Source: Acetobacter cibinongensis (GTDB taxonomy: Bacteria > Pseudomonadota > Alphaproteobacteria > Acetobacterales > Acetobacteraceae). Taken from it: a stretch of DNA of 64,000 bases. Where the stretch lies: assembly GCF_000963925.1 (NCBI RefSeq), contig NZ_BAMV01000017.1, positions 248,001-312,000 of the forward strand, read 5' to 3'. This document shows positions 1-64,000 of this stretch, in pieces. A model generated the notes under the pieces. That model was not told the DNA's origin. It did no database searches and worked only from the letters and a program-made list of their open reading frames with translations. Within the stretch, counting starts at the first letter, position 1. Each line of letters opens with the position of its first letter. The translations under genes and the position numbers were made by a program.

Positions 1-335
1 TGGCTAGCGAACCGGGCGACTATCTGGGTGAATCCGCTAACTATAGCGGTCGTGGCTTCTCGGACATGAAATTCCGCACGCTTGCTGTAAGCGGTGACGA
101 ATTCAATGCCTGGGTTGAAAAAGTCAAATCTTCCTCTGAACAGCTGGATGCCCAGACGTATCCTAAACTTGCTGCTCCGAGCGAAGCCAATCCTGTTGAA
201 TACTTCTCTCACGTAGAGACCGGCATGTTCGACACGATTGTGGCCAAGTACAACAACGGCATGGTCATGGACAAAAAGACTGGACAGATGCTCCAGATGC
301 AGTCCGCGATGTCCGACATGAATATGAAGGAATAG
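1..335 (+). CDS. cyoA: Ubiquinol oxidase subunit II, C-terminal part (5' end outside window)
   Basis: The reading frame is open from the window edge (first full codon at 3) to TAG at 333-335. The visible part is the extracytoplasmic cupredoxin-type end of subunit II followed by the COX aromatic-rich tail: [11 protein letters not shown] and [17 protein letters not shown] closely resemble E. coli CyoA (YSGPGFSGMKF, KLAAPSEYNQVEYFSNV). Subunit II docks on the periplasmic face of the bo3-type quinol oxidase. It lacks a CuA site in quinol oxidases, but that region lies outside the window. The tail is Met-rich. It is the first visible gene of cyoABCD, with 5 bp to cyoB. Confidence 0.93.
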
Positions 336-340
336 GATCA

Positions 341-2332
341 ATGTTAGGGAGACTATCTCTATCGGCCATCCCGTTTGATGTGCCAATTCTCGTTGGTACA
401 TTTGCTGGCGTTGTCATCATTGGCCTCGCGGTTCTGGGGCTGATTACTTATCTGGGTAAATGGGGCTATCTCTGGAAAGAGTGGTTCACTTCTGTTGACC
501 ATAAGCGTCTGGCTGTCATGTACATCGTACTGGCGCTAGTTGCCCTGTTCCGTGGTTTTGCGGACGCTATCATGATGCGTACCCAGCTTGCGCTGGCTTA
601 CGCAGGTAACCCCGGTTACCTCCCACCCCATCACTACGATCAGATCTTCTCCGCTCACGGCACGATCATGATCTTCTTCTTGGCCATGGCGTTCATGACC
701 GGTCTGTTCAACTTCGTTGTGCCGCTGCAAATCGGTGCCCGCGACGTTGCATTCCCGTTCCTGAACAACCTGAGCTTCTGGATGACCGCTATTGCGTTTA
801 TCCTGGTGAACGTTTCCCTGTTCATCGGTGAGTTCTCGCAGTGCGGCTGGCTGGCTTACCCGCCGCTGTCCGAATCTCAGTTCAGTCCTGGCGTTGGCGT
901 GGATTACTACATCTGGGCTATTCAGCTCTCTGGTGTTGGTACGCTGCTGACCGGTGTGAACTTCTTTGTGACCATCGTGAAGATGCGCGCTCCTGGCATG
1001 ACCTGGATGAAAATGCCGGTCTTCACCTGGACCGCTTTCTGCGCTTCCATTCTGATCATGGTATCCTTCCCCGTGCTGACCGTTGCGGTTGCACTGCTGG
1101 GTCTGGACCGTTACTTCGGCATGCACTTCTTCACCAATGACGGTGGTGGTAATCAGATGATGTACCTCAACCTGATCTGGGCTTGGGGCCATCCTGAAGT
1201 TTACATTCTTGTTATTCCCGCCTTCGGCGTGTTCTCTGAAGTTGTTCCGGCATTCTCAAAGAAACCGCTGTTTGGTTACGGCACCATGGTTTACGCAACC
1301 TGCGCCATCATGGTTCTGTCCTTCCTTGTGTGGGTTCACCACTTCTTCACAATGGGCGCAGGCCCGGACGTGAACGCTTTCTTCGGCATTGCAACCATGG
1401 TGATTTCGATCCCGACGGGTGTGAAGCTGTTTAACTGGATGTTCACCATGTATAAGGGCCGCATCGAGTATCATGCTTGCATGTACTGGGTTATTGGCTT
1501 CATGGTGACCTTCACCATCGGTGGTATGACCGGTGTGATGATGGCTATTCCGGGTGCAGACTTTGTGCTGCATAACTCCCTGTTCCTGATCGCCCACTTC
1601 CATAACGTGATTATTGGTGGTGTGTACTTCGGCTACATCGCTGGCATGAACTTCTGGTTCCCGAAAGTGATGGGCTTCAAGATGAACGAAAGCTGGGGCA
1701 TTCGTGCTTTCTGGTTCTGGTTCGTTGGCTTCTACTTTGCATTCGTTCCGCTGTATGTTGTCGGCTTCGAAGGCATGACCCGTCGTCTGAACCACTACGA
1801 CAACCCTGCCTGGTACCCCTGGCTGCTGGTTGCTGAAGTTGGTGCAGTGCTGATCCTGCTGGGTATCGTCTGCCAGCTGACGCAGCTTTACGTCACCATC
1901 CGTGACCGTAACCTGCCGCAGAACCGTGACGTTACCGGTGATCCATGGAACGGCCGCTCTCTGGAATGGTCTACCTCTTCACCGCCTCCGATTTACAACT
2001 TCGCTATCGTTCCGCACGTGCATGAGCTTGATGCTTTCATGCATGACAAAGAAAACGGTATTGATACCCGCTGCGCTGGTGGCCCTTACGAAGCAATCCA
2101 TATGCCGAAAAACACGGCTGCTGGTCTTCTCGTGGGTGGTTTCAGTCTGGTGTTTGGTTTTGCTGCCGTCTGGTACATCTGGTGGCTTGCAGCAATCGGT
2201 CTTATTGGTGTGATCGGGACAGTTATTGCCCGTAGTGCCAACAAAGATATCGATTACTACATCCCTGCTGATGAAGTTGCCCGGATCGAGAACGAGCATT
2301 CCCGTAAACTGATGGCACAGGCAGCTGAATAA
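341..2332 (+). CDS. cyoB: Cytochrome bo3-type ubiquinol oxidase subunit I
   Basis: A 663-aa multi-spanning haem-copper oxidase subunit, the same length as E. coli CyoB (663). It oxidises ubiquinol, reduces oxygen to water and pumps protons. The haem and copper ligands are visible: His106 in SAHGTIM (low-spin haem), the WGHPEVY motif (CuB His plus the cross-linked Tyr), the WVHHFF pair (CuB) and IAHFHN (high-spin and low-spin haem His). In Acetobacter closely related operons encode either a bo3 or a ba-type (cytochrome a1) oxidase, and the haem type cannot be read from sequence alone. The stop overlaps the cyoC start (TAATG), which implies translational coupling. Confidence 0.97.
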
Positions 2333-2937
2333 TGGCACACGACACAACTGTTCAGACCGCGGGCCACGACGAACACCATCACGAATCTCCGGTGGTGTTC
2401 GGGTTCTGGGTCTACCTGATGACCGACTGCATTATCTTTGGCTCGCTATTTGCCACGTTTGCAGTCCTGCGTAACCAGTTCAACGGTGGCCCTTCCGGCC
2501 ACCAACTGTTCGAAATTAGTGGCCTGGCGATTGAAACCGCCCTGCTGCTTATTTCTTCCATCACTTATGGGTTCGGCATGATTGCTGCCCATAAGAATGA
2601 GATCAGCAAAGTCATCATGTGGCTTGGCGTGACCTTCCTGCTCGGCCTCGGCTTCGTTGGTCTGGAAGTGAACGAATTTGCCAACATGATCCATGAAGGT
2701 GCAGGTCCGGACCGCAGTGCGTTCCTGTCCGCCTTCTTCACGCTGGTGGCGACCCACGGTCTGCACGTGACCTGTGGTTTGATCTGGATTGTAACCCTGA
2801 TCGTTCAACTCATGGGGACAACCGCTATTCCGGAACGCATGATGAACAAGCTCACCTGCCTGAGCCTGTTCTGGCACTTCCTGGATATCGTCTGGATCTG
2901 CGTCTTCACCTATGTCTATCTGGCGAGCATGGTCTGA
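2332..2937 (+). CDS. cyoC: Ubiquinol oxidase subunit III
   Basis: A 201-aa membrane protein with about five hydrophobic segments, near the usual 204 aa of CyoC. The His-rich N-terminus (DEHHHESPVVFGFWVYLMTD) and the segment FFTLVATHGLHVTCGLIW are typical of haem-copper oxidase subunit III. It stabilises subunit I and contains no redox centre. The start codon shares a base with the cyoB stop and its own stop overlaps the cyoD start in an ATGA-type junction, so the three genes are translated as a coupled unit. Confidence 0.96.
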   Translation: MAHDTTVQTAGHDEHHHESPVVFGFWVYLMTDCIIFGSLFATFAVLRNQFNGGPSGHQLFEISGLAIETALLLISSITYGFGMIAAHKNEISKVIMWLGVTFLLGLGFVGLEVNEFANMIHEGAGPDRSAFLSAFFTLVATHGLHVTCGLIWIVTLIVQLMGTTAIPERMMNKLTCLSLFWHFLDIVWICVFTYVYLASMV

Positions 2938-3269
2938 TGAGCGAAATTCACACATCCTCCTCCGGCGAGAGCCATGGTAGCGTAACGTCTTACGTTATTG
3001 GTTTTGTTCTTGCTGTTATCCTGACGGTTCTGGCTTTTGCAGTTGTTGCAACGCACAGCCTGTCTCCGTCTGGTACAATTCTGGCTCTGTCCGTTCTGGC
3101 TCTTGTTCAGGTGGTTGTTCACCTGCACTACTTCCTTCACATGGGTGGTGGGTCTGAACAGCGCTGGAACAACATGTGCTTTGTGTTCACTGTTGGGTTT
3201 GTTGCCATTTTCATCATTGGCACACTGTTCATCATGAACAACACAGCTATCCACATGATGTCCCGCTAA
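2937..3269 (+). CDS. cyoD: Ubiquinol oxidase subunit IV
   Basis: A 110-aa protein with three transmembrane segments, matching CyoD (109 aa in E. coli). The pattern LVQVVVHLHYFLHMGGGSEQRW is the family hallmark and is thought to help assemble CuB in subunit I. It is the last gene of the operon: no cyoE (haem O synthase) follows, and two hairpins end the transcript about 10 and 45 nt downstream. Confidence 0.96.
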   Translation: MSEIHTSSSGESHGSVTSYVIGFVLAVILTVLAFAVVATHSLSPSGTILALSVLALVQVVVHLHYFLHMGGGSEQRWNNMCFVFTVGFVAIFIIGTLFIMNNTAIHMMSR

Positions 3270-3278
3270 TATCGGGTT

Positions 3279-3347
3279 TTCTGGCCAGCCTTCGGGTTGG
3301 CCAGAACATGACGAAAAAAGCTCCGGGGGTAACTCCGGGGCTTTTTT
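3279..3347 (+). terminator. Double-hairpin terminator of the cyo operon
   Basis: The first hairpin (3279-3306) has 12-bp arms TTCTGGCCAGCC / GGTTGGCCAGAA around a TTCG tetraloop, with one G-U pair. The second (3314-3347) is an A-tract/T-tract stem, AAAAAAGCTCCGGGG / CTCCGGGGCTTTTTT, ending in T6. The second is a classic Rho-independent terminator. The first may protect the 3' end of the mRNA. Confidence 0.9.
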
Positions 3348-3486
3348 GTGCCTGTCTTCCGGCTGAGTGAATGGCGTTATGTGCTGTTTTTCGTGCAGAA
3401 GCTGAAAGGGGCGACGTTCCTCCAGTTCATGAAAGACGCGCCTGAAACGGTAGGGTGTTTTAAGTTTGGCTCTTTAAGAGCAGGCC

Positions 3487-3524
3487 AAAAAAATGGCGCG
3501 GCTACCACAAGGGTAGGCGCGCCA
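3487..3524 (-). terminator. Rho-independent terminator of the ferredoxin gene
   Basis: On the minus strand a long stem (TGGCGCG / CGCGCCA, a G/G mismatch, then CTACC / GGTAG) is followed directly by T7 (the A-run at 3487-3493 on the plus strand). It lies 32 nt past the ferredoxin stop codon. Confidence 0.88.
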
Positions 3525-3555
3525 GAGTAAACAACCACGGAAAAGGGTGGTGGTC

Positions 3556-3894
3556 TTAGCCTTTGTGGGGCTCTGGAGAAAGCAAATCAGCCTTATTGGG
3601 TTTGTCTTTCCATTCTTCCGCATCTGCCGGGGCCGTGCCCTTACGGGTAATGTTCGGCCACTTGGTGGAGTAGGATGCGTTAAGTTCAGCCCAAGCTGTT
3701 GCACGGTCATCGCTGTCGGGGAAAATGGCTTCAGCAGGGCATTCCGGCTCGCAAACGCCACAGTCAATGCATTCATCCGGGTTAATAACCAGGAAGTTTT
3801 CGCCAGCATAGAAGCAGTCAACAGGGCAGACTTCAACACAGTCCATGAATTTGCAGCGGATGCAGTTTTCAGTGACCACGTAGGTCATTGCCAT
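3556..3894 (-). CDS. fdxA: 7Fe/8Fe-type ferredoxin
   Basis: A 112-aa small iron-sulfur electron carrier. The N-terminal cluster-binding region [17 protein letters not shown] (Cys11, 14, 19, 23, 27) and the second motif [11 protein letters not shown] (Cys42, 45, 48, 52) are those of the FdxA family, which normally binds one [3Fe-4S] and one [4Fe-4S] cluster. The C-terminal half is the family's acidic, Trp/Pro-containing extension. It is followed by its own terminator, and no electron-transfer partner is adjacent; fpr at 18472-19386 is a plausible but unproven reductase. In many alphaproteobacteria fdxA follows a SUV3-like helicase gene, as it does here. Confidence 0.95.
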
Positions 3895-4057
3895 CTCCGA
3901 AATTATCTGAAGGCCTGAACAGGGTCTGGCCGGGGGTCAAATGGCATGGCACGATAGGCGCATACCACCAAGGATGGCGCATGATATGAGGGCGTTTGCG
4001 GCCAATGGCAACCCGCTTGCACAAGGTATCGCCCTTTCCGGGTGTGCGTAGCTCACT

Positions 4058-6703
4058 TTATAGGCGTTTTTGCAACACTGCCAATGCGGCAAATGCACCA
4101 GATGCAGGGGGCGGTATAGGCCTTTGGCGGCCTCGCTGCTTCGTGCGGTGTTTATGCGGCATAGCCTGTTTTGCAGGTTTTATCAGTATAGGGGCAGGGG
4201 GCCCGTACTGCTTTTTGCCAAGTAATGCTGGTAATTGTAGCGGAATAGACAAACCCATGAGAACATCCGGCAGTATGGCAGAGGTTGCCCCCAGTCTATT
4301 TGCCAAGCCCGTAGGCAGTGGGACGGGCCTTTTTTCCGCCAGATGGTGCAGAGAGCGCTTTATCTCTTCTGCGATATCGAGTCGGACCCAGAGTGGGCCT
4401 GCCGGTATCCACCCAATCCGTGGCAGCGCAGAGTGTGCTTCCTCAGCAGGAAGGGAGAGGCTGTCGGCCTTGAAGGATACTGCACCAGCCCGTGGTAAGG
4501 TAAATGGCGTGTAGCCACCCTGCACGGCCAAAAGCAAAGCCCGTAGTGCCATGGCCTGTGGCCGGAGCACAGCAGGGCAAAATAACGCTGTAGGGCCTGA
4601 GAGTACCCCATGTTTGCGTAAGGCTGCGGCATTGCGTGGCGTCAGAAACTCACGGGGCGGCAAGGGCATGACACCAGCATGCTCTAGCAGGCCGTGCATC
4701 AGGCCACGTAAGACAGGTACACTCGCCACGGCATCCGCTGCCTTAAAAAGCGGGGCCAGACCATGCTGAATGGTGCGGGTGACAAAATCCGTCAATTTAA
4801 GGCGGATACGCTCGCGGTGTGCAGCATCCAGAAACTCGGCTGTGGTCACATGCACAGCGGGTTTAAGGAGTTCATCCGTTTTCTGAAGCCTGCCAATCGG
4901 GTCATCCTGCCACAGTAGGACACCCGTTGCGATATCAAGGCGCAACGTGTCATCGGGCGCGTGGAGAAACTGGGTGACCCGGCGTGGTATCTCGCTACGG
5001 GCCGCCCGGCGGGCCGCCCGCAGCAGCAATGGCTGGTCTGAGCGGGCAGCCTCAGGGTCTGGCAGGAAGGCAAAGCCCTGCATTTGCCCGACAGGGTGGC
5101 CTTCAACGCTGACCTCCCCTGTGCGTGTAATGGCGGAGAGCAGAGGGCGCGTATCAGCCTCTTCCAGGCGGCGGGCCAGACTGGTGGCCCGTTTATCCAC
5201 AAATCGTGCAGCCAGACGCTCATGCAGAATGTCAGACAGAGCATCTTCCACAGTGCGGGTCCGGCTACGCCAGAGCTCCGGGTTCTCAACCCAGTCTGCG
5301 CGGTTGGCGACATAAGCCCAGAGCCTTATGCCCATCAGACGCTGCATGAGGGAGTCGATATCCCCTTCTGTGCGTTCCAGATTGACCAGTCGCGTTTCCA
5401 GCCATGATGATGGAAGCTGATTTTTGCGCACAAGGGTTACAAAAATCTGTGCACATTGGCGGATATGGCTGTCTTCTCCCAATTTACGAAAATCGGGTAT
5501 CTGGCAGACCTCCCAGAGCAGGCGCGTGTGCTCTGGGCTTTTGCACAGGCTCTGGATGGTCGGGTCGCGCATCAGCGCAGACAGGGCGAGCAGATCGGAG
5601 GAGGGGTCAGCCCCCCATAATCCGGGTGCGGGCGTTTTCCGGCACAGGCTGGCATGCAGGGTTTGGAGGGTGGTGTAGTCCAGCGCACTATTGCGCCAGT
5701 ATAAGTGGTGGAGAGGCTCGAACTGGTGGTTCTCGACCGCATCAACCAGATTTTCTGTAAAGGGTGTGCAGTCTCCGGTTGTGCCAAAGGTGCCATCCTG
5801 CGTGCCACGGCCCGCGCGGCCTGCAATCTGGGCTACTTCTGCCGGGGTCAGGATCCGCCTGCGGGAGCCATCAAATTTGGACATGCCAGCAAAGGCGACA
5901 TGGTGAATATCCATGTTCAGCCCCATGCCAATGGCATCGGTCGCAACCAGATAATCCACCTCGCGGTTTTGATAGAGGGCAACCTGTGCATTACGGGTGC
6001 GGGGGGAAAGCTGCCCCATAACAACCGCGCAGCCGCCGCGCCTGCGGCGGATCAGTTCTGCAATGGCGTACACATCCCCGGCTGAAAACGCCACAATGGC
6101 CGTGCGGGGTGGCAGGCGGCTCAGGCGCGTATACCCCGTATGTTCAAGGTTGGAGAGCCGGGGGCGCGTTTCAATCTCCACTCCGGGTATCAGGGTGCGG
6201 AGCAGGGGGGCTATGGTCTCAGCGCCCAGAAACAGCGTTTCGGACTCACCCCGGGCGTTCAGCAGGCGGTCTGTAAAGATATGGCCGCGCTCTGGGTCGG
6301 CGCAGAGCTGAATTTCATCAACAGCAACAAAGTCCACCTTGCGGTCTACAGGCATGGCTTCAACCGTGCAGGAAAACCAGCGAGCACCGGGGGGAATGAT
6401 CTTCTCTTCCCCGGTAATGAGGGCTACGGCCCTCACCCCTTTCAGCTTGACCATGCGGTCATAGTTCTCCCGCGCCAGAAGGCGGAGCGGAAACCCCATA
6501 ATGCCGGAGTGATGGGCCAGCATACGCTCCAGGGCCAGATGGGTCTTGCCGGTATTGGTCGGGCCAAGAATGGCTCTGACCGGCGTTTCATCATCAGCGG
6601 TAAGGGCACGCACACGGGGGGCCGGGCGGCGGGGGGTATCCATCATGCCGCTATGGTCAGCCGGTATGCTTTTAAAAGCAAGCTGTTGCTGTTTCTTAAC
6701 CAT
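4058..6703 (-). CDS. SUV3-like DEAD/DEAH-box RNA helicase
   Basis: An 881-aa helicase when started at the ATG at 6703, which has a GGGG-type ribosome site a few bases upstream. A longer frame to 6754 would run into the start of the divergent aminopeptidase. Walker A GPTNTGKTH is at residues 47-55 and motif II DEIQ at 129-132. Motifs V and VI are DAIGMGLNMDIHHV and AQIAGRAGRG. GPTNTGKT plus DEIQ is characteristic of the mitochondrial SUV3 family and its alphaproteobacterial relatives, which unwind RNA for degradation. The C-terminal ~300 residues are less typical and end in a basic tail. A second SUV3-type gene lies at 19747-22104. Confidence 0.9.
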   Translation of the reverse strand: MVKKQQQLAFKSIPADHSGMMDTPRRPAPRVRALTADDETPVRAILGPTNTGKTHLALERMLAHHSGIMGFPLRLLARENYDRMVKLKGVRAVALITGEEKIIPPGARWFSCTVEAMPVDRKVDFVAVDEIQLCADPERGHIFTDRLLNARGESETLFLGAETIAPLLRTLIPGVEIETRPRLSNLEHTGYTRLSRLPPRTAIVAFSAGDVYAIAELIRRRRGGCAVVMGQLSPRTRNAQVALYQNREVDYLVATDAIGMGLNMDIHHVAFAGMSKFDGSRRRILTPAEVAQIAGRAGRGTQDGTFGTTGDCTPFTENLVDAVENHQFEPLHHLYWRNSALDYTTLQTLHASLCRKTPAPGLWGADPSSDLLALSALMRDPTIQSLCKSPEHTRLLWEVCQIPDFRKLGEDSHIRQCAQIFVTLVRKNQLPSSWLETRLVNLERTEGDIDSLMQRLMGIRLWAYVANRADWVENPELWRSRTRTVEDALSDILHERLAARFVDKRATSLARRLEEADTRPLLSAITRTGEVSVEGHPVGQMQGFAFLPDPEAARSDQPLLLRAARRAARSEIPRRVTQFLHAPDDTLRLDIATGVLLWQDDPIGRLQKTDELLKPAVHVTTAEFLDAAHRERIRLKLTDFVTRTIQHGLAPLFKAADAVASVPVLRGLMHGLLEHAGVMPLPPREFLTPRNAAALRKHGVLSGPTALFCPAVLRPQAMALRALLLAVQGGYTPFTLPRAGAVSFKADSLSLPAEEAHSALPRIGWIPAGPLWVRLDIAEEIKRSLHHLAEKRPVPLPTGLANRLGATSAILPDVLMGLSIPLQLPALLGKKQYGPPAPILIKPAKQAMPHKHRTKQRGRQRPIPPPASGAFAALAVLQKRL

Positions 6704-6752
6704 TGCATCCCCACCCACGGACAGGCAATTTTGCGGACAGGAGGAAAAAGTC

Positions 6753-8183
6753 ATGCCCGTTCAAGATGCAGAGTGCCTGAGTGTTTTACGCCGTAACCAG
6801 AAGAAAGCGCACACCGTTTATGCGGTGAGAGCGCCCGATATAGCGCGACTCAAGACTCATCTTGGCCCCACAGGGGTGGCTTTCGTGCAGGCATGTGGTT
6901 TTACCGGAGAGCCGGGAGATATAGCACTTGTGCCGGACACAGCAGGGCAGCTTTCAGCCGTGTTCGGGATTGCGCCAGTTGGGGTGAAAGACCCCTACCA
7001 GTTTGGCGCACTGGCAGGAAAATTGCCGCCGGGTAACTGGCAGGTTCACGCCCCCGACGATGTAGAGCGGGACGATGTGGTGCTGGGCTTTTGTCTGGGC
7101 TCCTACCAGTTTTCCCTCAAAGCCAGTGCCACCGAGCAGACGGCCAAGCCGAAACTGGTGGTCATGGAGGAAGAAAAAACTGGGCGCGCGGTGGAAACGG
7201 CCCGTTCCATCTGGTTGGCACGAGACCTGATTAACACCCCCGCCAACCTGCTTGGCCCAACCGAACTGGCCCACGCTGCGCGGGATGCACTGGCCCCGCT
7301 TGGGGCTGAGGTGGAGATTATAAAAGGGAAGGCGCTGGACAAGGCTTACCCTCTGCTCGCGCATGTGGGTAACGGCTCTGACCGTGGCCCCCGTGTTGCC
7401 ATAGCCCGGTGGCGTGGCAGTAAGGCAGGCAAGAAGGCGCCCCTGATTTCACTGGTAGGCAAAGGTGTGTGCTTTGACTCCGGTGGGTACGACATCAAGC
7501 CGTCTGCGGGCATGTTGCGTATGAAAAAAGATATGGGGGGTGCTGCATCCGTCTTGGCTCTGGCACGGATGATCATGACGCAAGATCTGCCTATACAGTT
7601 GGAGGTACGGCTTGGCTGCGTGGAAAACAGTGTGTCCGGCCATGCTATGCGGCCGCTGGATGTGGTGAAAAGTCGGGCTGGCCTGACAGTGGAAATTGGC
7701 AATACGGATGCGGAAGGCCGTCTGGTGCTGTGTGATCTGCTGGCTGAGGCCGGAGAAACGACTCCAGACCTATTGCTGGATATGGCCACCTTGACGGGTG
7801 CCGCTCGCGTTGCATTAGGGCCAGATTTGCCCGGCCTGTTTTGTAATGATGAGGGGGTGGCTGAGGCCCTTCTTGCAGTAAGTCATGCTCAGGCGGACCC
7901 TTTATGGCGGTTACCACTCTGGCAAGGCTATGCCGGATGGCTGTCCAGTTCAGTAGCGGACCTGAATAATATTTCATCTAAACCTATGGCCGGTGCAGTA
8001 ACGGCCGGACTGTTTCTTGAGCGTTTTGTAAAGGCAGGCCAGCGGTGGGCGCATATCGACACCTATGCATGGAATGATTCCAGCCGCCCCGGACGGCCTG
8101 AAGGCGGGGATTCTCCTGGGGTTAGGGCTGTTTTTGCTATGCTTGAAAAATTGTTCGCGAACCAGAATGGAGCGGATGCGTAA
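6753..8183 (+). CDS. M17 family leucyl aminopeptidase
   Basis: A 476-aa cytosolic metallo-exopeptidase that removes N-terminal residues from peptides. The start was set at ATG 6753 because AGGAGG lies 8 nt upstream; a longer frame from 6546 would overlap the divergent helicase. The C-terminal catalytic domain has the family motifs GKGVCFDSGGYDIKP (catalytic Lys and metal Asp), KKDMGGAA and NTDAEGRL (metal Asp and Glu, catalytic Arg). The N-terminal ~165 residues form the usual non-catalytic domain. It resembles the short PepA/PepB branch of M17. The start lies only 49 bp from the helicase start, so the two promoters must share this interval or overlap coding sequence. Confidence 0.92.
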   Translation: MPVQDAECLSVLRRNQKKAHTVYAVRAPDIARLKTHLGPTGVAFVQACGFTGEPGDIALVPDTAGQLSAVFGIAPVGVKDPYQFGALAGKLPPGNWQVHAPDDVERDDVVLGFCLGSYQFSLKASATEQTAKPKLVVMEEEKTGRAVETARSIWLARDLINTPANLLGPTELAHAARDALAPLGAEVEIIKGKALDKAYPLLAHVGNGSDRGPRVAIARWRGSKAGKKAPLISLVGKGVCFDSGGYDIKPSAGMLRMKKDMGGAASVLALARMIMTQDLPIQLEVRLGCVENSVSGHAMRPLDVVKSRAGLTVEIGNTDAEGRLVLCDLLAEAGETTPDLLLDMATLTGAARVALGPDLPGLFCNDEGVAEALLAVSHAQADPLWRLPLWQGYAGWLSSSVADLNNISSKPMAGAVTAGLFLERFVKAGQRWAHIDTYAWNDSSRPGRPEGGDSPGVRAVFAMLEKLFANQNGADA

Positions 8184-8218
8184 AGAAAAGTGACCACCGG
8201 TGGAACTATTTTATCGTT

Positions 8219-8237
8219 ACAGGATTTAAATACCTGT
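8219..8237. promoter_or_regulatory. Candidate operator upstream of the MarR gene
   Basis: The imperfect inverted repeat ACAGGATTTAAATACCTGT has 5-bp arms around an A/T-rich palindromic core. It lies about 110 nt before the MarR start, where autoregulatory sites of this family are often found. Binding is inferred from position and symmetry only. Confidence 0.35.
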
Positions 8238-8344
8238 TCCGGTTCCTATATAAGCCGGATCTACTCTGCCGGATAACGGTTACCAAGACCGATGCCGCGC
8301 CTTCTACGGGCTGACCATCGGTATCAAAACAAGGATGAAACGCG

Positions 8345-8761
8345 ATGGCACAGAATGCAGCCCACGCAGAAGAACTGGTAAAAACACTTCGGGACACTGT
8401 GGTGTCTCTCGTGCGTGGCGATGGCCCAGACTTGTCTGCGCGCCAGCTTGCAGTGTTCCTGACCTGCTATCTGGACGAATCCGGTCACACGGTGCGCGGC
8501 CTTGCGTCCAGCCTTAATGTCTCCAAGCCGGCTATCACCCGCGCTCTGGACCGTCTGGGAGAGCTGGATCTGGCCCGCCGTAAGGTTGACCCGCTGGACC
8601 GTCGTTCCGTTCTGGTACAGCGCACACCCAAAGGTGCGTCTTACCTGAAGGAAATTCGCTCCATCATGGGCAGCGCCGCAGATGATGAAGCCAAGAAGGC
8701 AACTCAGGCAGAGAAAAAAGAACAGCCAGTACGCCGCCTGCGCCGCGTAGCCGCGGCTTAA
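8345..8761 (+). CDS. MarR-family winged-helix transcriptional regulator
   Basis: A 138-aa protein with one winged-helix DNA-binding domain. LSARQLAVFLTCYLDE leads into HTVRGLASSLNVSKPAITRALDRL, the recognition helix pair. The wing DPLDRRSVLVQRTPKG has the Asp-x-Arg signature typical of MarR. The C-terminus is a lysine/arginine-rich tail (KKATQAEKKEQPVRRLRR) that could add non-specific DNA binding. It is a single-gene unit between the aminopeptidase and the exported protein. No ligand pocket or sensing cysteine stands out, and there are no cysteines outside TCYLDE. Confidence 0.88.
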   Translation: MAQNAAHAEELVKTLRDTVVSLVRGDGPDLSARQLAVFLTCYLDESGHTVRGLASSLNVSKPAITRALDRLGELDLARRKVDPLDRRSVLVQRTPKGASYLKEIRSIMGSAADDEAKKATQAEKKEQPVRRLRRVAAA

Positions 8762-8784
8762 GCCAGACTACAACCATGCTCTTG

Positions 8785-8820
8785 AGCCGTTGACGCAGAA
8801 AATTTTGCGCTTCAACGGCT
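8785..8820 (+). other. Strong intergenic hairpin
   Basis: The arms AGCCGTTGA / TCAACGGCT enclose a second palindrome CGCAGAAAATTTTGCG. It starts 24 nt after the MarR stop and could end that transcript, but no T-run follows directly, so it is not a textbook terminator. It may act as a 3'-end stabiliser. Confidence 0.5.
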
Positions 8821-8941
8821 ACAAGGCAACTTTTCCGCATATCAGAACGTTTTGTTAAACAACTTTCAAATGCAGCACTCAGGGTATTTTAAAGCCTGCA
8901 ACTGTATCTGAGACGAGATTGTTAACCAAAGGAACGTTCAA

Positions 8942-9394
8942 ATGCGGTTTGCTACATTTGCCGCCGCTGCGGCTCTCACTTTTGCAACAGCTTCTCTGGC
9001 TCCAGCCGCCTTTGCTGCAGGCGATGCCATGGGCACCAAAACCGGTACGATTACCCTTTCTGCTAAATCAGCAGATGTAGGCATCGGCTATACGTGGGGC
9101 GACGCCAAACTGCGCTTTGGCGGTAAGACCTACAAATACTCCATTACCGGTGGAACGATTGCAGCCGTTGGTTTCTCTCATATCGAAGGCAAAGGCACGG
9201 TTTACAACCTGCACAAGGCTGAAGACTTTGCTGGTACCTACGCAGCCGCCCATGGTGAAGCCACACTGGGGAACGGTCTGGGCGGTCTGGTGCTTGAAAA
9301 CAAGAACGGCGTACGCATCAAAATTGAAACGGCAACCAAAGGTGCTCGTCTCGCCAGTTCTGCTGAAGGCCTGACCTTCGAACTTAAGAACTAA
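8942..9394 (+). CDS. Small exported protein of unknown function
   Basis: A 150-aa protein with a clear Sec signal peptide: MRF, then an Ala-rich hydrophobic stretch, and a predicted cut after APAAFA (about residue 25). The mature part is about 125 aa and Gly/Thr-rich with alternating hydrophobic residues (GIGYTWGDAKLRFGGKTYKY), which suggests a beta-rich periplasmic fold. It contains no cysteine. The pattern resembles small alphaproteobacterial envelope proteins of the DUF1134/SYLF-like kind, but I cannot assign a family firmly. AAAGGA lies just before the ATG. It sits alone, convergent with the next gene. Confidence 0.8.
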   Translation: MRFATFAAAAALTFATASLAPAAFAAGDAMGTKTGTITLSAKSADVGIGYTWGDAKLRFGGKTYKYSITGGTIAAVGFSHIEGKGTVYNLHKAEDFAGTYAAAHGEATLGNGLGGLVLENKNGVRIKIETATKGARLASSAEGLTFELKN

Positions 9395-9436
9395 AGACCA
9401 ACCCTCACAGCTTAAACGACTGTGATAGGCGCGCCG

Positions 9437-10468
9437 CTACCACGGGCCAACCGGGTGGCGGCGTGTTCTTATAATGGCCAGTGCCAACCACCCCAGTTGC
9501 GGGAGTGCGAGTAAAGGCATTGCCACGCAGGCCGCCTTGAGCGGCAGGAAGGGCGCTGTGTACACGGCAACCATGCCCCCCCAGAGCACAAACCCACATT
9601 CGCACAGCGTAATGAGCACAGGGTTCATGCCGCTGCGGTGCAGCACCTGATACAAATGGCCTCTATGCGCCTGCATAAGCGAGTGGCCTGCTAGCTTGCG
9701 CCGTACAAGCGTGAACAGGACATCGAAAATCAGAGGGGAGAGCAGTGCAGGCCCCAATACCCAGCCGGACGGCTGACTGGTGTGCCGGGTCATGTACAGG
9801 GCGGCCGTACCTGCCAGCAGGCCACAGCCCTGACTGCCGACATCCCCTAGAAAAATACGGGCTTTAGGGAAGTTGAACGGCAGAAAGCCGCACAGGCACC
9901 CTGCAAGCATCAGGGCAGGCCATACCAGATCCGGCAGGCCAAAATATGTGCCGGTTGCAGCCACAAACAGGTTGCCGACAATCAGACAGCCCGAAATAAG
10001 CCCGTTAAGCCCATCCATGAAATTGACGGCGTTGGTAATAAACACCAGCCAGAACAGTGACAGCACCAGCCCATAAGACGGGGCGGGCCATGACGTGGCC
10101 GTACCACCAGCAATAACCAGAGCCGCAGCAGCGGTCTGAGCGACCAGCTTGATGGAGGCAGGCCACTGGTACAGGTCATCTGCCCAGGACACGCAGGCCA
10201 ACAGAGCTGTGGCCACGGCTGTCAGAATAACATCGGCCTGCAAAACGCTATGGCCAGTAATGTCCTGCACGAGGGGAAAAAAAAGAAAAAAAGACGCCAT
10301 AACCCCAACACCACCCCCTTTAGGGACAGGGGTTTCGTGTGCGCTGCGGTGTCCTGGGTGGTCCAGTACGGCCAGATTAATCATGACACGCACCAGCCCT
10401 GCCGCAAAAAATGCAGCGCAAAGCAGGCAGAAAACAGCCAGAATGGGGTCAGAGAGGAGCATGGGCAT
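9437..10468 (-). CDS. MraY/WecA-family polyprenyl-phosphate sugar-1-phosphate transferase
   Basis: A 343-aa integral membrane enzyme with about ten hydrophobic helices. It probably transfers a sugar-1-phosphate from a nucleotide sugar onto undecaprenyl phosphate, the first step of O-antigen or exopolysaccharide assembly. Family motifs are HETPVPKGGGVGV near the N-terminus, the SWADD aspartate pair, NAVNFMDGLNGL, FLGDVGSQGCG and a cytoplasmic HRGHLYQVL basic loop. It is divergent, with 59 bp between starts, from the nucleotide-sugar dehydratase at 10528, which supports a role in making a modified amino sugar. The exact substrate cannot be told. Confidence 0.88.
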   Translation of the reverse strand: MPMLLSDPILAVFCLLCAAFFAAGLVRVMINLAVLDHPGHRSAHETPVPKGGGVGVMASFFLFFPLVQDITGHSVLQADVILTAVATALLACVSWADDLYQWPASIKLVAQTAAAALVIAGGTATSWPAPSYGLVLSLFWLVFITNAVNFMDGLNGLISGCLIVGNLFVAATGTYFGLPDLVWPALMLAGCLCGFLPFNFPKARIFLGDVGSQGCGLLAGTAALYMTRHTSQPSGWVLGPALLSPLIFDVLFTLVRRKLAGHSLMQAHRGHLYQVLHRSGMNPVLITLCECGFVLWGGMVAVYTAPFLPLKAACVAMPLLALPQLGWLALAIIRTRRHPVGPW

Positions 10469-10527
10469 ATAATCGCGGTAATGTGCAGCTTCTAGGATGG
10501 CAAGTGCTACGCTATAGGTGCAAGATA

Positions 10528-12537
10528 ATGGTATCGCAACGCTCAGAGCCTTTGCATCGTAGTCCCAAGCTGCGCCCGCTCAATAGAATCCTGGTCAACA
10601 TCCTTCTTGACGGCATGTTGGCGGCTATTGCTGCGCCGCTGGCACGGTGGCTTGCTGCCCCGCAGGATGGCCTCCTGCATCCCCTCTGGTTTTTGGCAGG
10701 GGGCGCCATAACGCTGGTTGTCAGTGGTCTGCCTTTTCGTATGCCACAGCAATACTGGCGCTTCTCAGGCGTGTCTGACCTTATCGGCATTGCTGGTGCT
10801 TCTGTTGCCAGCGCGCTGCTGTTTTCGGTGGGGCTGCGGCTGGGGCACCATAACTTACCCAGCCCGACGTTTCCCATTATTTATGCGCTTGTGCTGCTGG
10901 TCATGCTGGGTGGGCTGCGTGTGTGCTACAGGCTTGCCTACAGGCGGGCCTTACGCAAAGCTGACCAGCGCCGCGTTGTGTTAATTGGCGTGGATGCGGT
11001 GGCAGACCTGTATTTGCGCTCCATTGAGCGTAACCCGGAAGATGGCATCCGGGTTGTCGGTCTTATTGCTCTGGGAACGCATCAGGCTGGGCGACGGATT
11101 CATAACGTGCCTATCCTCGGGCATATTGAGGATGTGAGCGACATTCTGGATCGTCTGGAGCGTGCGCATACCCTGCCCGAATCTCTGGTTGTGACGGAGC
11201 CAACATTCCGGGGGCAGGCACTCACCAAGGTGCTGGATGCCGCAGCGGCCCATGGCATTACGGTGCTGCGTACCCCCGCCCTGACAACTCTAACCCCTGC
11301 CGAACGTGTTGAGTTACGCCCTGTTCCGCTGGAAGACCTGTTGAACCGTCCGCAGGTTCCACTAGACCGGGAAGGCATGGAGCGCATGATCGGTGGCCGC
11401 ACTGTGCTGGTGACCGGGGCAGGGGGGAGTATCGGGTCCGAGTTGGTGCGGCAGATTGCACATCTCGGTCCGGCTCGTCTGATCCTGCTGGACCACGGTG
11501 AGTTCGAATTGTGGCAGATCGATACGGAACTGGCTGAGCAGGCCCCCCATGTGCCGCGTGTAGCGCTTGTGGCCGATATTCGGGATGAAAACCGTATTGA
11601 ACGGATTATGGCGGCATATAAGCCCGCCCTTGTGTTTCACGCCGCAGCGCTCAAGCATGTGCCGATTGTAGAAGCGAACCCGGCGGAAGGCCTGCTGACC
11701 AACGTGCACGGTACCCGTGTGGTGGCTGATGCCGCAGCGCGACATGGCGCACAGGCTATGGTAGTGATCTCCACAGACAAGGCGGTTAATCCGTCCAGCC
11801 TGATGGGGGCGGCCAAACGCGCTGCGGAGATGTATTGTCAGGCGTTGGATATTCAGGCACGGGCCTCGGGCAATGCGCAGGCCATGCGCTGTATTACGGT
11901 CCGGTTCGGGAACGTATTGGGGTCAACCGGGTCTGTTGTGCCGCTATTCCGTCGCCAGTTGGAGCGTGGGGGGCCTGTGACCATCACTCATCCGGATATG
12001 CGCCGCTATTTCATGACTGTGTCAGAAGCTGTAGGGCTTGTGCTGCAAGCCAGTGTGCGGGGCACACATGGGGCAGGCCTGTCCGATACGGACACCCTGT
12101 TGCGCGGTGGCGGCATATTTGTGCTGGATATGGGAGATCCGATCAAAATTGTGGATCTTGCCCGCCAGATGATCCGCTTGGCCGGGCTGCGTCCGGAAGA
12201 GGATGTTGCTATCCGCTTTACTGGCATGCGTCCGGGTGAAAAGCTGTATGAAGAACTGTTCCACGGTCGGGAGGCACCGGTGCCAACGGATAATCCGGGA
12301 CTGCTGATGGCAAAGCCGCGCGTGGTGGACTTGCAGGAAGTCTCTCACGCTGTTGATCAGATTGCGGCCTTTGCCCGGCAAGGCAATGTTGAGGCAGCCT
12401 TGCGTATTCTGACGTTGCTGGTCCCCGAATTCACACATAATCCCGAGGGCAATCCCAGCGCGGCTGCAGCACAGGCGGTCGTGGCGGAGGGCGCGCCTCC
12501 CTTACATACAGGCAGCACAGAACAGGTGGTTCAATGA
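10528..12537 (+). CDS. Membrane-anchored nucleotide-sugar 4,6-dehydratase/epimerase (CapD/WbpM/PglF type)
   Basis: A 669-aa protein starting at ATG 10528; upstream in-frame codons reach back over the divergent gene and have no ribosome site. The N-terminal ~130 residues contain about four membrane helices. A first nucleotide-binding-like region follows (VVLIGVDAVADLYLRSI). The C-terminal half is an extended SDR with the NAD motif VTGAGGSIGSEL, VFHAAALKHVPIVE and the active-site stretch STDKAVNPSSLMGAAKRAAE, where the catalytic Tyr is replaced by Met as in WbpM/PglF. Such enzymes convert UDP-GlcNAc to the 4-keto-6-deoxy sugar used by the aminotransferase encoded next. The stop overlaps the next start by 4 bp. 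Confidence 0.9.
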   Translation: MVSQRSEPLHRSPKLRPLNRILVNILLDGMLAAIAAPLARWLAAPQDGLLHPLWFLAGGAITLVVSGLPFRMPQQYWRFSGVSDLIGIAGASVASALLFSVGLRLGHHNLPSPTFPIIYALVLLVMLGGLRVCYRLAYRRALRKADQRRVVLIGVDAVADLYLRSIERNPEDGIRVVGLIALGTHQAGRRIHNVPILGHIEDVSDILDRLERAHTLPESLVVTEPTFRGQALTKVLDAAAAHGITVLRTPALTTLTPAERVELRPVPLEDLLNRPQVPLDREGMERMIGGRTVLVTGAGGSIGSELVRQIAHLGPARLILLDHGEFELWQIDTELAEQAPHVPRVALVADIRDENRIERIMAAYKPALVFHAAALKHVPIVEANPAEGLLTNVHGTRVVADAAARHGAQAMVVISTDKAVNPSSLMGAAKRAAEMYCQALDIQARASGNAQAMRCITVRFGNVLGSTGSVVPLFRRQLERGGPVTITHPDMRRYFMTVSEAVGLVLQASVRGTHGAGLSDTDTLLRGGGIFVLDMGDPIKIVDLARQMIRLAGLRPEEDVAIRFTGMRPGEKLYEELFHGREAPVPTDNPGLLMAKPRVVDLQEVSHAVDQIAAFARQGNVEAALRILTLLVPEFTHNPEGNPSAAAAQAVVAEGAPPLHTGSTEQVVQ

Positions 12538-13670
12538 CCGATAAGACTGACAAACCGATTGCGTTTCTGGACCTAATAGCGCAGCAAAAGCGCTTGGGGC
12601 CGGGGCTGCGCCAGCGTGTGGATGCGGTGTTTGACCACTGCCACTTTGTCATGGGCCCGGAAGTTTTTGAGCTGGAAAAACGTCTGGCGGAATGGTGTGG
12701 CGCCAAGGAATGCGTTGGTGTTTCTTCCGGAACGGATGCCCTGCAAATTGTCATGATGGCCGAAAATATTGGCCGTGGTGATGCCGTTTTCCTGCCAGCT
12801 TTCACGTACACCGCCACCGCAGAAGTTCCACTGGTGCTTGGCGCTACCCCGGTTTTTGTGGATGTTGACCCCAATACCTTCCAGATCGACCCTCAGCATC
12901 TGCGTGCGCGTATCCGTGCCGTGCGCGATGCGGGTAAACTGACACCCCGCGCCATTGTAGGGGTGGATCTGTTTGGCCAGCCTGCTCCCTGGGCAGAGTT
13001 GCGTGCCATTGCACAGGAAGAAGGCCTGTTTCTGCTGGCGGATTGTGCTCAGTCCTTTGGCGCAGACCTTGAGGGGAAACCGCTTGGGCGGGAAGCAACT
13101 GCCACCACGCTTTCCTTCTTTCCGTCCAAACCGCTGGGCGGCTATGGGGATGGCGGTGCCATTCTGACAGATGATGCAGAGCGGGCAGACCTGTACCGCT
13201 CCCTGCGGACGCACGGTGAGGGCAAAACGCGGTATCAGGTGCTCCGGACTGGCATGAACGGGCGGTTGGATACCATTCAGGCTGCTGTGCTTCTGGCAAA
13301 ACTGGACGGTTTCAAACAGGAACTGGCACGGCGCGATGCGATTGCCCAAGCCTATGATGCCGGGCTGAAAGATGTTGTGCAGACACCGGTACGGGTACCC
13401 AATAGCAAAAGTGCATGGGCTATTTACGCAGTGCTGCTGAAAGACCCGGCGGAGCGGGCGCCTCTTCAGGCACGACTTAAAGAGAAAGGCGTACCCTCCG
13501 CTATTTACTATCCGCTGCCCCTGCATAAGCAACCAGCGTACGAAACCCACCATGATGGCGCGGCTCTGCCTGTTTCAGAAGATCTGGCAACCCGCATTCT
13601 GGCGCTGCCCATCCACCCTGAGCTGACCGATGCCGAGGTGGCGCGTGTCATCGCTGCGGTACGCGGGTAA
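12534..13670 (+). CDS. DegT/DnrJ/EryC1/StrS-family sugar aminotransferase
   Basis: A 378-aa PLP enzyme expected to add an amino group to a nucleotide-linked keto-sugar. Family features are GVSSGTDALQI (phosphate loop), PAFTYTATAEV, DCAQSFGA, and the Schiff-base lysine region SFFPSKPLGGYGDGGAI. MNGRLDTIQAAVL and SAIYYPLPLHKQPAY complete the fold. It begins in an ATGA overlap with the dehydratase gene, so the two consecutive steps are co-translated. The product is probably an amino-6-deoxy-hexose for a surface glycan. No acetyltransferase or glycosyltransferase gene follows here. Confidence 0.92.
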   Translation: MTDKTDKPIAFLDLIAQQKRLGPGLRQRVDAVFDHCHFVMGPEVFELEKRLAEWCGAKECVGVSSGTDALQIVMMAENIGRGDAVFLPAFTYTATAEVPLVLGATPVFVDVDPNTFQIDPQHLRARIRAVRDAGKLTPRAIVGVDLFGQPAPWAELRAIAQEEGLFLLADCAQSFGADLEGKPLGREATATTLSFFPSKPLGGYGDGGAILTDDAERADLYRSLRTHGEGKTRYQVLRTGMNGRLDTIQAAVLLAKLDGFKQELARRDAIAQAYDAGLKDVVQTPVRVPNSKSAWAIYAVLLKDPAERAPLQARLKEKGVPSAIYYPLPLHKQPAYETHHDGAALPVSEDLATRILALPIHPELTDAEVARVIAAVRG

Positions 13671-13683
13671 GGAGCACATTGGC

Positions 13684-14148
13684 ATGAGAAAAGAAACGGT
13701 CTTTCTGATCGGCTTTTTTATTCTGACAGTTGGCACCGCGAGTCTGATCTGGACATTCGCTCTCCCCAACCTCAAGCCCGTCACGTTCCCACAAGTGGCG
13801 AGCGGCGAGATTGAAGTGGGGCCGATGCGGCACAAACGTGCGCTGACTGCTGATGAAGTAAAAACCCTCAACACATGGTTTGAAGACCATAAGGCAGGCT
13901 GGGGGCCGCTAAACCGGACACCGCCTTCTTCCGGGGATTCACGCGTCAGCCTGAAAGACCAGAACGGGCAGGAAGTGCTGGACCTGACGCTGTGGACCGG
14001 CATTAGTGCGGCAGACTGGAATGCCACCGTGTTTGTTGAAAGCCCGGATGGCCAGCATGTGCATACCGAGACATTCTCAGAAGAGCAGTTTGCCCCTCTC
14101 CGCGCATTGGTAGACCGCTTCAAGTTCCAGCGGACCGCGTTTCCGTAA
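13684..14148 (+). CDS. Membrane-anchored protein of unknown function
   Basis: A 154-aa protein with one N-terminal membrane anchor (residues ~5-27, FLIGFFILTVGTASLIWTF) and a soluble, probably periplasmic remainder. The ATG at 13684 was chosen because GGAG lies ~10 nt upstream; a longer frame from 13630 would overlap the aminotransferase. The soluble part reads like a small alpha/beta domain (ADEVKTLNTWFEDHKAGW, VSLKDQNGQEVLDLTLW). It is the last gene of the sugar operon, 13 nt after the aminotransferase and 27 nt before a terminator. I do not recognise the family. Confidence 0.8.
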   Translation: MRKETVFLIGFFILTVGTASLIWTFALPNLKPVTFPQVASGEIEVGPMRHKRALTADEVKTLNTWFEDHKAGWGPLNRTPPSSGDSRVSLKDQNGQEVLDLTLWTGISAADWNATVFVESPDGQHVHTETFSEEQFAPLRALVDRFKFQRTAFP

Positions 14149-14175
14149 ACGGCAGACTGGCGCAGGCCGGACATC

Positions 14176-14211
14176 AAAAAGGCCATGGGGATGTTCCTCA
14201 TGGCCTTTTTT
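14176..14211. terminator. Bidirectional terminator
   Basis: AAAAAGGCCATG and CATGGCCTTTTTT form a 12-bp stem with T6 on the plus strand and T5 on the minus strand. It sits between the convergent 154-aa gene and the Hsp70-like gene and can serve both. Confidence 0.9.
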
Positions 14212-14230
14212 AATTGTGCATCGTAACGGG

Positions 14231-15514
14231 TCAGGCGTGTCCGTTCATAAGGGCAAGTCCTTCGGCAACGGACACAAACTCGCCGCCCGTATCCACGCGC
14301 TCCTGGCCAAAACGGTCAGTAAACAGGCGGCGCACTGCGGGAACAAAAGACGTGCCACCTGTCAGGAACACACGGTCAACTGCGGAGGCGGGTAATCCGG
14401 CATTTTTCAATGCCTGATCAACTGCACGGTCAAACTGAAGAAGGTCTGGCGCAATCCAGCTTTCAAAATCCGCACGGGTAATGGTGTGTTTGACGTGAAA
14501 CTCTCTGTGCTGAAAGCAAAGCTCAGTGCTGTCTGCCTTGGAGAGAGCACTTTTGGCGGCCCCAACGGCACGGTAGAGGGCCTGCCCCTGCTGGTCCTGC
14601 ACCAGATCAATCAAGGCCCGTAACTTTGCTGGGTCTGACACTGTGCGGGCAACATCTTCCATGGCGCGCAGGGTCTGGGGGGTACGCATAAGCGCCAGAC
14701 GATGCCACCGGCCCAGACTTGCATACCATTCTATGGGAACAGGCAGGGGTTCCCCGCCCATTACACGGTAGGTGCAGTCCCGGCCTAGCAGAGGGGCAAT
14801 GACCGTATTGATAATCCGGTAATCAAACTGGTCTCCGGCAATGCCAACACCTGCATGCCCTAAGGGTTCGGCGTGGCCGGGTTTGGCCGGGTCAAACCGC
14901 ATGACCGAGAAGTCACTGGTGCCGCCACCAAAGTCCCCTACCAGAATGGTGGTGGGTTCCGTCAGGCGCTGGGCAAAGCGCCAGCCTGCGGCCTCTGGTT
15001 CCCACGCCAGGGTAACGTGAGAGAATCCGGCGGCCTTAAAACTGTCCCGCAGGCGTTGCTCACCCAATGCATCGTCTGGAAAGTCACCTGCAAACTCGAC
15101 AGGCCGGCCTACGGTCACATGCACACCGTCAGGGTTTACACCCACAGCCTTCATCAAATTGGCCAGAAAATGCGCAATCAGAGCTTCTAAGCTCAGGCGG
15201 CGGCTGAAGACCTGTGTTTCCCGAAAAGATTTCTGCGCCAGATAAGACTTCATGGACATGATCATGCGGGAGTCCGCCGGGTCTTCCAGATACGCATCAA
15301 TGGCGGCAGCGCCTATGGCTTCCTGCTGGACAATGCGGGCCCCCACTTCTTCCTGCCAGAAACACAGCAGGGTACGGCAGGTGTCTGAAGTCGGGTGTTC
15401 AGGGAAGGTAAAACGCAGGGTTTCCGTTTTGCCATCAGGGTGGGCCAGCACAACAACGCTGTTGGTTGTGCCAAAATCCAGACCGAGTTTCAGGGTTTTG
15501 TCAGGCGTGGGCAT
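14231..15514 (-). CDS. Hsp70-family (YegD-like) chaperone/ATPase
   Basis: A 427-aa actin-fold ATPase when started at MPTPDKTLKLGLDFGTTNS (15514); an upstream frame extension to 15643 crosses the terminator of the neighbouring operon and is unlikely. The nucleotide-binding motifs are GLDFGTTNS (phosphate 1), GDFGGGTSDFSV (phosphate 2) and VFLTGGTSFVPAVRR (adenosine). A canonical DnaK substrate-binding domain is absent, which matches the short YegD-type proteins (~450 aa) whose clients are unknown. It is transcribed alone, bounded on both sides by terminators. Confidence 0.88.
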   Translation of the reverse strand: MPTPDKTLKLGLDFGTTNSVVVLAHPDGKTETLRFTFPEHPTSDTCRTLLCFWQEEVGARIVQQEAIGAAAIDAYLEDPADSRMIMSMKSYLAQKSFRETQVFSRRLSLEALIAHFLANLMKAVGVNPDGVHVTVGRPVEFAGDFPDDALGEQRLRDSFKAAGFSHVTLAWEPEAAGWRFAQRLTEPTTILVGDFGGGTSDFSVMRFDPAKPGHAEPLGHAGVGIAGDQFDYRIINTVIAPLLGRDCTYRVMGGEPLPVPIEWYASLGRWHRLALMRTPQTLRAMEDVARTVSDPAKLRALIDLVQDQQGQALYRAVGAAKSALSKADSTELCFQHREFHVKHTITRADFESWIAPDLLQFDRAVDQALKNAGLPASAVDRVFLTGGTSFVPAVRRLFTDRFGQERVDTGGEFVSVAEGLALMNGHA

Positions 15515-15541
15515 TGTGCAATCCGTCAGGCGATAAAAGAC

Positions 15542-15572
15542 AAAAACATCCGGGCAGATGCTGCCCGGATGT
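15542..15572 (-). terminator. Rho-independent terminator of the dihydroorotase-family gene
   Basis: Perfect 12-bp arms ACATCCGGGCAG / CTGCCCGGATGT surround a 3-nt loop and are followed on the minus strand by T5. It lies about 40 nt after the stop at 15615 and just upstream of the Hsp70-like gene. Confidence 0.9.
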
Positions 15573-15614
15573 GTCAAAAAGAACAGGACCTCAGAAAAAG
15601 GAAAAAGCTGCTTA

Positions 15615-16988
15615 TCAGACCGTGGGGCGGTCTGTCGCGTCAAATTTCAGGGGTTCGCCAATGGCCTGCTCAGCCAGCGTACCCTCCCACATGACCTGAT
15701 GGCCCCGCACAATTGTGCCAACAGGGCGGCCTATAAGCTGCGTGCCGGTAAAGGGAGACCAGCCACATTTGGAAGCCAGCCAATCCTGCTCCACGGTCCA
15801 TGTAGCCTTCAGGTCCACAATGGAGAAGTCAGCGTCATATCCCACAGCAATGCGGCCTTTGCGCACAAGGCCGAACAGGCGCTGTGGCCCGGCGGAGGTC
15901 ATGTCCACAAGGCGGCGCAGGGTCAGACGGTTATTGGCCACGTGGTCCAGCATGAGGGGCAGCAGCGTTTGTACCCCCGGCATACCTGATGGAGAGGCCG
16001 GATAAGGCTTGTTCTTGTTGGTAAGGGAATGAGGAGCATGGTCGGAGCCAATAACATCCGGCATGCCCTGACTAACCCAATGCCACAGCCCGTCACGATG
16101 CGCACCGGAGCGAATGGGCGGGTTCATCTGTGCAAGCGTCCCAAGGCGGGCATAGGCTTCCTCACCCGCCAACGTCAGATGCTGGGGAGTGACTTCACAG
16201 GTTGCAATGTCCCGATGCTGTGAGATCAGTTCCAGTTCCTGCGGTGTAGTGATGTGCAGGATATGGACCCGGCGGCCCGTTTTACGCGCAAGGCGGAGGG
16301 CGCGGGTTGTGGCCCGCAGCGCGGTCTCATCATCCCGCCAGACAGGGTGGGAGGACGGGTCACCTTCCACACGGTAGTCCACACGCTCTTTCAGCCGTGC
16401 TTCATCTTCCGCATGGATGGCTACCCGGCGGCGGCCAGACCGGAAGACGCGTTCCAGCATGTCATCTTCAGAGACCAGAAGATTACCGGTGGACGAGCCC
16501 ATGAAGACTTTGATGCCTGCTGTGCCCGGCAGTTTTTCAAGTTCACCACAGTGGTCAGCGTTGTCGCTAGTGGCACCCACATAAAATGCGTGGTCGCACC
16601 ACATGCGGCCTTTGGCGCGGGCCAGTTTGTCTGCCACCGCTTCAGGGGTTGATGTGGTGGGTTTGGTGTTGGGCATTTCAAAAACGCCCGTCACGCCACC
16701 GAGTACAGCGGCGCGGCTTCCGCTTTCCAGATCCTCATTTTCCGTAGCACCCGGCTCACGGAAATGAACCTGTGTGTCAATGACGCCCGGCAGAATGGTC
16801 AGCCCTGTGCAGTCTAGCGTGCGCTCGGCTTTGCCTTGCCCGCCAATGGCGGCAATCAGGCCATTGCGCACATAGACATCCGTTATGACCGTGGCGTCCG
16901 GCAGCACAACGGAGCCACCTTTCAGGACCAGATCATAGGAGTCGTGGGCCGTAGCGGCAGCATGCGGTGGGGTGCTGGAAAGGGGCAT
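15615..16988 (-). CDS. Dihydroorotase-family cyclic amidohydrolase
   Basis: A 457-aa protein started at ATG 16988, which has AGGA about 9 nt upstream. It belongs to the amidohydrolase superfamily, and its best fit is the class I dihydroorotase branch common in alphaproteobacteria (pyrimidine synthesis, carbamoyl-aspartate to dihydroorotate). Visible motifs are GVIDTQVHFREPG, GIKVFMGSSTG (lysine expected to be carbamylated), AIHAEDE, HILHITTP and the catalytic aspartate in GSDHAPH. The usual first metal His of the HxH motif is Gln (TQVHF). I recall this from the related subfamily, so activity should not be taken for granted. Neither pyrB nor any other pyr gene is adjacent. Confidence 0.85.
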   Translation of the reverse strand: MPLSSTPPHAAATAHDSYDLVLKGGSVVLPDATVITDVYVRNGLIAAIGGQGKAERTLDCTGLTILPGVIDTQVHFREPGATENEDLESGSRAAVLGGVTGVFEMPNTKPTTSTPEAVADKLARAKGRMWCDHAFYVGATSDNADHCGELEKLPGTAGIKVFMGSSTGNLLVSEDDMLERVFRSGRRRVAIHAEDEARLKERVDYRVEGDPSSHPVWRDDETALRATTRALRLARKTGRRVHILHITTPQELELISQHRDIATCEVTPQHLTLAGEEAYARLGTLAQMNPPIRSGAHRDGLWHWVSQGMPDVIGSDHAPHSLTNKNKPYPASPSGMPGVQTLLPLMLDHVANNRLTLRRLVDMTSAGPQRLFGLVRKGRIAVGYDADFSIVDLKATWTVEQDWLASKCGWSPFTGTQLIGRPVGTIVRGHQVMWEGTLAEQAIGEPLKFDATDRPTV

Positions 16989-17025
16989 GGGGCTTTTTCC
17001 TGTCAGGGGCGTGGTAAAAAGCGTC

Positions 17026-18423
17026 TTAGCTGGCTTTTGGTGTTTCGCGCGTGCGGGTACGCAGTGTGACCAGTTCCTCGGCGGAGGTCGGGTGGATGCC
17101 AACTGTGCGGTCAAAATCCACTTTCCGGAGGCCGGCAGTTACGGCAATGGCTACGCCCTGCATCATTTCGGCAGCATCATCACCCAGAATATGCGCACCC
17201 ACCACTTTCTGGCTGGCTTGGTCCACAACCAGTTTCATGATGGTTTTGCGGTCTTTACGGCCGCTCAGGGTGTGGCGCATGGGGGTAAAGCGGGTCAGGT
17301 AAATATCCAGCACACCGTTTTTGGCGGCTTCCTCTTCCGTCAGACCGACTGATGCGAGTGGAGGAGAGAAAAAGACCGCCTTGGGTGTGGTGTCGAGAGA
17401 CCAGGTGCGCGGCGGTTCCTTGCCAAACAGGCTGTCTGCCAGATTATGGCCTTCTGCAATGGCAACGGGGGTCAGGTTCAGGCGGTCCGTTACATCGCCA
17501 ATGGCATAAATGTTCGGCTGGCTGGTTTCCTGCCTGTCATTCACGGCAATGCGGCCGCCCTTGGCTGTGCTGACGCCAGCTTTCTCCAACCCGAGCGAAT
17601 CGATCTTCGGGCGGCGGCCTACGGCAAAAAACACGCAGTCAGCATCCAGCGTCTGGCCGTTGTTCAGGCTGACGGTGTATGCGGTGCCTGTCTTTTCTAT
17701 GCGTGTGGGGGCGGCATTGCCGTGCAGGGTGATGCCACGCACGGCAATGGCATCCTTCAACTCTTTCCGCAGATCTTCGTCAAAACCGCGCAGGGGCAGG
17801 TCGTGGCGTTGCACCATGTCAACGGTAGAGCCAAGGCCTGCAAAAATACCGGCAAATTCCACGCCAATATAGCCACTGCCGACAATCACAACGCGCTGAG
17901 GGCGCTCGGTCAGGTGGAAGGCCTCGTCAGAGGTAATGGCATAGTCTGCGCCTGGAATATCCAGCTTGAGCGGTGTAGAGCCTGTGGCAATGACAATCCG
18001 TTTGGCCGTGACCGTACGCGGGGCCTCGTCGGGTGCAAGCGGGGATGGCTCAACCACAACGGTATGGGCATCTTCAAACCGTGCGTGGCCGGTAAACAGG
18101 GCAATGCCTGCTTTTTCCAGCATGGACACGTAAATACCATTCAGGCGGGTAATTTCTTTGTCTTTGGCGGCTATCAGAGTCGCCCAGTCGTGGGTGCCGC
18201 GTGTGCTGGACCAGCCAAAAGCATGGCTGTCATCCACCAGGTCACCATATTCACTGGCCTGCACCATCAGTTTTTTAGGGACGCAGCCCAGATTAACGCA
18301 GGTACCACCCCAGTGGCGGCTTTCAACAATAGCAACTTTGGCACCATGGCTGGCGGCAATACGCGCGCAGCGTACTCCGCCAGACCCTGCACCAATCACA
18401 AGAAGATCGAACTCGTGGGACAT
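17026..18423 (-). CDS. gor: Glutathione-disulfide reductase
   Basis: A 465-aa flavoprotein of the class I pyridine nucleotide-disulfide oxidoreductases. It reduces oxidised glutathione with NADPH in the cytosol. The FAD motif GAGSGGVRCARIA starts at residue 11 and the redox-active disulfide is Cys42/Cys47 in GGTCVNLGCVPKK. The NAD(P) motif VGSGYIGVEFAGIFAGLG is near the centre and the C-terminal catalytic pair HPTSAEE is intact. RHDLPLRGFDEDLRK matches glutathione reductases rather than lipoamide dehydrogenases. It is 48 bp downstream of fpr on the same strand, so they may be co-transcribed as a redox pair. Confidence 0.93.
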   Translation of the reverse strand: MSHEFDLLVIGAGSGGVRCARIAASHGAKVAIVESRHWGGTCVNLGCVPKKLMVQASEYGDLVDDSHAFGWSSTRGTHDWATLIAAKDKEITRLNGIYVSMLEKAGIALFTGHARFEDAHTVVVEPSPLAPDEAPRTVTAKRIVIATGSTPLKLDIPGADYAITSDEAFHLTERPQRVVIVGSGYIGVEFAGIFAGLGSTVDMVQRHDLPLRGFDEDLRKELKDAIAVRGITLHGNAAPTRIEKTGTAYTVSLNNGQTLDADCVFFAVGRRPKIDSLGLEKAGVSTAKGGRIAVNDRQETSQPNIYAIGDVTDRLNLTPVAIAEGHNLADSLFGKEPPRTWSLDTTPKAVFFSPPLASVGLTEEEAAKNGVLDIYLTRFTPMRHTLSGRKDRKTIMKLVVDQASQKVVGAHILGDDAAEMMQGVAIAVTAGLRKVDFDRTVGIHPTSAEELVTLRTRTRETPKAS

Positions 18424-18471
18424 GGTGCAGGCTCCTTGGTGTGTTGGGTCTGAAAAAGAGATAAAAGACCC

Positions 18472-19386
18472 TTAGCGTCCAGCGAAGGCTTTTTCCACCA
18501 CATAAGAGCCGGGGTTGGACATGTTGCCTTCATCAAACCCACGCGCCTGAAGCAGGGCTTCCGTATCGGCCAGCATTTCAGGTGACCCACAGATCATGAC
18601 GCGGTCATGCTCAGGGTCCAGTTCCGGAATGTTGAGGTCACGGAAGATCTGACCGTTTTCAATCAGCTTGGTGATACGGTCCGTTACGGCATATTCTTCA
18701 CGGGTAACAGCCGGGTAGTAGAGCAGTTTGCCTGCAATATCTTCCCCCAGAAACTCATGCTCTGGCAGTTCGTGGCGAATGTGGTTGTAATAAGCCAGTT
18801 CGCCAGACAGACGCACGGTGTGGCTCAGAATAACCTTTTCGTATTTTTCATAGCAGGCCGGGTCTTTGATCAGGCTCATGAAAGGCGCAAGCCCCGTACC
18901 TGTGGACAGGAAGTACAGGTTACGGCCCGGGCGCAGGTTATCCAAAATCAGGGTGCCAGTCGGTTTGCGGCCCACCAGTACGGTGTCCCCCACCTTGACA
19001 TGGCGCAGGCGGGAGGTCAGCGGGCCATCCGGCACGGCAATGGAGAGGAACTCAAGTTCATCTTCATAGTTGGGAGAAGCCAGAGAATAAGCGCGCAGCA
19101 GCGGCTTTTCGTTCACTTCAATCCCGATCATCGCAAACTGCCCGTTTTCAAAGCGTAGGCCGGGGTCACGTGTCGTGGTGAAGCTGAACAGGCGTTCCGT
19201 CCAATGGTGTACGGTCAGCACTTTTGCCGGGTAGAGGTGGCCATACTCCTTAGTAGGCGGCGCAAGGTGCCATACACCCTCCTGCCCTTCGACCGGCAGA
19301 AGGGCTGTAGGCACTTCGTCAGCCGTCATTTTGGGCAGGATGTCAGAGAAGGTTCCGGTCAGCTGTTCTGTCGTGGTGTCAGACAT
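18472..19386 (-). CDS. fpr: Ferredoxin-NADP reductase
   Basis: A 304-aa FAD enzyme that exchanges electrons between NADP(H) and ferredoxin or flavodoxin. The FAD-binding motif RAYSLASPN, the phosphate-loop segment GPLTSRLRHVKVGD, the NADP-binding STGTGLAPFMSLI and CGSPEML are those of the bacterial subclass of Fpr; the C-terminus is YVVEKAFAGR. Typical members are ~258 aa. The extra ~45 residues at the N-terminus (LPKMTADEVPTALLPVEGQE) are unusual, and an internal start cannot be excluded because no Met follows until the FAD domain. It is the first gene of the fpr-gor pair. Possible electron partners include FdxA at 3556-3894. Confidence 0.93.
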   Translation of the reverse strand: MSDTTTEQLTGTFSDILPKMTADEVPTALLPVEGQEGVWHLAPPTKEYGHLYPAKVLTVHHWTERLFSFTTTRDPGLRFENGQFAMIGIEVNEKPLLRAYSLASPNYEDELEFLSIAVPDGPLTSRLRHVKVGDTVLVGRKPTGTLILDNLRPGRNLYFLSTGTGLAPFMSLIKDPACYEKYEKVILSHTVRLSGELAYYNHIRHELPEHEFLGEDIAGKLLYYPAVTREEYAVTDRITKLIENGQIFRDLNIPELDPEHDRVMICGSPEMLADTEALLQARGFDEGNMSNPGSYVVEKAFAGR

Positions 19387-19746
19387 GGGCCGCTTTATAC
19401 TCCTGATTGCGGGTGCGCTTTTGCGTATAGTGTGGCGGCGTTTCTAAGGGGTACGGCGGTTTTCTGCCAGCTTAAAGTGAACAAAGCCCCTCTTTGCTTC
19501 CTGCACGGGTGCTATGCTTTTCCATGGTAAACAAGGGGTTAGCAATAGAATAAAGTACCGTTCCCCAGCGTGGGACAGAGCGGTTTTTGGGCAGGATAGT
19601 GCCGGTATAGTCACGCAGCGCTGCGTGAATCCCACATTCTGCTTTTGCAGGGGCGTGTTTGAAAAGCAGAAAGGTTATGTGAAAACACGTGCGTTTTCCC
19701 GCGCAGGCCATTGTTCCGCACCGCGTGATAGCGCAAGAGTAATGGC
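19387..19746. other. Divergent intergenic region with an 18-bp perfect palindrome
   Basis: This 360-bp interval between fpr (leftward) and the second SUV3 helicase (rightward) holds no convincing gene. At 19611-19628 it contains the perfect palindrome TCACGCAGCGCTGCGTGA, a good candidate for a dimeric regulator site about 120 nt before the helicase start. Small open frames here lack ribosome sites and protein-like composition. Confidence 0.55.
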
Positions 19747-22104
19747 ATGACGTCAGAACCTTTTGCTTCCCCCGCCCGCGAGGCGTTTGCCCATGTTTCC
19801 GCCCGCACAGGGTTTGCAGTAGACCCCAAGGAAGAGCAGGAAGTCATCCGCCGTGTTGCCCGTGCGCTGGAGCCGGATGCACGGGACATTCCGGATGAAA
19901 CCTTCCGCGATATTCTCTGCACCGTGCGCCGCAAAAAACGTATCTCCCGCCTTGTTGACCTGACGCGCCGGAGCGGGCGCATCTGGGTGACGCGGGACGA
20001 GATCGAGCAGGCGGTTGCCACCATTACCGAGCCCGAGGCGAATGATACCGTGCTGGAACGGGCCTTGGCACCCGTTGCACAGGAGCGCCTGCGGTCTTAT
20101 GCCGCCACGCCGCGCAAGGTTTTTGACGCCATTCAGGCAGACCTGCTGGATACAGGGCGCGTTTTATCCCCCGGCCAGATAGACCTTCTGCTTATGGCCA
20201 TTGCCATTGCGTTTGGCCTGCCGGAGGGAGACCCGTTTCTGGACACGGCGCGCAGAGACGAAGCCCAGCGCCAGAAAACCGCCCACACCATTGAGCGCAC
20301 CGCGCAGGAAAAACGCCAGAAGGAAGAACAGCGCCTCGCGGCGTGGGAAGAAAGCCTTGTCCCGTTCAAGGACGTGCCGCGCCTACTGCGCTGCTCCCAC
20401 AAGGAGGCGTTGCGCTGGATTGCAGAGAACAGGCTGCCTGTTGCCCGAAAGGTCAGCGAATCGGGTGGCCGTGAGCGGTGGGAGTTTGACCCTGCCGAAC
20501 TGATTGCCCTGCGCGACAAGCTGGGGGAATGGCGGGATGGCGCGGCAGCAGCAACGCCTGGCAGCCCCCGTGTTCAGGCAGATATGGGCCGCAAGGTGGC
20601 CAATTCCGTTATTGCGCGTGTGGCGGCGCTGGACCGCTATGCGGCCCATTTCCGTACCGCCCGCGCCTTGAACCGGCAGATTACGCTGGTGACTGGCCCA
20701 ACCAATAGCGGTAAATCCTACACGGCCCTGAATGCTCTGGCGCAGGCCGATAGCGGGCTTGCCTTGGCCCCCCTGCGGTTGCTGGCGCATGAATTTCGGG
20801 AGGCTCTGGCGTCTCGTGGTGTGGAGGCTTCGCTTTCTACGGGGGAGGAGCGCATTCTGGTGCCCAGCAGCAAACATCTGGCTGCTACGGTTGAGATGTG
20901 CCCCTTCTATAATCCCGTTGATGTTGCGGTGATTGATGAAGCCCAGATGCTGTTTGACACAGACCGTGGGGCCGCATGGACAGCGGCCATTATGGGGGCA
21001 CCCGCCCGGCATTTGTATATTCTGGGTGCACCGGACTGTATCCCCATGGTGCGGCGTATTGCTGAGCTCTGCGGTGACCCGGTGGATGAAATTTCACTGG
21101 AGCGTAAAAGCCCGCTGCGGTCAGCCAGTCAGCCCGTCAAGTTGGCAGACCTGACAACCGGCGATGCATTGATAGCCTTTTCCCGCCGTGAAGTGCTGGA
21201 CCTGCGTGCAGCCCTTATGCAGCACGGCAAACGGGTTGCGGTGGTGTATGGCGCGCTCAGCCCGGAAGTACGCCGTGCGGAAGCCCAGCGCTTTAACTCC
21301 GGTGCCGCTGATATTCTGATTGCAACAGACGCCATTGGCATGGGGCTTAACCTGTCCATCAAGCGGGTGGTTTTTGCTGCGCTCAAGAAGTTTGATGGCC
21401 GCCAGACACGTGACCTCACTGTGCAGGAGGTCAAGCAGATTGGCGGGCGTGCTGGCCGTTACGGAAAGCACGAGGTCGGTACGGTGGCCGTATTGGCCGG
21501 GGCAGGCAGCCCCTCCTTTATCCGCCGACAGCTTGAAGCCGATACGGAAGAGCAGAGCGACCTGCGGCCCTACGTGCAGCCTGACGCAGATATTGTGAAA
21601 GCCGTTGCGGCTGAAATTGGGTCGGAAAGCCTTTACGGCGTTCTGTCACGCATTCATCGCGCGGTGCTGCGTAAGGATGACCCCAATTACCGCCTTGCGG
21701 ATATGGAACAGGCCTTTGACATTGCGTCTGCTCTGGAAGGGGTGGAGGGGCTGGATCTCACAACCCGCTGGTCTTACGCCATGTGCCCCGTGGATGACCG
21801 CGATAACGGGATCAAGCGTTTGGTAGGCTGGGCGGCGGACCACGCAGCGGGCCGCCGTGTCATGCCACCCGGTACGGGCAGGCTGCCACCCAGTGAGCGG
21901 GCAAGCCGTGAAGAGCTCGAGCGGGCAGAAAAACGCCATAAACGCTTGGTCGCATGGCGCTGGCTGGCTTTACGCTTCCCCGATTTCTACCCGGACCGGG
22001 AAGAGGCAGAAGAGACAACGCGCAAACTGAATGACTGGATTGAAAGCGTATTGCGGCAGCAGAGCCGCACCCGCACCACATCTGGGCGCGAACGGCGGAA
22101 ATAG
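19747..22104 (+). CDS. SUV3-like helicase with internal helix-turn-helix-like segment
   Basis: A 785-aa protein. The helicase core starts late: Walker A GPTNSGKSY at residues 317-325, motif II DEAQ at 397-400, motif V ATDAIGMGLNLSIKRVVF, and motif VI QIGGRAGRYG with the arginine finger. That is the SUV3-type arrangement (GPTNSGK, and GRAGR followed by Y/G). The first ~300 residues are not found in the paralogue at 4058-6703. They comprise an alpha-helical region, a charged linker (residues ~168-200) and, at ~206-256, a segment resembling excisionase/MerR-type HTH domains (PRLLRCSHKEALRWIAENRL, then a GRERWEFDPAELIAL wing). The C-terminus is Arg-rich. It probably unwinds RNA, perhaps recruited by nucleic-acid contacts of the insert. 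Confidence 0.87.
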   Translation: MTSEPFASPAREAFAHVSARTGFAVDPKEEQEVIRRVARALEPDARDIPDETFRDILCTVRRKKRISRLVDLTRRSGRIWVTRDEIEQAVATITEPEANDTVLERALAPVAQERLRSYAATPRKVFDAIQADLLDTGRVLSPGQIDLLLMAIAIAFGLPEGDPFLDTARRDEAQRQKTAHTIERTAQEKRQKEEQRLAAWEESLVPFKDVPRLLRCSHKEALRWIAENRLPVARKVSESGGRERWEFDPAELIALRDKLGEWRDGAAAATPGSPRVQADMGRKVANSVIARVAALDRYAAHFRTARALNRQITLVTGPTNSGKSYTALNALAQADSGLALAPLRLLAHEFREALASRGVEASLSTGEERILVPSSKHLAATVEMCPFYNPVDVAVIDEAQMLFDTDRGAAWTAAIMGAPARHLYILGAPDCIPMVRRIAELCGDPVDEISLERKSPLRSASQPVKLADLTTGDALIAFSRREVLDLRAALMQHGKRVAVVYGALSPEVRRAEAQRFNSGAADILIATDAIGMGLNLSIKRVVFAALKKFDGRQTRDLTVQEVKQIGGRAGRYGKHEVGTVAVLAGAGSPSFIRRQLEADTEEQSDLRPYVQPDADIVKAVAAEIGSESLYGVLSRIHRAVLRKDDPNYRLADMEQAFDIASALEGVEGLDLTTRWSYAMCPVDDRDNGIKRLVGWAADHAAGRRVMPPGTGRLPPSERASREELERAEKRHKRLVAWRWLALRFPDFYPDREEAEETTRKLNDWIESVLRQQSRTRTTSGRERRK

Positions 22105-22113
22105 GCAGAAGGT

Positions 22114-22137
22114 ACGGGCTGGCTTTAACCAGCCCGT
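22114..22137. terminator. Hairpin between convergent genes
   Basis: ACGGGCTGG / CCAGCCCGT forms a perfect 9-bp stem with a 6-nt loop, 9 nt past the helicase stop and 5 nt before the SDR stop. T-runs are poor on both strands, so termination is plausible but not certain. Confidence 0.5.
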
Positions 22138-22142
22138 TGGTC

Positions 22143-23093
22143 TTACCAACCCAGACCGGTCAGGCGTTCGGAAACATCCCATAGGCGCTCAGCCGTACTG
22201 GCTTTTAACGCGGCGGCAGGAACATGCGCTGGCCCCGGTTGGCCCCGGCGCTCCTTGGTACCCTGTGGGCCGTAATAATCTCCGTCCCGCGCAATGGGAG
22301 CCAGCGTGGCATAGAGCAGCGGTTCTGCCCCACGCGCAGCCGACTGGCCCATAACGCGCAAAACCGCACTGCCCAGCACGCGTTCTACCTTACCCAAGGC
22401 TTCAGGCAGCGCGGAGGCCGGACCATTGGCGATGATGGAGGTAGAAGACCAGCCCGGATGCGCTGCGCGGGAATGAATATTCCAGCCAGCTTCACCCGCT
22501 TTGCGGGCCAACTCCCGTGCAAACAGAAGGTTGGCCAGTTTGCTTTGCTGGTAAGCCCCAAAAGCGCTGTAGCGGTGCCGAAACTGTAGGTCATCAAAAT
22601 GGATGCTCCCTTTGCAGGCAGCAAGGCTGGCAACGGTTGTCACAACGCCGCCGCCCGGTGCTGCCTCAAGCAAAGGGCGTAAGTGGTAGGTCAGGGCAAA
22701 ATGGCCAAGATGGTTGGTGCCAAACTGCACTTCAAACCCATCCTGCGTTTCCTGCCGCTGGGCCGGCGCCATAATACCAGCGTTATTAACCAGAATATCC
22801 AGCCGGTTCGTAAGTCTGGCAACGTCTGCTGCACAGGCGGCTACGGACTGGAGGGATGTCAGGTCAAGCGTAAGCATCTCAACCAGCGCAGTGGGGCAGC
22901 GGGCCTTTAGTGCTGCAAGGGCTGCCGTGCCGCGCTCTGCATTGCGTACAGGCAGTAATAACCGCGCCCCACGCGTGGCCAAGCCACAGGCTACTTCAAA
23001 CCCCAGCCCGCTATTGGCACCTGTTACTAGGGCAACCCGTCCGTCAAGGTTGGGCTGCTTGGCCGTTACGGCCCATTCATGGCGGCCCAGCAT
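22143..23093 (-). CDS. Short-chain dehydrogenase/reductase
   Basis: A 316-aa NAD(P)-dependent oxidoreductase of the classical SDR type, in the branch of retinol-dehydrogenase/WW-domain-oxidoreductase-like proteins. It has the cofactor motif TGANSGLGFEVA near the N-terminus, NNAGIMAP, a catalytic Ser in TVASLAACKG and the YQQSKLANLLFA active site (Tyr-x3-Lys). HPGWSSTSI is the typical post-active-site segment. The substrate cannot be inferred. Its start overlaps the DedA stop (TAATG), so it is translationally coupled to a membrane protein upstream. Confidence 0.9.
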   Translation of the reverse strand: MLGRHEWAVTAKQPNLDGRVALVTGANSGLGFEVACGLATRGARLLLPVRNAERGTAALAALKARCPTALVEMLTLDLTSLQSVAACAADVARLTNRLDILVNNAGIMAPAQRQETQDGFEVQFGTNHLGHFALTYHLRPLLEAAPGGGVVTTVASLAACKGSIHFDDLQFRHRYSAFGAYQQSKLANLLFARELARKAGEAGWNIHSRAAHPGWSSTSIIANGPASALPEALGKVERVLGSAVLRVMGQSAARGAEPLLYATLAPIARDGDYYGPQGTKERRGQPGPAHVPAAALKASTAERLWDVSERLTGLGW

Positions 23094-23689
23094 TATGGGG
23101 TTATCCGCAAGCGGTCGTCTTTTTCCGCAGCTTTCATGGCTTCCTCCGTCAGACGTTTCTCATTGCGTTTGAGGAACAGGAACGAGCCCCCGATGATAAT
23201 GATGGCGCAGATGCCAAACCCGATGCCGACCGGCCCGGACAGTTTCAGAACTTCATTACCAAGCAGGTAAGTGCCTATGGCGTAACCGCCAGCCCAGCAC
23301 AGTCCACCCAACGCATTGTGCCATAAAAACGTATGCCACGGCATATGGTTCGCGCCAGCCAGCAGGGCAACAAACATACGCAGCACGGCAATAAAACGGC
23401 CAAAGAACACAACAGACCCGCCATGCTTCAAAAATACATAGCGGCCAAGCAGCAGGCGCTCTGGTGTCAGGCCGAATTTGGGGCCGTATTTCTGCAACAG
23501 CTTCAGGCCGAGGGCACGGCCTATCAGGTAGCCAAAATTATCCCCCATAATGGCCCCAGCCACGGCAGCAATAATAACGCCGGTAATACTGAGCTTATGG
23601 GTGGTCGCGCAGAAGAGCGCACCTGTTATGATCAGGCTTTCTGCGGGTAGCGGAAACCCCATGCTTTCCAGCATGACCACAATCCCCAC
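23093..23689 (-). CDS. DedA/SNARE-associated-family membrane protein (start uncertain)
   Basis: At least 198 aa. It is a multi-spanning inner-membrane protein of the DedA family, which acts in lipid-carrier flipping and membrane homeostasis. The family motif LESMGFPLPAESLIITGAL, then GDNFGYLIGR and FFGRFIAVLRMFVALLAGANHMPWHTF with the conserved Arg and Gly residues, are clear. The only standard start in frame is GTG 23689, but DedA-like sequence continues upstream (LNSLFAHYGYAVVG) to about 23764 without ATG, GTG or TTG. A CTG at 23764 is a candidate start, or a frameshift hides the real one. It is coupled to the SDR gene downstream. Confidence 0.85.
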   Translation of the reverse strand: MGIVVMLESMGFPLPAESLIITGALFCATTHKLSITGVIIAAVAGAIMGDNFGYLIGRALGLKLLQKYGPKFGLTPERLLLGRYVFLKHGGSVVFFGRFIAVLRMFVALLAGANHMPWHTFLWHNALGGLCWAGGYAIGTYLLGNEVLKLSGPVGIGFGICAIIIIGGSFLFLKRNEKRLTEEAMKAAEKDDRLRITP

Positions 23690-24003
23690 AACTGCGTAGC
23701 CGTAATGAGCAAACAGGCTGTTGAGGTGCTGAAGCGAAAAGAAGGATTCAAGAGTGTGTAGCAGGACAGGGCATCCAGTTCTGTCTATGGCAGGTCTTGC
23801 AGGCAGGAAGCCTGTAGACGGCGGAGTGTCAAGCCTGTGCCATGGTGGGGCAAAGTCTGCGGTGCCATGGCAGTCTCTGCTGTGCTGCCCCTGAAGGGGT
23901 TGAGGCTGGCGGTATCATGCCTGAAGATAGACGCTCTGTCTTGTCGCTTCCATGTGGCATGAAACAGCTTTTGCCATTTGCCTCCGTAGTCAGGAAAACT
24001 GCC

Positions 24004-25983
24004 ATGTCTGTTTCCACCAAGCCTGCTCCTTTGCCTCTGCCTTTACCCTGCGGGTCATGGCCGTCTCCGGTTACGGTTGATCTGGTGGCAGGGAAAGCAC
24101 TCTCCCTGTCTGAGGTGAACGCTGATGGTGCCATGGTGTACTGGCTGGAACGCAGACCTGCTGAAAAAGGCCGCACGGTGCTTCGGCGGTGGCAGGAAGG
24201 CCTTGGCGCGCAGGATGTTCTGCCAGCGGTGTACGATGTAGGCACCCGTGTGCATGAATATGGCGGTGCTCCTTACGCGGTGGGGCATGGTCATGTCGCG
24301 TTTTCAGAGAAAAAATCCGGCGCATTGTGGTTTTTCGCCAAAAGCGCAGAGGCCCCAGTGTGCCTGAGCCACACGGAGGGCCTGCGTTACGCCGACCTGC
24401 GTTTTGCTCCGGATGCCTCCTGTCTTCTGGCCGTGCGGGAGGATCATCGTGCGGCAGGTGAGCCAAAAGCCGCTTTGGTGGCCTTTGCGCTCACACTTAC
24501 CGCAACAGGCGTGCAGGCTGGCCCGGAACAGGTGCTGCATATGGGCCCGGATTTTCTGGCAGCGCCCAGTGTGTCTCCCGATGGGCGGTATCTGGCATGG
24601 ATTGAGTGGCAACACCCGAACATGCCGTGGGACTCCACACGTCTTTGCGGTGCCACGCTGGTACGCACACCGGAAGGGCAGATTTCCGGCCTGTCAAACC
24701 GGCATGTTCTGGCCGGGGCAACGCAAAGTGAATCCCTGATAGAACCGCGTTGGGCAGATAATGGCACGCTTCAGGTTGTGTCTGACCGTACTGGTACCTG
24801 GACCGTCTGGTCCATACAGCCGCAGGAATTTGAGCACTGTGATGTGACTTTAACGCCCGCGCCTGTTCCGGGCGGTGAAATCGGGCAGCCTGCCTGGGTG
24901 TTCGGGCAGCGGAGCTATCAGCCTTTGCCCGAAGGTGGGTATGTGGTGTTGGTCGTGCAGGATGGCACAACCCGCTGCCAGATTACCGATGCAGCGGGAA
25001 ATGTGACGCTTTTTCACGCGCATCCGGAGCAATGTCCTGTTCGGCTTGATGACGGTCGGTTTGCATGGCTGGAAGCCCCCTGTGACGCATTGCCTGCCGT
25101 GGTGGTTGGCACGGCGCAGGCTGGGGTGGCGCATAGTGTGCAGCGGGCTGCTGACCTAACGCTGGACAAGCTCGACATTTCAAAGCCTGAAACGATTCGC
25201 TTTCCCGTTGAACCTGGTGGCCCGGCGCTCGGCCATGCCTTTTTTTATGCGCCTGCAAATAGCAAGGTCTGCATACCGGAAGGAGAAAAACCACCTATGA
25301 TTGTGCTTGTGCATGGCGGCCCAACGGCCCGGGCACAGGAAGGCTTCTCCTTCAAGGTACAGTGGTGGACCTCGCGCGGCTTTGCCGTGCTGGATGTCAA
25401 TTACGGAGGGTCCACCGGATTCGGCCGGGCATGGCGCAACCGGCTGAAAGGCGCATGGGGCCTTGTGGATGTGGCGGACTGCATTGCGGCCGCACAGCAC
25501 ATGGTCAACACAGGCCGCGTTGACCCCCAGCGACTCGCAATTCGTGGTTCAAGTGCCGGGGGTATGACCGTTTTAGTCGCTCTTGCGTCCTCGTCTTTGT
25601 TTGCTGCCGGGGTCAGCCTGTATGGCGTGACGGATCTGCGGGCTTTGGCGGCAGAAACGCATAAATTCGAGGCCCGATATCTGGATGGGTTAATCGGCCC
25701 CTGGCCGGAAGCCGAATCGGTTTACCTTGAACGCTCGCCCATCAGCGTGGCCGCGCAGATCAAAGCGCCTGTTCTCATGTTGCAGGGGTTGGATGACACG
25801 GTTGTGCCCCCCAATCAGGCACGCAGCATGGCGGCAGCGCTTCAGAAAGCCGGGACATCCTGCACACTTCATGAGTTCGCTGGGGAGGGCCACGGTTTCA
25901 GGCAGGAGAGCACGTTACGTCAGGCGTTGGCGGCTGAACTGTCCTTTTACGGGCAGGTTTTCGGGTTCACCCCAGCCTCCTGA
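24004..25983 (+). CDS. S9 family peptidase (prolyl oligopeptidase / acyl-aminoacyl peptidase type)
   Basis: A 659-aa serine peptidase. The ATG at 24004 was chosen because AGGA lies ~9 nt upstream; the frame is open back to 23842, but that region reads poorly as protein. The N-terminal ~400 residues are beta-propeller-like, with repeated W-x-L and SPDGRYLAWIEW patterns. The C-terminal alpha/beta-hydrolase has VLVHGGPTAR (oxyanion region), the nucleophile elbow RGSSAGGMT, the acid in MLQGLDDTVVPP and the catalytic His in GEGHGF. No signal peptide is evident, so it is probably cytosolic. It is a single-gene unit. Confidence 0.92.
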   Translation: MSVSTKPAPLPLPLPCGSWPSPVTVDLVAGKALSLSEVNADGAMVYWLERRPAEKGRTVLRRWQEGLGAQDVLPAVYDVGTRVHEYGGAPYAVGHGHVAFSEKKSGALWFFAKSAEAPVCLSHTEGLRYADLRFAPDASCLLAVREDHRAAGEPKAALVAFALTLTATGVQAGPEQVLHMGPDFLAAPSVSPDGRYLAWIEWQHPNMPWDSTRLCGATLVRTPEGQISGLSNRHVLAGATQSESLIEPRWADNGTLQVVSDRTGTWTVWSIQPQEFEHCDVTLTPAPVPGGEIGQPAWVFGQRSYQPLPEGGYVVLVVQDGTTRCQITDAAGNVTLFHAHPEQCPVRLDDGRFAWLEAPCDALPAVVVGTAQAGVAHSVQRAADLTLDKLDISKPETIRFPVEPGGPALGHAFFYAPANSKVCIPEGEKPPMIVLVHGGPTARAQEGFSFKVQWWTSRGFAVLDVNYGGSTGFGRAWRNRLKGAWGLVDVADCIAAAQHMVNTGRVDPQRLAIRGSSAGGMTVLVALASSSLFAAGVSLYGVTDLRALAAETHKFEARYLDGLIGPWPEAESVYLERSPISVAAQIKAPVLMLQGLDDTVVPPNQARSMAAALQKAGTSCTLHEFAGEGHGFRQESTLRQALAAELSFYGQVFGFTPAS

Positions 25984-26002
25984 GGCATTGAAGTGGACAC
26001 AC

Positions 26003-26039
26003 TAAAAAAGGCCGATTCTCCCTTGAGAGAATCGGCCTT
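26003..26039 (-). terminator. Rho-independent terminator of malic enzyme
   Basis: The 13-bp stem AAGGCCGATTCTC / GAGAATCGGCCTT is followed on the minus strand by a T-run (A-run at 26004-26009 on the plus strand). It also lies 20 nt after the S9 peptidase stop and could end that transcript, but the T-run favours leftward termination. Confidence 0.88.
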
Positions 26040-26077
26040 GCTGCCTCAAGCGCTCCGGCTTAGCGGAAAGCCTGAGT

Positions 26078-27712
26078 CTAGCTTTGGTAGCGTGGAGAGT
26101 AGGTCAGGCTCTCAATCCAGGCCCGAATATCCTGCGGGCGCTCGACGGTTGCGGCACCTTTGTCAAAAATATACTCGGCAATGCGCGCCGCAGAGGTGAT
26201 GGAGACCTCCAGAATATCACTCTGGGGCGGGAATAACCGGCCACGCTCCTGGTAAACAGGGCTGACCTGGTCAGCCAGCGCTTTGGCGGATTCAATCACC
26301 ATATCATCGGTAATAATATCAGGGCAGGTAGCGTACACCGCCAACCCAAGGGCTGGGAAAATATAAAAATTGTTGGCCTGACCGGGATAGTGGGTTTTGC
26401 CGTTCAACTTGACCTCGGGGAACTGAATACCAGCCGCAAACAGCGCCTGCCCGTTGGACCATTCGTAAGCCTGCTCCGCCGTGCACTCACTATTTTTTTC
26501 AGGCAGTGAGAGCGCAAAAATCACCGGGCGCTCATTGAGGGCCGTCATGGCTTCCACCACTTCCTGCGTGAAGGCTCCTCCAGCCGTCGAGACCCCAACC
26601 AGCACGGAAGGTTTGAATGTCTTGACCATACTGAGCAGATCACGGGAGGCCGGAAGCGTCTTGGCATAACGCTGCTGGGATGGGGACAAATCCGTGCGGG
26701 AGGTTTCCAGCAGGCCGTTTACATCCATCAGCATGATGCGAGAGATCGCTTCTTCCTCCGACAACCCTTCCAGCTTGAAGGCAGAGACCAGCATATCCGC
26801 CGTGCCTAACCCGGAAGACCCGGCACCAAGGAACAGAATTCGCTGGTCCTTGAGCGATTCGCCCTTAATTTTCAGAGCGCTGATCAGCCCCGCCAGAGTA
26901 ACGGCGGCCGTGCCCTGAATGTCATCATTATAGCAGCGGATACGGTCTTTATAATGTGCCAGATACCGGATGGCATCCGTGCCTTTCCAGTCTTCAAAAT
27001 GAATCACACAGCGCGGGAAAACGGTGTGGACGGCCTGAATGAACTCCTCCACAAAAGCGTCCAGCTCTTCTTCCGGAGGCGGTTCGCGCCGCAGGCCCAA
27101 ATAGAGCGGGTCTGCCCGCAGGGCGCTGTTTGTGGTGCCAATATCAAGCTGGATGGGGAGCAGCACATCCGGCGGCACTGCGCCGCAGGCGGTGTAAAGG
27201 TGGAGCTTCCCGATGGGAATACCCATGCCGTTCACGCCAATATCGCCAAGGCCCAGAATACGGCCACCGGTGGTGACGCAAATAACCCGTACATCGTCTA
27301 CAGGCCAGTTGCGTAAAACCTCTTCAATGCGGCCGCTCATGTCCAGGCTGATATACATGCCGCGCGGGCGACGGTAGATATGGCTGAACTGCTTGCAAAC
27401 AGTGGCCAGCGTTGGTGCGTAAACAATAGGCACAAACTTGGCGGGGTTTGACATCAGAACCCTGAAAAACAGGGTTTCGTTCTGGTCACGCAGGCCGCTC
27501 AGATAAATATACCGTTCAAGGTCATTCGGTTTGGTATCAAGATGGCGTTGCACACGCTCGACCTGCCGTTCCGGGCTTTCCACATGGGTAGGGAGCAAGC
27601 CTTCAAGACCATAGAGCCGTCGTTCTTCAGCAGAAAAGGCAGTGCCTTTGTTCAGTCGGGCATCGTTTAGTAAAGACAGGCCCCGTGCATGGGGGGCGGA
27701 AGCGGTTGGCAT
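26078..27712 (-). CDS. maeA: NAD-dependent malic enzyme
   Basis: A 544-aa cytosolic enzyme that oxidatively decarboxylates malate to pyruvate. Its length fits the large single-domain NAD(P) malic enzymes (E. coli MaeA, 565 aa). The motifs are FVPIVYAPTLATVCKQF, RPRGMYISL, the catalytic/metal region CVIHFEDWKGTDAIRYL, YNDDIQGTAAVTLAG and the dinucleotide motif FLGAGSSGLGTADM. The ATG at 27712 follows AAGGG by 8 nt; a TTG further up would lie inside a non-protein-like stretch. The acidic residue after the glycine motif could not be judged firmly, so NAD over NADP specificity rests on family resemblance. It is transcribed alone. Confidence 0.93.
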   Translation of the reverse strand: MPTASAPHARGLSLLNDARLNKGTAFSAEERRLYGLEGLLPTHVESPERQVERVQRHLDTKPNDLERYIYLSGLRDQNETLFFRVLMSNPAKFVPIVYAPTLATVCKQFSHIYRRPRGMYISLDMSGRIEEVLRNWPVDDVRVICVTTGGRILGLGDIGVNGMGIPIGKLHLYTACGAVPPDVLLPIQLDIGTTNSALRADPLYLGLRREPPPEEELDAFVEEFIQAVHTVFPRCVIHFEDWKGTDAIRYLAHYKDRIRCYNDDIQGTAAVTLAGLISALKIKGESLKDQRILFLGAGSSGLGTADMLVSAFKLEGLSEEEAISRIMLMDVNGLLETSRTDLSPSQQRYAKTLPASRDLLSMVKTFKPSVLVGVSTAGGAFTQEVVEAMTALNERPVIFALSLPEKNSECTAEQAYEWSNGQALFAAGIQFPEVKLNGKTHYPGQANNFYIFPALGLAVYATCPDIITDDMVIESAKALADQVSPVYQERGRLFPPQSDILEVSITSAARIAEYIFDKGAATVERPQDIRAWIESLTYSPRYQS

Positions 27713-27892
27713 GGCAAACCCTTTTGAAGTGGAAAACAAATTCCGGTCAAACCGTATGGCAAAGAACAGGCTGGCGAGGCGTGATGGATGTAGAACGCAG
27801 CAAAACTCTAAGTGTCGCTGTCTGATCTTTTCAAGAGTGAGTTACGCAGCACGAGGAAATGTGAAACTGAATTTAAAATGGCCCAAACGCAG

Positions 27893-27916
27893 AAAAGGCA
27901 GCCGAAGCTGCCTTTT
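27893..27916 (-). terminator. Hairpin terminator after nusG
   Basis: AAAAGGCAGC / GCTGCCTTTT forms a 10-bp stem with a 4-nt loop about 33 nt past the nusG stop. The T-run on the minus strand is short (T4). It separates secE-nusG from malic enzyme. Confidence 0.7.
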
Positions 27917-27948
27917 GAGAAATCCGATGAGAAAGCAAGGCAAAAGCC

Positions 27949-28479
27949 TTACAGCTTTTCTACCTGACCATATTCCAGATCCACAGGCGTAGAACGACCG
28001 AAGATGGAAACGCTGACCTTCAGGCGAGCCTTTTCTTCGTCAATTTCTTCAATCACACCATTGAAAGATGTGAATGGCCCGTCAGATACACGAATCTGCT
28101 CACCAATTTCAAAGCTGACTGCAGCGCGTGGGTGCTGGATGCCTTCAGCCGTCTGGTGAATAATGCGCTCTGCTTCAGCGGCAGAAATGGGGGTAGGGCG
28201 GTTTCTGGTACCCAGAAAACCCGTAACCTTGGGTGTATCCTTGACCAAATGCCAGGATTCATCCGTCATTTCCATTTTCACCAGCACGTAGCCGGGGAAA
28301 AACTTCCGTTCAGCGTTCACTTTCTGACCGCGACGTACTTCTATGACTTCTTCAGAAGGCACCAGAATTTCGTCGATATGGTCAGCCAGACCTTTTTGTT
28401 CTGCCTGCTCGCGAATGTGCTGCGCAATTTTCTTTTCGAAGCCCGAATAGACGTGGACCACATACCAACGTTTGGCCAT
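27949..28479 (-). CDS. nusG: Transcription termination/antitermination factor NusG
   Basis: A 176-aa protein, typical for NusG. The N-terminal NGN domain ([39 protein letters not shown]) binds the RNA polymerase clamp. After a short linker with [13 protein letters not shown] comes the C-terminal KOW domain ([20 protein letters not shown]), which contacts Rho or ribosomal protein S10. It is 9 nt downstream of secE. Unusually, the ribosomal protein genes rplK/rplA that normally follow nusG are missing; a hairpin and malic enzyme come instead. Confidence 0.97.
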
Positions 28480-28488
28480 GTCGTTTCC

Positions 28489-28683
28489 TCAGCCTCCCAG
28501 CCCGAATAATTGACGCACACCAAGACCAATAAGCTGGTCTACGGCAAAAAAGAAAACAGATGCCAGACCAGCCATAGCCAGAACAGCGCCTGTTGTAATC
28601 AGGGTGGCACGCCGAGAAGGCCAAGTAACCCGTTCGGCCTCGGCACGCACATCACGCAGAAACTTACCGGGACTGACCGACAC
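28489..28683 (-). CDS. secE: Preprotein translocase subunit SecE
   Basis: A 64-aa single-span membrane protein, the short form of SecE. The conserved amphipathic helix FLRDVRAEAERVTWPSRRAT precedes the only membrane helix (ITTGAVLAMAGLASVFFFAV). It clamps SecY in the protein-export channel. The start is GTG at 28683, with GAGAGG upstream. It lies between tRNA-Trp and nusG in the classical tRNA-Trp-secE-nusG order. Confidence 0.95.
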   Translation of the reverse strand: MSVSPGKFLRDVRAEAERVTWPSRRATLITTGAVLAMAGLASVFFFAVDQLIGLGVRQLFGLGG

Positions 28684-28808
28684 GTACCATCCTCTCTTGC
28701 CACCCGCCCCGGCTTGATGCGGGAGGCGGCGCAGCGTGAAAAACCATATTCAAACTGTCAGGAGTTTTTTCTGCGGTTAAGGCAGATCAGGTTCCAGCCA
28801 GCATGAGA

Positions 28809-28885
28809 TGGCAGGGGTGGAGGGTCTCGAACCCACAACCTTCGGTTTTGGAGACCGACACTCTAGCCAATTGAGCTACACCCCT
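28809..28885 (-). tRNA. tRNA-Trp (CCA)
   Basis: A cloverleaf of 77 nt including encoded CCA (28811-28809). The acceptor arms are AGGGGTG / CACCCCT, the D-arm contains AGCTCAATTGGCTAGAG, the anticodon loop reads CTCCAAA (anticodon CCA) and the T-arm contains GGGTTCGAGACCC. It is immediately upstream of secE. Confidence 0.96.
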
Positions 28886-29109
28886 GCAATGCGACTGCCG
28901 CCACGAAACAAGCCTATAACGGAAAACCGTTTGTCTGGCTAGACCGTGGTGTGGCCCTCACAGGAGGCGGAAGAAAATATGTTGCGGGCATAAAGTCAAG
29001 AGGCAGAAGACAATATTCTTCAACAACAGGCGTCAGGCGGATAAAAAACCCCAAAAAAGGGGGCTTGCAGAACGCGCTGGTTTAGCGATAAAACAGGCAC
29101 CAACAGAGC

Positions 29110-29183
29110 GCGGGCATAGCATAGTGGTAATGCTGTAGCCTTCCAAGCTACCGAGGAGGGTTCGATTCCCTCTGTCCGCTCCA
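29110..29183 (+). tRNA. tRNA-Gly (UCC)
   Basis: A 74-nt cloverleaf including encoded CCA (29181-29183). The acceptor is GCGGGCA / TGTCCGC, the anticodon loop is CTTCCAA (anticodon TCC) and the T-loop is GGTTCGATTCC. A T7 run follows immediately and may end transcription. It is a single tRNA gene upstream of the ATP synthase operon. Confidence 0.95.
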
Positions 29184-29567
29184 GTTTTTTTCCAAAAATT
29201 TAAAAAATCTGCCTCAATATACGTCGCACGAGCTGTGACTTCATGTGCGTGGTTGGCATACGGTCTAGCCTGTTCGTGGCGTTGCAGGGTATGCCCCGGA
29301 TTAGGGTGCCGAGAAATATTATCGCTGCCGGTCCCGGCCCTTCATTTTTCACACGAAACCAGATGAGGCCCCGTTCCGGTTGCCCTTTTTAGCGGGTTGC
29401 CGGGTGGTTGAGTTCCGTATTCCGGCAAATTAGCGGCAGACGCCAGTTGCGTGGCGTGTTTCGTCATGCTAGAGGCCGCGCCGACGAATGCTTATGGTCC
29501 CATACGGGCCGCAGGCGGAGTCATTGATGTGGAATGCCGGCGCGCACAGAAGGAAAGAGCCTAAACA
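29184..29567 (+). other. Leader/promoter region of the ATP synthase operon
   Basis: This stretch of 384 bp has no coding sequence I can support. It must hold the atp promoter. A hairpin with arms TTGCCGG / CCGGCAA (29397-29428) and a shorter GCCGG / CCGGC near 29330 suggest a structured leader. I could not identify -35/-10 boxes with confidence. Confidence 0.5.
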
Positions 29568-30151
29568 GTGGTGGCCTCGGGCGTAACGACAGCACAACCG
29601 GTTGCTTTTGCTGCCAACGGTCTTGAAGGCCGTTATGCAACTGCGCTTTATGAACTCGCAGCAGACCAGCAGCAGCTTGATGCAGTGCTTGATGAAGGTG
29701 CGGCGCTTGCCCGCCTGATAGATGAAAGCGCCCCGTTGCGCACTGTTCTGGCCGATACCCGGCTGGATATCCTTGTATCGCGCAAGGCCATACTGGCCGC
29801 GCTTGATGCGCAGGGCTTCAGTCCAATCATTAAAAATTTTGTTGGCGTTGTTGCTGATAACCGCCGCCTGCCAGTCCTGCGCCGCATTCTTGCCGCGCTC
29901 GATGCTCTGGCAGCGTCCCGGCGCGGGGAAGTTGTGGCAGAGGTTTCCTCCGCCCAGCCGCTCAGCCCCGATCAGCGCACCCAGCTTCAAGTTCGTCTGG
30001 CTGAAGCCGGTTATGCACGTGTCACGATTTGTGAGCGTGTTGATGCCACCCTGCTCGGCGGCCTTGTCGTACGTGTAGGGGCAAAACTGTATGACGCCAG
30101 TCTTCAGACCCGCCTGTTTCGTTTGCATTACGCCATGAAGGGAGCCGCGTG

Positions 30152-30152
<1 letters not shown>
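29568..30152 (+). CDS. atpH: F1Fo ATP synthase subunit delta
   Basis: A 194-aa stalk subunit linking F1 to Fo. Features are [20 protein letters not shown] at the N-terminus and the C-terminal [20 protein letters not shown], the best conserved delta segment. The start is GTG (29568) with AGGAAAG upstream; a second GTG follows at once and could be used instead. It is the first gene of atpHAGDC, and its TGA overlaps the atpA ATG by one base. As in other alphaproteobacteria the Fo genes (atpI, B, E, F) are elsewhere. Confidence 0.95.
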
Positions 30153-31687
<1,535 letters not shown>

Positions 31688-31703
31688 GGCAGCAGGAGCA
31701 GTC

Positions 31704-32597
31704 ATGGCTTCCCTCAAGGAACTCCGCGCCCGGATCGGAAGTATCAAGTCGACACGGAAGATCACCAGCGCGATGAAAATGGTCGCGGCCGCAAAATTGC
31801 GCCGCGCTCAGGCTAGTGCTGAAGCTGCCCGTCCGTACGCTGCGTCTATGCGCCGCATGCTGGCCGAATTGGCAGGCGCTACGAAGGGGGAAGAAGGGGG
31901 ACCGCTCCTTCTGGCCGGAACCGGGCGTGATCAGATCCATCTGCTTGTGCCTCTCACGAGTGATCGTGGGCTGTGCGGTGGCTTCAACGCCAACGTACAC
32001 CGCAAGACGGAACTCACCATCCGTAAGCTTCAGTCTGAAGGTAAGACCGTTAAGCTGCTTCCGGTTGGTCGTCGTGCTATCAACTATTTTTCCCGCGAAT
32101 ATTCTGATCTTATCGTAGATAAGGTTATGGGGTTCAGCGGGAAAGAAATTCCGTTCTCTGTGGCAAGCGGTCTTGGTGACAAGATCAACGCTCTGCTGGA
32201 GTCTGGTGAGATTGACGTTTGCACACTGGTCTATAACCAGTTCCGCAATGCCATGACGCAGGTTCCCACTTGCCAGCAGCTTGTGCCGCTGGTGATGGAT
32301 GGTGCTGTGGGTGAAACGCCTGCCGCACCGGCAGCAGATGCGGCCCAATATGAATTTGAACCGGATGAAGCAACGCTTCTGGCTATGCTTCTTCCGAAAA
32401 ACTTGCAGGTACAGATCTATGCTTCTCTGCTGGAAACGGCAGCAGGCGAGAACGGTGCCCGCATGACGGCAATGGACAACGCCACGCGGAATGCAGGCCG
32501 GTCCATCGATAGTCTGAGCAAGGTCTATAACCGGACCCGCCAGACGAACATTACTAACGAACTGATCGAAATCATTTCGGGCGCACAGGCTGTCTGA
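31704..32597 (+). CDS. atpG: F1Fo ATP synthase subunit gamma
   Basis: A 297-aa central rotor shaft. The N-terminal helix SLKELRARIGSIKSTRKITSAMKMVAAAKLRRAQ and the C-terminal helix (ENGARMTAMDNATRNAG, TRQTNITNELIEIISGA) are the two coiled-coil strands typical of gamma, and the central part has SDRGLCGGFNANV. It includes a ~15-residue Ala/Pro insert (GETPAAPAADAAQYEFEPD) of the sort common in alphaproteobacteria. It lies 16 nt after atpA. Confidence 0.97.
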   Translation: MASLKELRARIGSIKSTRKITSAMKMVAAAKLRRAQASAEAARPYAASMRRMLAELAGATKGEEGGPLLLAGTGRDQIHLLVPLTSDRGLCGGFNANVHRKTELTIRKLQSEGKTVKLLPVGRRAINYFSREYSDLIVDKVMGFSGKEIPFSVASGLGDKINALLESGEIDVCTLVYNQFRNAMTQVPTCQQLVPLVMDGAVGETPAAPAADAAQYEFEPDEATLLAMLLPKNLQVQIYASLLETAAGENGARMTAMDNATRNAGRSIDSLSKVYNRTRQTNITNELIEIISGAQAV

Positions 32598-32625
32598 GCC
32601 CGCTCGTTTGCCCCGCAGGAGCTGA

Positions 32626-34101
<1,476 letters not shown>

Positions 34102-34129
34102 TAGCTGATTTTCGGGAAGGAGCACGTTC

Positions 34130-34537
34130 ATGCCGGTCCAGGTCGAGATTATCAGCCCTGAAAAGGTTCTGGTATCACGGGAAGTAGAAATGGCTGTCAT
34201 TCCGGGCGCGGAAGGCGATATTGCGGCCATGCCTGACCGCGCTCCCATGATGCTGCTGCTTCGTGGTGGCGTTGTGTCTTTGTATGACAACGGCGCTGTA
34301 ACAGAGCGCTTCTTTGTTGGTGGTGGGTTTGCTGACATTACGGCAACCCGCTGCACCATTCTGGCAGACCGGGCTGAACCTGTAAGCGAAATCTCTATTG
34401 ATAACGCAACAGCACAGCTCGAAGCTCTGACGGAAGCATGGGGCAAGGCCGACAAAAACGATATGTCTCGTCTGGATGTTCTGCAGGAAAAAATTCTTGC
34501 TGTACGGGCCGAGATCGAGGCCGGGTCTTCCCGCTAA
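34130..34537 (+). CDS. atpC: F1Fo ATP synthase subunit epsilon
   Basis: A 135-aa rotor subunit. The N-terminal beta-sandwich (VQVEIISPEKVLVSREVEMAVIPGAEGDI, MPDRAPMM, GGGFADITATRCTILAD) is well conserved, and a C-terminal helical part follows that can inhibit ATPase activity. The start follows GGAAGGAG. It is the last gene of the operon, with a terminator ~47 nt downstream. Confidence 0.96.
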   Translation: MPVQVEIISPEKVLVSREVEMAVIPGAEGDIAAMPDRAPMMLLLRGGVVSLYDNGAVTERFFVGGGFADITATRCTILADRAEPVSEISIDNATAQLEALTEAWGKADKNDMSRLDVLQEKILAVRAEIEAGSSR

Positions 34538-34584
34538 ATTAAGTGCTTGTTTTTGCCCGGTTATGATCGGGTCAGCCAAGACGG

Positions 34585-34612
34585 AAAAAGCCACCTTCGG
34601 GTGGCTTTTTTT
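34585..34612. terminator. Bidirectional terminator (atp operon / queF)
   Basis: AAAAAGCCACC / GGTGGCTTTTT with a TTCG tetraloop and T7 on the plus strand. The A5 side gives a T-run on the minus strand too, so the convergent queF transcript can end here. Confidence 0.92.
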
Positions 34613-34621
34613 ATGCCCTAA

Positions 34622-35092
34622 TTAGCCACGGCCACGATAGGTCGGTACATCCTGCGAGGGAATCCAGACATCCACCGGGGGTGCGCCGGTTTGCCAGAAT
34701 ACGTCAATGGGAATCCCACCACGCGGGTACCAGTACGCCCCGATACGCAACCAGACAGGGGACAGAAGATCGACAAGGGTTGTGGCTATTTGAATGGAGC
34801 ATGCTTCATGAAAAGCGCCATGATTCCGGAAGCTGGTCAAAAACAGCTTTAGTGATTTGCTTTCAACAATCCATTTGTCAGGCACATAATCAATGACAAG
34901 ATGGGCAAAGTCCGGCTGGCTGGTGACCGGGCACAAAGATGTAAATTCAGGTGCCGTAAAACGAACCAGATAATTCCTGTCCGGGTAAGGGGCGGGTACA
35001 CGTTCCAGAACAGCCTCTTCCGGGCAGCTTGGGGCTGCAATGTTGCGGCCAAGCTGGCTCAGGGCTGCACTGCCATCATCAGGGCGGCTCAT
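34622..35092 (-). CDS. queF: NADPH-dependent 7-cyano-7-deazaguanine (preQ0) reductase
   Basis: A 156-aa short (unimodular) QueF that reduces preQ0 to preQ1 in queuosine tRNA modification. The catalytic cysteine lies in [14 protein letters not shown], and the QueF motif [20 protein letters not shown] is complete. The T-fold core and [12 protein letters not shown] end also match. AGGAAG lies ahead of the ATG. No other queuosine gene is adjacent. It is divergent from rnd. Confidence 0.95.
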
Positions 35093-35130
35093 AGGGTCTT
35101 CCTTTCTTAGCAGAGAAAGGCAGGATGTTG

Positions 35131-35142
35131 AGGCTTAAGCCT
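35131..35142. promoter_or_regulatory. 12-bp perfect palindrome between queF and rnd
   Basis: AGGCTTAAGCCT lies in the 125-bp divergent gap, 38 nt from the queF start and 75 nt from the rnd start. It could be an operator for either gene. No factor can be named. Confidence 0.3.
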
Positions 35143-35217
35143 GTTCCGTCAAGCTTTTCCGCTCAAACAGGCGCTGCATCCGCTTCTTTTTCTCTGCAGG
35201 TTGTGTATGAAGGATAT

Positions 35218-36423
35218 ATGGCTAAATCCTCAGCTTCTGCATTTCCCCAGCCCCGCCTCATTTCCACTACGGAAGATCTGGCAGAAACCCTCTCACGCCT
35301 GCGGAGTGAGCGTTTTCTGACCATTGATACCGAGTTCATGCGTGAGCGCACCTATTGGCCCGAACTCTGCCTTGTGCAGATTGGGGGGCTTAAAGAAGTT
35401 GTGCTGATTGATGCTGTGGCGGAAGGCTTGGATCTTTCTCCTCTTGCAGAGCTGATGGCCGATACCTCTGTTCTGAAGGTGTTTCATGCTGCGCGGCAGG
35501 ATTTGGAAATTTTCCTGTACCTGTTTGATGCCCTGCCAAGCCCGGTTTTTGATACACAGGTTGCCGCTATGGTGGCAGGCTATGGTGACCAAGTGGGGTA
35601 CGATAGTCTCGTTGGGTCTCTGACTGGTCATGCTATTGATAAAAGCCACAGATTTACAGACTGGTCAGCGCGGCCCCTGTCGCCTGCTCAATTGACCTAT
35701 GCGGCGGGGGACGTGACCTGGCTGCGGCTGGTTTATGAAAAACTCCTGAAAAAACTTGAGAAAGAAAAGCGGCTGGAATGGGTTTCTGCTGAAATGGCAG
35801 AACTGGCAGACCCTGCGACCTTCCGCCCTGATCCTGAAAAACAGTGGGAGCGTTTGCGCGCCCGCACCAATAACCGGCGTATGTTAGGGGTGTTGCGTGC
35901 AGCCGCAGCCCTGCGTGAGCGTGAGGCTCAGCGCGTCAACGTGCCACGCCAGCGCTTGCTGAAAGATGAAAGCCTGCTGGAAATTGCTGCCACCGCCCCA
36001 ACCACAATAGAGGCTCTGGCACGTGTGCGTGGTGTATCGCGCGGGTTGGCAGAAGGGCGGACAGGGCAGGCCATGATCGAGGCCGTAAAAAAGGCTCAGG
36101 AACTTCCTGATTCTGAATTGCCGAGACTACCAAAGGGAAGAAGCAAAGACGCGGCCCGTCCATCCGGTGCTTTGATGGCTATGTTGAAGGTGCTTTTAGC
36201 AACCTGCTGTGAAGAACATGATGTAGCCCCCAAGCTTGTTGCATCACTTGATGAACTGGAAGGCTTAGCCCTCGACCCAACGCAGCCTAACCCCGTGCTA
36301 TCCGGCTGGAGAAAGCGTGTATTTGGCGATGCCGCACTGTCTTTAAGAAGTGGGGAAATTGCTCTTGCCGTGAAAGACGGGAAAGTGGCGCTTATACCGT
36401 GTGGTTCCCCTTCCCAGGACTGA
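35218..36423 (+). CDS. rnd: Ribonuclease D
   Basis: A 401-aa 3'-5' exoribonuclease that trims tRNA precursors. DEDD-y motifs are visible: LTIDTEFMRE (Asp, Glu), VFHAARQDLEIF (Asp) and QLTYAAGDVTWL (Tyr, Asp). An HRDC-type helical domain follows (RQRLLKDESLLEIAATAPTT, ARVRGVSRGLAEGRTG). ATG 35218 is preferred because conserved sequence starts soon after. A 31-residue longer form from ATG 35125 has its own AAGGCAGG and cannot be excluded, but it would carry a low-complexity leader. It ends ~27 nt before the convergent kinase gene. Confidence 0.93.
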   Translation: MAKSSASAFPQPRLISTTEDLAETLSRLRSERFLTIDTEFMRERTYWPELCLVQIGGLKEVVLIDAVAEGLDLSPLAELMADTSVLKVFHAARQDLEIFLYLFDALPSPVFDTQVAAMVAGYGDQVGYDSLVGSLTGHAIDKSHRFTDWSARPLSPAQLTYAAGDVTWLRLVYEKLLKKLEKEKRLEWVSAEMAELADPATFRPDPEKQWERLRARTNNRRMLGVLRAAAALREREAQRVNVPRQRLLKDESLLEIAATAPTTIEALARVRGVSRGLAEGRTGQAMIEAVKKAQELPDSELPRLPKGRSKDAARPSGALMAMLKVLLATCCEEHDVAPKLVASLDELEGLALDPTQPNPVLSGWRKRVFGDAALSLRSGEIALAVKDGKVALIPCGSPSQD

Positions 36424-36450
36424 GGGAAGAGGAACAAAAGGATGGGCTGA

Positions 36451-37449
36451 TTAGAAGCCCATTTCCTGCCAGATGTTGGAGAGCGGGCGCGCTCCGACAT
36501 GAGAAATAATTTCTGAAGCTGCAACAGATGCCAGACGCCCACATTCCGGAAGTGTGCGCCCCGTTGTCAGGCCCGCCAGGAAACCTGCGGCGTAGGCATC
36601 CCCAGCGCCTGTTGTATCCACAACCTGAGTGGGTACCGGATCAATTTTCGTGATTTGACCATCATGAATGACAACGCTTCCAAGCCCTGAGCGGGTAAGG
36701 GCGGCAAAGGTTGTGTCCTTCAGGGCGTGTTGTGCAGCGGTGTCAAAATTTTCTGTTTCATACAGGGCGCAGATTTCATCTTCATTCGCGAAGAGAATAT
36801 CAACATGCCCGCGGACCAGATCTAAAAACGCCTGACGGTGGCGGCCAACACAGAAGGGGTCAGAGAGAGAAAGTGCAACCTGACGGCCATTCTGGTGTGC
36901 CAGTGTTGCCGCGCGGCGGAACGCTTCCTGAGCATGTGGCGGGTCAAACAGATACCCTTCCAGATACACAATGCGTGAGGCCGCGATTGTGCTCTCCAGA
37001 ACGTCGTCTGGTGTAAAGTGCGTGCAGGCCCCTAAATAGGTTGCCATCGTACGCTGGCCGTCCGGAGTTACCATTACCACGCAACGTGCAGTTGGCAGGT
37101 TGTCGTGCACATGACCGTCCAGCGGCGTAGAGGGGAAGGTAATACCGTTTTCCCGTAGATCCTGCGCAAATTTTTCACCAGATGGGTCACGGGCTACTTT
37201 GCCCAGATAGGCAACGCGGGCCCCAAACTGTGCCGCAACAACGCAGGTATTAGCGGCAGAACCCCCACCCATAACCCGCTCGGTTTTCAGGTTGGCGGTA
37301 ATGGCATCAGCACGGGCAGCATCAATTAATGTCATGCTGCCCGGTGTCAGATTTTGCTGTTCCAGAAAGGCAGGATCAACATGGGCCAGAATGTCGGTGA
37401 TGGCATTGCCAATGCCCAGAATATCGTAAGTAATCTCAGAAGCCGTCAT
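36451..37449 (-). CDS. PfkB-family kinase, probable adenosine kinase
   Basis: A 332-aa ribokinase-fold enzyme. The glycine-rich substrate motif GGGSAANTCVVAAQFGARVAYLGKV and the ATP/anion-hole motif DTTGAGDAYAAGF with its catalytic Asp are complete. ILGIGNAITDILAHVDPAFL at the start and ANEDEICALYETE are typical of the alphaproteobacterial proteins annotated as adenosine kinase, though fructokinase or another nucleoside kinase is possible. ATG 37449 starts the conserved sequence; a longer frame to 37551 does not look protein-like. Confidence 0.85.
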   Translation of the reverse strand: MTASEITYDILGIGNAITDILAHVDPAFLEQQNLTPGSMTLIDAARADAITANLKTERVMGGGSAANTCVVAAQFGARVAYLGKVARDPSGEKFAQDLRENGITFPSTPLDGHVHDNLPTARCVVMVTPDGQRTMATYLGACTHFTPDDVLESTIAASRIVYLEGYLFDPPHAQEAFRRAATLAHQNGRQVALSLSDPFCVGRHRQAFLDLVRGHVDILFANEDEICALYETENFDTAAQHALKDTTFAALTRSGLGSVVIHDGQITKIDPVPTQVVDTTGAGDAYAAGFLAGLTTGRTLPECGRLASVAASEIISHVGARPLSNIWQEMGF

Positions 37450-37649
37450 GACAGGTATATTTTCCCGAAAAAAAATGACTGTATCGGCTCTTCCGGTACC
37501 CTGCTGCCACAAAAAGGGCAACACTAAGCCGTATGCAGTCCTTGCCGCCACATTTGGTGGCTGTATAACATTTGAAGATGCCAGCTAGGTGTTTTACTGC
37601 AAACATCTGGCGGTAGTCGTAAAACCGCTGTCTTGAAAAGGCAGCCAGC

Positions 37650-38357
37650 ATGGCGGGGGTGTTCTTGTTCAAGAGACGCAAACCTGAAGAAACCAAACCG
37701 GCCGCATCCAGTTCTGGGCAGAGTGCCAGCCAGCCGGGCGCTGGCAGCAACCCAGCGGGTGCTTTCGGTTCCATTTTCCCATCCTCATCGTCCCCAGCCG
37801 GTTCTCCGTCGCCTGCTTCTGGCAGCCCGACTCCGGCTTCCCATCCTGCTACAGCAAAGGAGACCTCTATGGGTCGCGCGCCACTTCCCCCCGGTTCCCC
37901 CCTTTCCCCCAACGCATCCGTACCCCCTATTCCGGGTGCAGGACGTGGTTTGCCGCAGCAGGCACAGCCAAAAAAAGATGTGCCTGAGCAGCGCACTCTT
38001 GTTGTGGGTCGCGGCATTAGCGTGCAGGGCACCGTGCAGGACGCAGAACGCCTGGTGGTTGAAGGTACAGTTGAATCCAGCATGATCTCAGCCAAAGAAC
38101 TGGTTGTGATGCCGGGTGGCCTGTTCCGCGGTGGTGTGGAAGTTGAAAATGCTGAAATTGCAGGCACCGTTGACGGCACCCTGACTGCTCGTGGCAGCCT
38201 GACGCTGCGTGCAACGGGGCGTCTGCTTGGTAAGGCAGCGTGTCGTCGCCTTAAGGTGGAAGATGGTGGCCAGATCAGCGGTCAGCTTGAAATGCTGAAA
38301 GACGATAATGGTGCCGCCACGCCAGCCCCAGCCGCTGAAAAAAGCGCCGAAAGCTGA
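37650..38357 (+). CDS. Bactofilin (polymer-forming cytoskeletal protein)
   Basis: A 235-aa protein. Residues 1 to ~112 are a Pro/Ser/Ala-rich disordered arm with an FLFKRRKPEETKP start that may bind membrane. Residues ~115-215 are the bactofilin domain, an all-beta right-handed helix of short repeats (TLVVGRGISVQGTVQDAERL, VEGTVESSMISAKELVVMPGG, EIAGTVDGTLTARGSLTL). Bactofilins polymerise without nucleotide and place cell-wall enzymes, often M23 peptidases. No M23 gene is adjacent here. The N-terminal arm is longer than usual. Confidence 0.9.
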   Translation: MAGVFLFKRRKPEETKPAASSSGQSASQPGAGSNPAGAFGSIFPSSSSPAGSPSPASGSPTPASHPATAKETSMGRAPLPPGSPLSPNASVPPIPGAGRGLPQQAQPKKDVPEQRTLVVGRGISVQGTVQDAERLVVEGTVESSMISAKELVVMPGGLFRGGVEVENAEIAGTVDGTLTARGSLTLRATGRLLGKAACRRLKVEDGGQISGQLEMLKDDNGAATPAPAAEKSAES

Positions 38358-38458
38358 GATATCAGGTCTGAGGGGTGTGGCGATGACTTTCCCCTGTATG
38401 GAGTTGCTTCCATCAGGGGAAAGGGGCGCCCCAGCCTTGGGGTACCCTCTTTAAAAAT

Positions 38459-39064
38459 TCAGGCTACGTTATCGCGTCTGTCACGCAGTTTGACGTAAGC
38501 AATCTGTGCATGTTCGGCACAGTAAGGCTTCCCCGGGAGTGGGGTTGCTCCACAAAAATGAAAACCCGGTGTGCCGGGGTCACCAATCGGCCAACAGCAG
38601 GATGGGCCACGGCGCTTTTTGGGTTCAGCGTCCGAAATGCGGCTTAGCGCAGGTTTGGAGCGTGACTGTGCACGGGGTGCCGCGGCGGGTTTTTCTGGTT
38701 TGGCAGCAACTGCTGCTTTAGGTGCCGCTTCCGGCTTGGGGGCAGGTGGGACCACAGCGCTTACGGGCTTTACGGCCTCGTCTATCGCTTTGGGGGCTGC
38801 ATCTGCGGTAACAGGGGTTTTGGCGGCAATAGCGTCCGGCTTGTCCGTTACGGGTGCTTCAACAGGAGCTACTTTGGTCGCTTCAGCAACGGGCTTTTTC
38901 TCGCTCCGACGAATAGGCGACGGGCGGGGCGGCAAGCCAAGGCGATGCGCCTTGCCGACAACCGCATTTTTGGTGATGGAGAGTCTACGGCCAATTTCGG
39001 CTGTTGAAAGACCTTCTGCCCACAGCTCCCTGAGCCGGGAGATCGTTTCCTCGGTCCACTCCAT
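38459..39064 (-). CDS. gcrA: GcrA-family cell cycle regulator
   Basis: A 201-aa protein restricted to alphaproteobacteria. The N-terminal helix-turn-helix WTEETISRLRELWAEGLSTAEIGRRLSITKNAVVGKAHRLGL is the GcrA DNA-binding domain (residues 1-~45). The C-terminal sigma-70-interacting domain has the cysteine-rich CCWPIGDPGTPGFHFCG and PYCAEHAQIAY. The central ~100 residues are Ala/Pro/Lys-rich and low complexity, longer than in Caulobacter GcrA (173 aa). It is expected to activate promoters with CcrM-methylated GANTC sites. No GANTC was seen in its own upstream region. Confidence 0.94.
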   Translation of the reverse strand: MEWTEETISRLRELWAEGLSTAEIGRRLSITKNAVVGKAHRLGLPPRPSPIRRSEKKPVAEATKVAPVEAPVTDKPDAIAAKTPVTADAAPKAIDEAVKPVSAVVPPAPKPEAAPKAAVAAKPEKPAAAPRAQSRSKPALSRISDAEPKKRRGPSCCWPIGDPGTPGFHFCGATPLPGKPYCAEHAQIAYVKLRDRRDNVA

Positions 39065-39389
39065 TCACAGCCACCTTTTCACTTTGTCCCGAACGGCAGA
39101 AGCTAAATGCTTCTTTGGGAACGCATACTAGTGGCTGAACGCTTCTACCTCAAGGACTAAGCCATAAAATCCTGTCGCGAGGTCTGAAATGGCGTCAGAT
39201 CACGCCATTGCATGTGGGGAGGCATTTTTCTGCTGCCGCGTTTGAGACCTGGTCATTAACCGCTGACAAGAGGCACTTTTAGGGCAACGGCGAGGCACAG
39301 ATAGGCTGGTCAAAGCCGAACTATGTCACGCCAATCAAAGCGCCTCGCTCTGGTGCAGAACGCTTTCCGTACAAAGCGCCCGGCCTGTT
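39065..39389. other. Intergenic region upstream of gcrA
   Basis: This interval is 325 bp between the gcrA start and the end of the ArsC-like gene, both leftward. I see no plausible gene. It should hold the gcrA promoter. No strong hairpin with a T-run marks the end of the upstream transcript. Confidence 0.5.
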
Positions 39390-39746
39390 TCAGGATTTTG
39401 GCAAGATTTCCAGCACAAGTTCCTTCGGTCTGCATGCCCGTGTTCCGAGCGGCGAGGTCACAACCGGCCGGTTTAAAAGCTCAGGATGGGCAGCTATAGC
39501 GTCCAGAATAGTGTCATCAGACACTGTTGGGGAAGCCAGACCGAGTTTTTCGTAAAGCTCTCCTTTTTCACGTAGGAGAGCTCTGACAGGTTGGCTACTG
39601 GTGGCGGCCAGTTGGGCCAATGTATCCCGGCTGGGAGGCGTTTTGAGGTAAAGCACAACCTCGGGCGTTATGCCTGCGTCCTCAATCATGGCCAGAACAG
39701 CGCGGGATGTACCACAGGCCGGATTATGGTAGAGAGTAACCGTCAT
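39390..39746 (-). CDS. ArsC-family thioredoxin-fold protein (arsenate reductase-like)
   Basis: A 118-aa protein of the glutaredoxin-linked arsenate reductase family. The active-site loop is YHNPACGTSRAVLAMIEDAG (one Cys, then Ser/Arg). RPVVTSPLGTRACRPKELVLEIL is the normal C-terminal substrate segment. ArsC enzymes use Cys12 and three arginines, and R, R and R are present in comparable places. ATG 39746 follows an AGGA-like site. It lies 23 nt downstream of the Lrp gene. No other ars gene is near, so it could serve another thiol reduction (the related Spx/YffB proteins also use this fold). Confidence 0.85.
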   Translation of the reverse strand: MTVTLYHNPACGTSRAVLAMIEDAGITPEVVLYLKTPPSRDTLAQLAATSSQPVRALLREKGELYEKLGLASPTVSDDTILDAIAAHPELLNRPVVTSPLGTRACRPKELVLEILPKS

Positions 39747-39769
39747 CAAGAAATATCCTGATAGGAATG

Positions 39770-40231
39770 TTAAAGAGGTAGTGGGCGATTATCCGCAATG
39801 GCTTCCATAGCCATGTAGGATGTCACGGTATCCAAGTCGATATGTTCAATCATTCTTCTGTAAATAGTGTCAAATGCATTCATGTCTTTGGCGACTATTT
39901 TCAACATATAGTCATAGTCTCCGGCAATACGGTAAAAATCGACAATATTGGGAATAGAGAGAACAACTTTTTTGAAATTATCCAGCCATTCTTTTGCATG
40001 ATGCCGTGTCTTGACCAGCACAATGACGGTCAGGTCCATTTCTATGCTGGCACGATCCAGCACAACGGTTTGGCCGCGCAGAATGCCCGCAGCTTTTAAG
40101 GCCTGTAGTCGTCGCCAGCAGGCATTTTGTGACATACCGACCTTTTCAGCCAGATCCCTCTGGGAAAGCGAGGCATCCTGCTGCAAGGTACGCAACAAGG
40201 CGCGGTCTAGATGATCTAGTTTAAGGCTCAT
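39770..40231 (-). CDS. Lrp/AsnC-family transcriptional regulator
   Basis: A 153-aa regulator. The N-terminal winged helix-turn-helix (LDRALLRTLQQDASLSQRDLAEKVGMSQNACWRRLQAL) is followed by a RAM/effector domain (IEMDLTVIVLVKTRHH, FYRIAGDYDYMLKIVAKDM). GDYDYML is the usual amino-acid-binding turn. It is divergent from the PLP-dependent enzyme, with a perfect 12-bp palindrome just upstream, and probably regulates both directions. The effector is probably an amino acid, perhaps cysteine or a relative, given the neighbour. Confidence 0.93.
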   Translation of the reverse strand: MSLKLDHLDRALLRTLQQDASLSQRDLAEKVGMSQNACWRRLQALKAAGILRGQTVVLDRASIEMDLTVIVLVKTRHHAKEWLDNFKKVVLSIPNIVDFYRIAGDYDYMLKIVAKDMNAFDTIYRRMIEHIDLDTVTSYMAMEAIADNRPLPL

Positions 40232-40235
40232 AAGC

Positions 40236-40247
40236 GATCATATGATC
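40236..40247. promoter_or_regulatory. Candidate Lrp operator
   Basis: A perfect palindrome, GATCATATGATC, starts 5 nt before the Lrp start codon and about 100 nt from the divergent PLP enzyme. A/T-rich dyads of this kind are typical Lrp/AsnC sites. The assignment rests on position and symmetry. Confidence 0.45.
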
Positions 40248-40345
40248 TGATTTTTGAGCAATCAAGCAGGAAATTGGGTAAGTTATTGGGGCGTGAGCCC
40301 GGTAGTCTGTGTGAACTCTCACTCCCTCATGACGGCTTGTTGATC

Positions 40346-41812
40346 ATGCATACTCCAGAAACGCTTTTCCCCCGGTTTGCTGCTTCACTCCAGCAGGATG
40401 CGATTGTGCAGCGCCTTGGAGCGGATGTCATAGGCGATGGTATGCCAATAGAGGGGCCATACGGTGTGGTTCCCCTGATCTATGCAGACTATGTGGCATC
40501 AGGCCGGGCGTTGGGCATGATAGAGCAGACCATCGCGCAGGATGTATTGCCTTATTACGCGAACAGCCACACGGAAGCTTCCCTATGCGGACAGGTTATG
40601 AACCGTCTGCGTCACGCAGCACGGCAGACCATTGCGCGGTTATGCGGGGCGGAGCATGGCTACGCGACCATTTTTGCGGGCAACGGTGCTACGGCGGGCC
40701 TGAATAAGCTGGTTCACTTATTGGGTGTGACGGCAGCCGTTAAAGCCGGACAAAAGCCTTTGGTGCTGATGGGGCCATATGAGCACCACTCCAACATTCT
40801 GCCGTGGCGTGAGAGCGGTGCCAGCTTGATAGAACTGGCCGAAGCGCCAGAAGGTGGCCCAGACATGCAGCAGTTGGAAGATTGTCTGCGGAATGCCGGG
40901 GCGGGCCGTTTGGTCATTGGCGCATTTTCAGCGGCATCCAACGTCACGGGAATTGTCACGGATGTTGATAAAGTCACAAGGCTTTTGAAATCATACGGGG
41001 CAAAATCGGTTTGGGATTATGCCGGGGCTGGGCCGTATCTGCCTATTTCCATGCAGGCTGGGACCGAGTGTGAAAAAGATGCTGTGGTTATCTCCACACA
41101 TAAATTCATTGGGGGGCCGGGCGCATCTGGTGTGCTTATTGTGCGGGATGCGGCGGTTGAGGTGTCCTGCCCCAGTGCGCCGGGTGGTGGCACTGTAAAA
41201 TTTGTTTCTCCGTGGGGGCATGATTACTCAGCTAACCTCGTGGCACGGGAAGAGGCGGGTACGCCAGATATTATTGGCAATATTCGTGCAGCACTCTGCT
41301 TTATGGTGAAAGATGCCATTGGCCAGACTTACATGGCTGAGCGTAATGCGGCTCTTTACCAGAAGGCGTATAAAAGTTTGAGCGCCAATCCCCATATTCA
41401 GGTTTTGGGAAATGCCAAAGCTGACCAGCACTTGCCCATCTTCTCTTTTCGAATAAAGGATGATGCAGGCATGCTTGTGCATCATCAGCTTTTTACGCGT
41501 ATGCTGTCTGACCGGTATGGTATTCAGGCCCGGGGCGGCTGTGCCTGTGCTGGTCCATACGCGCATAGATTGCTCGGGATAGAGGAAGAGCAGTCCCGTG
41601 CGTTACATGCTGTTATTCAGGCAGGTCAGGAATTGGAAAAACCTGGCTGGGTGCGACTAAATTTCAGCGTTCTCATGAGTGATGAGAAAGTGGAGTATAT
41701 TCTTTCTGCTGTAAATGAACTGGCTGACATGGCGCGTGACGTAGGGAGCAGCTATCACTGCGATGCTGCCACAGCACGTTTTCGCTATGACGTTGCCCAA
41801 GCAGCAGAGTGA
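40346..41812 (+). CDS. Class V aminotransferase-fold PLP enzyme (cysteine desulfurase/lyase-like)
   Basis: A 488-aa fold-type I PLP enzyme. The Schiff-base lysine is in STHKFIGGPGASG (Lys253 from this start), the PLP aspartate is in WDYAGAGPY, and GNGATAGLNKLVHLLG and YEHHSNILPWRESG fit the cysteine desulfurase / selenocysteine lyase superfamily. An unusual RGGCACAGPYAHRLLG segment near residue 405 has two cysteines where desulfurases carry their mobile catalytic Cys loop. The reaction is unknown; release of sulfur from cysteine or a related amino acid is plausible. ATG 40346 was chosen; a TTG at 40274 is possible but overlaps the operator region. Confidence 0.85.
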   Translation: MHTPETLFPRFAASLQQDAIVQRLGADVIGDGMPIEGPYGVVPLIYADYVASGRALGMIEQTIAQDVLPYYANSHTEASLCGQVMNRLRHAARQTIARLCGAEHGYATIFAGNGATAGLNKLVHLLGVTAAVKAGQKPLVLMGPYEHHSNILPWRESGASLIELAEAPEGGPDMQQLEDCLRNAGAGRLVIGAFSAASNVTGIVTDVDKVTRLLKSYGAKSVWDYAGAGPYLPISMQAGTECEKDAVVISTHKFIGGPGASGVLIVRDAAVEVSCPSAPGGGTVKFVSPWGHDYSANLVAREEAGTPDIIGNIRAALCFMVKDAIGQTYMAERNAALYQKAYKSLSANPHIQVLGNAKADQHLPIFSFRIKDDAGMLVHHQLFTRMLSDRYGIQARGGCACAGPYAHRLLGIEEEQSRALHAVIQAGQELEKPGWVRLNFSVLMSDEKVEYILSAVNELADMARDVGSSYHCDAATARFRYDVAQAAE

Positions 41813-41966
41813 CGCAGAAGCGTGCTGGAATTATTTGCCCAACAAGCAGTAAAAATCTCATACTTTCATGGTGGTCGATGAGAAGCCCGACTTTGGGAGC
41901 TAACTACATCCTAGTTTTTACGAAGCAATATTTATAAATTCTATTCTGCTTCCGTAGTATTGAATA

Positions 41967-42010
41967 GGGCTGTGTAAAGAGAGAACTTCCTCTTTAAACA
42001 GCTCTTTTTT
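41967..42010 (+). terminator. Strong Rho-independent terminator
   Basis: Arms GGGCTGTGTAAAGAG (41967-41981) and CTCTTTAAACAGCTC (41990-42004), with one mismatch and one G-U pair, are followed by T6. It lies 155 nt after the PLP enzyme stop and 69 nt before the SulP start, so the transporter must have its own promoter. Confidence 0.9.
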
Positions 42011-42078
42011 GTTTGATACGGCAGGATGATATACTGTGCCACGTAGTCAAGACGATTAAGTGTTAAGCGAGTGGCGGT

Positions 42079-43764
42079 ATGGATATACAGGGTAGAGCAG
42101 GAGCCATGTGGCGTAGGCTAAGTGGGTTGCGGCACAAAGACAGCAGAAAGCAAGCCATGCAGGATGCGCTTGCTGGTCTTTCCTTGGCGTCCATGACCAT
42201 TCCGCAAGTTCTGGGCTATGCCCGTATTGCAGGTATGCCTGCCGTCACGGGGCTTTATACAGTTCTTTTGCCACTTATGGCATTTTCCGTGTTCGGGTCG
42301 TCCCGTCATCTTGTGGTGGCGGCAGATTCTGCAACGGCTGCCATTTTTTCCAGCTCTCTGTCCGAAATCGCTTCCCCCCAAACGGCTTATTATACAGAGC
42401 TGGTTGGTATGGTGGCTCTACTAAGTGGGGCTCTTCTGCTTGTTGCCCGTTTTTTCAAATTAGGTTTCCTTTCAGATTTTCTTTCACGGACCGTTCTGGC
42501 TGGCTTTATGGCAGGGGTGGGTGTTCAGGTCGCCTTGGCCATGCTGGCTGATATGCTGGGCGTTGTTGTGCATACGCGTAATTCCCTGCGACAGGCTTAC
42601 CAGTTGGCTCTGGCATTGCCGCACGTGGTACCGTTTGCCGTGTGTCTGGCTATCGCCACGAGTAGTGTTCTATGGCTTGGGGAGCGCTGGTGCAAACAGG
42701 TGCCGTGGTCGCTGGCAGTTGTTGTAGCTGGCATCACTATGGGGTGGCTTTACCCCTTGCAGGCTTATGGCGTGCATCTTGTAGGGCCAATAACTGCGGG
42801 CCTGCCTTCTTTACATATTCCCCGTGTGGCATGGGATGACATGCTGGCTCTTCTGCCTGTTGCGACATCATGTGTGTTTGTCATGATTGCACAAAGTGCA
42901 GCAACAGCCAGAGCGGCTGCGGATAGTTTTGATGAAACTGTTGATGAAAACAAGGATATTCTCGGCTTAAGTCTGGCCAATGCCTGCGCCGCGTTAACCG
43001 GCGCCTTTGCGGTTAACGGAAGCCCCACACAAACAGCCATGGCAATAAAAGCAGGGGCCAGAAGCCAGATGGCCCAGGGTATTTTTTCACTGATTACCTT
43101 ATCTGTGCTTCTGTTTTTGACAAAGCCACTACAATATCTGCCGCATTGTATTCTGGCGGCTATCGTTTTTAATGTTGGCGTTGGCATGATAAGGCTGCGT
43201 GTTCTTGATGCCATACGTCGTGAGAGCCCCGGGGAGTTCTGGTTGGCCGTCATGACAGGTTTGACGGTTGTGTGTTTAGGGGTGGAGCAGGGTATTTTTG
43301 CCGCTATTGCCCTCTCTCTTTTCCGGCATGTGCGGCATAGTTATCTCCCACATACACAAGTTTTAAAAAAAGACCCTGTAACAGGTCTGTTTGAGGCAGA
43401 GCCTGTAAAAACAGGAAGTTTTTCCGAACCCGGAATAGTGATTTATCGTTTCTCGGCTGATATTTTTTATGCCAATAGCACCAGATTTGCTGATGATATT
43501 ATGCTTCTGGTTCAGCCTGGATTAAAAAGCATTGTCATTGATGCCAGTGCAATTACGGATATTGATTATTCCGCAGCAGTGGTTGTTCGTAAGTTGCTTC
43601 AGGATTTGGTGCAGCGGAATATCTGCATTATTTTTGGCCGTGTCAGCGTTTATCTGAAATCAGATATGGACCGCCATTTTATTTCTCAAATTGTTGGGGA
43701 GAGTAATATTTTCCCGCAGCTTCATACTGCGTTGTCAGAAGCCCGTCGTCATGTTCAGAAATAA
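42079..43764 (+). CDS. SulP-family anion transporter with STAS domain
   Basis: A 561-aa membrane protein of the SLC26/SulP family (sulfate, bicarbonate, dicarboxylates or chloride). The membrane domain begins with KQAMQDALAGLSLASMTIPQVLGYARIAGMPAVTGLY and SSRHLVVAADSATAAI, the best-conserved family segments, and runs through ~12 helices to residue ~430. Residues ~440-550 form a STAS domain (VIYRFSADIFYANSTRFADD, SIVIDASAITDIDYSAAVVV). Substrate is not decided by sequence. Sulfate would fit the sulfur-related neighbours. It ends within a perfect inverted repeat. Confidence 0.9.
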   Translation: MDIQGRAGAMWRRLSGLRHKDSRKQAMQDALAGLSLASMTIPQVLGYARIAGMPAVTGLYTVLLPLMAFSVFGSSRHLVVAADSATAAIFSSSLSEIASPQTAYYTELVGMVALLSGALLLVARFFKLGFLSDFLSRTVLAGFMAGVGVQVALAMLADMLGVVVHTRNSLRQAYQLALALPHVVPFAVCLAIATSSVLWLGERWCKQVPWSLAVVVAGITMGWLYPLQAYGVHLVGPITAGLPSLHIPRVAWDDMLALLPVATSCVFVMIAQSAATARAAADSFDETVDENKDILGLSLANACAALTGAFAVNGSPTQTAMAIKAGARSQMAQGIFSLITLSVLLFLTKPLQYLPHCILAAIVFNVGVGMIRLRVLDAIRRESPGEFWLAVMTGLTVVCLGVEQGIFAAIALSLFRHVRHSYLPHTQVLKKDPVTGLFEAEPVKTGSFSEPGIVIYRFSADIFYANSTRFADDIMLLVQPGLKSIVIDASAITDIDYSAAVVVRKLLQDLVQRNICIIFGRVSVYLKSDMDRHFISQIVGESNIFPQLHTALSEARRHVQK

Positions 43765-43780
43765 GTGTGAACATGACGAC
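43745..43780 (+). other. Perfect 12-bp inverted repeat around the SulP stop codon
   Basis: GTCGTCATGTTC (43745-43756) and GAACATGACGAC (43769-43780) pair perfectly around a 12-nt loop that contains the TAA stop. A second small repeat TTGTTCT/AGAACAA follows at 43796-43812. No clean T-run follows, so this may be a terminator for either convergent transcript or an mRNA-stability element. Confidence 0.6.
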
Positions 43781-43819
43781 AGAAGCTTGTGAGGCTTGTT
43801 CTGTCAGAACAAAGTTATT

Positions 43820-43918
43820 TTATGGGAAAAAACGCTTCCCGAAAAGGTATGCAGCACAAAAAACTGTAAGATAAATAAAGGGAATAAACAAAATTATTCC
43901 TTCTATATCTCCTAACAT
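43820..43918 (-). CDS. 32-aa single-span membrane protein at the end of the cyd operon
   Basis: An ATG at 43918 with a strong GGGAGG site 8-13 nt upstream, embedded in the last codons of the preceding gene. Only 2 nt separate that stop from this start. The product begins MLGDIEGIILFIPFIY, crosses the membrane once (residues ~8-26) and ends with basic GKRFFP. Size, position and RBS make it a real gene although it is too short for standard calling. It resembles, by position and topology only, the tiny accessory subunits of cytochrome bd (CydX, CydH/CydY). Sequence similarity to those is not obvious. Confidence 0.65.
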   Translation of the reverse strand: MLGDIEGIILFIPFIYLTVFCAAYLFGKRFFP

Positions 43919-43920
43919 GA

Positions 43921-44112
43921 TTATACCTCCCTATCCTGAGATGAGTCCATTTGGGCGTCAAACAGAACAGCGCCTGCACCCGAAACCAGAATAATCATGA
44001 CAGTGCCAATAACCCATGCAAAGTACCACGGGCCTTGGTCACCAACAAAAACAGCAAACAGCAAAGCCACAACAAGCGTTAAGGCCAGACCGGCTAGACG
44101 GAGCAGCAACAT
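43921..44112 (-). CDS. cydX: CydX-like small subunit of cytochrome bd oxidase, with extra N-terminal helix
   Basis: 63 aa, starting at ATG 44112 with AGGAGG 7 nt upstream; the longer frame would run into cydB. The second half, PWYFAWVIGTVMIILVSGAG, closely follows E. coli CydX (MWYFAWILGTLLACSFG). CydX is usually 30-50 aa and begins at that Trp-Tyr. Here ~28 residues holding another membrane helix (LRLAGLALTLVVALLFAVFV) precede it, so the protein has two helices. CydX binds CydA and stabilises the haems. The gene lies 16 nt after cydB and its stop sits 2 nt before the 32-aa gene. Confidence 0.8.
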   Translation of the reverse strand: MLLLRLAGLALTLVVALLFAVFVGDQGPWYFAWVIGTVMIILVSGAGAVLFDAQMDSSQDREV

Positions 44113-44128
44113 GACACGTCCTCCTGTA

Positions 44129-45268
44129 TTAGTAACTATGGGAGTCATGAATGATATCAGCCGTGCGCACCTTGCCGCGCATGACATAGTAGCACCATGA
44201 TGTGTAAGACAGAATGATAGGCACAAAAATAAGAGCAACAACCAGCATGCAGGACAAACCATAAGCACTGGCACTACTGTTCCAGATAGTCAGGCTTTGG
44301 TCCGGTGCGGTTGTGGATGGCATGAAGAAAGGGAACATGGCGGCAGCAACCGTGCCAATAGTGCCAACCCAGGAGCCAAGGCCAATCCACCATGCGGCTA
44401 CTGATTTGCCAAAATAGGCGGCACAGGCTCCGGCTACCATGCAGAACAGGCCAAGAGCAGGCACCAGCCACAAAATGGGGTGTTGTGTGAAATTATGCAG
44501 CCATGCTCCGGCTGTATGTAGCACATGCTGCCCATGAAGCGGGTTGGCTGGCATGGCAGGGTTTACATCCCCTATCAGAACAAAACCCTTCTGCTGGCTT
44601 ATGAAAACCCCGCCTATAGCGAACAGAACCGCAGCAACAAGGCCACCACGTACAGCATAGCGCTGTGCTCTGTCATAAAGCGGGTTTTCACTCCGGAGCA
44701 TCAGCATGACGCCACCCTGATACACGCTGAGCGCCACAGACATCAGGCCGCACAGAATAACAAAGGGGCTGAGCAGATAGGAGAAGAACGAACTATCCTG
44801 ATAATACTGACCGTTCCAGCCAAAATGGTAGCCAACGCCTTCCAGAATATTGCCGAAGGCAGCACCATAAATGAACATCGGCAGAAAACCGGATACCAGA
44901 AAAACCCAGTCCCAACTTGCGCGCCAGAGAGTGCTATCTGCCTTGGAGCGGTATTCAAAAGCAACAGGCCGTAAAATCATGCTGAACAACAGCAGAATCA
45001 TAACCACGTAAAAAACAGAAAAAGACGTGGCGTAAAGGGTCGGGAATGCCGCAAAAATTGAACCCCCACCCAAGATAAACCACACCTGGTTACCGTCCCA
45101 ATGCGGGCCAATAATGTTGAGGGCCGTCCGGCGCTCTCCATCATTGCGGCCAACAAAGCGCAGTAGGGTGCCAACGCCCATGTCCATACCAACCATAAGC
45201 CCCAGACCTATGAGAAGAATGCACAGGATGGCTGCCCAAACCAGTTTGAGAATAGCGTAAAGTTCCAT
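44129..45268 (-). CDS. cydB: Cytochrome bd ubiquinol oxidase subunit II
   Basis: A 379-aa membrane protein, identical in length to E. coli CydB. Conserved features are MVGMDMGVGTLLRFVGRNDGERRTALN and GPHWDGNQVWFILGGGSIFAAFP near the N-terminus and RPVAFEYRSK. It pairs with CydA in the quinol-oxidising, oxygen-reducing bd oxidase. It lies 24 nt after cydA, with two small membrane-protein genes following directly. Confidence 0.97.
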   Translation of the reverse strand: MELYAILKLVWAAILCILLIGLGLMVGMDMGVGTLLRFVGRNDGERRTALNIIGPHWDGNQVWFILGGGSIFAAFPTLYATSFSVFYVVMILLLFSMILRPVAFEYRSKADSTLWRASWDWVFLVSGFLPMFIYGAAFGNILEGVGYHFGWNGQYYQDSSFFSYLLSPFVILCGLMSVALSVYQGGVMLMLRSENPLYDRAQRYAVRGGLVAAVLFAIGGVFISQQKGFVLIGDVNPAMPANPLHGQHVLHTAGAWLHNFTQHPILWLVPALGLFCMVAGACAAYFGKSVAAWWIGLGSWVGTIGTVAAAMFPFFMPSTTAPDQSLTIWNSSASAYGLSCMLVVALIFVPIILSYTSWCYYVMRGKVRTADIIHDSHSY

Positions 45269-45292
45269 AACAGGCCCTTTCTTGTGGCAGGA

Positions 45293-46903
45293 TTATTCTG
45301 CTGCCGGGGCAGGCTGTGTTGCGTGAAGATAAGCCGGTTCCGCATTGCCATGCGCACTGCCGTGCTCTTCCGGGCCAAGCCGTGCGAACTTGAACATCAG
45401 GTAAAGTTCAGCAGCAATGAAAATGCTGTAAAGCACCGTAAAGCCTGCAAGAGAGAACAGCATGTAAGAGGTGCTGTGCGTGGAAGCTGACATGAAGGTT
45501 GGCAGCTTGTTAAACACAGTCCATGGCTGGCGGCCTGCTTCTGCCGTAATCCACCCGAATTCCGTAGCCAGAATGGGCAGCGGGATAGACCACATGCACA
45601 GGCGGAGCAGCAGTTTGTTGCGTTCAAGTTTATTCTTGAGGCTCAGGTAGGCGGAAATGGCAAACAGAGCAAAGAAGTAGAGTGCGAGGAACACCATCAG
45701 GCGGAAAGCCCAGAAGGTTACAAAAACATTCGGAAGAATGTCGGGTTTTGTTTCCTCTACAACCTGATCAAGCGCTGTCGCGGGGATGGCCGTAACGTCC
45801 TGATTGGGGGCGTGGCGGGTGGCCAGAAAACCAAAGCCCATATCGCCTTCATGAGCATGGAAAATATCCAGGTCAGACTGCTGGTGTGTTTCACCGTAAC
45901 GGCGCAAAGCTGATACGGCTTCAATGCCAGAGCGGATACGCGGGCCAGCGGCGTCCTGTAATTCATGCAGGCCGGTGATGGGGGTATTGAATTCGTGCGT
46001 GATAAGAGGCGTTAAAACGAATGGAACACCAATTTCAAAATGGTTTTCCTGTTTTGCGTCATCAGGGAGGGCCGCAAGAATCCAGGGTTCATATGGCGGT
46101 TTGCTGGTGTGCCAAAGGCCTTCAATAGCCGCAATTTTAGTAGGCTGTTTTTCATAATCCATACGGCCGAGAACGTCACCAAGAGTAATGACGGCGACGG
46201 TAGAGATAATGCCAAACAGGGCTGCCATACGGAAGGAACGCGCCGCAAACTCTTTGTGCTGACCGCGCAGAATGTAGAACGCGCTAATACCCATCACAAA
46301 CAAGGCTGCGGAGACATATCCGGCAACGGATGTATGAACGAATTTGGATTGGGCATCCGGGTTGAACACAACGCTGACAAAGCTGTCAAACTGCATGCGC
46401 ATGGTGTCTGGGTCAAAATGCGCACCTTCGGGCACATTCATGCTGGCGTTTGCAACCAGAATCCACAAGGCAGAGAGGTTGGAGCCAAGTGCTACCAGAT
46501 AGGTGATGGCCAGATGGGCAGGTTTGCTCAAACGGTCCCAGCCAAAAAACATCAGCCCAACAAAGGTTGATTCCATAAAGAAGGCCATAAGTCCTTCAAT
46601 AGCCAGCGGCGTGCCAAACATGTCCCCAAAGAAGCGGGAATACATGGACCAGTTGGTGCCAAATTCGAATTCCATGGTAATGCCCGTTGCAACACCAATG
46701 GCGAAGTTAATTCCAAAAAGTTTGCCCCAGAACTGGGCCATATCTTTGTAAACTTTGCGCCCGGTCACCACATAGACGGTTTCCATGGCGGCAAGCATGA
46801 AAGTGAGCCCCAGCGTCAGCGGGACAAACATGAAGTGATACAATGCGGTCAGTGCAAACTGAAAACGCGAAAGATCAACAACAGTCGGGTTGATAAGATC
46901 CAT
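45293..46903 (-). CDS. cydA: Cytochrome bd ubiquinol oxidase subunit I
   Basis: 536 aa from ATG 46903 (AAAGG ~9 nt upstream); the frame runs to 46987 inside cydC, but conserved sequence starts with DLSRFQFALTALYHFMFVPLTLGLTFM, containing the haem b595-ligand His region. Other marks are the Met/His haem b558 regions, the long quinol (Q) loop at ~residues 250-380 (PPYEPWILAALPDDAKQENHFE) and GRQPWTVFNKLPT. The long Q loop matches the E. coli-type (L) oxidase rather than the short-loop cyanide-insensitive CioA type. Bd oxidases do not pump protons but tolerate sulfide, NO and peroxide. Confidence 0.96.
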   Translation of the reverse strand: MDLINPTVVDLSRFQFALTALYHFMFVPLTLGLTFMLAAMETVYVVTGRKVYKDMAQFWGKLFGINFAIGVATGITMEFEFGTNWSMYSRFFGDMFGTPLAIEGLMAFFMESTFVGLMFFGWDRLSKPAHLAITYLVALGSNLSALWILVANASMNVPEGAHFDPDTMRMQFDSFVSVVFNPDAQSKFVHTSVAGYVSAALFVMGISAFYILRGQHKEFAARSFRMAALFGIISTVAVITLGDVLGRMDYEKQPTKIAAIEGLWHTSKPPYEPWILAALPDDAKQENHFEIGVPFVLTPLITHEFNTPITGLHELQDAAGPRIRSGIEAVSALRRYGETHQQSDLDIFHAHEGDMGFGFLATRHAPNQDVTAIPATALDQVVEETKPDILPNVFVTFWAFRLMVFLALYFFALFAISAYLSLKNKLERNKLLLRLCMWSIPLPILATEFGWITAEAGRQPWTVFNKLPTFMSASTHSTSYMLFSLAGFTVLYSIFIAAELYLMFKFARLGPEEHGSAHGNAEPAYLHATQPAPAAE

Positions 46904-46949
46904 TTTAAAAACCTTTACTAAGAAGAAAAACCAGAAAAATTTTGTTAGA

Positions 46950-48638
46950 TCATGGTTTTTTCTCCTCGCTGGGGCAGAAGGCATCATCCTGAATACGGAG
47001 CACTCTTGTCATAAAAGGCAGGACTGCTGCCCTATGTGTCATGCAAAGCAGCGTAGCATCCGGTCTGGCCGCTATGAGCTGCTCAAGCAGATGTTGCTCT
47101 GTTGTGGCATCAAGCCCTTCTGTGGGTTCATCCAGAATAATCCATGGCGTCTTGCGCAAAAGTGCCTGAGCAATACTCAGGCGTTTGGCCTGACCACCGG
47201 AAAGCTGCAAACCTTCGTCTCCCACAAAGCTGTCCAGACCATTGGGGGCTGTTGCCAGGAAGTCGGTAAGCTGCACGGTATGGAGTGCGGCTACCATGTC
47301 CTCTTCTGTAGAGGCAGGGTTTGCAAAAAGAAGGTTGTCCCGCACTGTGCCGTTGAACAGATGAAAGTCCTGGCCAGCAACGCTTATGACCTGAGCAAGG
47401 TCTTCAGGCGTGCGTGTATGTACATCGCTACCGCCTAACAGAATGCGGCCTGACTGAAGGGGATAAAACCCGAACAACATGCTAATAAGGCTGCTTTTTC
47501 CGCATCCTGAAGGGCCAGTTATGGCAACACGCTCGCCCTGTTTTACGCAGAGCGTGGCGTGATGGAAAATATCCTGCTCCTGACCGGAATAGCGGAAACA
47601 GATATTTTCAAACTGAAGAGATGAATAATCCGAAAAAGCTTTATCGTTGGATGTGCTTTTTGCAGTCGTATTGCTGAAACATGCATCTTCAAGGCGATCG
47701 AATGCACGGTGGACCTGAGCAAGCGTTTTCTGCGCTGTGGGGAGGGGGGACATGACATCAAAAGCTGCCAACCCGCCCAGAACCAGCATGGGAACTTCAG
47801 GGAGCGTGAGAAGATGGGCCTGAAAATCCTTAACTGCAAAGAAAAGAATGCAGAGCGCTGTAAGTGTCGCGCAAAATGCAATGAGGCTACTTGCGCCGTT
47901 TTCCAAAGCAGCGAGGTGACGCTTTGTTGCTGATAACTCAGCCTGACACTGCATGATGACGCTCTGTTGGTGAAAGCTGGCACCAAGGGACAAGCTTTCC
48001 CCTATGGCGGTAATGGTGTCTGCCAGTTCACTTTGAATACGGCTTTGCGTTGCTGATAGACGGTCAGACAAAGTAGCGCATCGTGCTTTTATGGCGCCCG
48101 CTATAACGATGCAGAGTAAAAGGGCAACAGCAAGAGTGATGGCGCAGTGAAAAGAAAAAATTGCAGTGATAGCAATGAAGAAAATACCACACACACATGC
48201 TCTTATGAAGGGAATCAGCACATCTGTGTAATATTGTCCCGCAGTATCGGTGTCGGTGACAAAGCGGGCCAGGAGGTCCCCACCACGCTGCGCATGTAAA
48301 ATGGCGGGTGCCTGCGGAGCAATACGGCCATAACAGGCAACCCGCAACTGGCCTATGATGCGCAATGCACCATCATGCGTAACAAGCCGCTCCCCATACC
48401 GGGCAAGAATACGCATCATGGCAAAGAAGCGTACGCCCGTTGCAGGCAGCACCATGTTAAAGGCTTGCTGTGCAGCCAGACCGGCCAGACCTGCACAGGC
48501 CGCACCCGCCAAGAGCCAGCCTGATAAAAACAGAAGGCCAAAATTGGCTAAAGCTGCAAGACAAGCCAGAATGGCACCAAAGGCAAGCTGCCGTTGTGCT
48601 GCGCGGGATAACGTAAAAAAGGCGCGGAACAGGGTCAT
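46950..48638 (-). CDS. cydC: Thiol reductant ABC exporter subunit CydC
   Basis: A 562-aa half-transporter with six membrane helices followed by an ABC ATPase. Walker A is GPSGCGKSS, the signature LSGGQAKRLS and Walker B WIILDEPTEGLD. With CydD it exports cysteine and glutathione to the periplasm and is needed to assemble cytochrome bd. Its start overlaps the cydD stop by 4 bp. It precedes cydA by 46 bp, so the four genes form one operon, cydDCAB. Confidence 0.94.
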   Translation of the reverse strand: MTLFRAFFTLSRAAQRQLAFGAILACLAALANFGLLFLSGWLLAGAACAGLAGLAAQQAFNMVLPATGVRFFAMMRILARYGERLVTHDGALRIIGQLRVACYGRIAPQAPAILHAQRGGDLLARFVTDTDTAGQYYTDVLIPFIRACVCGIFFIAITAIFSFHCAITLAVALLLCIVIAGAIKARCATLSDRLSATQSRIQSELADTITAIGESLSLGASFHQQSVIMQCQAELSATKRHLAALENGASSLIAFCATLTALCILFFAVKDFQAHLLTLPEVPMLVLGGLAAFDVMSPLPTAQKTLAQVHRAFDRLEDACFSNTTAKSTSNDKAFSDYSSLQFENICFRYSGQEQDIFHHATLCVKQGERVAITGPSGCGKSSLISMLFGFYPLQSGRILLGGSDVHTRTPEDLAQVISVAGQDFHLFNGTVRDNLLFANPASTEEDMVAALHTVQLTDFLATAPNGLDSFVGDEGLQLSGGQAKRLSIAQALLRKTPWIILDEPTEGLDATTEQHLLEQLIAARPDATLLCMTHRAAVLPFMTRVLRIQDDAFCPSEEKKP

Positions 48639-50347
48639 GCTACAGCCCTTTCACGGAAAGACGTGACATGGCCTTGTGAAACATACAGCACCTGATCGGC
48701 ATGGCTGATAAGAGTGTCCTGATGTGTGGCTGCAATAACAATGCAGTCACGGGCACAACGGCTCAGGGTTTGCGTAATGCTGGCAGTGCTTTCGCTATTC
48801 AGGTGCGCTGTCGGTTCATCCACGCACAATATATCTGGTTTTCCTAAAAGAGCGCGTGCCAGAGCTAATCTTTTTAGTTGTCCGCCAGAAAGGGAGGAGC
48901 CCCGTTCCCCCACCTGAGTCTCAAACCCATGCGGGAGGGACTGGATGAAGGGCAGAATATCAGCTTGCTCGGCTACGTGGTGCAGATCCGCCAAGGACGC
49001 ATGGGGCGCAGCAAGACGAAGGTTTTCCGCAATTGTGCCAAAAACAAGGAGGGGGCGTTGTGGCACCCACGCCATACGACAATTCTGTAACGCGATGCTC
49101 TGGCCATTCTGGTCAAAAGCTGCGCAGGTATCAGAAGATAGTGGCAGAAAGCCGAGAACGGCCCGGAGCAGAGTGGTTTTTCCTGCGCCACTTTCCCCCA
49201 CCAACACTGAAAGTTGGCCTTTGTAGAAGGTTGCCGTTACACAGTTGATCTGCTCTGTTTTGCCAGTCGCATATCCGGCAGATAGCATATGACAGGAGAG
49301 CGCCTCTACGCTGCCTGCGTGTTTGGGCTGTTCAGTGCCATAACGTGCTGCGGCATAGGCAGGAAGGGTGAACAGATCAGCTAAACGTTTTGCCGCAGCA
49401 TTGGCATTTTGCCTTGCATGGTAGCTGGCAGAAAATGCGCGCAATGGCATAAAATACTCTGGTGCCAGCAACAGAACCAGAAAAGCAGACCGAAAATCTG
49501 CTGTGCCAGACAGCAGGCGTGCGCCAAAAATGACAGCGACTAAGGCAATGGAGAGGCTGGCAAAAAACTCCAGCACAGCAGAGGTCAGAAACGCAATACG
49601 CATGACCGAGAGCGTTGCCAGCCGGTGTGCCTCGGTTTGGGCTGTCATGGCTTTTATGCTGTTCTGAGTTTGTGCAAATAGCCTGACGGTGCGCAAACCT
49701 TTCAGATAGTCCATGAAGCTGGACCCCATAAGCACCAGTTGCACCCATTGGCGGTCCATAACGCTTTGTGCGCTATACCCCACCAGAGCCATAAAAAGCG
49801 GTACCAAGGGGCCCGTGCAGGCCAGAACCACAAAACTCCACCCATCCAGCGCAAAAACACGTGCCAGAATAAAGAGGGGTAAAACCACCATCATGGCAGC
49901 CCGTGGAATATATTGGGCAAAATAGGGCTCAAGAGCCGTAGTGGCCTCCGTCAGGGTGGTAACAAGTTGCCCTGTGGGTTGGGTGGCGGACCCAACAGGC
50001 CCAGCGCGGAAAAGGTGCTTTAGCCCATCTTGTTGAACAGAAGCGCTAATGCGCAGCCCAGCTTCTGTGCCAGCCATGTCCGCCAGCCATTGCAGAACCA
50101 GAAATCCTGCACTGAAAGCAATTACTTTTAAAAAATCGCTTTCAACTGAGGTGAGTGGTTGACCCTGAAAAGTGAGGTCATCGACAAGGTGGGCCAGTAA
50201 TGAAAGCTGCCATACAAACAGAATGGCCGCGCCACTCCCTAAAGCGACCGATGCACCAAGCAGACCTCTGGCCCGACGGGTGAGCCCCGAAAGCTGCCAC
50301 TGTGTTTGAGACTGTGAGGACTGCATGGAATGCGCCTGACCCTGCAT
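48635..50347 (-). CDS. cydD: Thiol reductant ABC exporter subunit CydD
   Basis: A 570-aa half-transporter; Walker A GESGAGKTT, signature LSGGQLKRLA and Walker B ILCVDEPTAHL. The segment SAVLEFFASLSIALVAVIFG in the membrane part is typical of CydD. A shorter start (ATG 50326) has a better-spaced AGG and may be the real one, dropping seven residues. First gene of the cyd operon. The 250 bp upstream are A/T-rich and should contain the promoter; no clear FNR-type site was found. Confidence 0.92.
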   Translation of the reverse strand: MQGQAHSMQSSQSQTQWQLSGLTRRARGLLGASVALGSGAAILFVWQLSLLAHLVDDLTFQGQPLTSVESDFLKVIAFSAGFLVLQWLADMAGTEAGLRISASVQQDGLKHLFRAGPVGSATQPTGQLVTTLTEATTALEPYFAQYIPRAAMMVVLPLFILARVFALDGWSFVVLACTGPLVPLFMALVGYSAQSVMDRQWVQLVLMGSSFMDYLKGLRTVRLFAQTQNSIKAMTAQTEAHRLATLSVMRIAFLTSAVLEFFASLSIALVAVIFGARLLSGTADFRSAFLVLLLAPEYFMPLRAFSASYHARQNANAAAKRLADLFTLPAYAAARYGTEQPKHAGSVEALSCHMLSAGYATGKTEQINCVTATFYKGQLSVLVGESGAGKTTLLRAVLGFLPLSSDTCAAFDQNGQSIALQNCRMAWVPQRPLLVFGTIAENLRLAAPHASLADLHHVAEQADILPFIQSLPHGFETQVGERGSSLSGGQLKRLALARALLGKPDILCVDEPTAHLNSESTASITQTLSRCARDCIVIAATHQDTLISHADQVLYVSQGHVTSFRERAVA

Positions 50348-50531
50348 AAAGCGCTGGAAAGCATCACAACACTTTATTGAAAAAATAAAGTATGGAAAAA
50401 ATATTCATAAAAACATTAAGTGTCAAGCAATCTGATGGCTTTAGATCAACTTTAAGAGATCTTCAAATGTCGGGATATGGAAAGGAAAACTCAAAAAAAT
50501 GATTAAAAACAATGTTTTGACGTTTATTTCG

Positions 50532-50561
50532 ACAAAAAGAAAGGCAGCTATGATGCTGCCT
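50532..50561 (-). terminator. Rho-independent terminator of the TauE/persulfide-dioxygenase genes
   Basis: AGGCAGC / GCTGCCT with a 6-nt loop (50542-50561), followed on the minus strand by a T-rich run (TTTCTTTTTGTC). It separates the tauE transcript from cydDCAB further along the same strand. Confidence 0.82.
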
Positions 50562-50598
50562 AACACTTTCATATAAATATTAAATATTGGTATTGGTT

Positions 50599-51375
50599 TT
50601 AGCGGAGACTCTGCCAGATCATGTAGCCAGCAACGCAGAAGATGACTGTCGCAAAAAAGAGGATCAGGGTGCCTTTGGAGCGGGCCATGCGCCGAGCAAC
50701 CTGTGTGCCCAAGACGCTACCAATGGCTCCCCCAAAAATGAACAGGGCGGCAAGCTGCCAGTCTATGTAGCCGGAAATCATGTAACTGAGGGCTGTGCTG
50801 AAACCAAAAGCTGAGACAGCCACAAGAGAAGTGCCAACAGCATTCAGTATGGGCATGCCGGTTGAGGCAATGAGCCCCGGCACAATGAGAAAACCGCCGC
50901 CGATACCAAAGAAGCCGGAGAGCAGGCCGGTGCCAAGGCCAAACCCGGCCACTTTTCCAGCATTGTTGCGGTTACAACTGGCGCCAGGGCAGCCCTCATT
51001 GCGGCGGCCACGGATCATGATGATGGCAACACCAATCATGAGAATGGCGAAGCAGAGGAGGAGGTGTTTGCCGTCAACAGCCTTACCCGCAGTGGCGCCA
51101 AGGAAGGCCCCGACAATGCCGCAGGAGGCATAGATTGCCGCGCAGCGCCATTTGACTGTGTGGGCGCGTGCGTGTTGCGCCAGCCCCACCAAAGCGTTGA
51201 CCGCAACGGCTAGAGCGCTTGTGCCTAGCGCAACATGAGGGTTGGTCACACCCACCAGATAAACCATGAGGGGCACAGCAAGAATGGAGCCACCCCCACC
51301 AATCAGCCCCAAGGTAAAGCCCACTAACATGCCGGAAAATATTTCTAGAACAGTATGAAGAAGAGACGCTGACAT
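50599..51375 (-). CDS. TauE/SafE-family sulfite/sulfur exporter
   Basis: A 258-aa membrane protein with about eight helices. The tandem family motifs are GFTLGLIGGGGSILAVPLMVYLVG (N-terminal half) and GFGLGTGLLSGFFGIGGGFLIVPGLIA (C-terminal half). These proteins are thought to move sulfite or other sulfur-containing anions. The loop between the halves contains two cysteines (GCPGASCNRNN), which is unusual. It lies 39 bp after the persulfide-dioxygenase-like gene on the same strand, as in BigR-type sulfide-detoxification operons. Confidence 0.9.
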   Translation of the reverse strand: MSASLLHTVLEIFSGMLVGFTLGLIGGGGSILAVPLMVYLVGVTNPHVALGTSALAVAVNALVGLAQHARAHTVKWRCAAIYASCGIVGAFLGATAGKAVDGKHLLLCFAILMIGVAIIMIRGRRNEGCPGASCNRNNAGKVAGFGLGTGLLSGFFGIGGGFLIVPGLIASTGMPILNAVGTSLVAVSAFGFSTALSYMISGYIDWQLAALFIFGGAIGSVLGTQVARRMARSKGTLILFFATVIFCVAGYMIWQSLR

Positions 51376-51414
51376 GATGTGGGCCTAGTGTGGGTGGGAG
51401 TGGGGACGAGATAC

Positions 51415-52341
51415 TTAGAGTTTATTGATAGGAATTTTTATATAGCTTACGCCGTTCTCTTCTGGTTCGGGCATGTGGCCGCCCCGCATATTGATCTGCA
51501 CGGATGGCATGATCAGGTTGGGGAGAGAGAGCTTGGCATCTCGCGTTGTGCGCATTTGCACAAATTCGTCTTCCTGTGCGCCGTCATACACATGAATATT
51601 GCCTGCGCGTTCAGCGCCAACCGTTGTTTCCCACGCAAATGTATCGCGCCCCGGTGCCTTGTAATCGTGGCACAGGAAGAGGCGTGTCTGGTCAGGAAGG
51701 CTGAGAAGGCGGCGAATGGAGCGGAACAGCATGCGGGCATCGCCGCCCGGAAAGTCTGCTCTGGCGGTGCCGTAATCGGGCATGAACAGGGTGTCACCAA
51801 TAAAAGCGGCATCCCCGATAATAAAGGCCATGTCCGCAGGGGTGTGGCCCGGAACATGCAGGGCTATGGCATCCAGTGCACCAACCTTGAACTGGTCTCC
51901 ATCACGGAAAAGATGGTCAAACTGTGAGCCATCGCGTGCAAAGGGGGTGCCAGCGTTGAAGATTTTGCCAAAGACCTCCTGAACGCGCACAATATCCGCA
52001 CCGATGCCGAGTTTGCCGCCCAGTTGTTCCTGTAACCAAGGGGCGGCGGACAGGTGGTCAGCGTGGGCATGGGTTTCAAGTTGCCAGGCAACGCTCAGCC
52101 CTTCGGCTTTGACATAGGCGACAATCTGCTCGGCAGAAGTATGCTTGGTGCGGCCTGATGCCGCCTCATAGTCCAGCACGCTGTCGATAATGACGGCTGT
52201 TTTGGTGCTGGGGTCATGGACGACATGGCTGGCGGTGAAGGTGGTTTCGTCAAAAAAAGTTTTGACTACAGGTTTGAGGCCGGGCTCGCGTTCGGCTTTC
52301 AGAATTTGAGCTGTTGCCGTGGCCAGAGGCGAATCCGTCAT
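51415..52341 (-). CDS. MBL-fold persulfide dioxygenase-like hydrolase
   Basis: A 308-aa metallo-beta-lactamase-fold protein. The metal motif is ETHAHADHLSAAPWL (HxHxDH), followed by VPGHTPADMAF and the Fe/His region FLCHDYKAPGR. GDTLFMPDYGTARADFPGGDA has the Asp used by ETHE1/Blh proteins. Such enzymes oxidise glutathione persulfide to sulfite, and the exporter encoded next could then remove it. ATG 52341 follows AAGGGTG at proper spacing; a GTG three codons further up is too close to that site. Divergent from the peroxiredoxin gene across a dyad-symmetric operator candidate. Confidence 0.88.
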   Translation of the reverse strand: MTDSPLATATAQILKAEREPGLKPVVKTFFDETTFTASHVVHDPSTKTAVIIDSVLDYEAASGRTKHTSAEQIVAYVKAEGLSVAWQLETHAHADHLSAAPWLQEQLGGKLGIGADIVRVQEVFGKIFNAGTPFARDGSQFDHLFRDGDQFKVGALDAIALHVPGHTPADMAFIIGDAAFIGDTLFMPDYGTARADFPGGDARMLFRSIRRLLSLPDQTRLFLCHDYKAPGRDTFAWETTVGAERAGNIHVYDGAQEDEFVQMRTTRDAKLSLPNLIMPSVQINMRGGHMPEPEENGVSYIKIPINKL

Positions 52342-52365
52342 CTTTGGCACCCTTACAGTTTAAGA

Positions 52366-52399
52366 TTTAATATAAATGTGTATATCATATTTCATTAAA
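52366..52399. promoter_or_regulatory. A/T-rich inverted repeat, candidate ArsR-family operator
   Basis: TTTAATATAAATG and CATATTTCATTAAA form an imperfect inverted repeat centred in the 106-bp gap between the divergent persulfide-dioxygenase-like and peroxiredoxin genes. BigR-type regulators bind similar A/T-rich dyads. The ArsR gene at 53104 is the likely repressor. Both points are inference. Confidence 0.5.
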
Positions 52400-52447
52400 T
52401 ACGAAACCATCTTGCGTCAAGCACGCCAATCCGCTTAAGAACGCTTT

Positions 52448-53107
52448 ATGAGCGACAGTAATTTGGACTCCTGCCCCCTTTATCACTCGCGGGCCATTCT
52501 GCAGATTGGTGACTCCGCGCCAGATTTTATGGCACGCACCACACATGGTGACCTGACTTTCAGTGCTTTACAGGGGCACTGGGTTCTGCTGTTTGCGCAT
52601 CCGGCTGATTTTACACCGGTCTGCACAAGTGAGTTCATAGCCCTTGCGCGTGCTGAGCCGCAGTTCAGAGCTTTGAATTGCGCTCTTGTCGGGGTGTCTG
52701 TTGATAGTCTGCCGTCTCATCTGGCGTGGGTGGAAGCTATCCGGACACAGTTTGGTGTGACCATTCCCTTCCCGATTGTGGAAGACCCTTCCATGTCTAT
52801 TGCCCGTGCTTACGGTATGCTGGACATGACGGCCCAAAGCAGCGTGACGGTACGTGCTGTGTATGTCATTGACCCTGACGGCATTGTGCAGGCCATTAGC
52901 TGGTACCCCCCAACCGTTGGACGCTCCGTGCAGGAGTTGTTGCGTCTGGTTCAGGCTCTTCAGCGCGTGGCGCAGGATGGGGTCATGACTCCTGAAGGCT
53001 GGCAGGTGGGACAACCCGTTATAGCCCCCATTCAACAGACACAGCAGGCCGTGGCAGCCGCTGGTCCTGCATGGTTTATGGATTTGTCACAGGGGTCTAA
53101 GGCATGA
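52448..53107 (+). CDS. Peroxiredoxin of the Prx6 (AhpC/TSA) group
   Basis: A 219-aa thiol peroxidase. The peroxidatic cysteine motif is DFTPVCTSEF, with the conserved Pro, Thr and Cys, and the later Arg in QSSVTVRAVYVIDPDG. The long C-terminal extension (VGRSVQELLRLVQALQRVAQDG) is typical of the Prx6 / 1-Cys-like group, which reduces organic or lipid peroxides. The start of the protein reads DSCPLYHSRAILQIGDSAPDF; the extra Cys at residue ~8 is not in the active site. The stop overlaps the ArsR start by 4 bp, so they are co-translated. Confidence 0.92.
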   Translation: MSDSNLDSCPLYHSRAILQIGDSAPDFMARTTHGDLTFSALQGHWVLLFAHPADFTPVCTSEFIALARAEPQFRALNCALVGVSVDSLPSHLAWVEAIRTQFGVTIPFPIVEDPSMSIARAYGMLDMTAQSSVTVRAVYVIDPDGIVQAISWYPPTVGRSVQELLRLVQALQRVAQDGVMTPEGWQVGQPVIAPIQQTQQAVAAAGPAWFMDLSQGSKA

Positions 53108-53526
53108 CCCCGCTTTCACTTGAGGAAGCAAAACAGCTTGTTGAGCGCCTGAAGCTTTTTGCGCAGCCACAGCGTTTGATTATTGTGGATGCCCTGTTGC
53201 GTGGACCGCTTGCCGTGAGTGAGCTGGAAGCCAAAACCGGCATTGGCCAGCCAACACTCAGCCAGCAGCTTGGCACATTACGCCGCGCTGACATTATTGC
53301 GCCACGGCGCGAATCTCGCGCCATTTATTATAGCCTGACAAATGAAGAAGAGGTCTTGCGCGCCCGCGCTTTGATCGGTCTTTTACGTGAGGACAAGGCC
53401 GCTATTCCGTTAGCGCAGCGCATGGCCGAACAACGGGCGGCTGTTTCGTCCCCCTCTAAAAAACAGGTTGAGAGTGGGGCGCAGTTTGCCTTTATTCGCC
53501 GACCCCCACAGGCTAGCGAAGCCTGA
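53104..53526 (+). CDS. ArsR-family transcriptional regulator without cysteines
   Basis: A 140-aa winged-helix repressor. FAQPQRLIIVDALLRGPLAVSELEAKTGIGQPTLSQQLGTLRRADIIAPRRESRAIYYSL is the complete ArsR DNA-binding domain. Its neighbours match those of BigR/SqrR/YgaV, which sense persulfides through a pair of cysteines, but this protein contains no Cys at all, so it must sense differently or be a constitutive or redox-insensitive repressor. The C-terminal ~45 residues are basic and look unstructured. It is translated from an ATGA overlap with the peroxiredoxin gene. Confidence 0.9.
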   Translation: MTPLSLEEAKQLVERLKLFAQPQRLIIVDALLRGPLAVSELEAKTGIGQPTLSQQLGTLRRADIIAPRRESRAIYYSLTNEEEVLRARALIGLLREDKAAIPLAQRMAEQRAAVSSPSKKQVESGAQFAFIRRPPQASEA

Positions 53527-53535
53527 GAGAGGCAC

Positions 53536-53560
53536 GCTGGTGCAGGCCTGGAACACCAGC
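53536..53560 (+). terminator. Hairpin after the ArsR gene
   Basis: GCTGGTG / CACCAGC with an 11-nt loop starts 10 nt after the stop. No T-run follows, so it is a weak terminator candidate. Confidence 0.4.
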
Positions 53561-53761
53561 CGTAAAACTCCCAGCACCCTAAAGAATTCTACAGTATGCC
53601 ATTGGAAATATGGCACCACTATGCTGCCTTTGTTTGTAAAATTTTTTCGTTCTGCAAAATAATATTTCCTGCCCATGCAGGGCTAGACCCGCTGCACGAG
53701 ACGGTGTTTGGTAGTGTGACAACATGAACACCCCTTAAAACGGTGAGGAGCAGACACACGC

Positions 53762-55408
53762 ATGGCAAACATCAGCCCATTGGCAGGACATAAGCTACCC
53801 GCAGCAGATCTGGCCGATATTCCCGCTCTTCTGTCAGCGTATTATGACCGCAAACCGGACCCTGCCATTGCAACCCAGCGTGTGGCGTTTGGAACATCGG
53901 GTCACCGTGGTTCACCGTTGCATACCAGCTTTAATGAAAACCATATTCTGGCAATCTGTGAGGCTATTGCCCGCTACCGCAAGGCGGAAGGCATTGATGG
54001 CCCGCTTTTTCTGGGCATAGATAGCCATGCCGTATCAGCGCCTGCTCAGCGGAGCGCGCTGGAGGTTCTGGCGGCGCACGGCATTTCTGTGCACATTGAC
54101 CAGGCAGACGGTTACACCCCAACGCCTGTGATCTCTCATGCTATTCTGACGTATAATAAAGGCCGTACCACGGGTCTTGCTGATGGTATTGTGGTCACAC
54201 CCTCTCACAATCCACCCATTGATGGCGGGTTTAAATACAATCCGTCCCATGGTGGCCCGGCCGATACAGCTATTACAAAAGCCATTCAGGACATGGCGAA
54301 CGGATTTCTGGCTGATGGGCTGAAAGACGTAAAACGCCTGAGTTATGAAGAGGCGATCAAACAGCCCTGCATTACCAAATATGACTTTGTGACGCCGTAT
54401 GTGGCGGACCTTGAGTCTGTTATTGATATGGCCGCTATTCGGGACGCAAAAGTCCGGATTGGCATTGATCCGCTCGGTGGTGCCGCAGTGGATTACTGGC
54501 AGCGGATTGTTGACCATTATGGTCTGAACGCCACCATTGTCAGCAATGAAGTTGATCCGCAGTTTGGCTTTATGACGGCTGACTGGGATGGCCAGATCCG
54601 TATGGATTGCTCTTCCCCCTATGCCATGGCGCGGCTGATTAATCTGGGTTCAGAATTTAATGTCGCTTTTGCGAATGACACGGATGCAGACCGTCATGGC
54701 ATTGTGGCGCAACCTGATGGGCTGTTGAACCCTAACCATTATCTGGCTGTTGCAATTTCCTACCTGTACCAGAATCGCCCGCAGTGGAGCAAAGATCTGG
54801 GGATTGGCAAAACACTGGTGAGCAGCAGCCTGATAGACCGTGTTGCGGCAGAGCTGGGCCGTAAACTGGTTGAGGTTCCGGTTGGGCTGAAGTGGTTTGT
54901 GCCCGGCCTTATGGATGGATCACTGGGTTTTGGCGGTGAGGAAAGTGCAGGGGCCACCTTCTTGCGGCGTGATGGCACGGTTTGGACAACAGATAAGGAC
55001 GGCTTGATCCTGAGTCTTCTTGCTGCGGAAATTACAGCCAAAACAGGTAAAAACCCGAGCCAGCATTACCACGAGATCAGTGCGCGGTTGGGCACACCCT
55101 ACTATCAGCGCATAGATGCTGCGGCTACGCCGGACCAGAAAGCAAAGCTTTCCAAGCTGTCTCCCGAGCAATATCCAGGGGATACGCTGGCGGGTGAGGC
55201 TATTACAGCCAAGCTGACCAAGGCTCCCGGCAATGGGGCAGCGATTGGTGGCCTGAAAGTGACCACACAAGATGGTTGGTTTGCGGCCCGTCCGTCCGGC
55301 ACGGAAGATGTGTACAAGATTTATGCGGAAAGCTTTAAAGGCCCTGAACATTTGAAAGAAATTCAGGAAGAGGCACAGGCAGTTATTAGCAAGGTTCTGT
55401 CTGCTTAA
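53762..55408 (+). CDS. pgm: Phosphoglucomutase (alpha-D-glucose specific)
   Basis: A 548-aa alpha-D-phosphohexomutase interconverting glucose 1- and 6-phosphate, close to E. coli Pgm (546 aa). The phosphoserine loop [11 protein letters not shown] (catalytic Ser), the metal loop [10 protein letters not shown], the sugar-binding [15 protein letters not shown] and the phosphate loop [15 protein letters not shown] are all intact. The N-terminal FGTSGHRGS is also conserved. It supplies sugar nucleotides for polysaccharides. A GTGAGGAG ribosome site precedes the ATG. It is transcribed alone. Confidence 0.96.
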
Positions 55409-55420
55409 GCTCGTAAATTT

Positions 55421-55452
55421 GCGCCCTCACGGCTTTTGCTGTGGGGGTACGC
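55421..55452 (+). other. Hairpin after pgm
   Basis: CCCTCACGGC / GCTGTGGGGG pairs over 10 bp (two G-U) with a TTTT loop, extended by GCG / CGC. It lies ~12 nt after the stop. No T-run follows, so it is a possible 3'-end structure rather than a clear terminator. Confidence 0.5.
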
Positions 55453-55590
55453 AACTAAGAGAAAAATTATGAATACCTGGCCCCCGTTACAAAGGGCAGG
55501 GCGATTTTCTGAGAGTAGCACCGAAGCTTTACTTGGCTAAAAGCAGAACTCTCACAGTAAAAAATCATGTAATTTTTGGTGTGATGAGGT

Positions 55591-55904
55591 GGTGTCCGCG
55601 ACGGGATTCGAACCCATGGCCCCAGGATTCATACCACTTCGGTTTTCACCGCCCCGCCTTTGCATATGCAAAAGCGTGTTCGTGGTCTGGACTGTCCCTT
55701 TGCCCTAGACCGTATGGTCCTTAGGCATCGCCCATCCAGTCTCTACACCTTCCGGCCTTTTCAGGCGCGGCTTGGCTCGGGATTGGCACGACCCAAGAGG
55801 GTCAGAGCGTTCCCCGACTTTGAGCGAATACACCATGGGGTTTCCCGTCATGGCGCCCAATTACATTAGGAATCCTGTGCTCTATCCTGCTGAGCTACGC
55901 GGAC
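55591..55904 (-). tRNA. tRNA-Arg (CCU) interrupted by a group I intron
   Basis: Exon 1 is 55904-55868 (37 nt: acceptor GTCCGCG, D-arm, anticodon stem CAGGA and TTCCT). Exon 2 is 55630-55591 (40 nt, beginning AATCCTG, with T-loop GGGTTCGAATCCC, acceptor CGCGGAC, discriminator A and encoded CCA). Joined, they give a 77-nt cloverleaf with a 5-bp anticodon stem and loop TTCCTAA, anticodon CCT. A 237-nt insertion separates them directly after the anticodon. The exons lose meaning as a tRNA unless it is removed. Decodes the AGG codon. Confidence 0.93.
55631..55867 (-). ncRNA. Group I self-splicing intron in tRNA-Arg
   Basis: 237 nt. The 5' exon ends in U and the intron ends in G, the group I rule. 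The internal guide GGGAA (in GACGGGAAACC) pairs with the exon end TTCCT, giving the U-G pair at the splice site (P1). Core elements are recognisable: an R-like stretch GTGTAGAGACTGGATGG and an S-like stretch AAAGGGACAGTCCAGACC that can form P7, preceded by a P/Q-like AATCCCGAGCC. The short length without an open frame fits the IC3-type tRNA introns known from a few alphaproteobacteria and cyanobacteria. No homing endonuclease is present. Confidence 0.9.
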
Positions 55905-55950
55905 ACACCGGCCCTGCTTATACCAGACAGGTCTGTCCCGGCAAGAGCGC

Positions 55951-56967
55951 TTAATACCGCCGCGCTGCACGCGCCGCTTTGGCGCAGAGAGTGGCAACAT
56001 GGCGCTTGCATAACAGCTCGTCTGGCGCACCAGTCTGCTTGCAGGCCAATTCAAGCGCCTGCGTCTCTTGTAGGGCTTCTGTTAGCGCTGCGAGTGACCA
56101 GAGGTCCAGCGCACGGTTAAACCCTGCGGTCCGTTTAAAGAACACAGGGGGGCGGAGTGCTTTTACAGCCTCCGTCCGGCTTTCTCCATCAGCCATGGCC
56201 GCCCGCACACGGCGCAGACGGTGTAAATGGCTGAGAAAAGCCCGGGCAATGGTAATGGGGCTGGTACCCTCAGCCAAGGCTCGCTCTATGGCCAGGTCAG
56301 CATCGGCTCTGCGTCCTTCCGTTGCCGCAAAGGCGGCATCTTCTATGGATACGCTGCCAGCATCTCCAATGCAGGCTCGTGCATCATCCAGTGTCAGGGT
56401 TCCGGTGTCTCCGGCATAGAGCGCCAGTTTTTCAACTTCGCTGCGTGCAGCCCCTCGGTCTGACCCCAAACGCCCTGTCAGCCAATGCAGAGCATCCTGC
56501 TCTATACGAACATGATGTGCGGTCAGCATTTGGGTAATAGTGCCCTCCAGCGTGCGCCCTTCTTCCGGGTAACATCCTACGCTTGCGCAATCCTGCCGTT
56601 TTTCAAGCAGGGCACGTAGCTTTGAGCGCGAAGGAAGGCTTGGCGCTTCCAGAATAACCAAAGTGTCTGTCGGGGCGTCGAGCAGAGTTGTTACGGCTTT
56701 GAGTAAGCTGTCAGACGCGTCCCGCACACGCACGACGCGCCGCCCGCCCATGAGGGAGAGGGCCGTGGCTTCTTCTTCCAGCCTGTCGTGTGTTTCCTTG
56801 TCCAAAACGGCAACGCGGAACGGGTCATCGGTGGAACCGGCAATCTGGCGTGTGGCATCCTGCGCCCGTTCACGGATCAGGCCAGTGTCTTCCCCATGCA
56901 GCAGAATGACGTGCCATGCTCCGGGGTCTTTCGTGACACGGGGGAGGGAGCGTGCGTCAATTTTCAT
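55951..56967 (-). CDS. holA: DNA polymerase III subunit delta
   Basis: A 338-aa clamp-loader subunit (E. coli HolA is 343 aa). The N-terminal AAA-like fold begins KIDARSLPRVTKDPGAWHVILLHGEDTGLIRERAQ, and LEAPSLPSRSKLRALLEKR follows. The helical lid and collar region contain SEVEKLALYAG, ISIARAFLSHLHRL-type text (TIARAFLSHLHRLRRVRA) and FFKRTAGF. It opens the beta clamp. It lies 61 bp after lptE in the DUF3576-leuS-lptE-holA order usual in alphaproteobacteria. Confidence 0.93.
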   Translation of the reverse strand: MKIDARSLPRVTKDPGAWHVILLHGEDTGLIRERAQDATRQIAGSTDDPFRVAVLDKETHDRLEEEATALSLMGGRRVVRVRDASDSLLKAVTTLLDAPTDTLVILEAPSLPSRSKLRALLEKRQDCASVGCYPEEGRTLEGTITQMLTAHHVRIEQDALHWLTGRLGSDRGAARSEVEKLALYAGDTGTLTLDDARACIGDAGSVSIEDAAFAATEGRRADADLAIERALAEGTSPITIARAFLSHLHRLRRVRAAMADGESRTEAVKALRPPVFFKRTAGFNRALDLWSLAALTEALQETQALELACKQTGAPDELLCKRHVATLCAKAARAARRY

Positions 56968-57028
56968 GGTTCAGCCCAAAGTTTCATGCAGGGTTCTGGC
57001 GTAACCCTGCAATGGTGCATCCTGACAG

Positions 57029-57733
57029 TTACAGAGCGCCAGCGCTTGGTGCGCCGCGCCCTGTCGCCATGTCGGGAATAGCGTCTGCACCTTCTTCTTC
57101 CATCGGGGACTGCTTCTCGGAATCAGGCATGGCGTTGGGGGTTGGGTAGTAGGTTTTTGGCCCTTGTGCACGCTTGACAGAGGGGGCGGCGTGGGTGCGG
57201 AACCACGTGGCAACCTGCTGTGTTACCTGCTCGGCTAAGGCTTGCGTAACACGGGCAGTTGCCGTCTCGCTATTTAAAGTCTGTGCAAAATATTGTTCGT
57301 ACAGGGAGCTGTAGCCGTCCATGCTACTGGCATCGCCCTCTGCCAAGAGTTTGGGATTTTGCTCAACAGTGTAAAGCTGCCAATGGGCATGAGCATTGAT
57401 ACGGATACGGCCTGCGGTGTTGTCCGCATGAATATCAATGACTTCCTGCCCAATACTGGGCTGGGCATACAGAGTGTAGCCTCCAGGGTTTTCGGGGCCG
57501 TCCCCTGCCATATTCTGCTGAAGCGCCAGGCGCATTAACTGGCCTGTGCGTTCAGGAATGTTGGCGACATAAACCTGCTTCAGTTCGTCTTCCACCGGCA
57601 CGGTATTCTTGGCACCCTGCGTACCATAGAGCGGCTGAAACCCGCAGCCACTCAGGGCTACAGGCAGCGTCAGCAGCGGCAGGACTGTAAGAGAACGGGC
57701 CAGAGCAGCGCGAAAAGAGCGGGAGTGGGACAT
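57029..57733 (-). CDS. lptE: LPS-assembly lipoprotein LptE
   Basis: A 234-aa outer-membrane lipoprotein that plugs LptD in lipopolysaccharide export. The signal peptide ends in a lipobox ALSGC with Cys30, followed by GFQPLYG, the signature of LptE. The middle part (VANIPERTGQLMRLALQQ, YTLYAQP) matches the family. The C-terminal ~50 residues are charged, low-complexity and longer than in E. coli. The start overlaps the leuS stop by one base. Confidence 0.9.
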   Translation of the reverse strand: MSHSRSFRAALARSLTVLPLLTLPVALSGCGFQPLYGTQGAKNTVPVEDELKQVYVANIPERTGQLMRLALQQNMAGDGPENPGGYTLYAQPSIGQEVIDIHADNTAGRIRINAHAHWQLYTVEQNPKLLAEGDASSMDGYSSLYEQYFAQTLNSETATARVTQALAEQVTQQVATWFRTHAAPSVKRAQGPKTYYPTPNAMPDSEKQSPMEEEGADAIPDMATGRGAPSAGAL

Positions 57734-60372
57734 CAGCCTGCCGTTACAAAGTTAACAATTCGGTTAGGCACATGGACCCGTTTGACAATCCGTTTGCCTT
57801 CCAGCAACCGGGCCACATTGGGCTCGGCCTCGGCACGGGCCACTACGGCATCCTTGTCTTCATCCGGAGCCGCTTCAATCGTACCGCGCAGCTTACCCAT
57901 GATCTGCACGGCAATGGTGACTTGCGTTGCTGCCAGCAGGGAAGGCTCTGCTTCCGGCCAGGGCTGCTGAACAACCATGGGCGCGTCCGGCTCAAGCTGG
58001 GAGAACATTTCTTCTGCCAGATGCGGCATCATGGGGGCGGACAGCAGGCACAGGGTACGGGCTGCCTCACGGCGGGCAAAAGCCATGCCTGTGGCGTCAG
58101 CCGTTTTTTCTGCGTCCGCCAGAGCGGATGTCAGTTCATGCAGGCGGGCAACAGCCACATTGATGGCAAAGCTTTCCAGTGCTTCCGTAACGGCGGCAAT
58201 GGTGCGGTGGGTTGCGCGACGCAGGGCATCTGCCTGCGCGGCAATGTCAGCGGGGCAGGCGTCTTGCGCGGGAACGGTTTCTGCGACCGTACGGACCAGA
58301 CGGAAAAGGCGTTGTGCAAAACGGGCTGCCCCGGCAACGCCTGCTTCTGTCCATTCCATGTCGCGTTCCGGCGGGCTGTCTGAAAGAACGAACCATCGGG
58401 CCGTATCAGCACCAAAGCGCTCAATAATGGCCACCGGGGCCACAGTATTACGCTTGGATTTGGACATTTTCTCTACACGCCCAACGGTGACGGGTTCATC
58501 CGTCCCACGTTTGGTGGCTGTGTCACCCTTACGCTCTACTTCTTCCGGATAGAGCCAGTTGCCTGAAGCATCCTTATAGCTTTCATGGCTGACCATGCCT
58601 TGCGTAAACAGACCGGCAAACGGTTCACTTACGTTCAGGTGGCCAGTTTTCTGCATGGCTTTGGTGAAGAAGCGCGCATAGAGCAGGTGCAGAATGGCAT
58701 GTTCAATGCCGCCAATATACTGGTCTACAGCCAGCCAGCCATCTGCGGCATCCCGCACGGTGGGGGTGTCCGCTTTTGGTGCTGTAAAGCGGGCAAAATA
58801 CCATGAGCTATCGACAAATGTGTCAAACGTGTCGGTCTCACGCGTAGCGGGTTTGCCGCATTTGGGGCAGTCAACATGTTTCCATGTGGGGTGGTGGTCC
58901 AGCGGGTTGCCCGGCTTATCAAACGTGACATCTTCCGGCAGTTTGACCGGTAGCTGTGCGTCTGGCACGGGCACTGCACCGCACTCTTCACAATGAATAA
59001 CCGGAATAGGGCAGCCCCAGTACCGCTGGCGGGAAACACCCCAGTCACGCAGGCGCCAGTTGGTCACTCCTTTGCCAACGCCCAGCCCTTCAAGGCGGGC
59101 AATGGCTTCACGGCGCGCTTCCTCCGTGCTCAACCCATCCAGAAAGCCTGAATTGATCATGGTGCCATCACCGGTAAAGGCGTTTTTGGTAATGGCGAAG
59201 TCTGCGGCATCTTTACCCGGTGGCAGCACCACAGGGGTTACCGGCAGAGAATATTTGTGTGCGAAATCAAGATCGCGCTGATCCCCGGATGGGCAGCCAA
59301 ACAGCGCGCCTGTGCCGTAATCCATCAGCACAAAATTGGCGATCCAGATTGGAAAGCTTTTATCCAGGAACGGATGGTTGACGCGCAGGCCCGTATCAAA
59401 GCCGCGTTTTTCAGCCGTTTCCACGGCTTCCACGGATGTGCCCAGGCGGCGGCATTCTGCAATAAAGTCTGCGGCCTGAGCATTCTGCTGCCCGACCCAT
59501 GCTGCCAGCGGGTGATCTGGGGCAATGGCAAGGAAAGACATGCCAAACAGGGTGTCTGGTCGTGTGGTAAAAACCTCAAGCGCGTTAAGGTTGGTGTCCA
59601 GCCCAGCAGGAGGCTGATGAAGGGAGAACGTGACATGCGCCCCTTCTGAGCGGCCAATCCAGCGTTCCTGCATGGTGCGGACACGGTCTGGCCAGCGGTC
59701 AAGGCTCTTCAGGCCATCTAGCAGGTCTTCTGCAAAATCGGTGATTTTCAGAAACCACTGAGAGAGTTTCTTCTTCTCAATTGGCGCGCCTGAGCGCCAA
59801 CCGCAGCCATCTACAACCTGTTCGTTCGCCAGAACGGTCTGGTCCACCGGGTCCCAGTTGACCCAGCTTTCCCGGCGTTCCACCAACCCTGCCTGCATGA
59901 AGTCCAGAAACAGCTTCTGCTGCTTGCCGTAATAGTCTGGCAGGCAGGTGGCAATTTCACGGTCCCAGTTCAGGGAGAACCCGAGGCGCTGGAGCGTGGT
60001 GCGCATGGCCGCAATATTGTTGAGCGTCCATTCCTGCGGGTGAACGCCGCGCTCACGTGCGGCATTTTCTGCGGGAAGGCCAAAGGCATCCCACCCCATA
60101 GGATGAAGAACGGCGTAGCCACGGGCGCGCTTGTAGCGGGCAACCACGTCCCCCAGAGCATAATTGCGGACATGGCCCATGTGCAACTGGCCGGAGGGGT
60201 AGGGGAACATCTCCAGTACATAATATTTGGGGCGGTCAGCCGGGGGAACATCCGGCACGGTAAAGACACTTGCCTGGTCCCACGCCTTCTGCCAGCGGGG
60301 TTCGACAGAATCGAAATCGTAAGATGTGGCAGAAGGAGCCGCTGTGGCTGGTGTGTTGGCAGGCTGTGTCAT
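57733..60372 (-). CDS. leuS: Leucyl-tRNA synthetase
   Basis: An 879-aa class I synthetase, close to E. coli LeuS (860). The HIGH-type motif is [22 protein letters not shown] is MSKSKRNTV and a tRNA-binding C-terminal domain is present. The zinc-knuckle-like CEECGAVPV and CPKCGK pairs are visible. The CP1 editing domain contains [22 protein letters not shown] and [13 protein letters not shown]. That last motif normally reads with His before Asp (AHDQRD), but here it is Gly, which might affect proofreading. It is followed directly by lptE. Confidence 0.97.
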
Positions 60373-60427
60373 GGAACTCGTACAAATGAAGAGAGAGAAT
60401 TAGGGAGCGCTGAAAAACCGGGCTGGA

Positions 60428-60967
60428 TTAGTTGTCCCGGTTGCCGTTGTCAGCGCGCAGCTTGCGGGCGCGGGACAGGATGCGTGCCCCAATGTCAGAC
60501 GCCGTATTGCCTGCGGCTGGTGTGTCGACCCACTCCGTCCCCTGTTTGACCTGCCGGAAAACGGACAGGCGCAGGGCGTCTGACCGCAGGCGGCGGTCAA
60601 TAATGAAGGCGGTAATCTTGAAGCGTTCATCATGTGCTGCGGGCGGCGTGTACCAGTCCGTCAGGATAATGCCGCCCTCGGCATCCGCTGTGGCAACGGG
60701 CATGAAGGAGATGGTGTCCAGCGTGGCGCGCCAGAGATACGCGTTGACCCCGCCTTTCAGCTTATCCTCACCGCCTGAGGCACCGCGGTCTTCTGCCATA
60801 AGGTGGTTGCGTGGGGCTGTGAGGTCACCCACAGATTTGGGAGAGCTTGAGCAGGCGGACAAAGCGGCCAGACCCAGCAGGGCTGCGGTGGGAAGCCAGG
60901 ACGTGCCGCGCAGTGACTGTGCGGCAGAACCGGAGGCGGAACGGCAGGGCATAAGACGACGTGGCAT
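60428..60967 (-). CDS. DUF3576-family lipoprotein
   Basis: A 179-aa lipoprotein. The signal peptide ends in LAALSAC (lipobox, Cys39). The mature part has the sequence YLWRATLDTISFMPVATADAEGGIILTDWYTPP, typical of the alphaproteobacterial DUF3576 family, followed by RFKITAFIIDRRLRSDALRLSVFRQ. Function is unknown; its constant position upstream of leuS-lptE-holA suggests envelope biogenesis. The long N-terminal region before the hydrophobic core suggests a start further in (for example MPCRS), but no RBS decides this. Confidence 0.85.
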   Translation of the reverse strand: MPRRLMPCRSASGSAAQSLRGTSWLPTAALLGLAALSACSSSPKSVGDLTAPRNHLMAEDRGASGGEDKLKGGVNAYLWRATLDTISFMPVATADAEGGIILTDWYTPPAAHDERFKITAFIIDRRLRSDALRLSVFRQVKQGTEWVDTPAAGNTASDIGARILSRARKLRADNGNRDN

Positions 60968-61138
60968 AATGTCGGTACGGCTCCTTCGGCGCGGGGCGTC
61001 GATATTTCCAGTCCTGCCTTTAGTCTGTTTTCAGGCCAGGCACCGGTTCGTGGTCACAGGGGTCTTGCCTGCCTTCATATCGTGTCGGGGCAGTCCCGCC
61101 AAGCGTCTGCGTGCGTAAGGCGTATAAGCGTGGTCTGG

Positions 61139-62236
61139 TTATGGGTTTGTGACCGGAACACAGGGTACGCCCTGCTGCCGCAGGCTTGTGCAGATTGTGC
61201 CGGTTTGCTCGGGCGGAAGCCCCGCAAGGCGGGTGCGCCAGACAGGGTGCGCAGCCCCGGCAGGGGAGATCAGATCAATCTGGCTGACGGCGTTTGCGAG
61301 CGCTGTAGAGCTTTGGCGGGCTAGTGCCGTGGCATGCAGGGCGCGGTCCTGTGTGGAGAATGCGCCAATCTGAATACTGGCGGCATAGGTTGCGGCATTA
61401 TCCTGCCGCCATATGGCCGCAGCCGCGGGGGCGGCATAAGCGGGTGCTGCCGTAGCGGGCTGCGCATAGCTTGTAGCAGGTGCGGGTGTATCACCCGAGG
61501 AAACAGCAATGGCACCATCCGCTCCATTATAGGGCGCGGGTGCCGCAATGCTGTCATCAGGCAAAGGAGGCGCTGTGCCTGTTGCGTAGTGCGGTGTGGA
61601 CGCCGGAACAGCGGTTTCCGCCACAACCCGGACCGGAGGCGTGGGCGCTGGCGCATACGCAATCTGGGTAGGTTGCAGCAGGGCGGGCACGGGGTCATTG
61701 AGGTGCGGTTTGATAGCTGCCATGTAGGTCTTGGCATAGTCCGGCAGGGCAGTGCCACGCGTCCTGTGGTTTTCTGCGCATTGAGGGCCGCAGTTATAGG
61801 CTGCCAGAAATTGCGGAGACCCGAAACGGTCATACAGTTCACGAATATAACCGCTGCCCGCCATAATATTATCGTGCGGGTCATACGGGTCTGAGCCCAG
61901 ACTGTAGCGTTGCGCCAGCTCGTAATATGTTGCGGGTTTTATTTGCATAAGCCCCACAGCGCCATGAACCGAGCGCACTTTACGGCCCCGAATATACTGA
62001 TGACCGCCAGATTCCTGCTGCATGACAGCGCGGATCCAGGATTGTGGGATTGAAAACCGATTAGAGGCTTCCTGAATGTAGCTGCTCCACTGGTTGACGC
62101 TGGAGCCCGCCACTGGTGTGCGCATAACCGGTTGGCTTGCACAGGCAGATAAAGCTGCCAGCCCAGCCACCGAGAGCACGGTCACAACACGGGGCATACC
62201 CCGGATGGCGCGCTGTTTTTCACACACAGTTTTCAT
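61139..62236 (-). CDS. Lytic transglycosylase lipoprotein with SPOR-like C-terminus
   Basis: 365 aa. A lipobox LSACASQ (Cys32) marks an outer-membrane lipoprotein. Residues ~47-170 form an SLT-type lysozyme-like domain: IPQSWIRAVMQQESGGHQY (catalytic Glu75), GLMQIKPATYYEL and YDPHDNIMAGSGYIRELYDRFGSPQFLAAYNCG. A Pro/Ala-rich linker (~190-285) leads to a SPOR-like tail (SIQIGAFSTQDRALHATALARQ), which would bind denuded peptidoglycan at the septum. It cleaves glycan strands non-hydrolytically. Confidence 0.9.
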   Translation of the reverse strand: MKTVCEKQRAIRGMPRVVTVLSVAGLAALSACASQPVMRTPVAGSSVNQWSSYIQEASNRFSIPQSWIRAVMQQESGGHQYIRGRKVRSVHGAVGLMQIKPATYYELAQRYSLGSDPYDPHDNIMAGSGYIRELYDRFGSPQFLAAYNCGPQCAENHRTRGTALPDYAKTYMAAIKPHLNDPVPALLQPTQIAYAPAPTPPVRVVAETAVPASTPHYATGTAPPLPDDSIAAPAPYNGADGAIAVSSGDTPAPATSYAQPATAAPAYAAPAAAAIWRQDNAATYAASIQIGAFSTQDRALHATALARQSSTALANAVSQIDLISPAGAAHPVWRTRLAGLPPEQTGTICTSLRQQGVPCVPVTNP

Positions 62237-62311
62237 GGAGCTGTAATCTGCCCGCGTTGGCGGCGGGATGCAATCTGCGAGGCAGGAGGATTACACTCCT
62301 GCCCGGCATTT

Positions 62312-62575
62312 TTAGCAGGATTTATGACGTGGGAGTTGCGGGCTGCCGCTCACGCTTTGTGCAATATCCTGCATCAGGTCCGGGTTGGTGCGCCGTATCT
62401 GCCCGGCACGCAGAATGCTGGCGGCGGAGGCACCTGTGCCGCCAGAGGCCCATTGCTCCATGAACTGTAGGTCCGACAGGCTGGTGGCCCCATGCTGGCG
62501 CAGGGCGCGGTGGGCTGCAAGGCTGCATAAAGTGGGGCGAAGTTTAGTGGTCTGCATGGCTGAAAAACGATTCAT
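62312..62575 (-). CDS. Hypothetical protein, 87 aa
   Basis: The ATG at 62575 opens an 87-aa frame on the same strand as its neighbours, ending 76 nt before the transglycosylase start. It is Ala/Leu/Gln-rich, with a short hydrophobic-polar pattern (LCSLAAHRALRQHG, LQFMEQWASGGTGASAAS) and no signal peptide, membrane helix or recognised motif. No good ribosome site is visible. It may be a real small gene or a chance frame. I cannot tell. Confidence 0.4.
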   Translation of the reverse strand: MNRFSAMQTTKLRPTLCSLAAHRALRQHGATSLSDLQFMEQWASGGTGASAASILRAGQIRRTNPDLMQDIAQSVSGSPQLPRHKSC

Positions 62576-62677
62576 GGTTCTAAGTCTGTGAATAACGCGC
62601 AAACCTAGAGCATTACGAATATGTCATTTTCAAGGGCGTTTGATAACACTTTCTATTGATGCCCTGTACGCCGGGCC

Positions 62678-63241
62678 TTAACGCTTCTGTTTTTCCTGCA
62701 AAATGCGTGCGCCCAAGGACTCCAGGGCAGCTCGTAGCGGGCTCTCTTCCATATCTGGCACAACACAGCTTGGTGCGGGCCGCAGGCTTTTCCGGCGGGA
62801 GGACGTGGTCAGACGAACTCCGGCCTGGGGGTCCTGCACAAAACGGAGTCGGGTGACCAGAGTATGGCCGCACCAGGTGTTGATACGGGCTATAAGTGTG
62901 CTGCTGAGATGCTGTAATTCCATGGCAACCGGCCCAGCGCAGGCAATGGTCAAGGTGCCAGCGCTCAGTTTGCTGGGCGTGGTTACGGCGGCATGGGCAG
63001 GCCCCATAATATCCGCCCAATCGGTAAAGACCTGAACACTGGCCGGGGAGCGGCGGCGGAAAGCTGGCGCTGTCACGGCTGGCAGCAGGGACGCAAGGCT
63101 GCGCGCGGCAAATGCCCGTTTGGGGGGCGGGGACGGCGGTTCAGTCTTGCTGCGGGCAGGGCGTGTAGGGGTGGCAGGTTTGGCACGCGGGGTGGTGCGC
63201 GCAGTCTGACCCATCTTGCCGGGGGCACTCTCCTTCGTCAT
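62678..63241 (-). CDS. DciA-like (DUF721) protein
   Basis: A 187-aa protein with a basic, Pro/Thr-rich N-terminal ~45 residues, then a DUF721-type KH-like domain: FTDWADIMGPAHAAVTTPSKL and GTLTIACAGPVAMELQHLSSTLIARINTW. It closes with a Cys-containing, Arg-rich segment and an amphipathic helix (LRAALESLGARILQEKQKR). DciA loads the DnaB helicase in bacteria lacking DnaC. Alphaproteobacterial members like this are commonly adjacent to mutY, as here; the starts are only 10 bp apart, divergent. Confidence 0.87.
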   Translation of the reverse strand: MTKESAPGKMGQTARTTPRAKPATPTRPARSKTEPPSPPPKRAFAARSLASLLPAVTAPAFRRRSPASVQVFTDWADIMGPAHAAVTTPSKLSAGTLTIACAGPVAMELQHLSSTLIARINTWCGHTLVTRLRFVQDPQAGVRLTTSSRRKSLRPAPSCVVPDMEESPLRAALESLGARILQEKQKR

Positions 63242-63251
63242 AACGTCCTCC

Positions 63252-64000
63252 GTGACACTCCCATCTGCCCACCTCCTGCTTGATTGGTATGACCGCCACC
63301 GGCGTGTGCTGCCGTGGCGTTCCGGCCCTGACCAGAGCGCAGACCCTTACCATGTCTGGCTTAGTGAAATTATGCTCCAGCAGACAACGGTTAAAGCGGT
63401 TGGTCCGTATTATCATCGTTTTCTGGAGAAATTTCCAACAGTTAACGCATTGGCGGCTGCGGAACGCGATGATGTTCTGGCTGCATGGGCGGGGCTTGGC
63501 TATTACTCCCGTGCTCGCAACCTGCATGCCTGTGCGCAGCAGGTGGTACAGTTAGGGGGCTTTCCCCGGACTGTGGAGGGTTTGCGCGCTCTGCCGGGCA
63601 TAGGGGCTTATACAGCCGCCGCAGTGGCGGCCATTGCGTTTGGTGTGCCTGTTGTGCCGGTGGATGGAAATGTGGAGCGCATTACCGCCCGCCTTTTTGC
63701 CGTGCAGGAGCCTCTTCCAGCAGCCCGTAAGGCCTTGGGCCAACTGGGTGCAAGTCTGAATGCGGATAAAGAGGCCAAGGCCCGCCCGTCCGATTTTGCA
63801 CAGGCGTTATTTGATCTGGGTGCGTCGCTCTGCTCGCCCCGCTCTCCCGCCTGCGGGTTGTGCCCGTGGCAGTCAGGGTGTGCCGGGTATAAAGCAGGGC
63901 TGGCGGAAACCCTGCCACGCCGCGCCCCCAAAGCAGAAAAGCCCGTGCGCTACGGGGTGCATTTTCTGGTTATGGATGAAGCGGGTTCGGTCCTGCTGCG
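63252..64000 (+). CDS. mutY: A/G-specific adenine glycosylase MutY, N-terminal part (3' end outside window)
   Basis: Open to the window edge (249 codons visible). It removes adenine mispaired with 8-oxoguanine. GTG 63252 is the most likely start. HRRVLPWR, SEIMLQQTTVKAV, the helix-hairpin-helix LPGIGAYTAAAVAAIAFG and the catalytic Asp in VPVDGNVERI are present. The iron-sulfur cysteines are C-x6-C-x2-C-x5-C in CSPRSPACGLCPWQSGC. The C-terminal NUDIX-like 8-oxoG recognition domain begins at VRYGVHFLV just before the edge. Confidence 0.92.
   Translation, partial: MTLPSAHLLLDWYDRHRRVLPWRSGPDQSADPYHVWLSEIMLQQTTVKAVGPYYHRFLEKFPTVNALAAAERDDVLAAWAGLGYYSRARNLHACAQQVVQLGGFPRTVEGLRALPGIGAYTAAAVAAIAFGVPVVPVDGNVERITARLFAVQEPLPAARKALGQLGASLNADKEAKARPSDFAQALFDLGASLCSPRSPACGLCPWQSGCAGYKAGLAETLPRRAPKAEKPVRYGVHFLVMDEAGSVLL

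Follow-up and report, generated by a model that had tools for sequence, protein, structure and literature searches.

The window, the whole 64,000-nt stretch of Acetobacter cibinongensis DNA analysed here, carries on its minus strand a split tRNA-Arg(CCU) gene (55590–55904) made up of a 37-nt exon, a 238-nt intron and a 40-nt exon with an encoded CCA. Exon 1 (55868..55904, minus strand) comprises the 5′ strand of the acceptor stem, the D arm, the 5′ strand of the anticodon stem and the loop through the anticodon base U36. The intron (55630..55867, minus strand) lies between tRNA positions 36 and 37 and its last base is the G at 55630. Exon 2 (55590..55629, minus strand) supplies A37, the 3′ strand of the anticodon stem, the variable and T arms, the 3′ acceptor strand and the CCA. 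ARAGORN in its normal mode called no tRNA at this location. With an intron allowed it returned tRNA-Arg(cct) with an intron at position 38 and a length of 238, i(38,238), and the joined exons (77 nt) gave a complete tRNA-Arg(CCU) fold including the CCA, with a score of 123. The initial annotation had recognised a tRNA-Arg(CCU) gene split by a group I intron, which is borne out by the fold of the joined exons and by the match to the Rfam group I model described below (E 5e-7). It had placed the gene at 55591–55904; the location is right but one boundary is off by one base, since the A of the CCA lies at 55590. Likewise, the intron is 238 nt and not 237 nt long. The U at the end of exon 1 and the G at the end of the intron had both been identified correctly.

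On the sense strand of the intron, each of the three frames contains 2–3 stops and the longest open run is 51 codons; on the antisense strand one frame is open throughout (79 codons). The ORFs overlapping the split gene (60–69 aa) gave no Pfam match to any endonuclease. Thus, in agreement with what had been proposed, no endonuclease frame was found in the window intron.

Group I structure and internal guide of the intron

The Rfam group I model RF00028 matches the window at 55673–55880, covering model positions 1–253 of 253, with 34.4 bits and an E-value of 5e-7. The score is below the curated gathering score of 50: Rfam run at the gathering threshold reported no intron in the window, and the match was found in a relaxed search. 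A covariance search, which had been suggested as a check on the group I assignment, therefore supports it by E-value and not by the curated cut-off. In the genome from which the window is taken (G000), the intron is the sole RF00028 match at E up to 10 and the sole match of a covariance model of the intron core at E up to 1. At E up to 10 RF00028 also matches in 8 of 14 control genomes, in 2 of them above the cut-off. When 20 intron loci of the family were compared with the model, an E-value of 0.001 or lower was obtained for 15 and a score above 50 bits for 4, and a low score like that of the window intron is therefore usual for the family.

To count base pairs we drew the secondary structure by hand on the known group I plan and scored it on an alignment of 37 sequences, consisting of the window gene and 36 homologues (35 from the same genus and 1 from another family). 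Over the P1–P10 structure 96.4% of 2441 cells hold standard pairs, and 33 of the 66 pairs show two-sided changes. The covariation score was 0.315 compared with 0.153 for shuffled alignments; none of 500 shuffles scored as high, and sliding one side of the helices gave at most 0.086. Two-sided changes are present in the P2, P3, P5, P5a, P6a, P8 and P9 stems. As P1, P4, P6, P7 and P10 never vary among the 37 sequences, no covariation can be shown for them and their support comes from conservation. The weakest helices are P5a, paired in 82.2% of cells, and the distal part of P8 (88.1%).

All helices lie on the minus strand. The P2 hairpin (55831..55855) has a GAAA loop, with two-sided changes at 6 of 9 pairs and 97.9% of cells paired. 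The 5′ strand of P3 (55822..55827) pairs with its 3′ strand at 55728..55733; by the pair counts of the alignment all cells are paired and 2 of 6 pairs change on both sides. Between the two strands lies the P4-P5-P5a region (55777..55817), in which P4 is invariant and two-sided changes occur at 1 of 2 pairs in P5 and all 5 pairs in P5a. P7 of group I introns is the guanosine-binding site, and here it is predicted to be formed by a 5′ strand at 55738..55743 (R element) and a 3′ strand at 55689..55693 (S element). Both strands are invariant in the 37 sequences and correspond to the R- and S-like core elements noticed initially. In the pseudoknotted P3-P7 core, the two covarying pairs of P3 thus stand beside a P7 supported by conservation. 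The P8 hairpin (55701..55727) shows two-sided changes at 7 of 9 pairs, and the P9 domain (55633..55686), which consists of a closing stem, a peripheral hairpin and a P9.2 hairpin with a GAAA loop, at 9 of 13. At the level of sequence, the E-value of 5e-7 together with a covariation above all 500 shuffles confirms that the block is a group I intron and not a chance resemblance.

The internal guide is predicted to be the GGG (55856..55858, minus strand) within AAUUGGGC. It pairs with the terminal CCU of exon 1 to form P1, with U36 opposite the first G, and both the guide and this U-G wobble at the 5′ splice site are found in 37 of 37 sequences. The AUU immediately 5′ of the guide (55859..55861, minus strand), also invariant in 37 of 37, pairs with AAU, the first three bases of exon 2 (P10). 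A different guide, GGGAA, had been proposed in the initial annotation, and we rejected it. These bases fall in the loop of P2, in which GGAAAC is constant but the base preceding it is not, and a guide made of them would leave 13 of the 37 homologues without the splice-site U-G pair. The Azoarcus tRNA-Ile(CAU) group I intron, whose structure has been solved, presumably shares with the window intron a site in the anticodon loop, a three-base guide, a P2 with a GAAA loop and a similar core, whereas its host tRNA and guide differ.

The same features bear on how the intron would be removed. Excision by a protein endonuclease and ligase, as for tRNA introns of archaea and eukaryotes, is a pathway not known in bacteria, and the full set of group I helices, the guide fitting the exon and the final G all argue against it. 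The site after the anticodon does lie near the usual place of such introns, as described in a passage of PMC4033280. We regard protein-mediated removal as extremely improbable.

Search for an intact gene and predicted splicing

Rfam detected 38 tRNAs in G000, and ARAGORN read the anticodons of 30 of them. None of these 30 has a CCT anticodon; the other 8 are 82–89 nt long. A search of the genome with the spliced sequence gave 5 matches; the list shows two of them, each an exon matched at 100%, and the other three are weaker than the last one listed. Thus, as far as a draft of 120 contigs allows, no other intact tRNA-Arg(CCU) gene was found in G000; by the initial reckoning such a copy, beside an unspliced gene, would have made this one a pseudogene. 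A short pattern for the intact anticodon loop gave 19 matches in G000 compared with 41 for a backward control and was dropped. Glu, Ile(GAU) and Ala(UGC) are also absent among the 30 anticodons read, which include only two CAU; the genes for the absent tRNAs may lie in assembly gaps.

We extended the search to 150 genomes of the Acetobacteraceae, counting a tRNA-Arg(CCU) as intact if the match was 58 bases or longer and had an E-value under 1e-18. The family intron is present in 71 of these genomes, and in 58 of them the host is tRNA-Arg(CCU). An intact tRNA-Arg(CCU) was found in 0 of these 58 compared with 69 of the 92 others (Fisher 6e-23, kinship ignored). Two of the 69 intact calls are partial matches of 58 and 63 bases (G207 and G089), and the best 30 of the 69 were read as Arg(cct) by ARAGORN. 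The remaining 23 genomes hold neither form at this threshold, some of them with weaker matches. As none of the 58 shows an intact copy, splicing is the only evident route to tRNA-Arg(CCU) in genomes that carry the intron in this gene. In one genome an extra, divergent and intact tRNA-Arg(CCU) occurs alongside the split gene (L076, G033:C45).

G015 (1.5 Mb, 96% complete), the single genome of the genus in which the intron was not found, shows no intact tRNA-Arg(CCU) either. It carries tRNA-Arg(UCU), and tRNA-Arg(CCU) may therefore be dispensable. One alternative is that the split gene is a dead relic, a tRNA gene broken by an intron that has lost splicing, with AGG read by wobble by tRNA-Arg(UCU). 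The presence of a tRNA-Arg(UCU) (L002), the lack of any tRNA-Arg(CCU), split or intact, in G015 and the RF00028 score under the cut-off would fit such a relic. Low scores are, however, the rule in the family, as the 4 passes among 20 tested loci show, the exons form a complete tRNA, and over 37 genes there is covariation in most helices apart from P1, P4, P6, P7 and P10, which do not vary. We therefore consider a relic very unlikely, though less so than removal by proteins.

From the anatomy, the covariation, the conservation and the lack of a found intact copy, all of them read from sequence, we infer that the window intron splices and by which chemistry. We are highly confident that the gene gives rise to a precursor whose 238-nt group I intron splices itself to yield a normal tRNA-Arg(CCU), and that this intron is the Acetobacter member of a known alphaproteobacterial family. 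The gene would be transcribed as a tRNA-Arg(CCU) precursor whose anticodon loop is interrupted by the intron between positions 36 and 37, and the intron would fold by itself into its P3–P9 core. Exon CCU and intron GGG would form the three pairs of P1, and a guanosine bound in P7 would attack after U36. The freed exon 1 would then attack after the last G of the intron, with P10 (exon 2 AAU and intron AUU) aligning the exons, to give the normal tRNA-Arg(CCU).

The split gene explains a tRNA that is missed by standard tools in Acetobacter. As the Rfam cut-off, passed by 4 of 20 loci, also misses most such introns, annotations of acetic acid bacteria probably record tRNA-Arg(CCU) as missing.

Related introns in other tRNA genes

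The covariance model of the intron core also found relatives in other tRNA genes. ARAGORN in intron mode misplaces the splice sites of these introns (many Arg(CCU) introns are returned as ‘His(atg)’), and we used splice-rule resolvers instead. Hosts were assigned by requiring a U at the exon end, a G at the intron end, U33 and a purine at 37, plus a guide match, which decides where ARAGORN scores tie, as they often do. Six loci were reassigned by hand at score differences of 0.1–1.3, namely L270, L271, L303 and L339 to Leu UAA and L353 and L354 to Lys UUU. L268 and L272 were dropped because their assignment was unclear, and 8 of 220 rows are without a resolved host. Among 201 rows the hosts are Arg(CCU) (132), Leu(UAA) (29), Lys(UUU) (11), Thr(GGU) (9), Lys(CUU) (3), Leu(CAA) (2), Thr(CGU) (2) and Thr(UGU), Arg(UCU) and Asn(GUU) (1 each), with 10 unassigned; these counts are not frequencies, as the pattern used to fetch 80 named loci demanded the Arg(CCU) exon and all 80 were assigned to that host on this ground. 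The host types are thus ten: Arg CCU, Arg UCU, Leu UAA, Leu CAA, Lys UUU, Lys CUU, Thr GGU, Thr CGU, Thr UGU and Asn GUU. The window intron follows anticodon base 3, whereas its relatives in Leu(UAA) follow anticodon base 1.

Because P1 and P10 are invariant within Arg(CCU) genes, the introns in other tRNAs are the better test of the guide. As the score of the host resolver already used the guide match, we rechecked the guide as the triplet at a fixed distance of 11–13 nt 5′ of the P2 loop. This could be done for 177 of 220 rows, and in 170 of the 177 the triplet matches the exon of its own host. In the Thr(GGU) introns it fits GGU in 9 of 9 and none of six other exons, and in both Thr(CGU) introns (2 of 2) CGU is the one exon that it fits. 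The Leu(UAA) introns fit CUU in 30 of 30, CCU in 0 and UCU in 14. The test is thus specific for Thr(GGU) and Thr(CGU) and largely so for Leu(UAA), and non-specific for Leu(CAA) and Arg(CCU). For Arg(CCU) this is because a run of G pairs loosely: triplets of the 129 Arg(CCU) rows also fit CUU, UCU, GUU and CGU exons in 111–128 of 129. All 7 misses are Arg(CCU) rows, and their triplets suggest a guide one base further out. Lys(UUU) was excluded from the test, as UUU pairs loosely, and Asn(GUU) has no row in it. By the host assignment, guides fit each site in L067 (G005), L273 (G136), L275 (G202), L309 (G173) and L352 and L355 (G411, G308), which cover Thr(UGU), Arg(UCU), Asn(GUU), Leu(CAA) and Thr(CGU).

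In tRNA-Lys(UUU), related introns lie after base 35 in L061 (G010), L063 (G029), L064 (G031), L065 (G001) and L265 (G139). For the Acetobacter genomes G001, G010, G029 and G031 this is a second intron of the family; another Acetobacter genome, G005, has its second one in tRNA-Thr(UGU) (L067). We found no intact tRNA-Lys(UUU) in G001, G010, G029, G031 or G139, many of the genomes being drafts and G029 86% complete. The same search found a full-length copy at 97–99% in G000 and G005, whose only or extra intron is elsewhere. On a tree of the 201 cores a minimum of 23 host changes is needed, compared with a mean of 56.5 after shuffling and a least possible number of nine. The tree is poorly resolved: stars mark 21 of its 196 inner branches, and these branches require just 1–2 changes per host.

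These observations are consistent with a single family of tRNA-specialised ribozymes, the window copy of which has no endonuclease frame, that passed from one anticodon loop to another across at least ten tRNA types with its guide changing to fit, perhaps by reverse splicing into the tRNA and copying back to DNA. It would have entered tRNA-Lys(UUU) in the five genomes in which no intact copy was found, so that a tRNA needed to read AAA codons would depend on the ribozyme there. We give this reading about an even chance of being right. If the family does change its host tRNA with a matching three-base guide, it would let one study, as a natural experiment, the ways in which group I introns arrive at new sites when no endonuclease is involved. 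In the portions of the literature that we consulted, we recognised no report of a proteobacterial tRNA-Lys, Thr, Asn or Leu(CAA) carrying an intron of this kind. For the hosts Arg(UCU) and Leu(UAA) there is a published parallel, in Thiomargarita and its relative BOGUAY (PMC4853749). Introns of 22–49 nt are claimed for cyanobacterial Arg, Gly and Lys tRNAs in an excerpt of PMC5733544; in our judgement, from the lengths given there, these are too short for group I.

Known relatives, distribution and neighbourhood

The window intron, which is unannotated, is an ordinary representative of a known family, the tRNA-Arg(CCU) introns of alphaproteobacteria. According to PMC7717549, this intron was first found in Agrobacterium (Paquin et al., 1999, as cited there). 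Likened by description, the Agrobacterium intron shares host tRNA and bacterial class with the window intron, the lineage here being Acetobacter. The same text reports an intron of Bartonella bacilliformis, BbgpI, that also lies in tRNA-Arg(CCU) and was missed by annotation; it is from another species and again likened by description, and it self-splices, its splicing having been shown in vivo and in vitro, whereas that of the window intron is predicted. Other Bartonella introns (L084, L115) align with the window core, as do loci titled Azospirillum, Mesorhizobium and Rhodobacter, and the homologues fetched by pattern carry the same exon and core as the window gene. Within the Acetobacteraceae, a table footnote (PMC4596401, Table 1) describes one tRNA(Arg) of Asaia bogorensis, a different species, as ‘split by a sequence homologous to a group I intron’; among our genomes, G208 carries a family intron in Arg(CCU). 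A cyanobacterial intron is of the same kind as that of the window, as far as the description in an extract of PMC4033280 goes. In tRNAscan-SE 2.0, a missing fMet or Ile2 gene in 36 genomes was explained by group I introns (PMC8450103).

Bacterial group I introns in tRNAs had been called rare initially; this one is not. The full-length split gene is present in 35 of 36 genomes of the same genus, and the intron core in 71 of 150 genomes of the family and 50 of 385 of the class, where the filters lose some weak matches. A pattern scan of named genomes found at least 119 stretches. To locate the core by regular expression we used a widened version, an earlier one having failed at 22 of 44 loci. 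Of the 80 titles listed from the scan, 79 are alphaproteobacteria, judging by the names, and one says only ‘Proteobacteria’; the genera include Acetobacter, Gluconobacter, Asaia, Bartonella, Azospirillum, Rhodobacter and Mesorhizobium. The other 39 of the 119 (L162–L200) were left out of the analysis. Nor is the intron a compact or minimal ribozyme, as had been supposed: the Arg(CCU) introns measure 213–318 nt with a median of 231 nt (n = 142, window included and a few places counted twice), and 104 of the 142 are shorter than 238 nt.

HolA (PF06144) is encoded beside the split gene in the window. Within flanks of at most 1.5 kb, HolA was found at 19 of 29 Acetobacter loci (L032–L060) and not at the other 10, and phosphoglucomutase, which lies on the other side of the gene in the window, at 0 of 29. 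The split gene thus keeps one neighbour in only part of the genus, and these data count against its having been inherited at a fixed position.

In three genomes the 3′ end of the split gene is present a second time (L077 in G021, L079 in G028 and L080 in G023). The copy in L077 includes the last bases of the intron, and a comparison by eye showed that the similarity of L077 and L079 to the main gene continues into the downstream sequence. Integrated elements that attach at exon 2 may account for these copies. Near the split gene in the window (50599–53526), Pfam identifies a TauE/SafE exporter, a protein with a metallo-beta-lactamase fold, a peroxiredoxin and a regulator of the ArsR family; by their predicted functions, the genes look like a sulfide/persulfide handling group.
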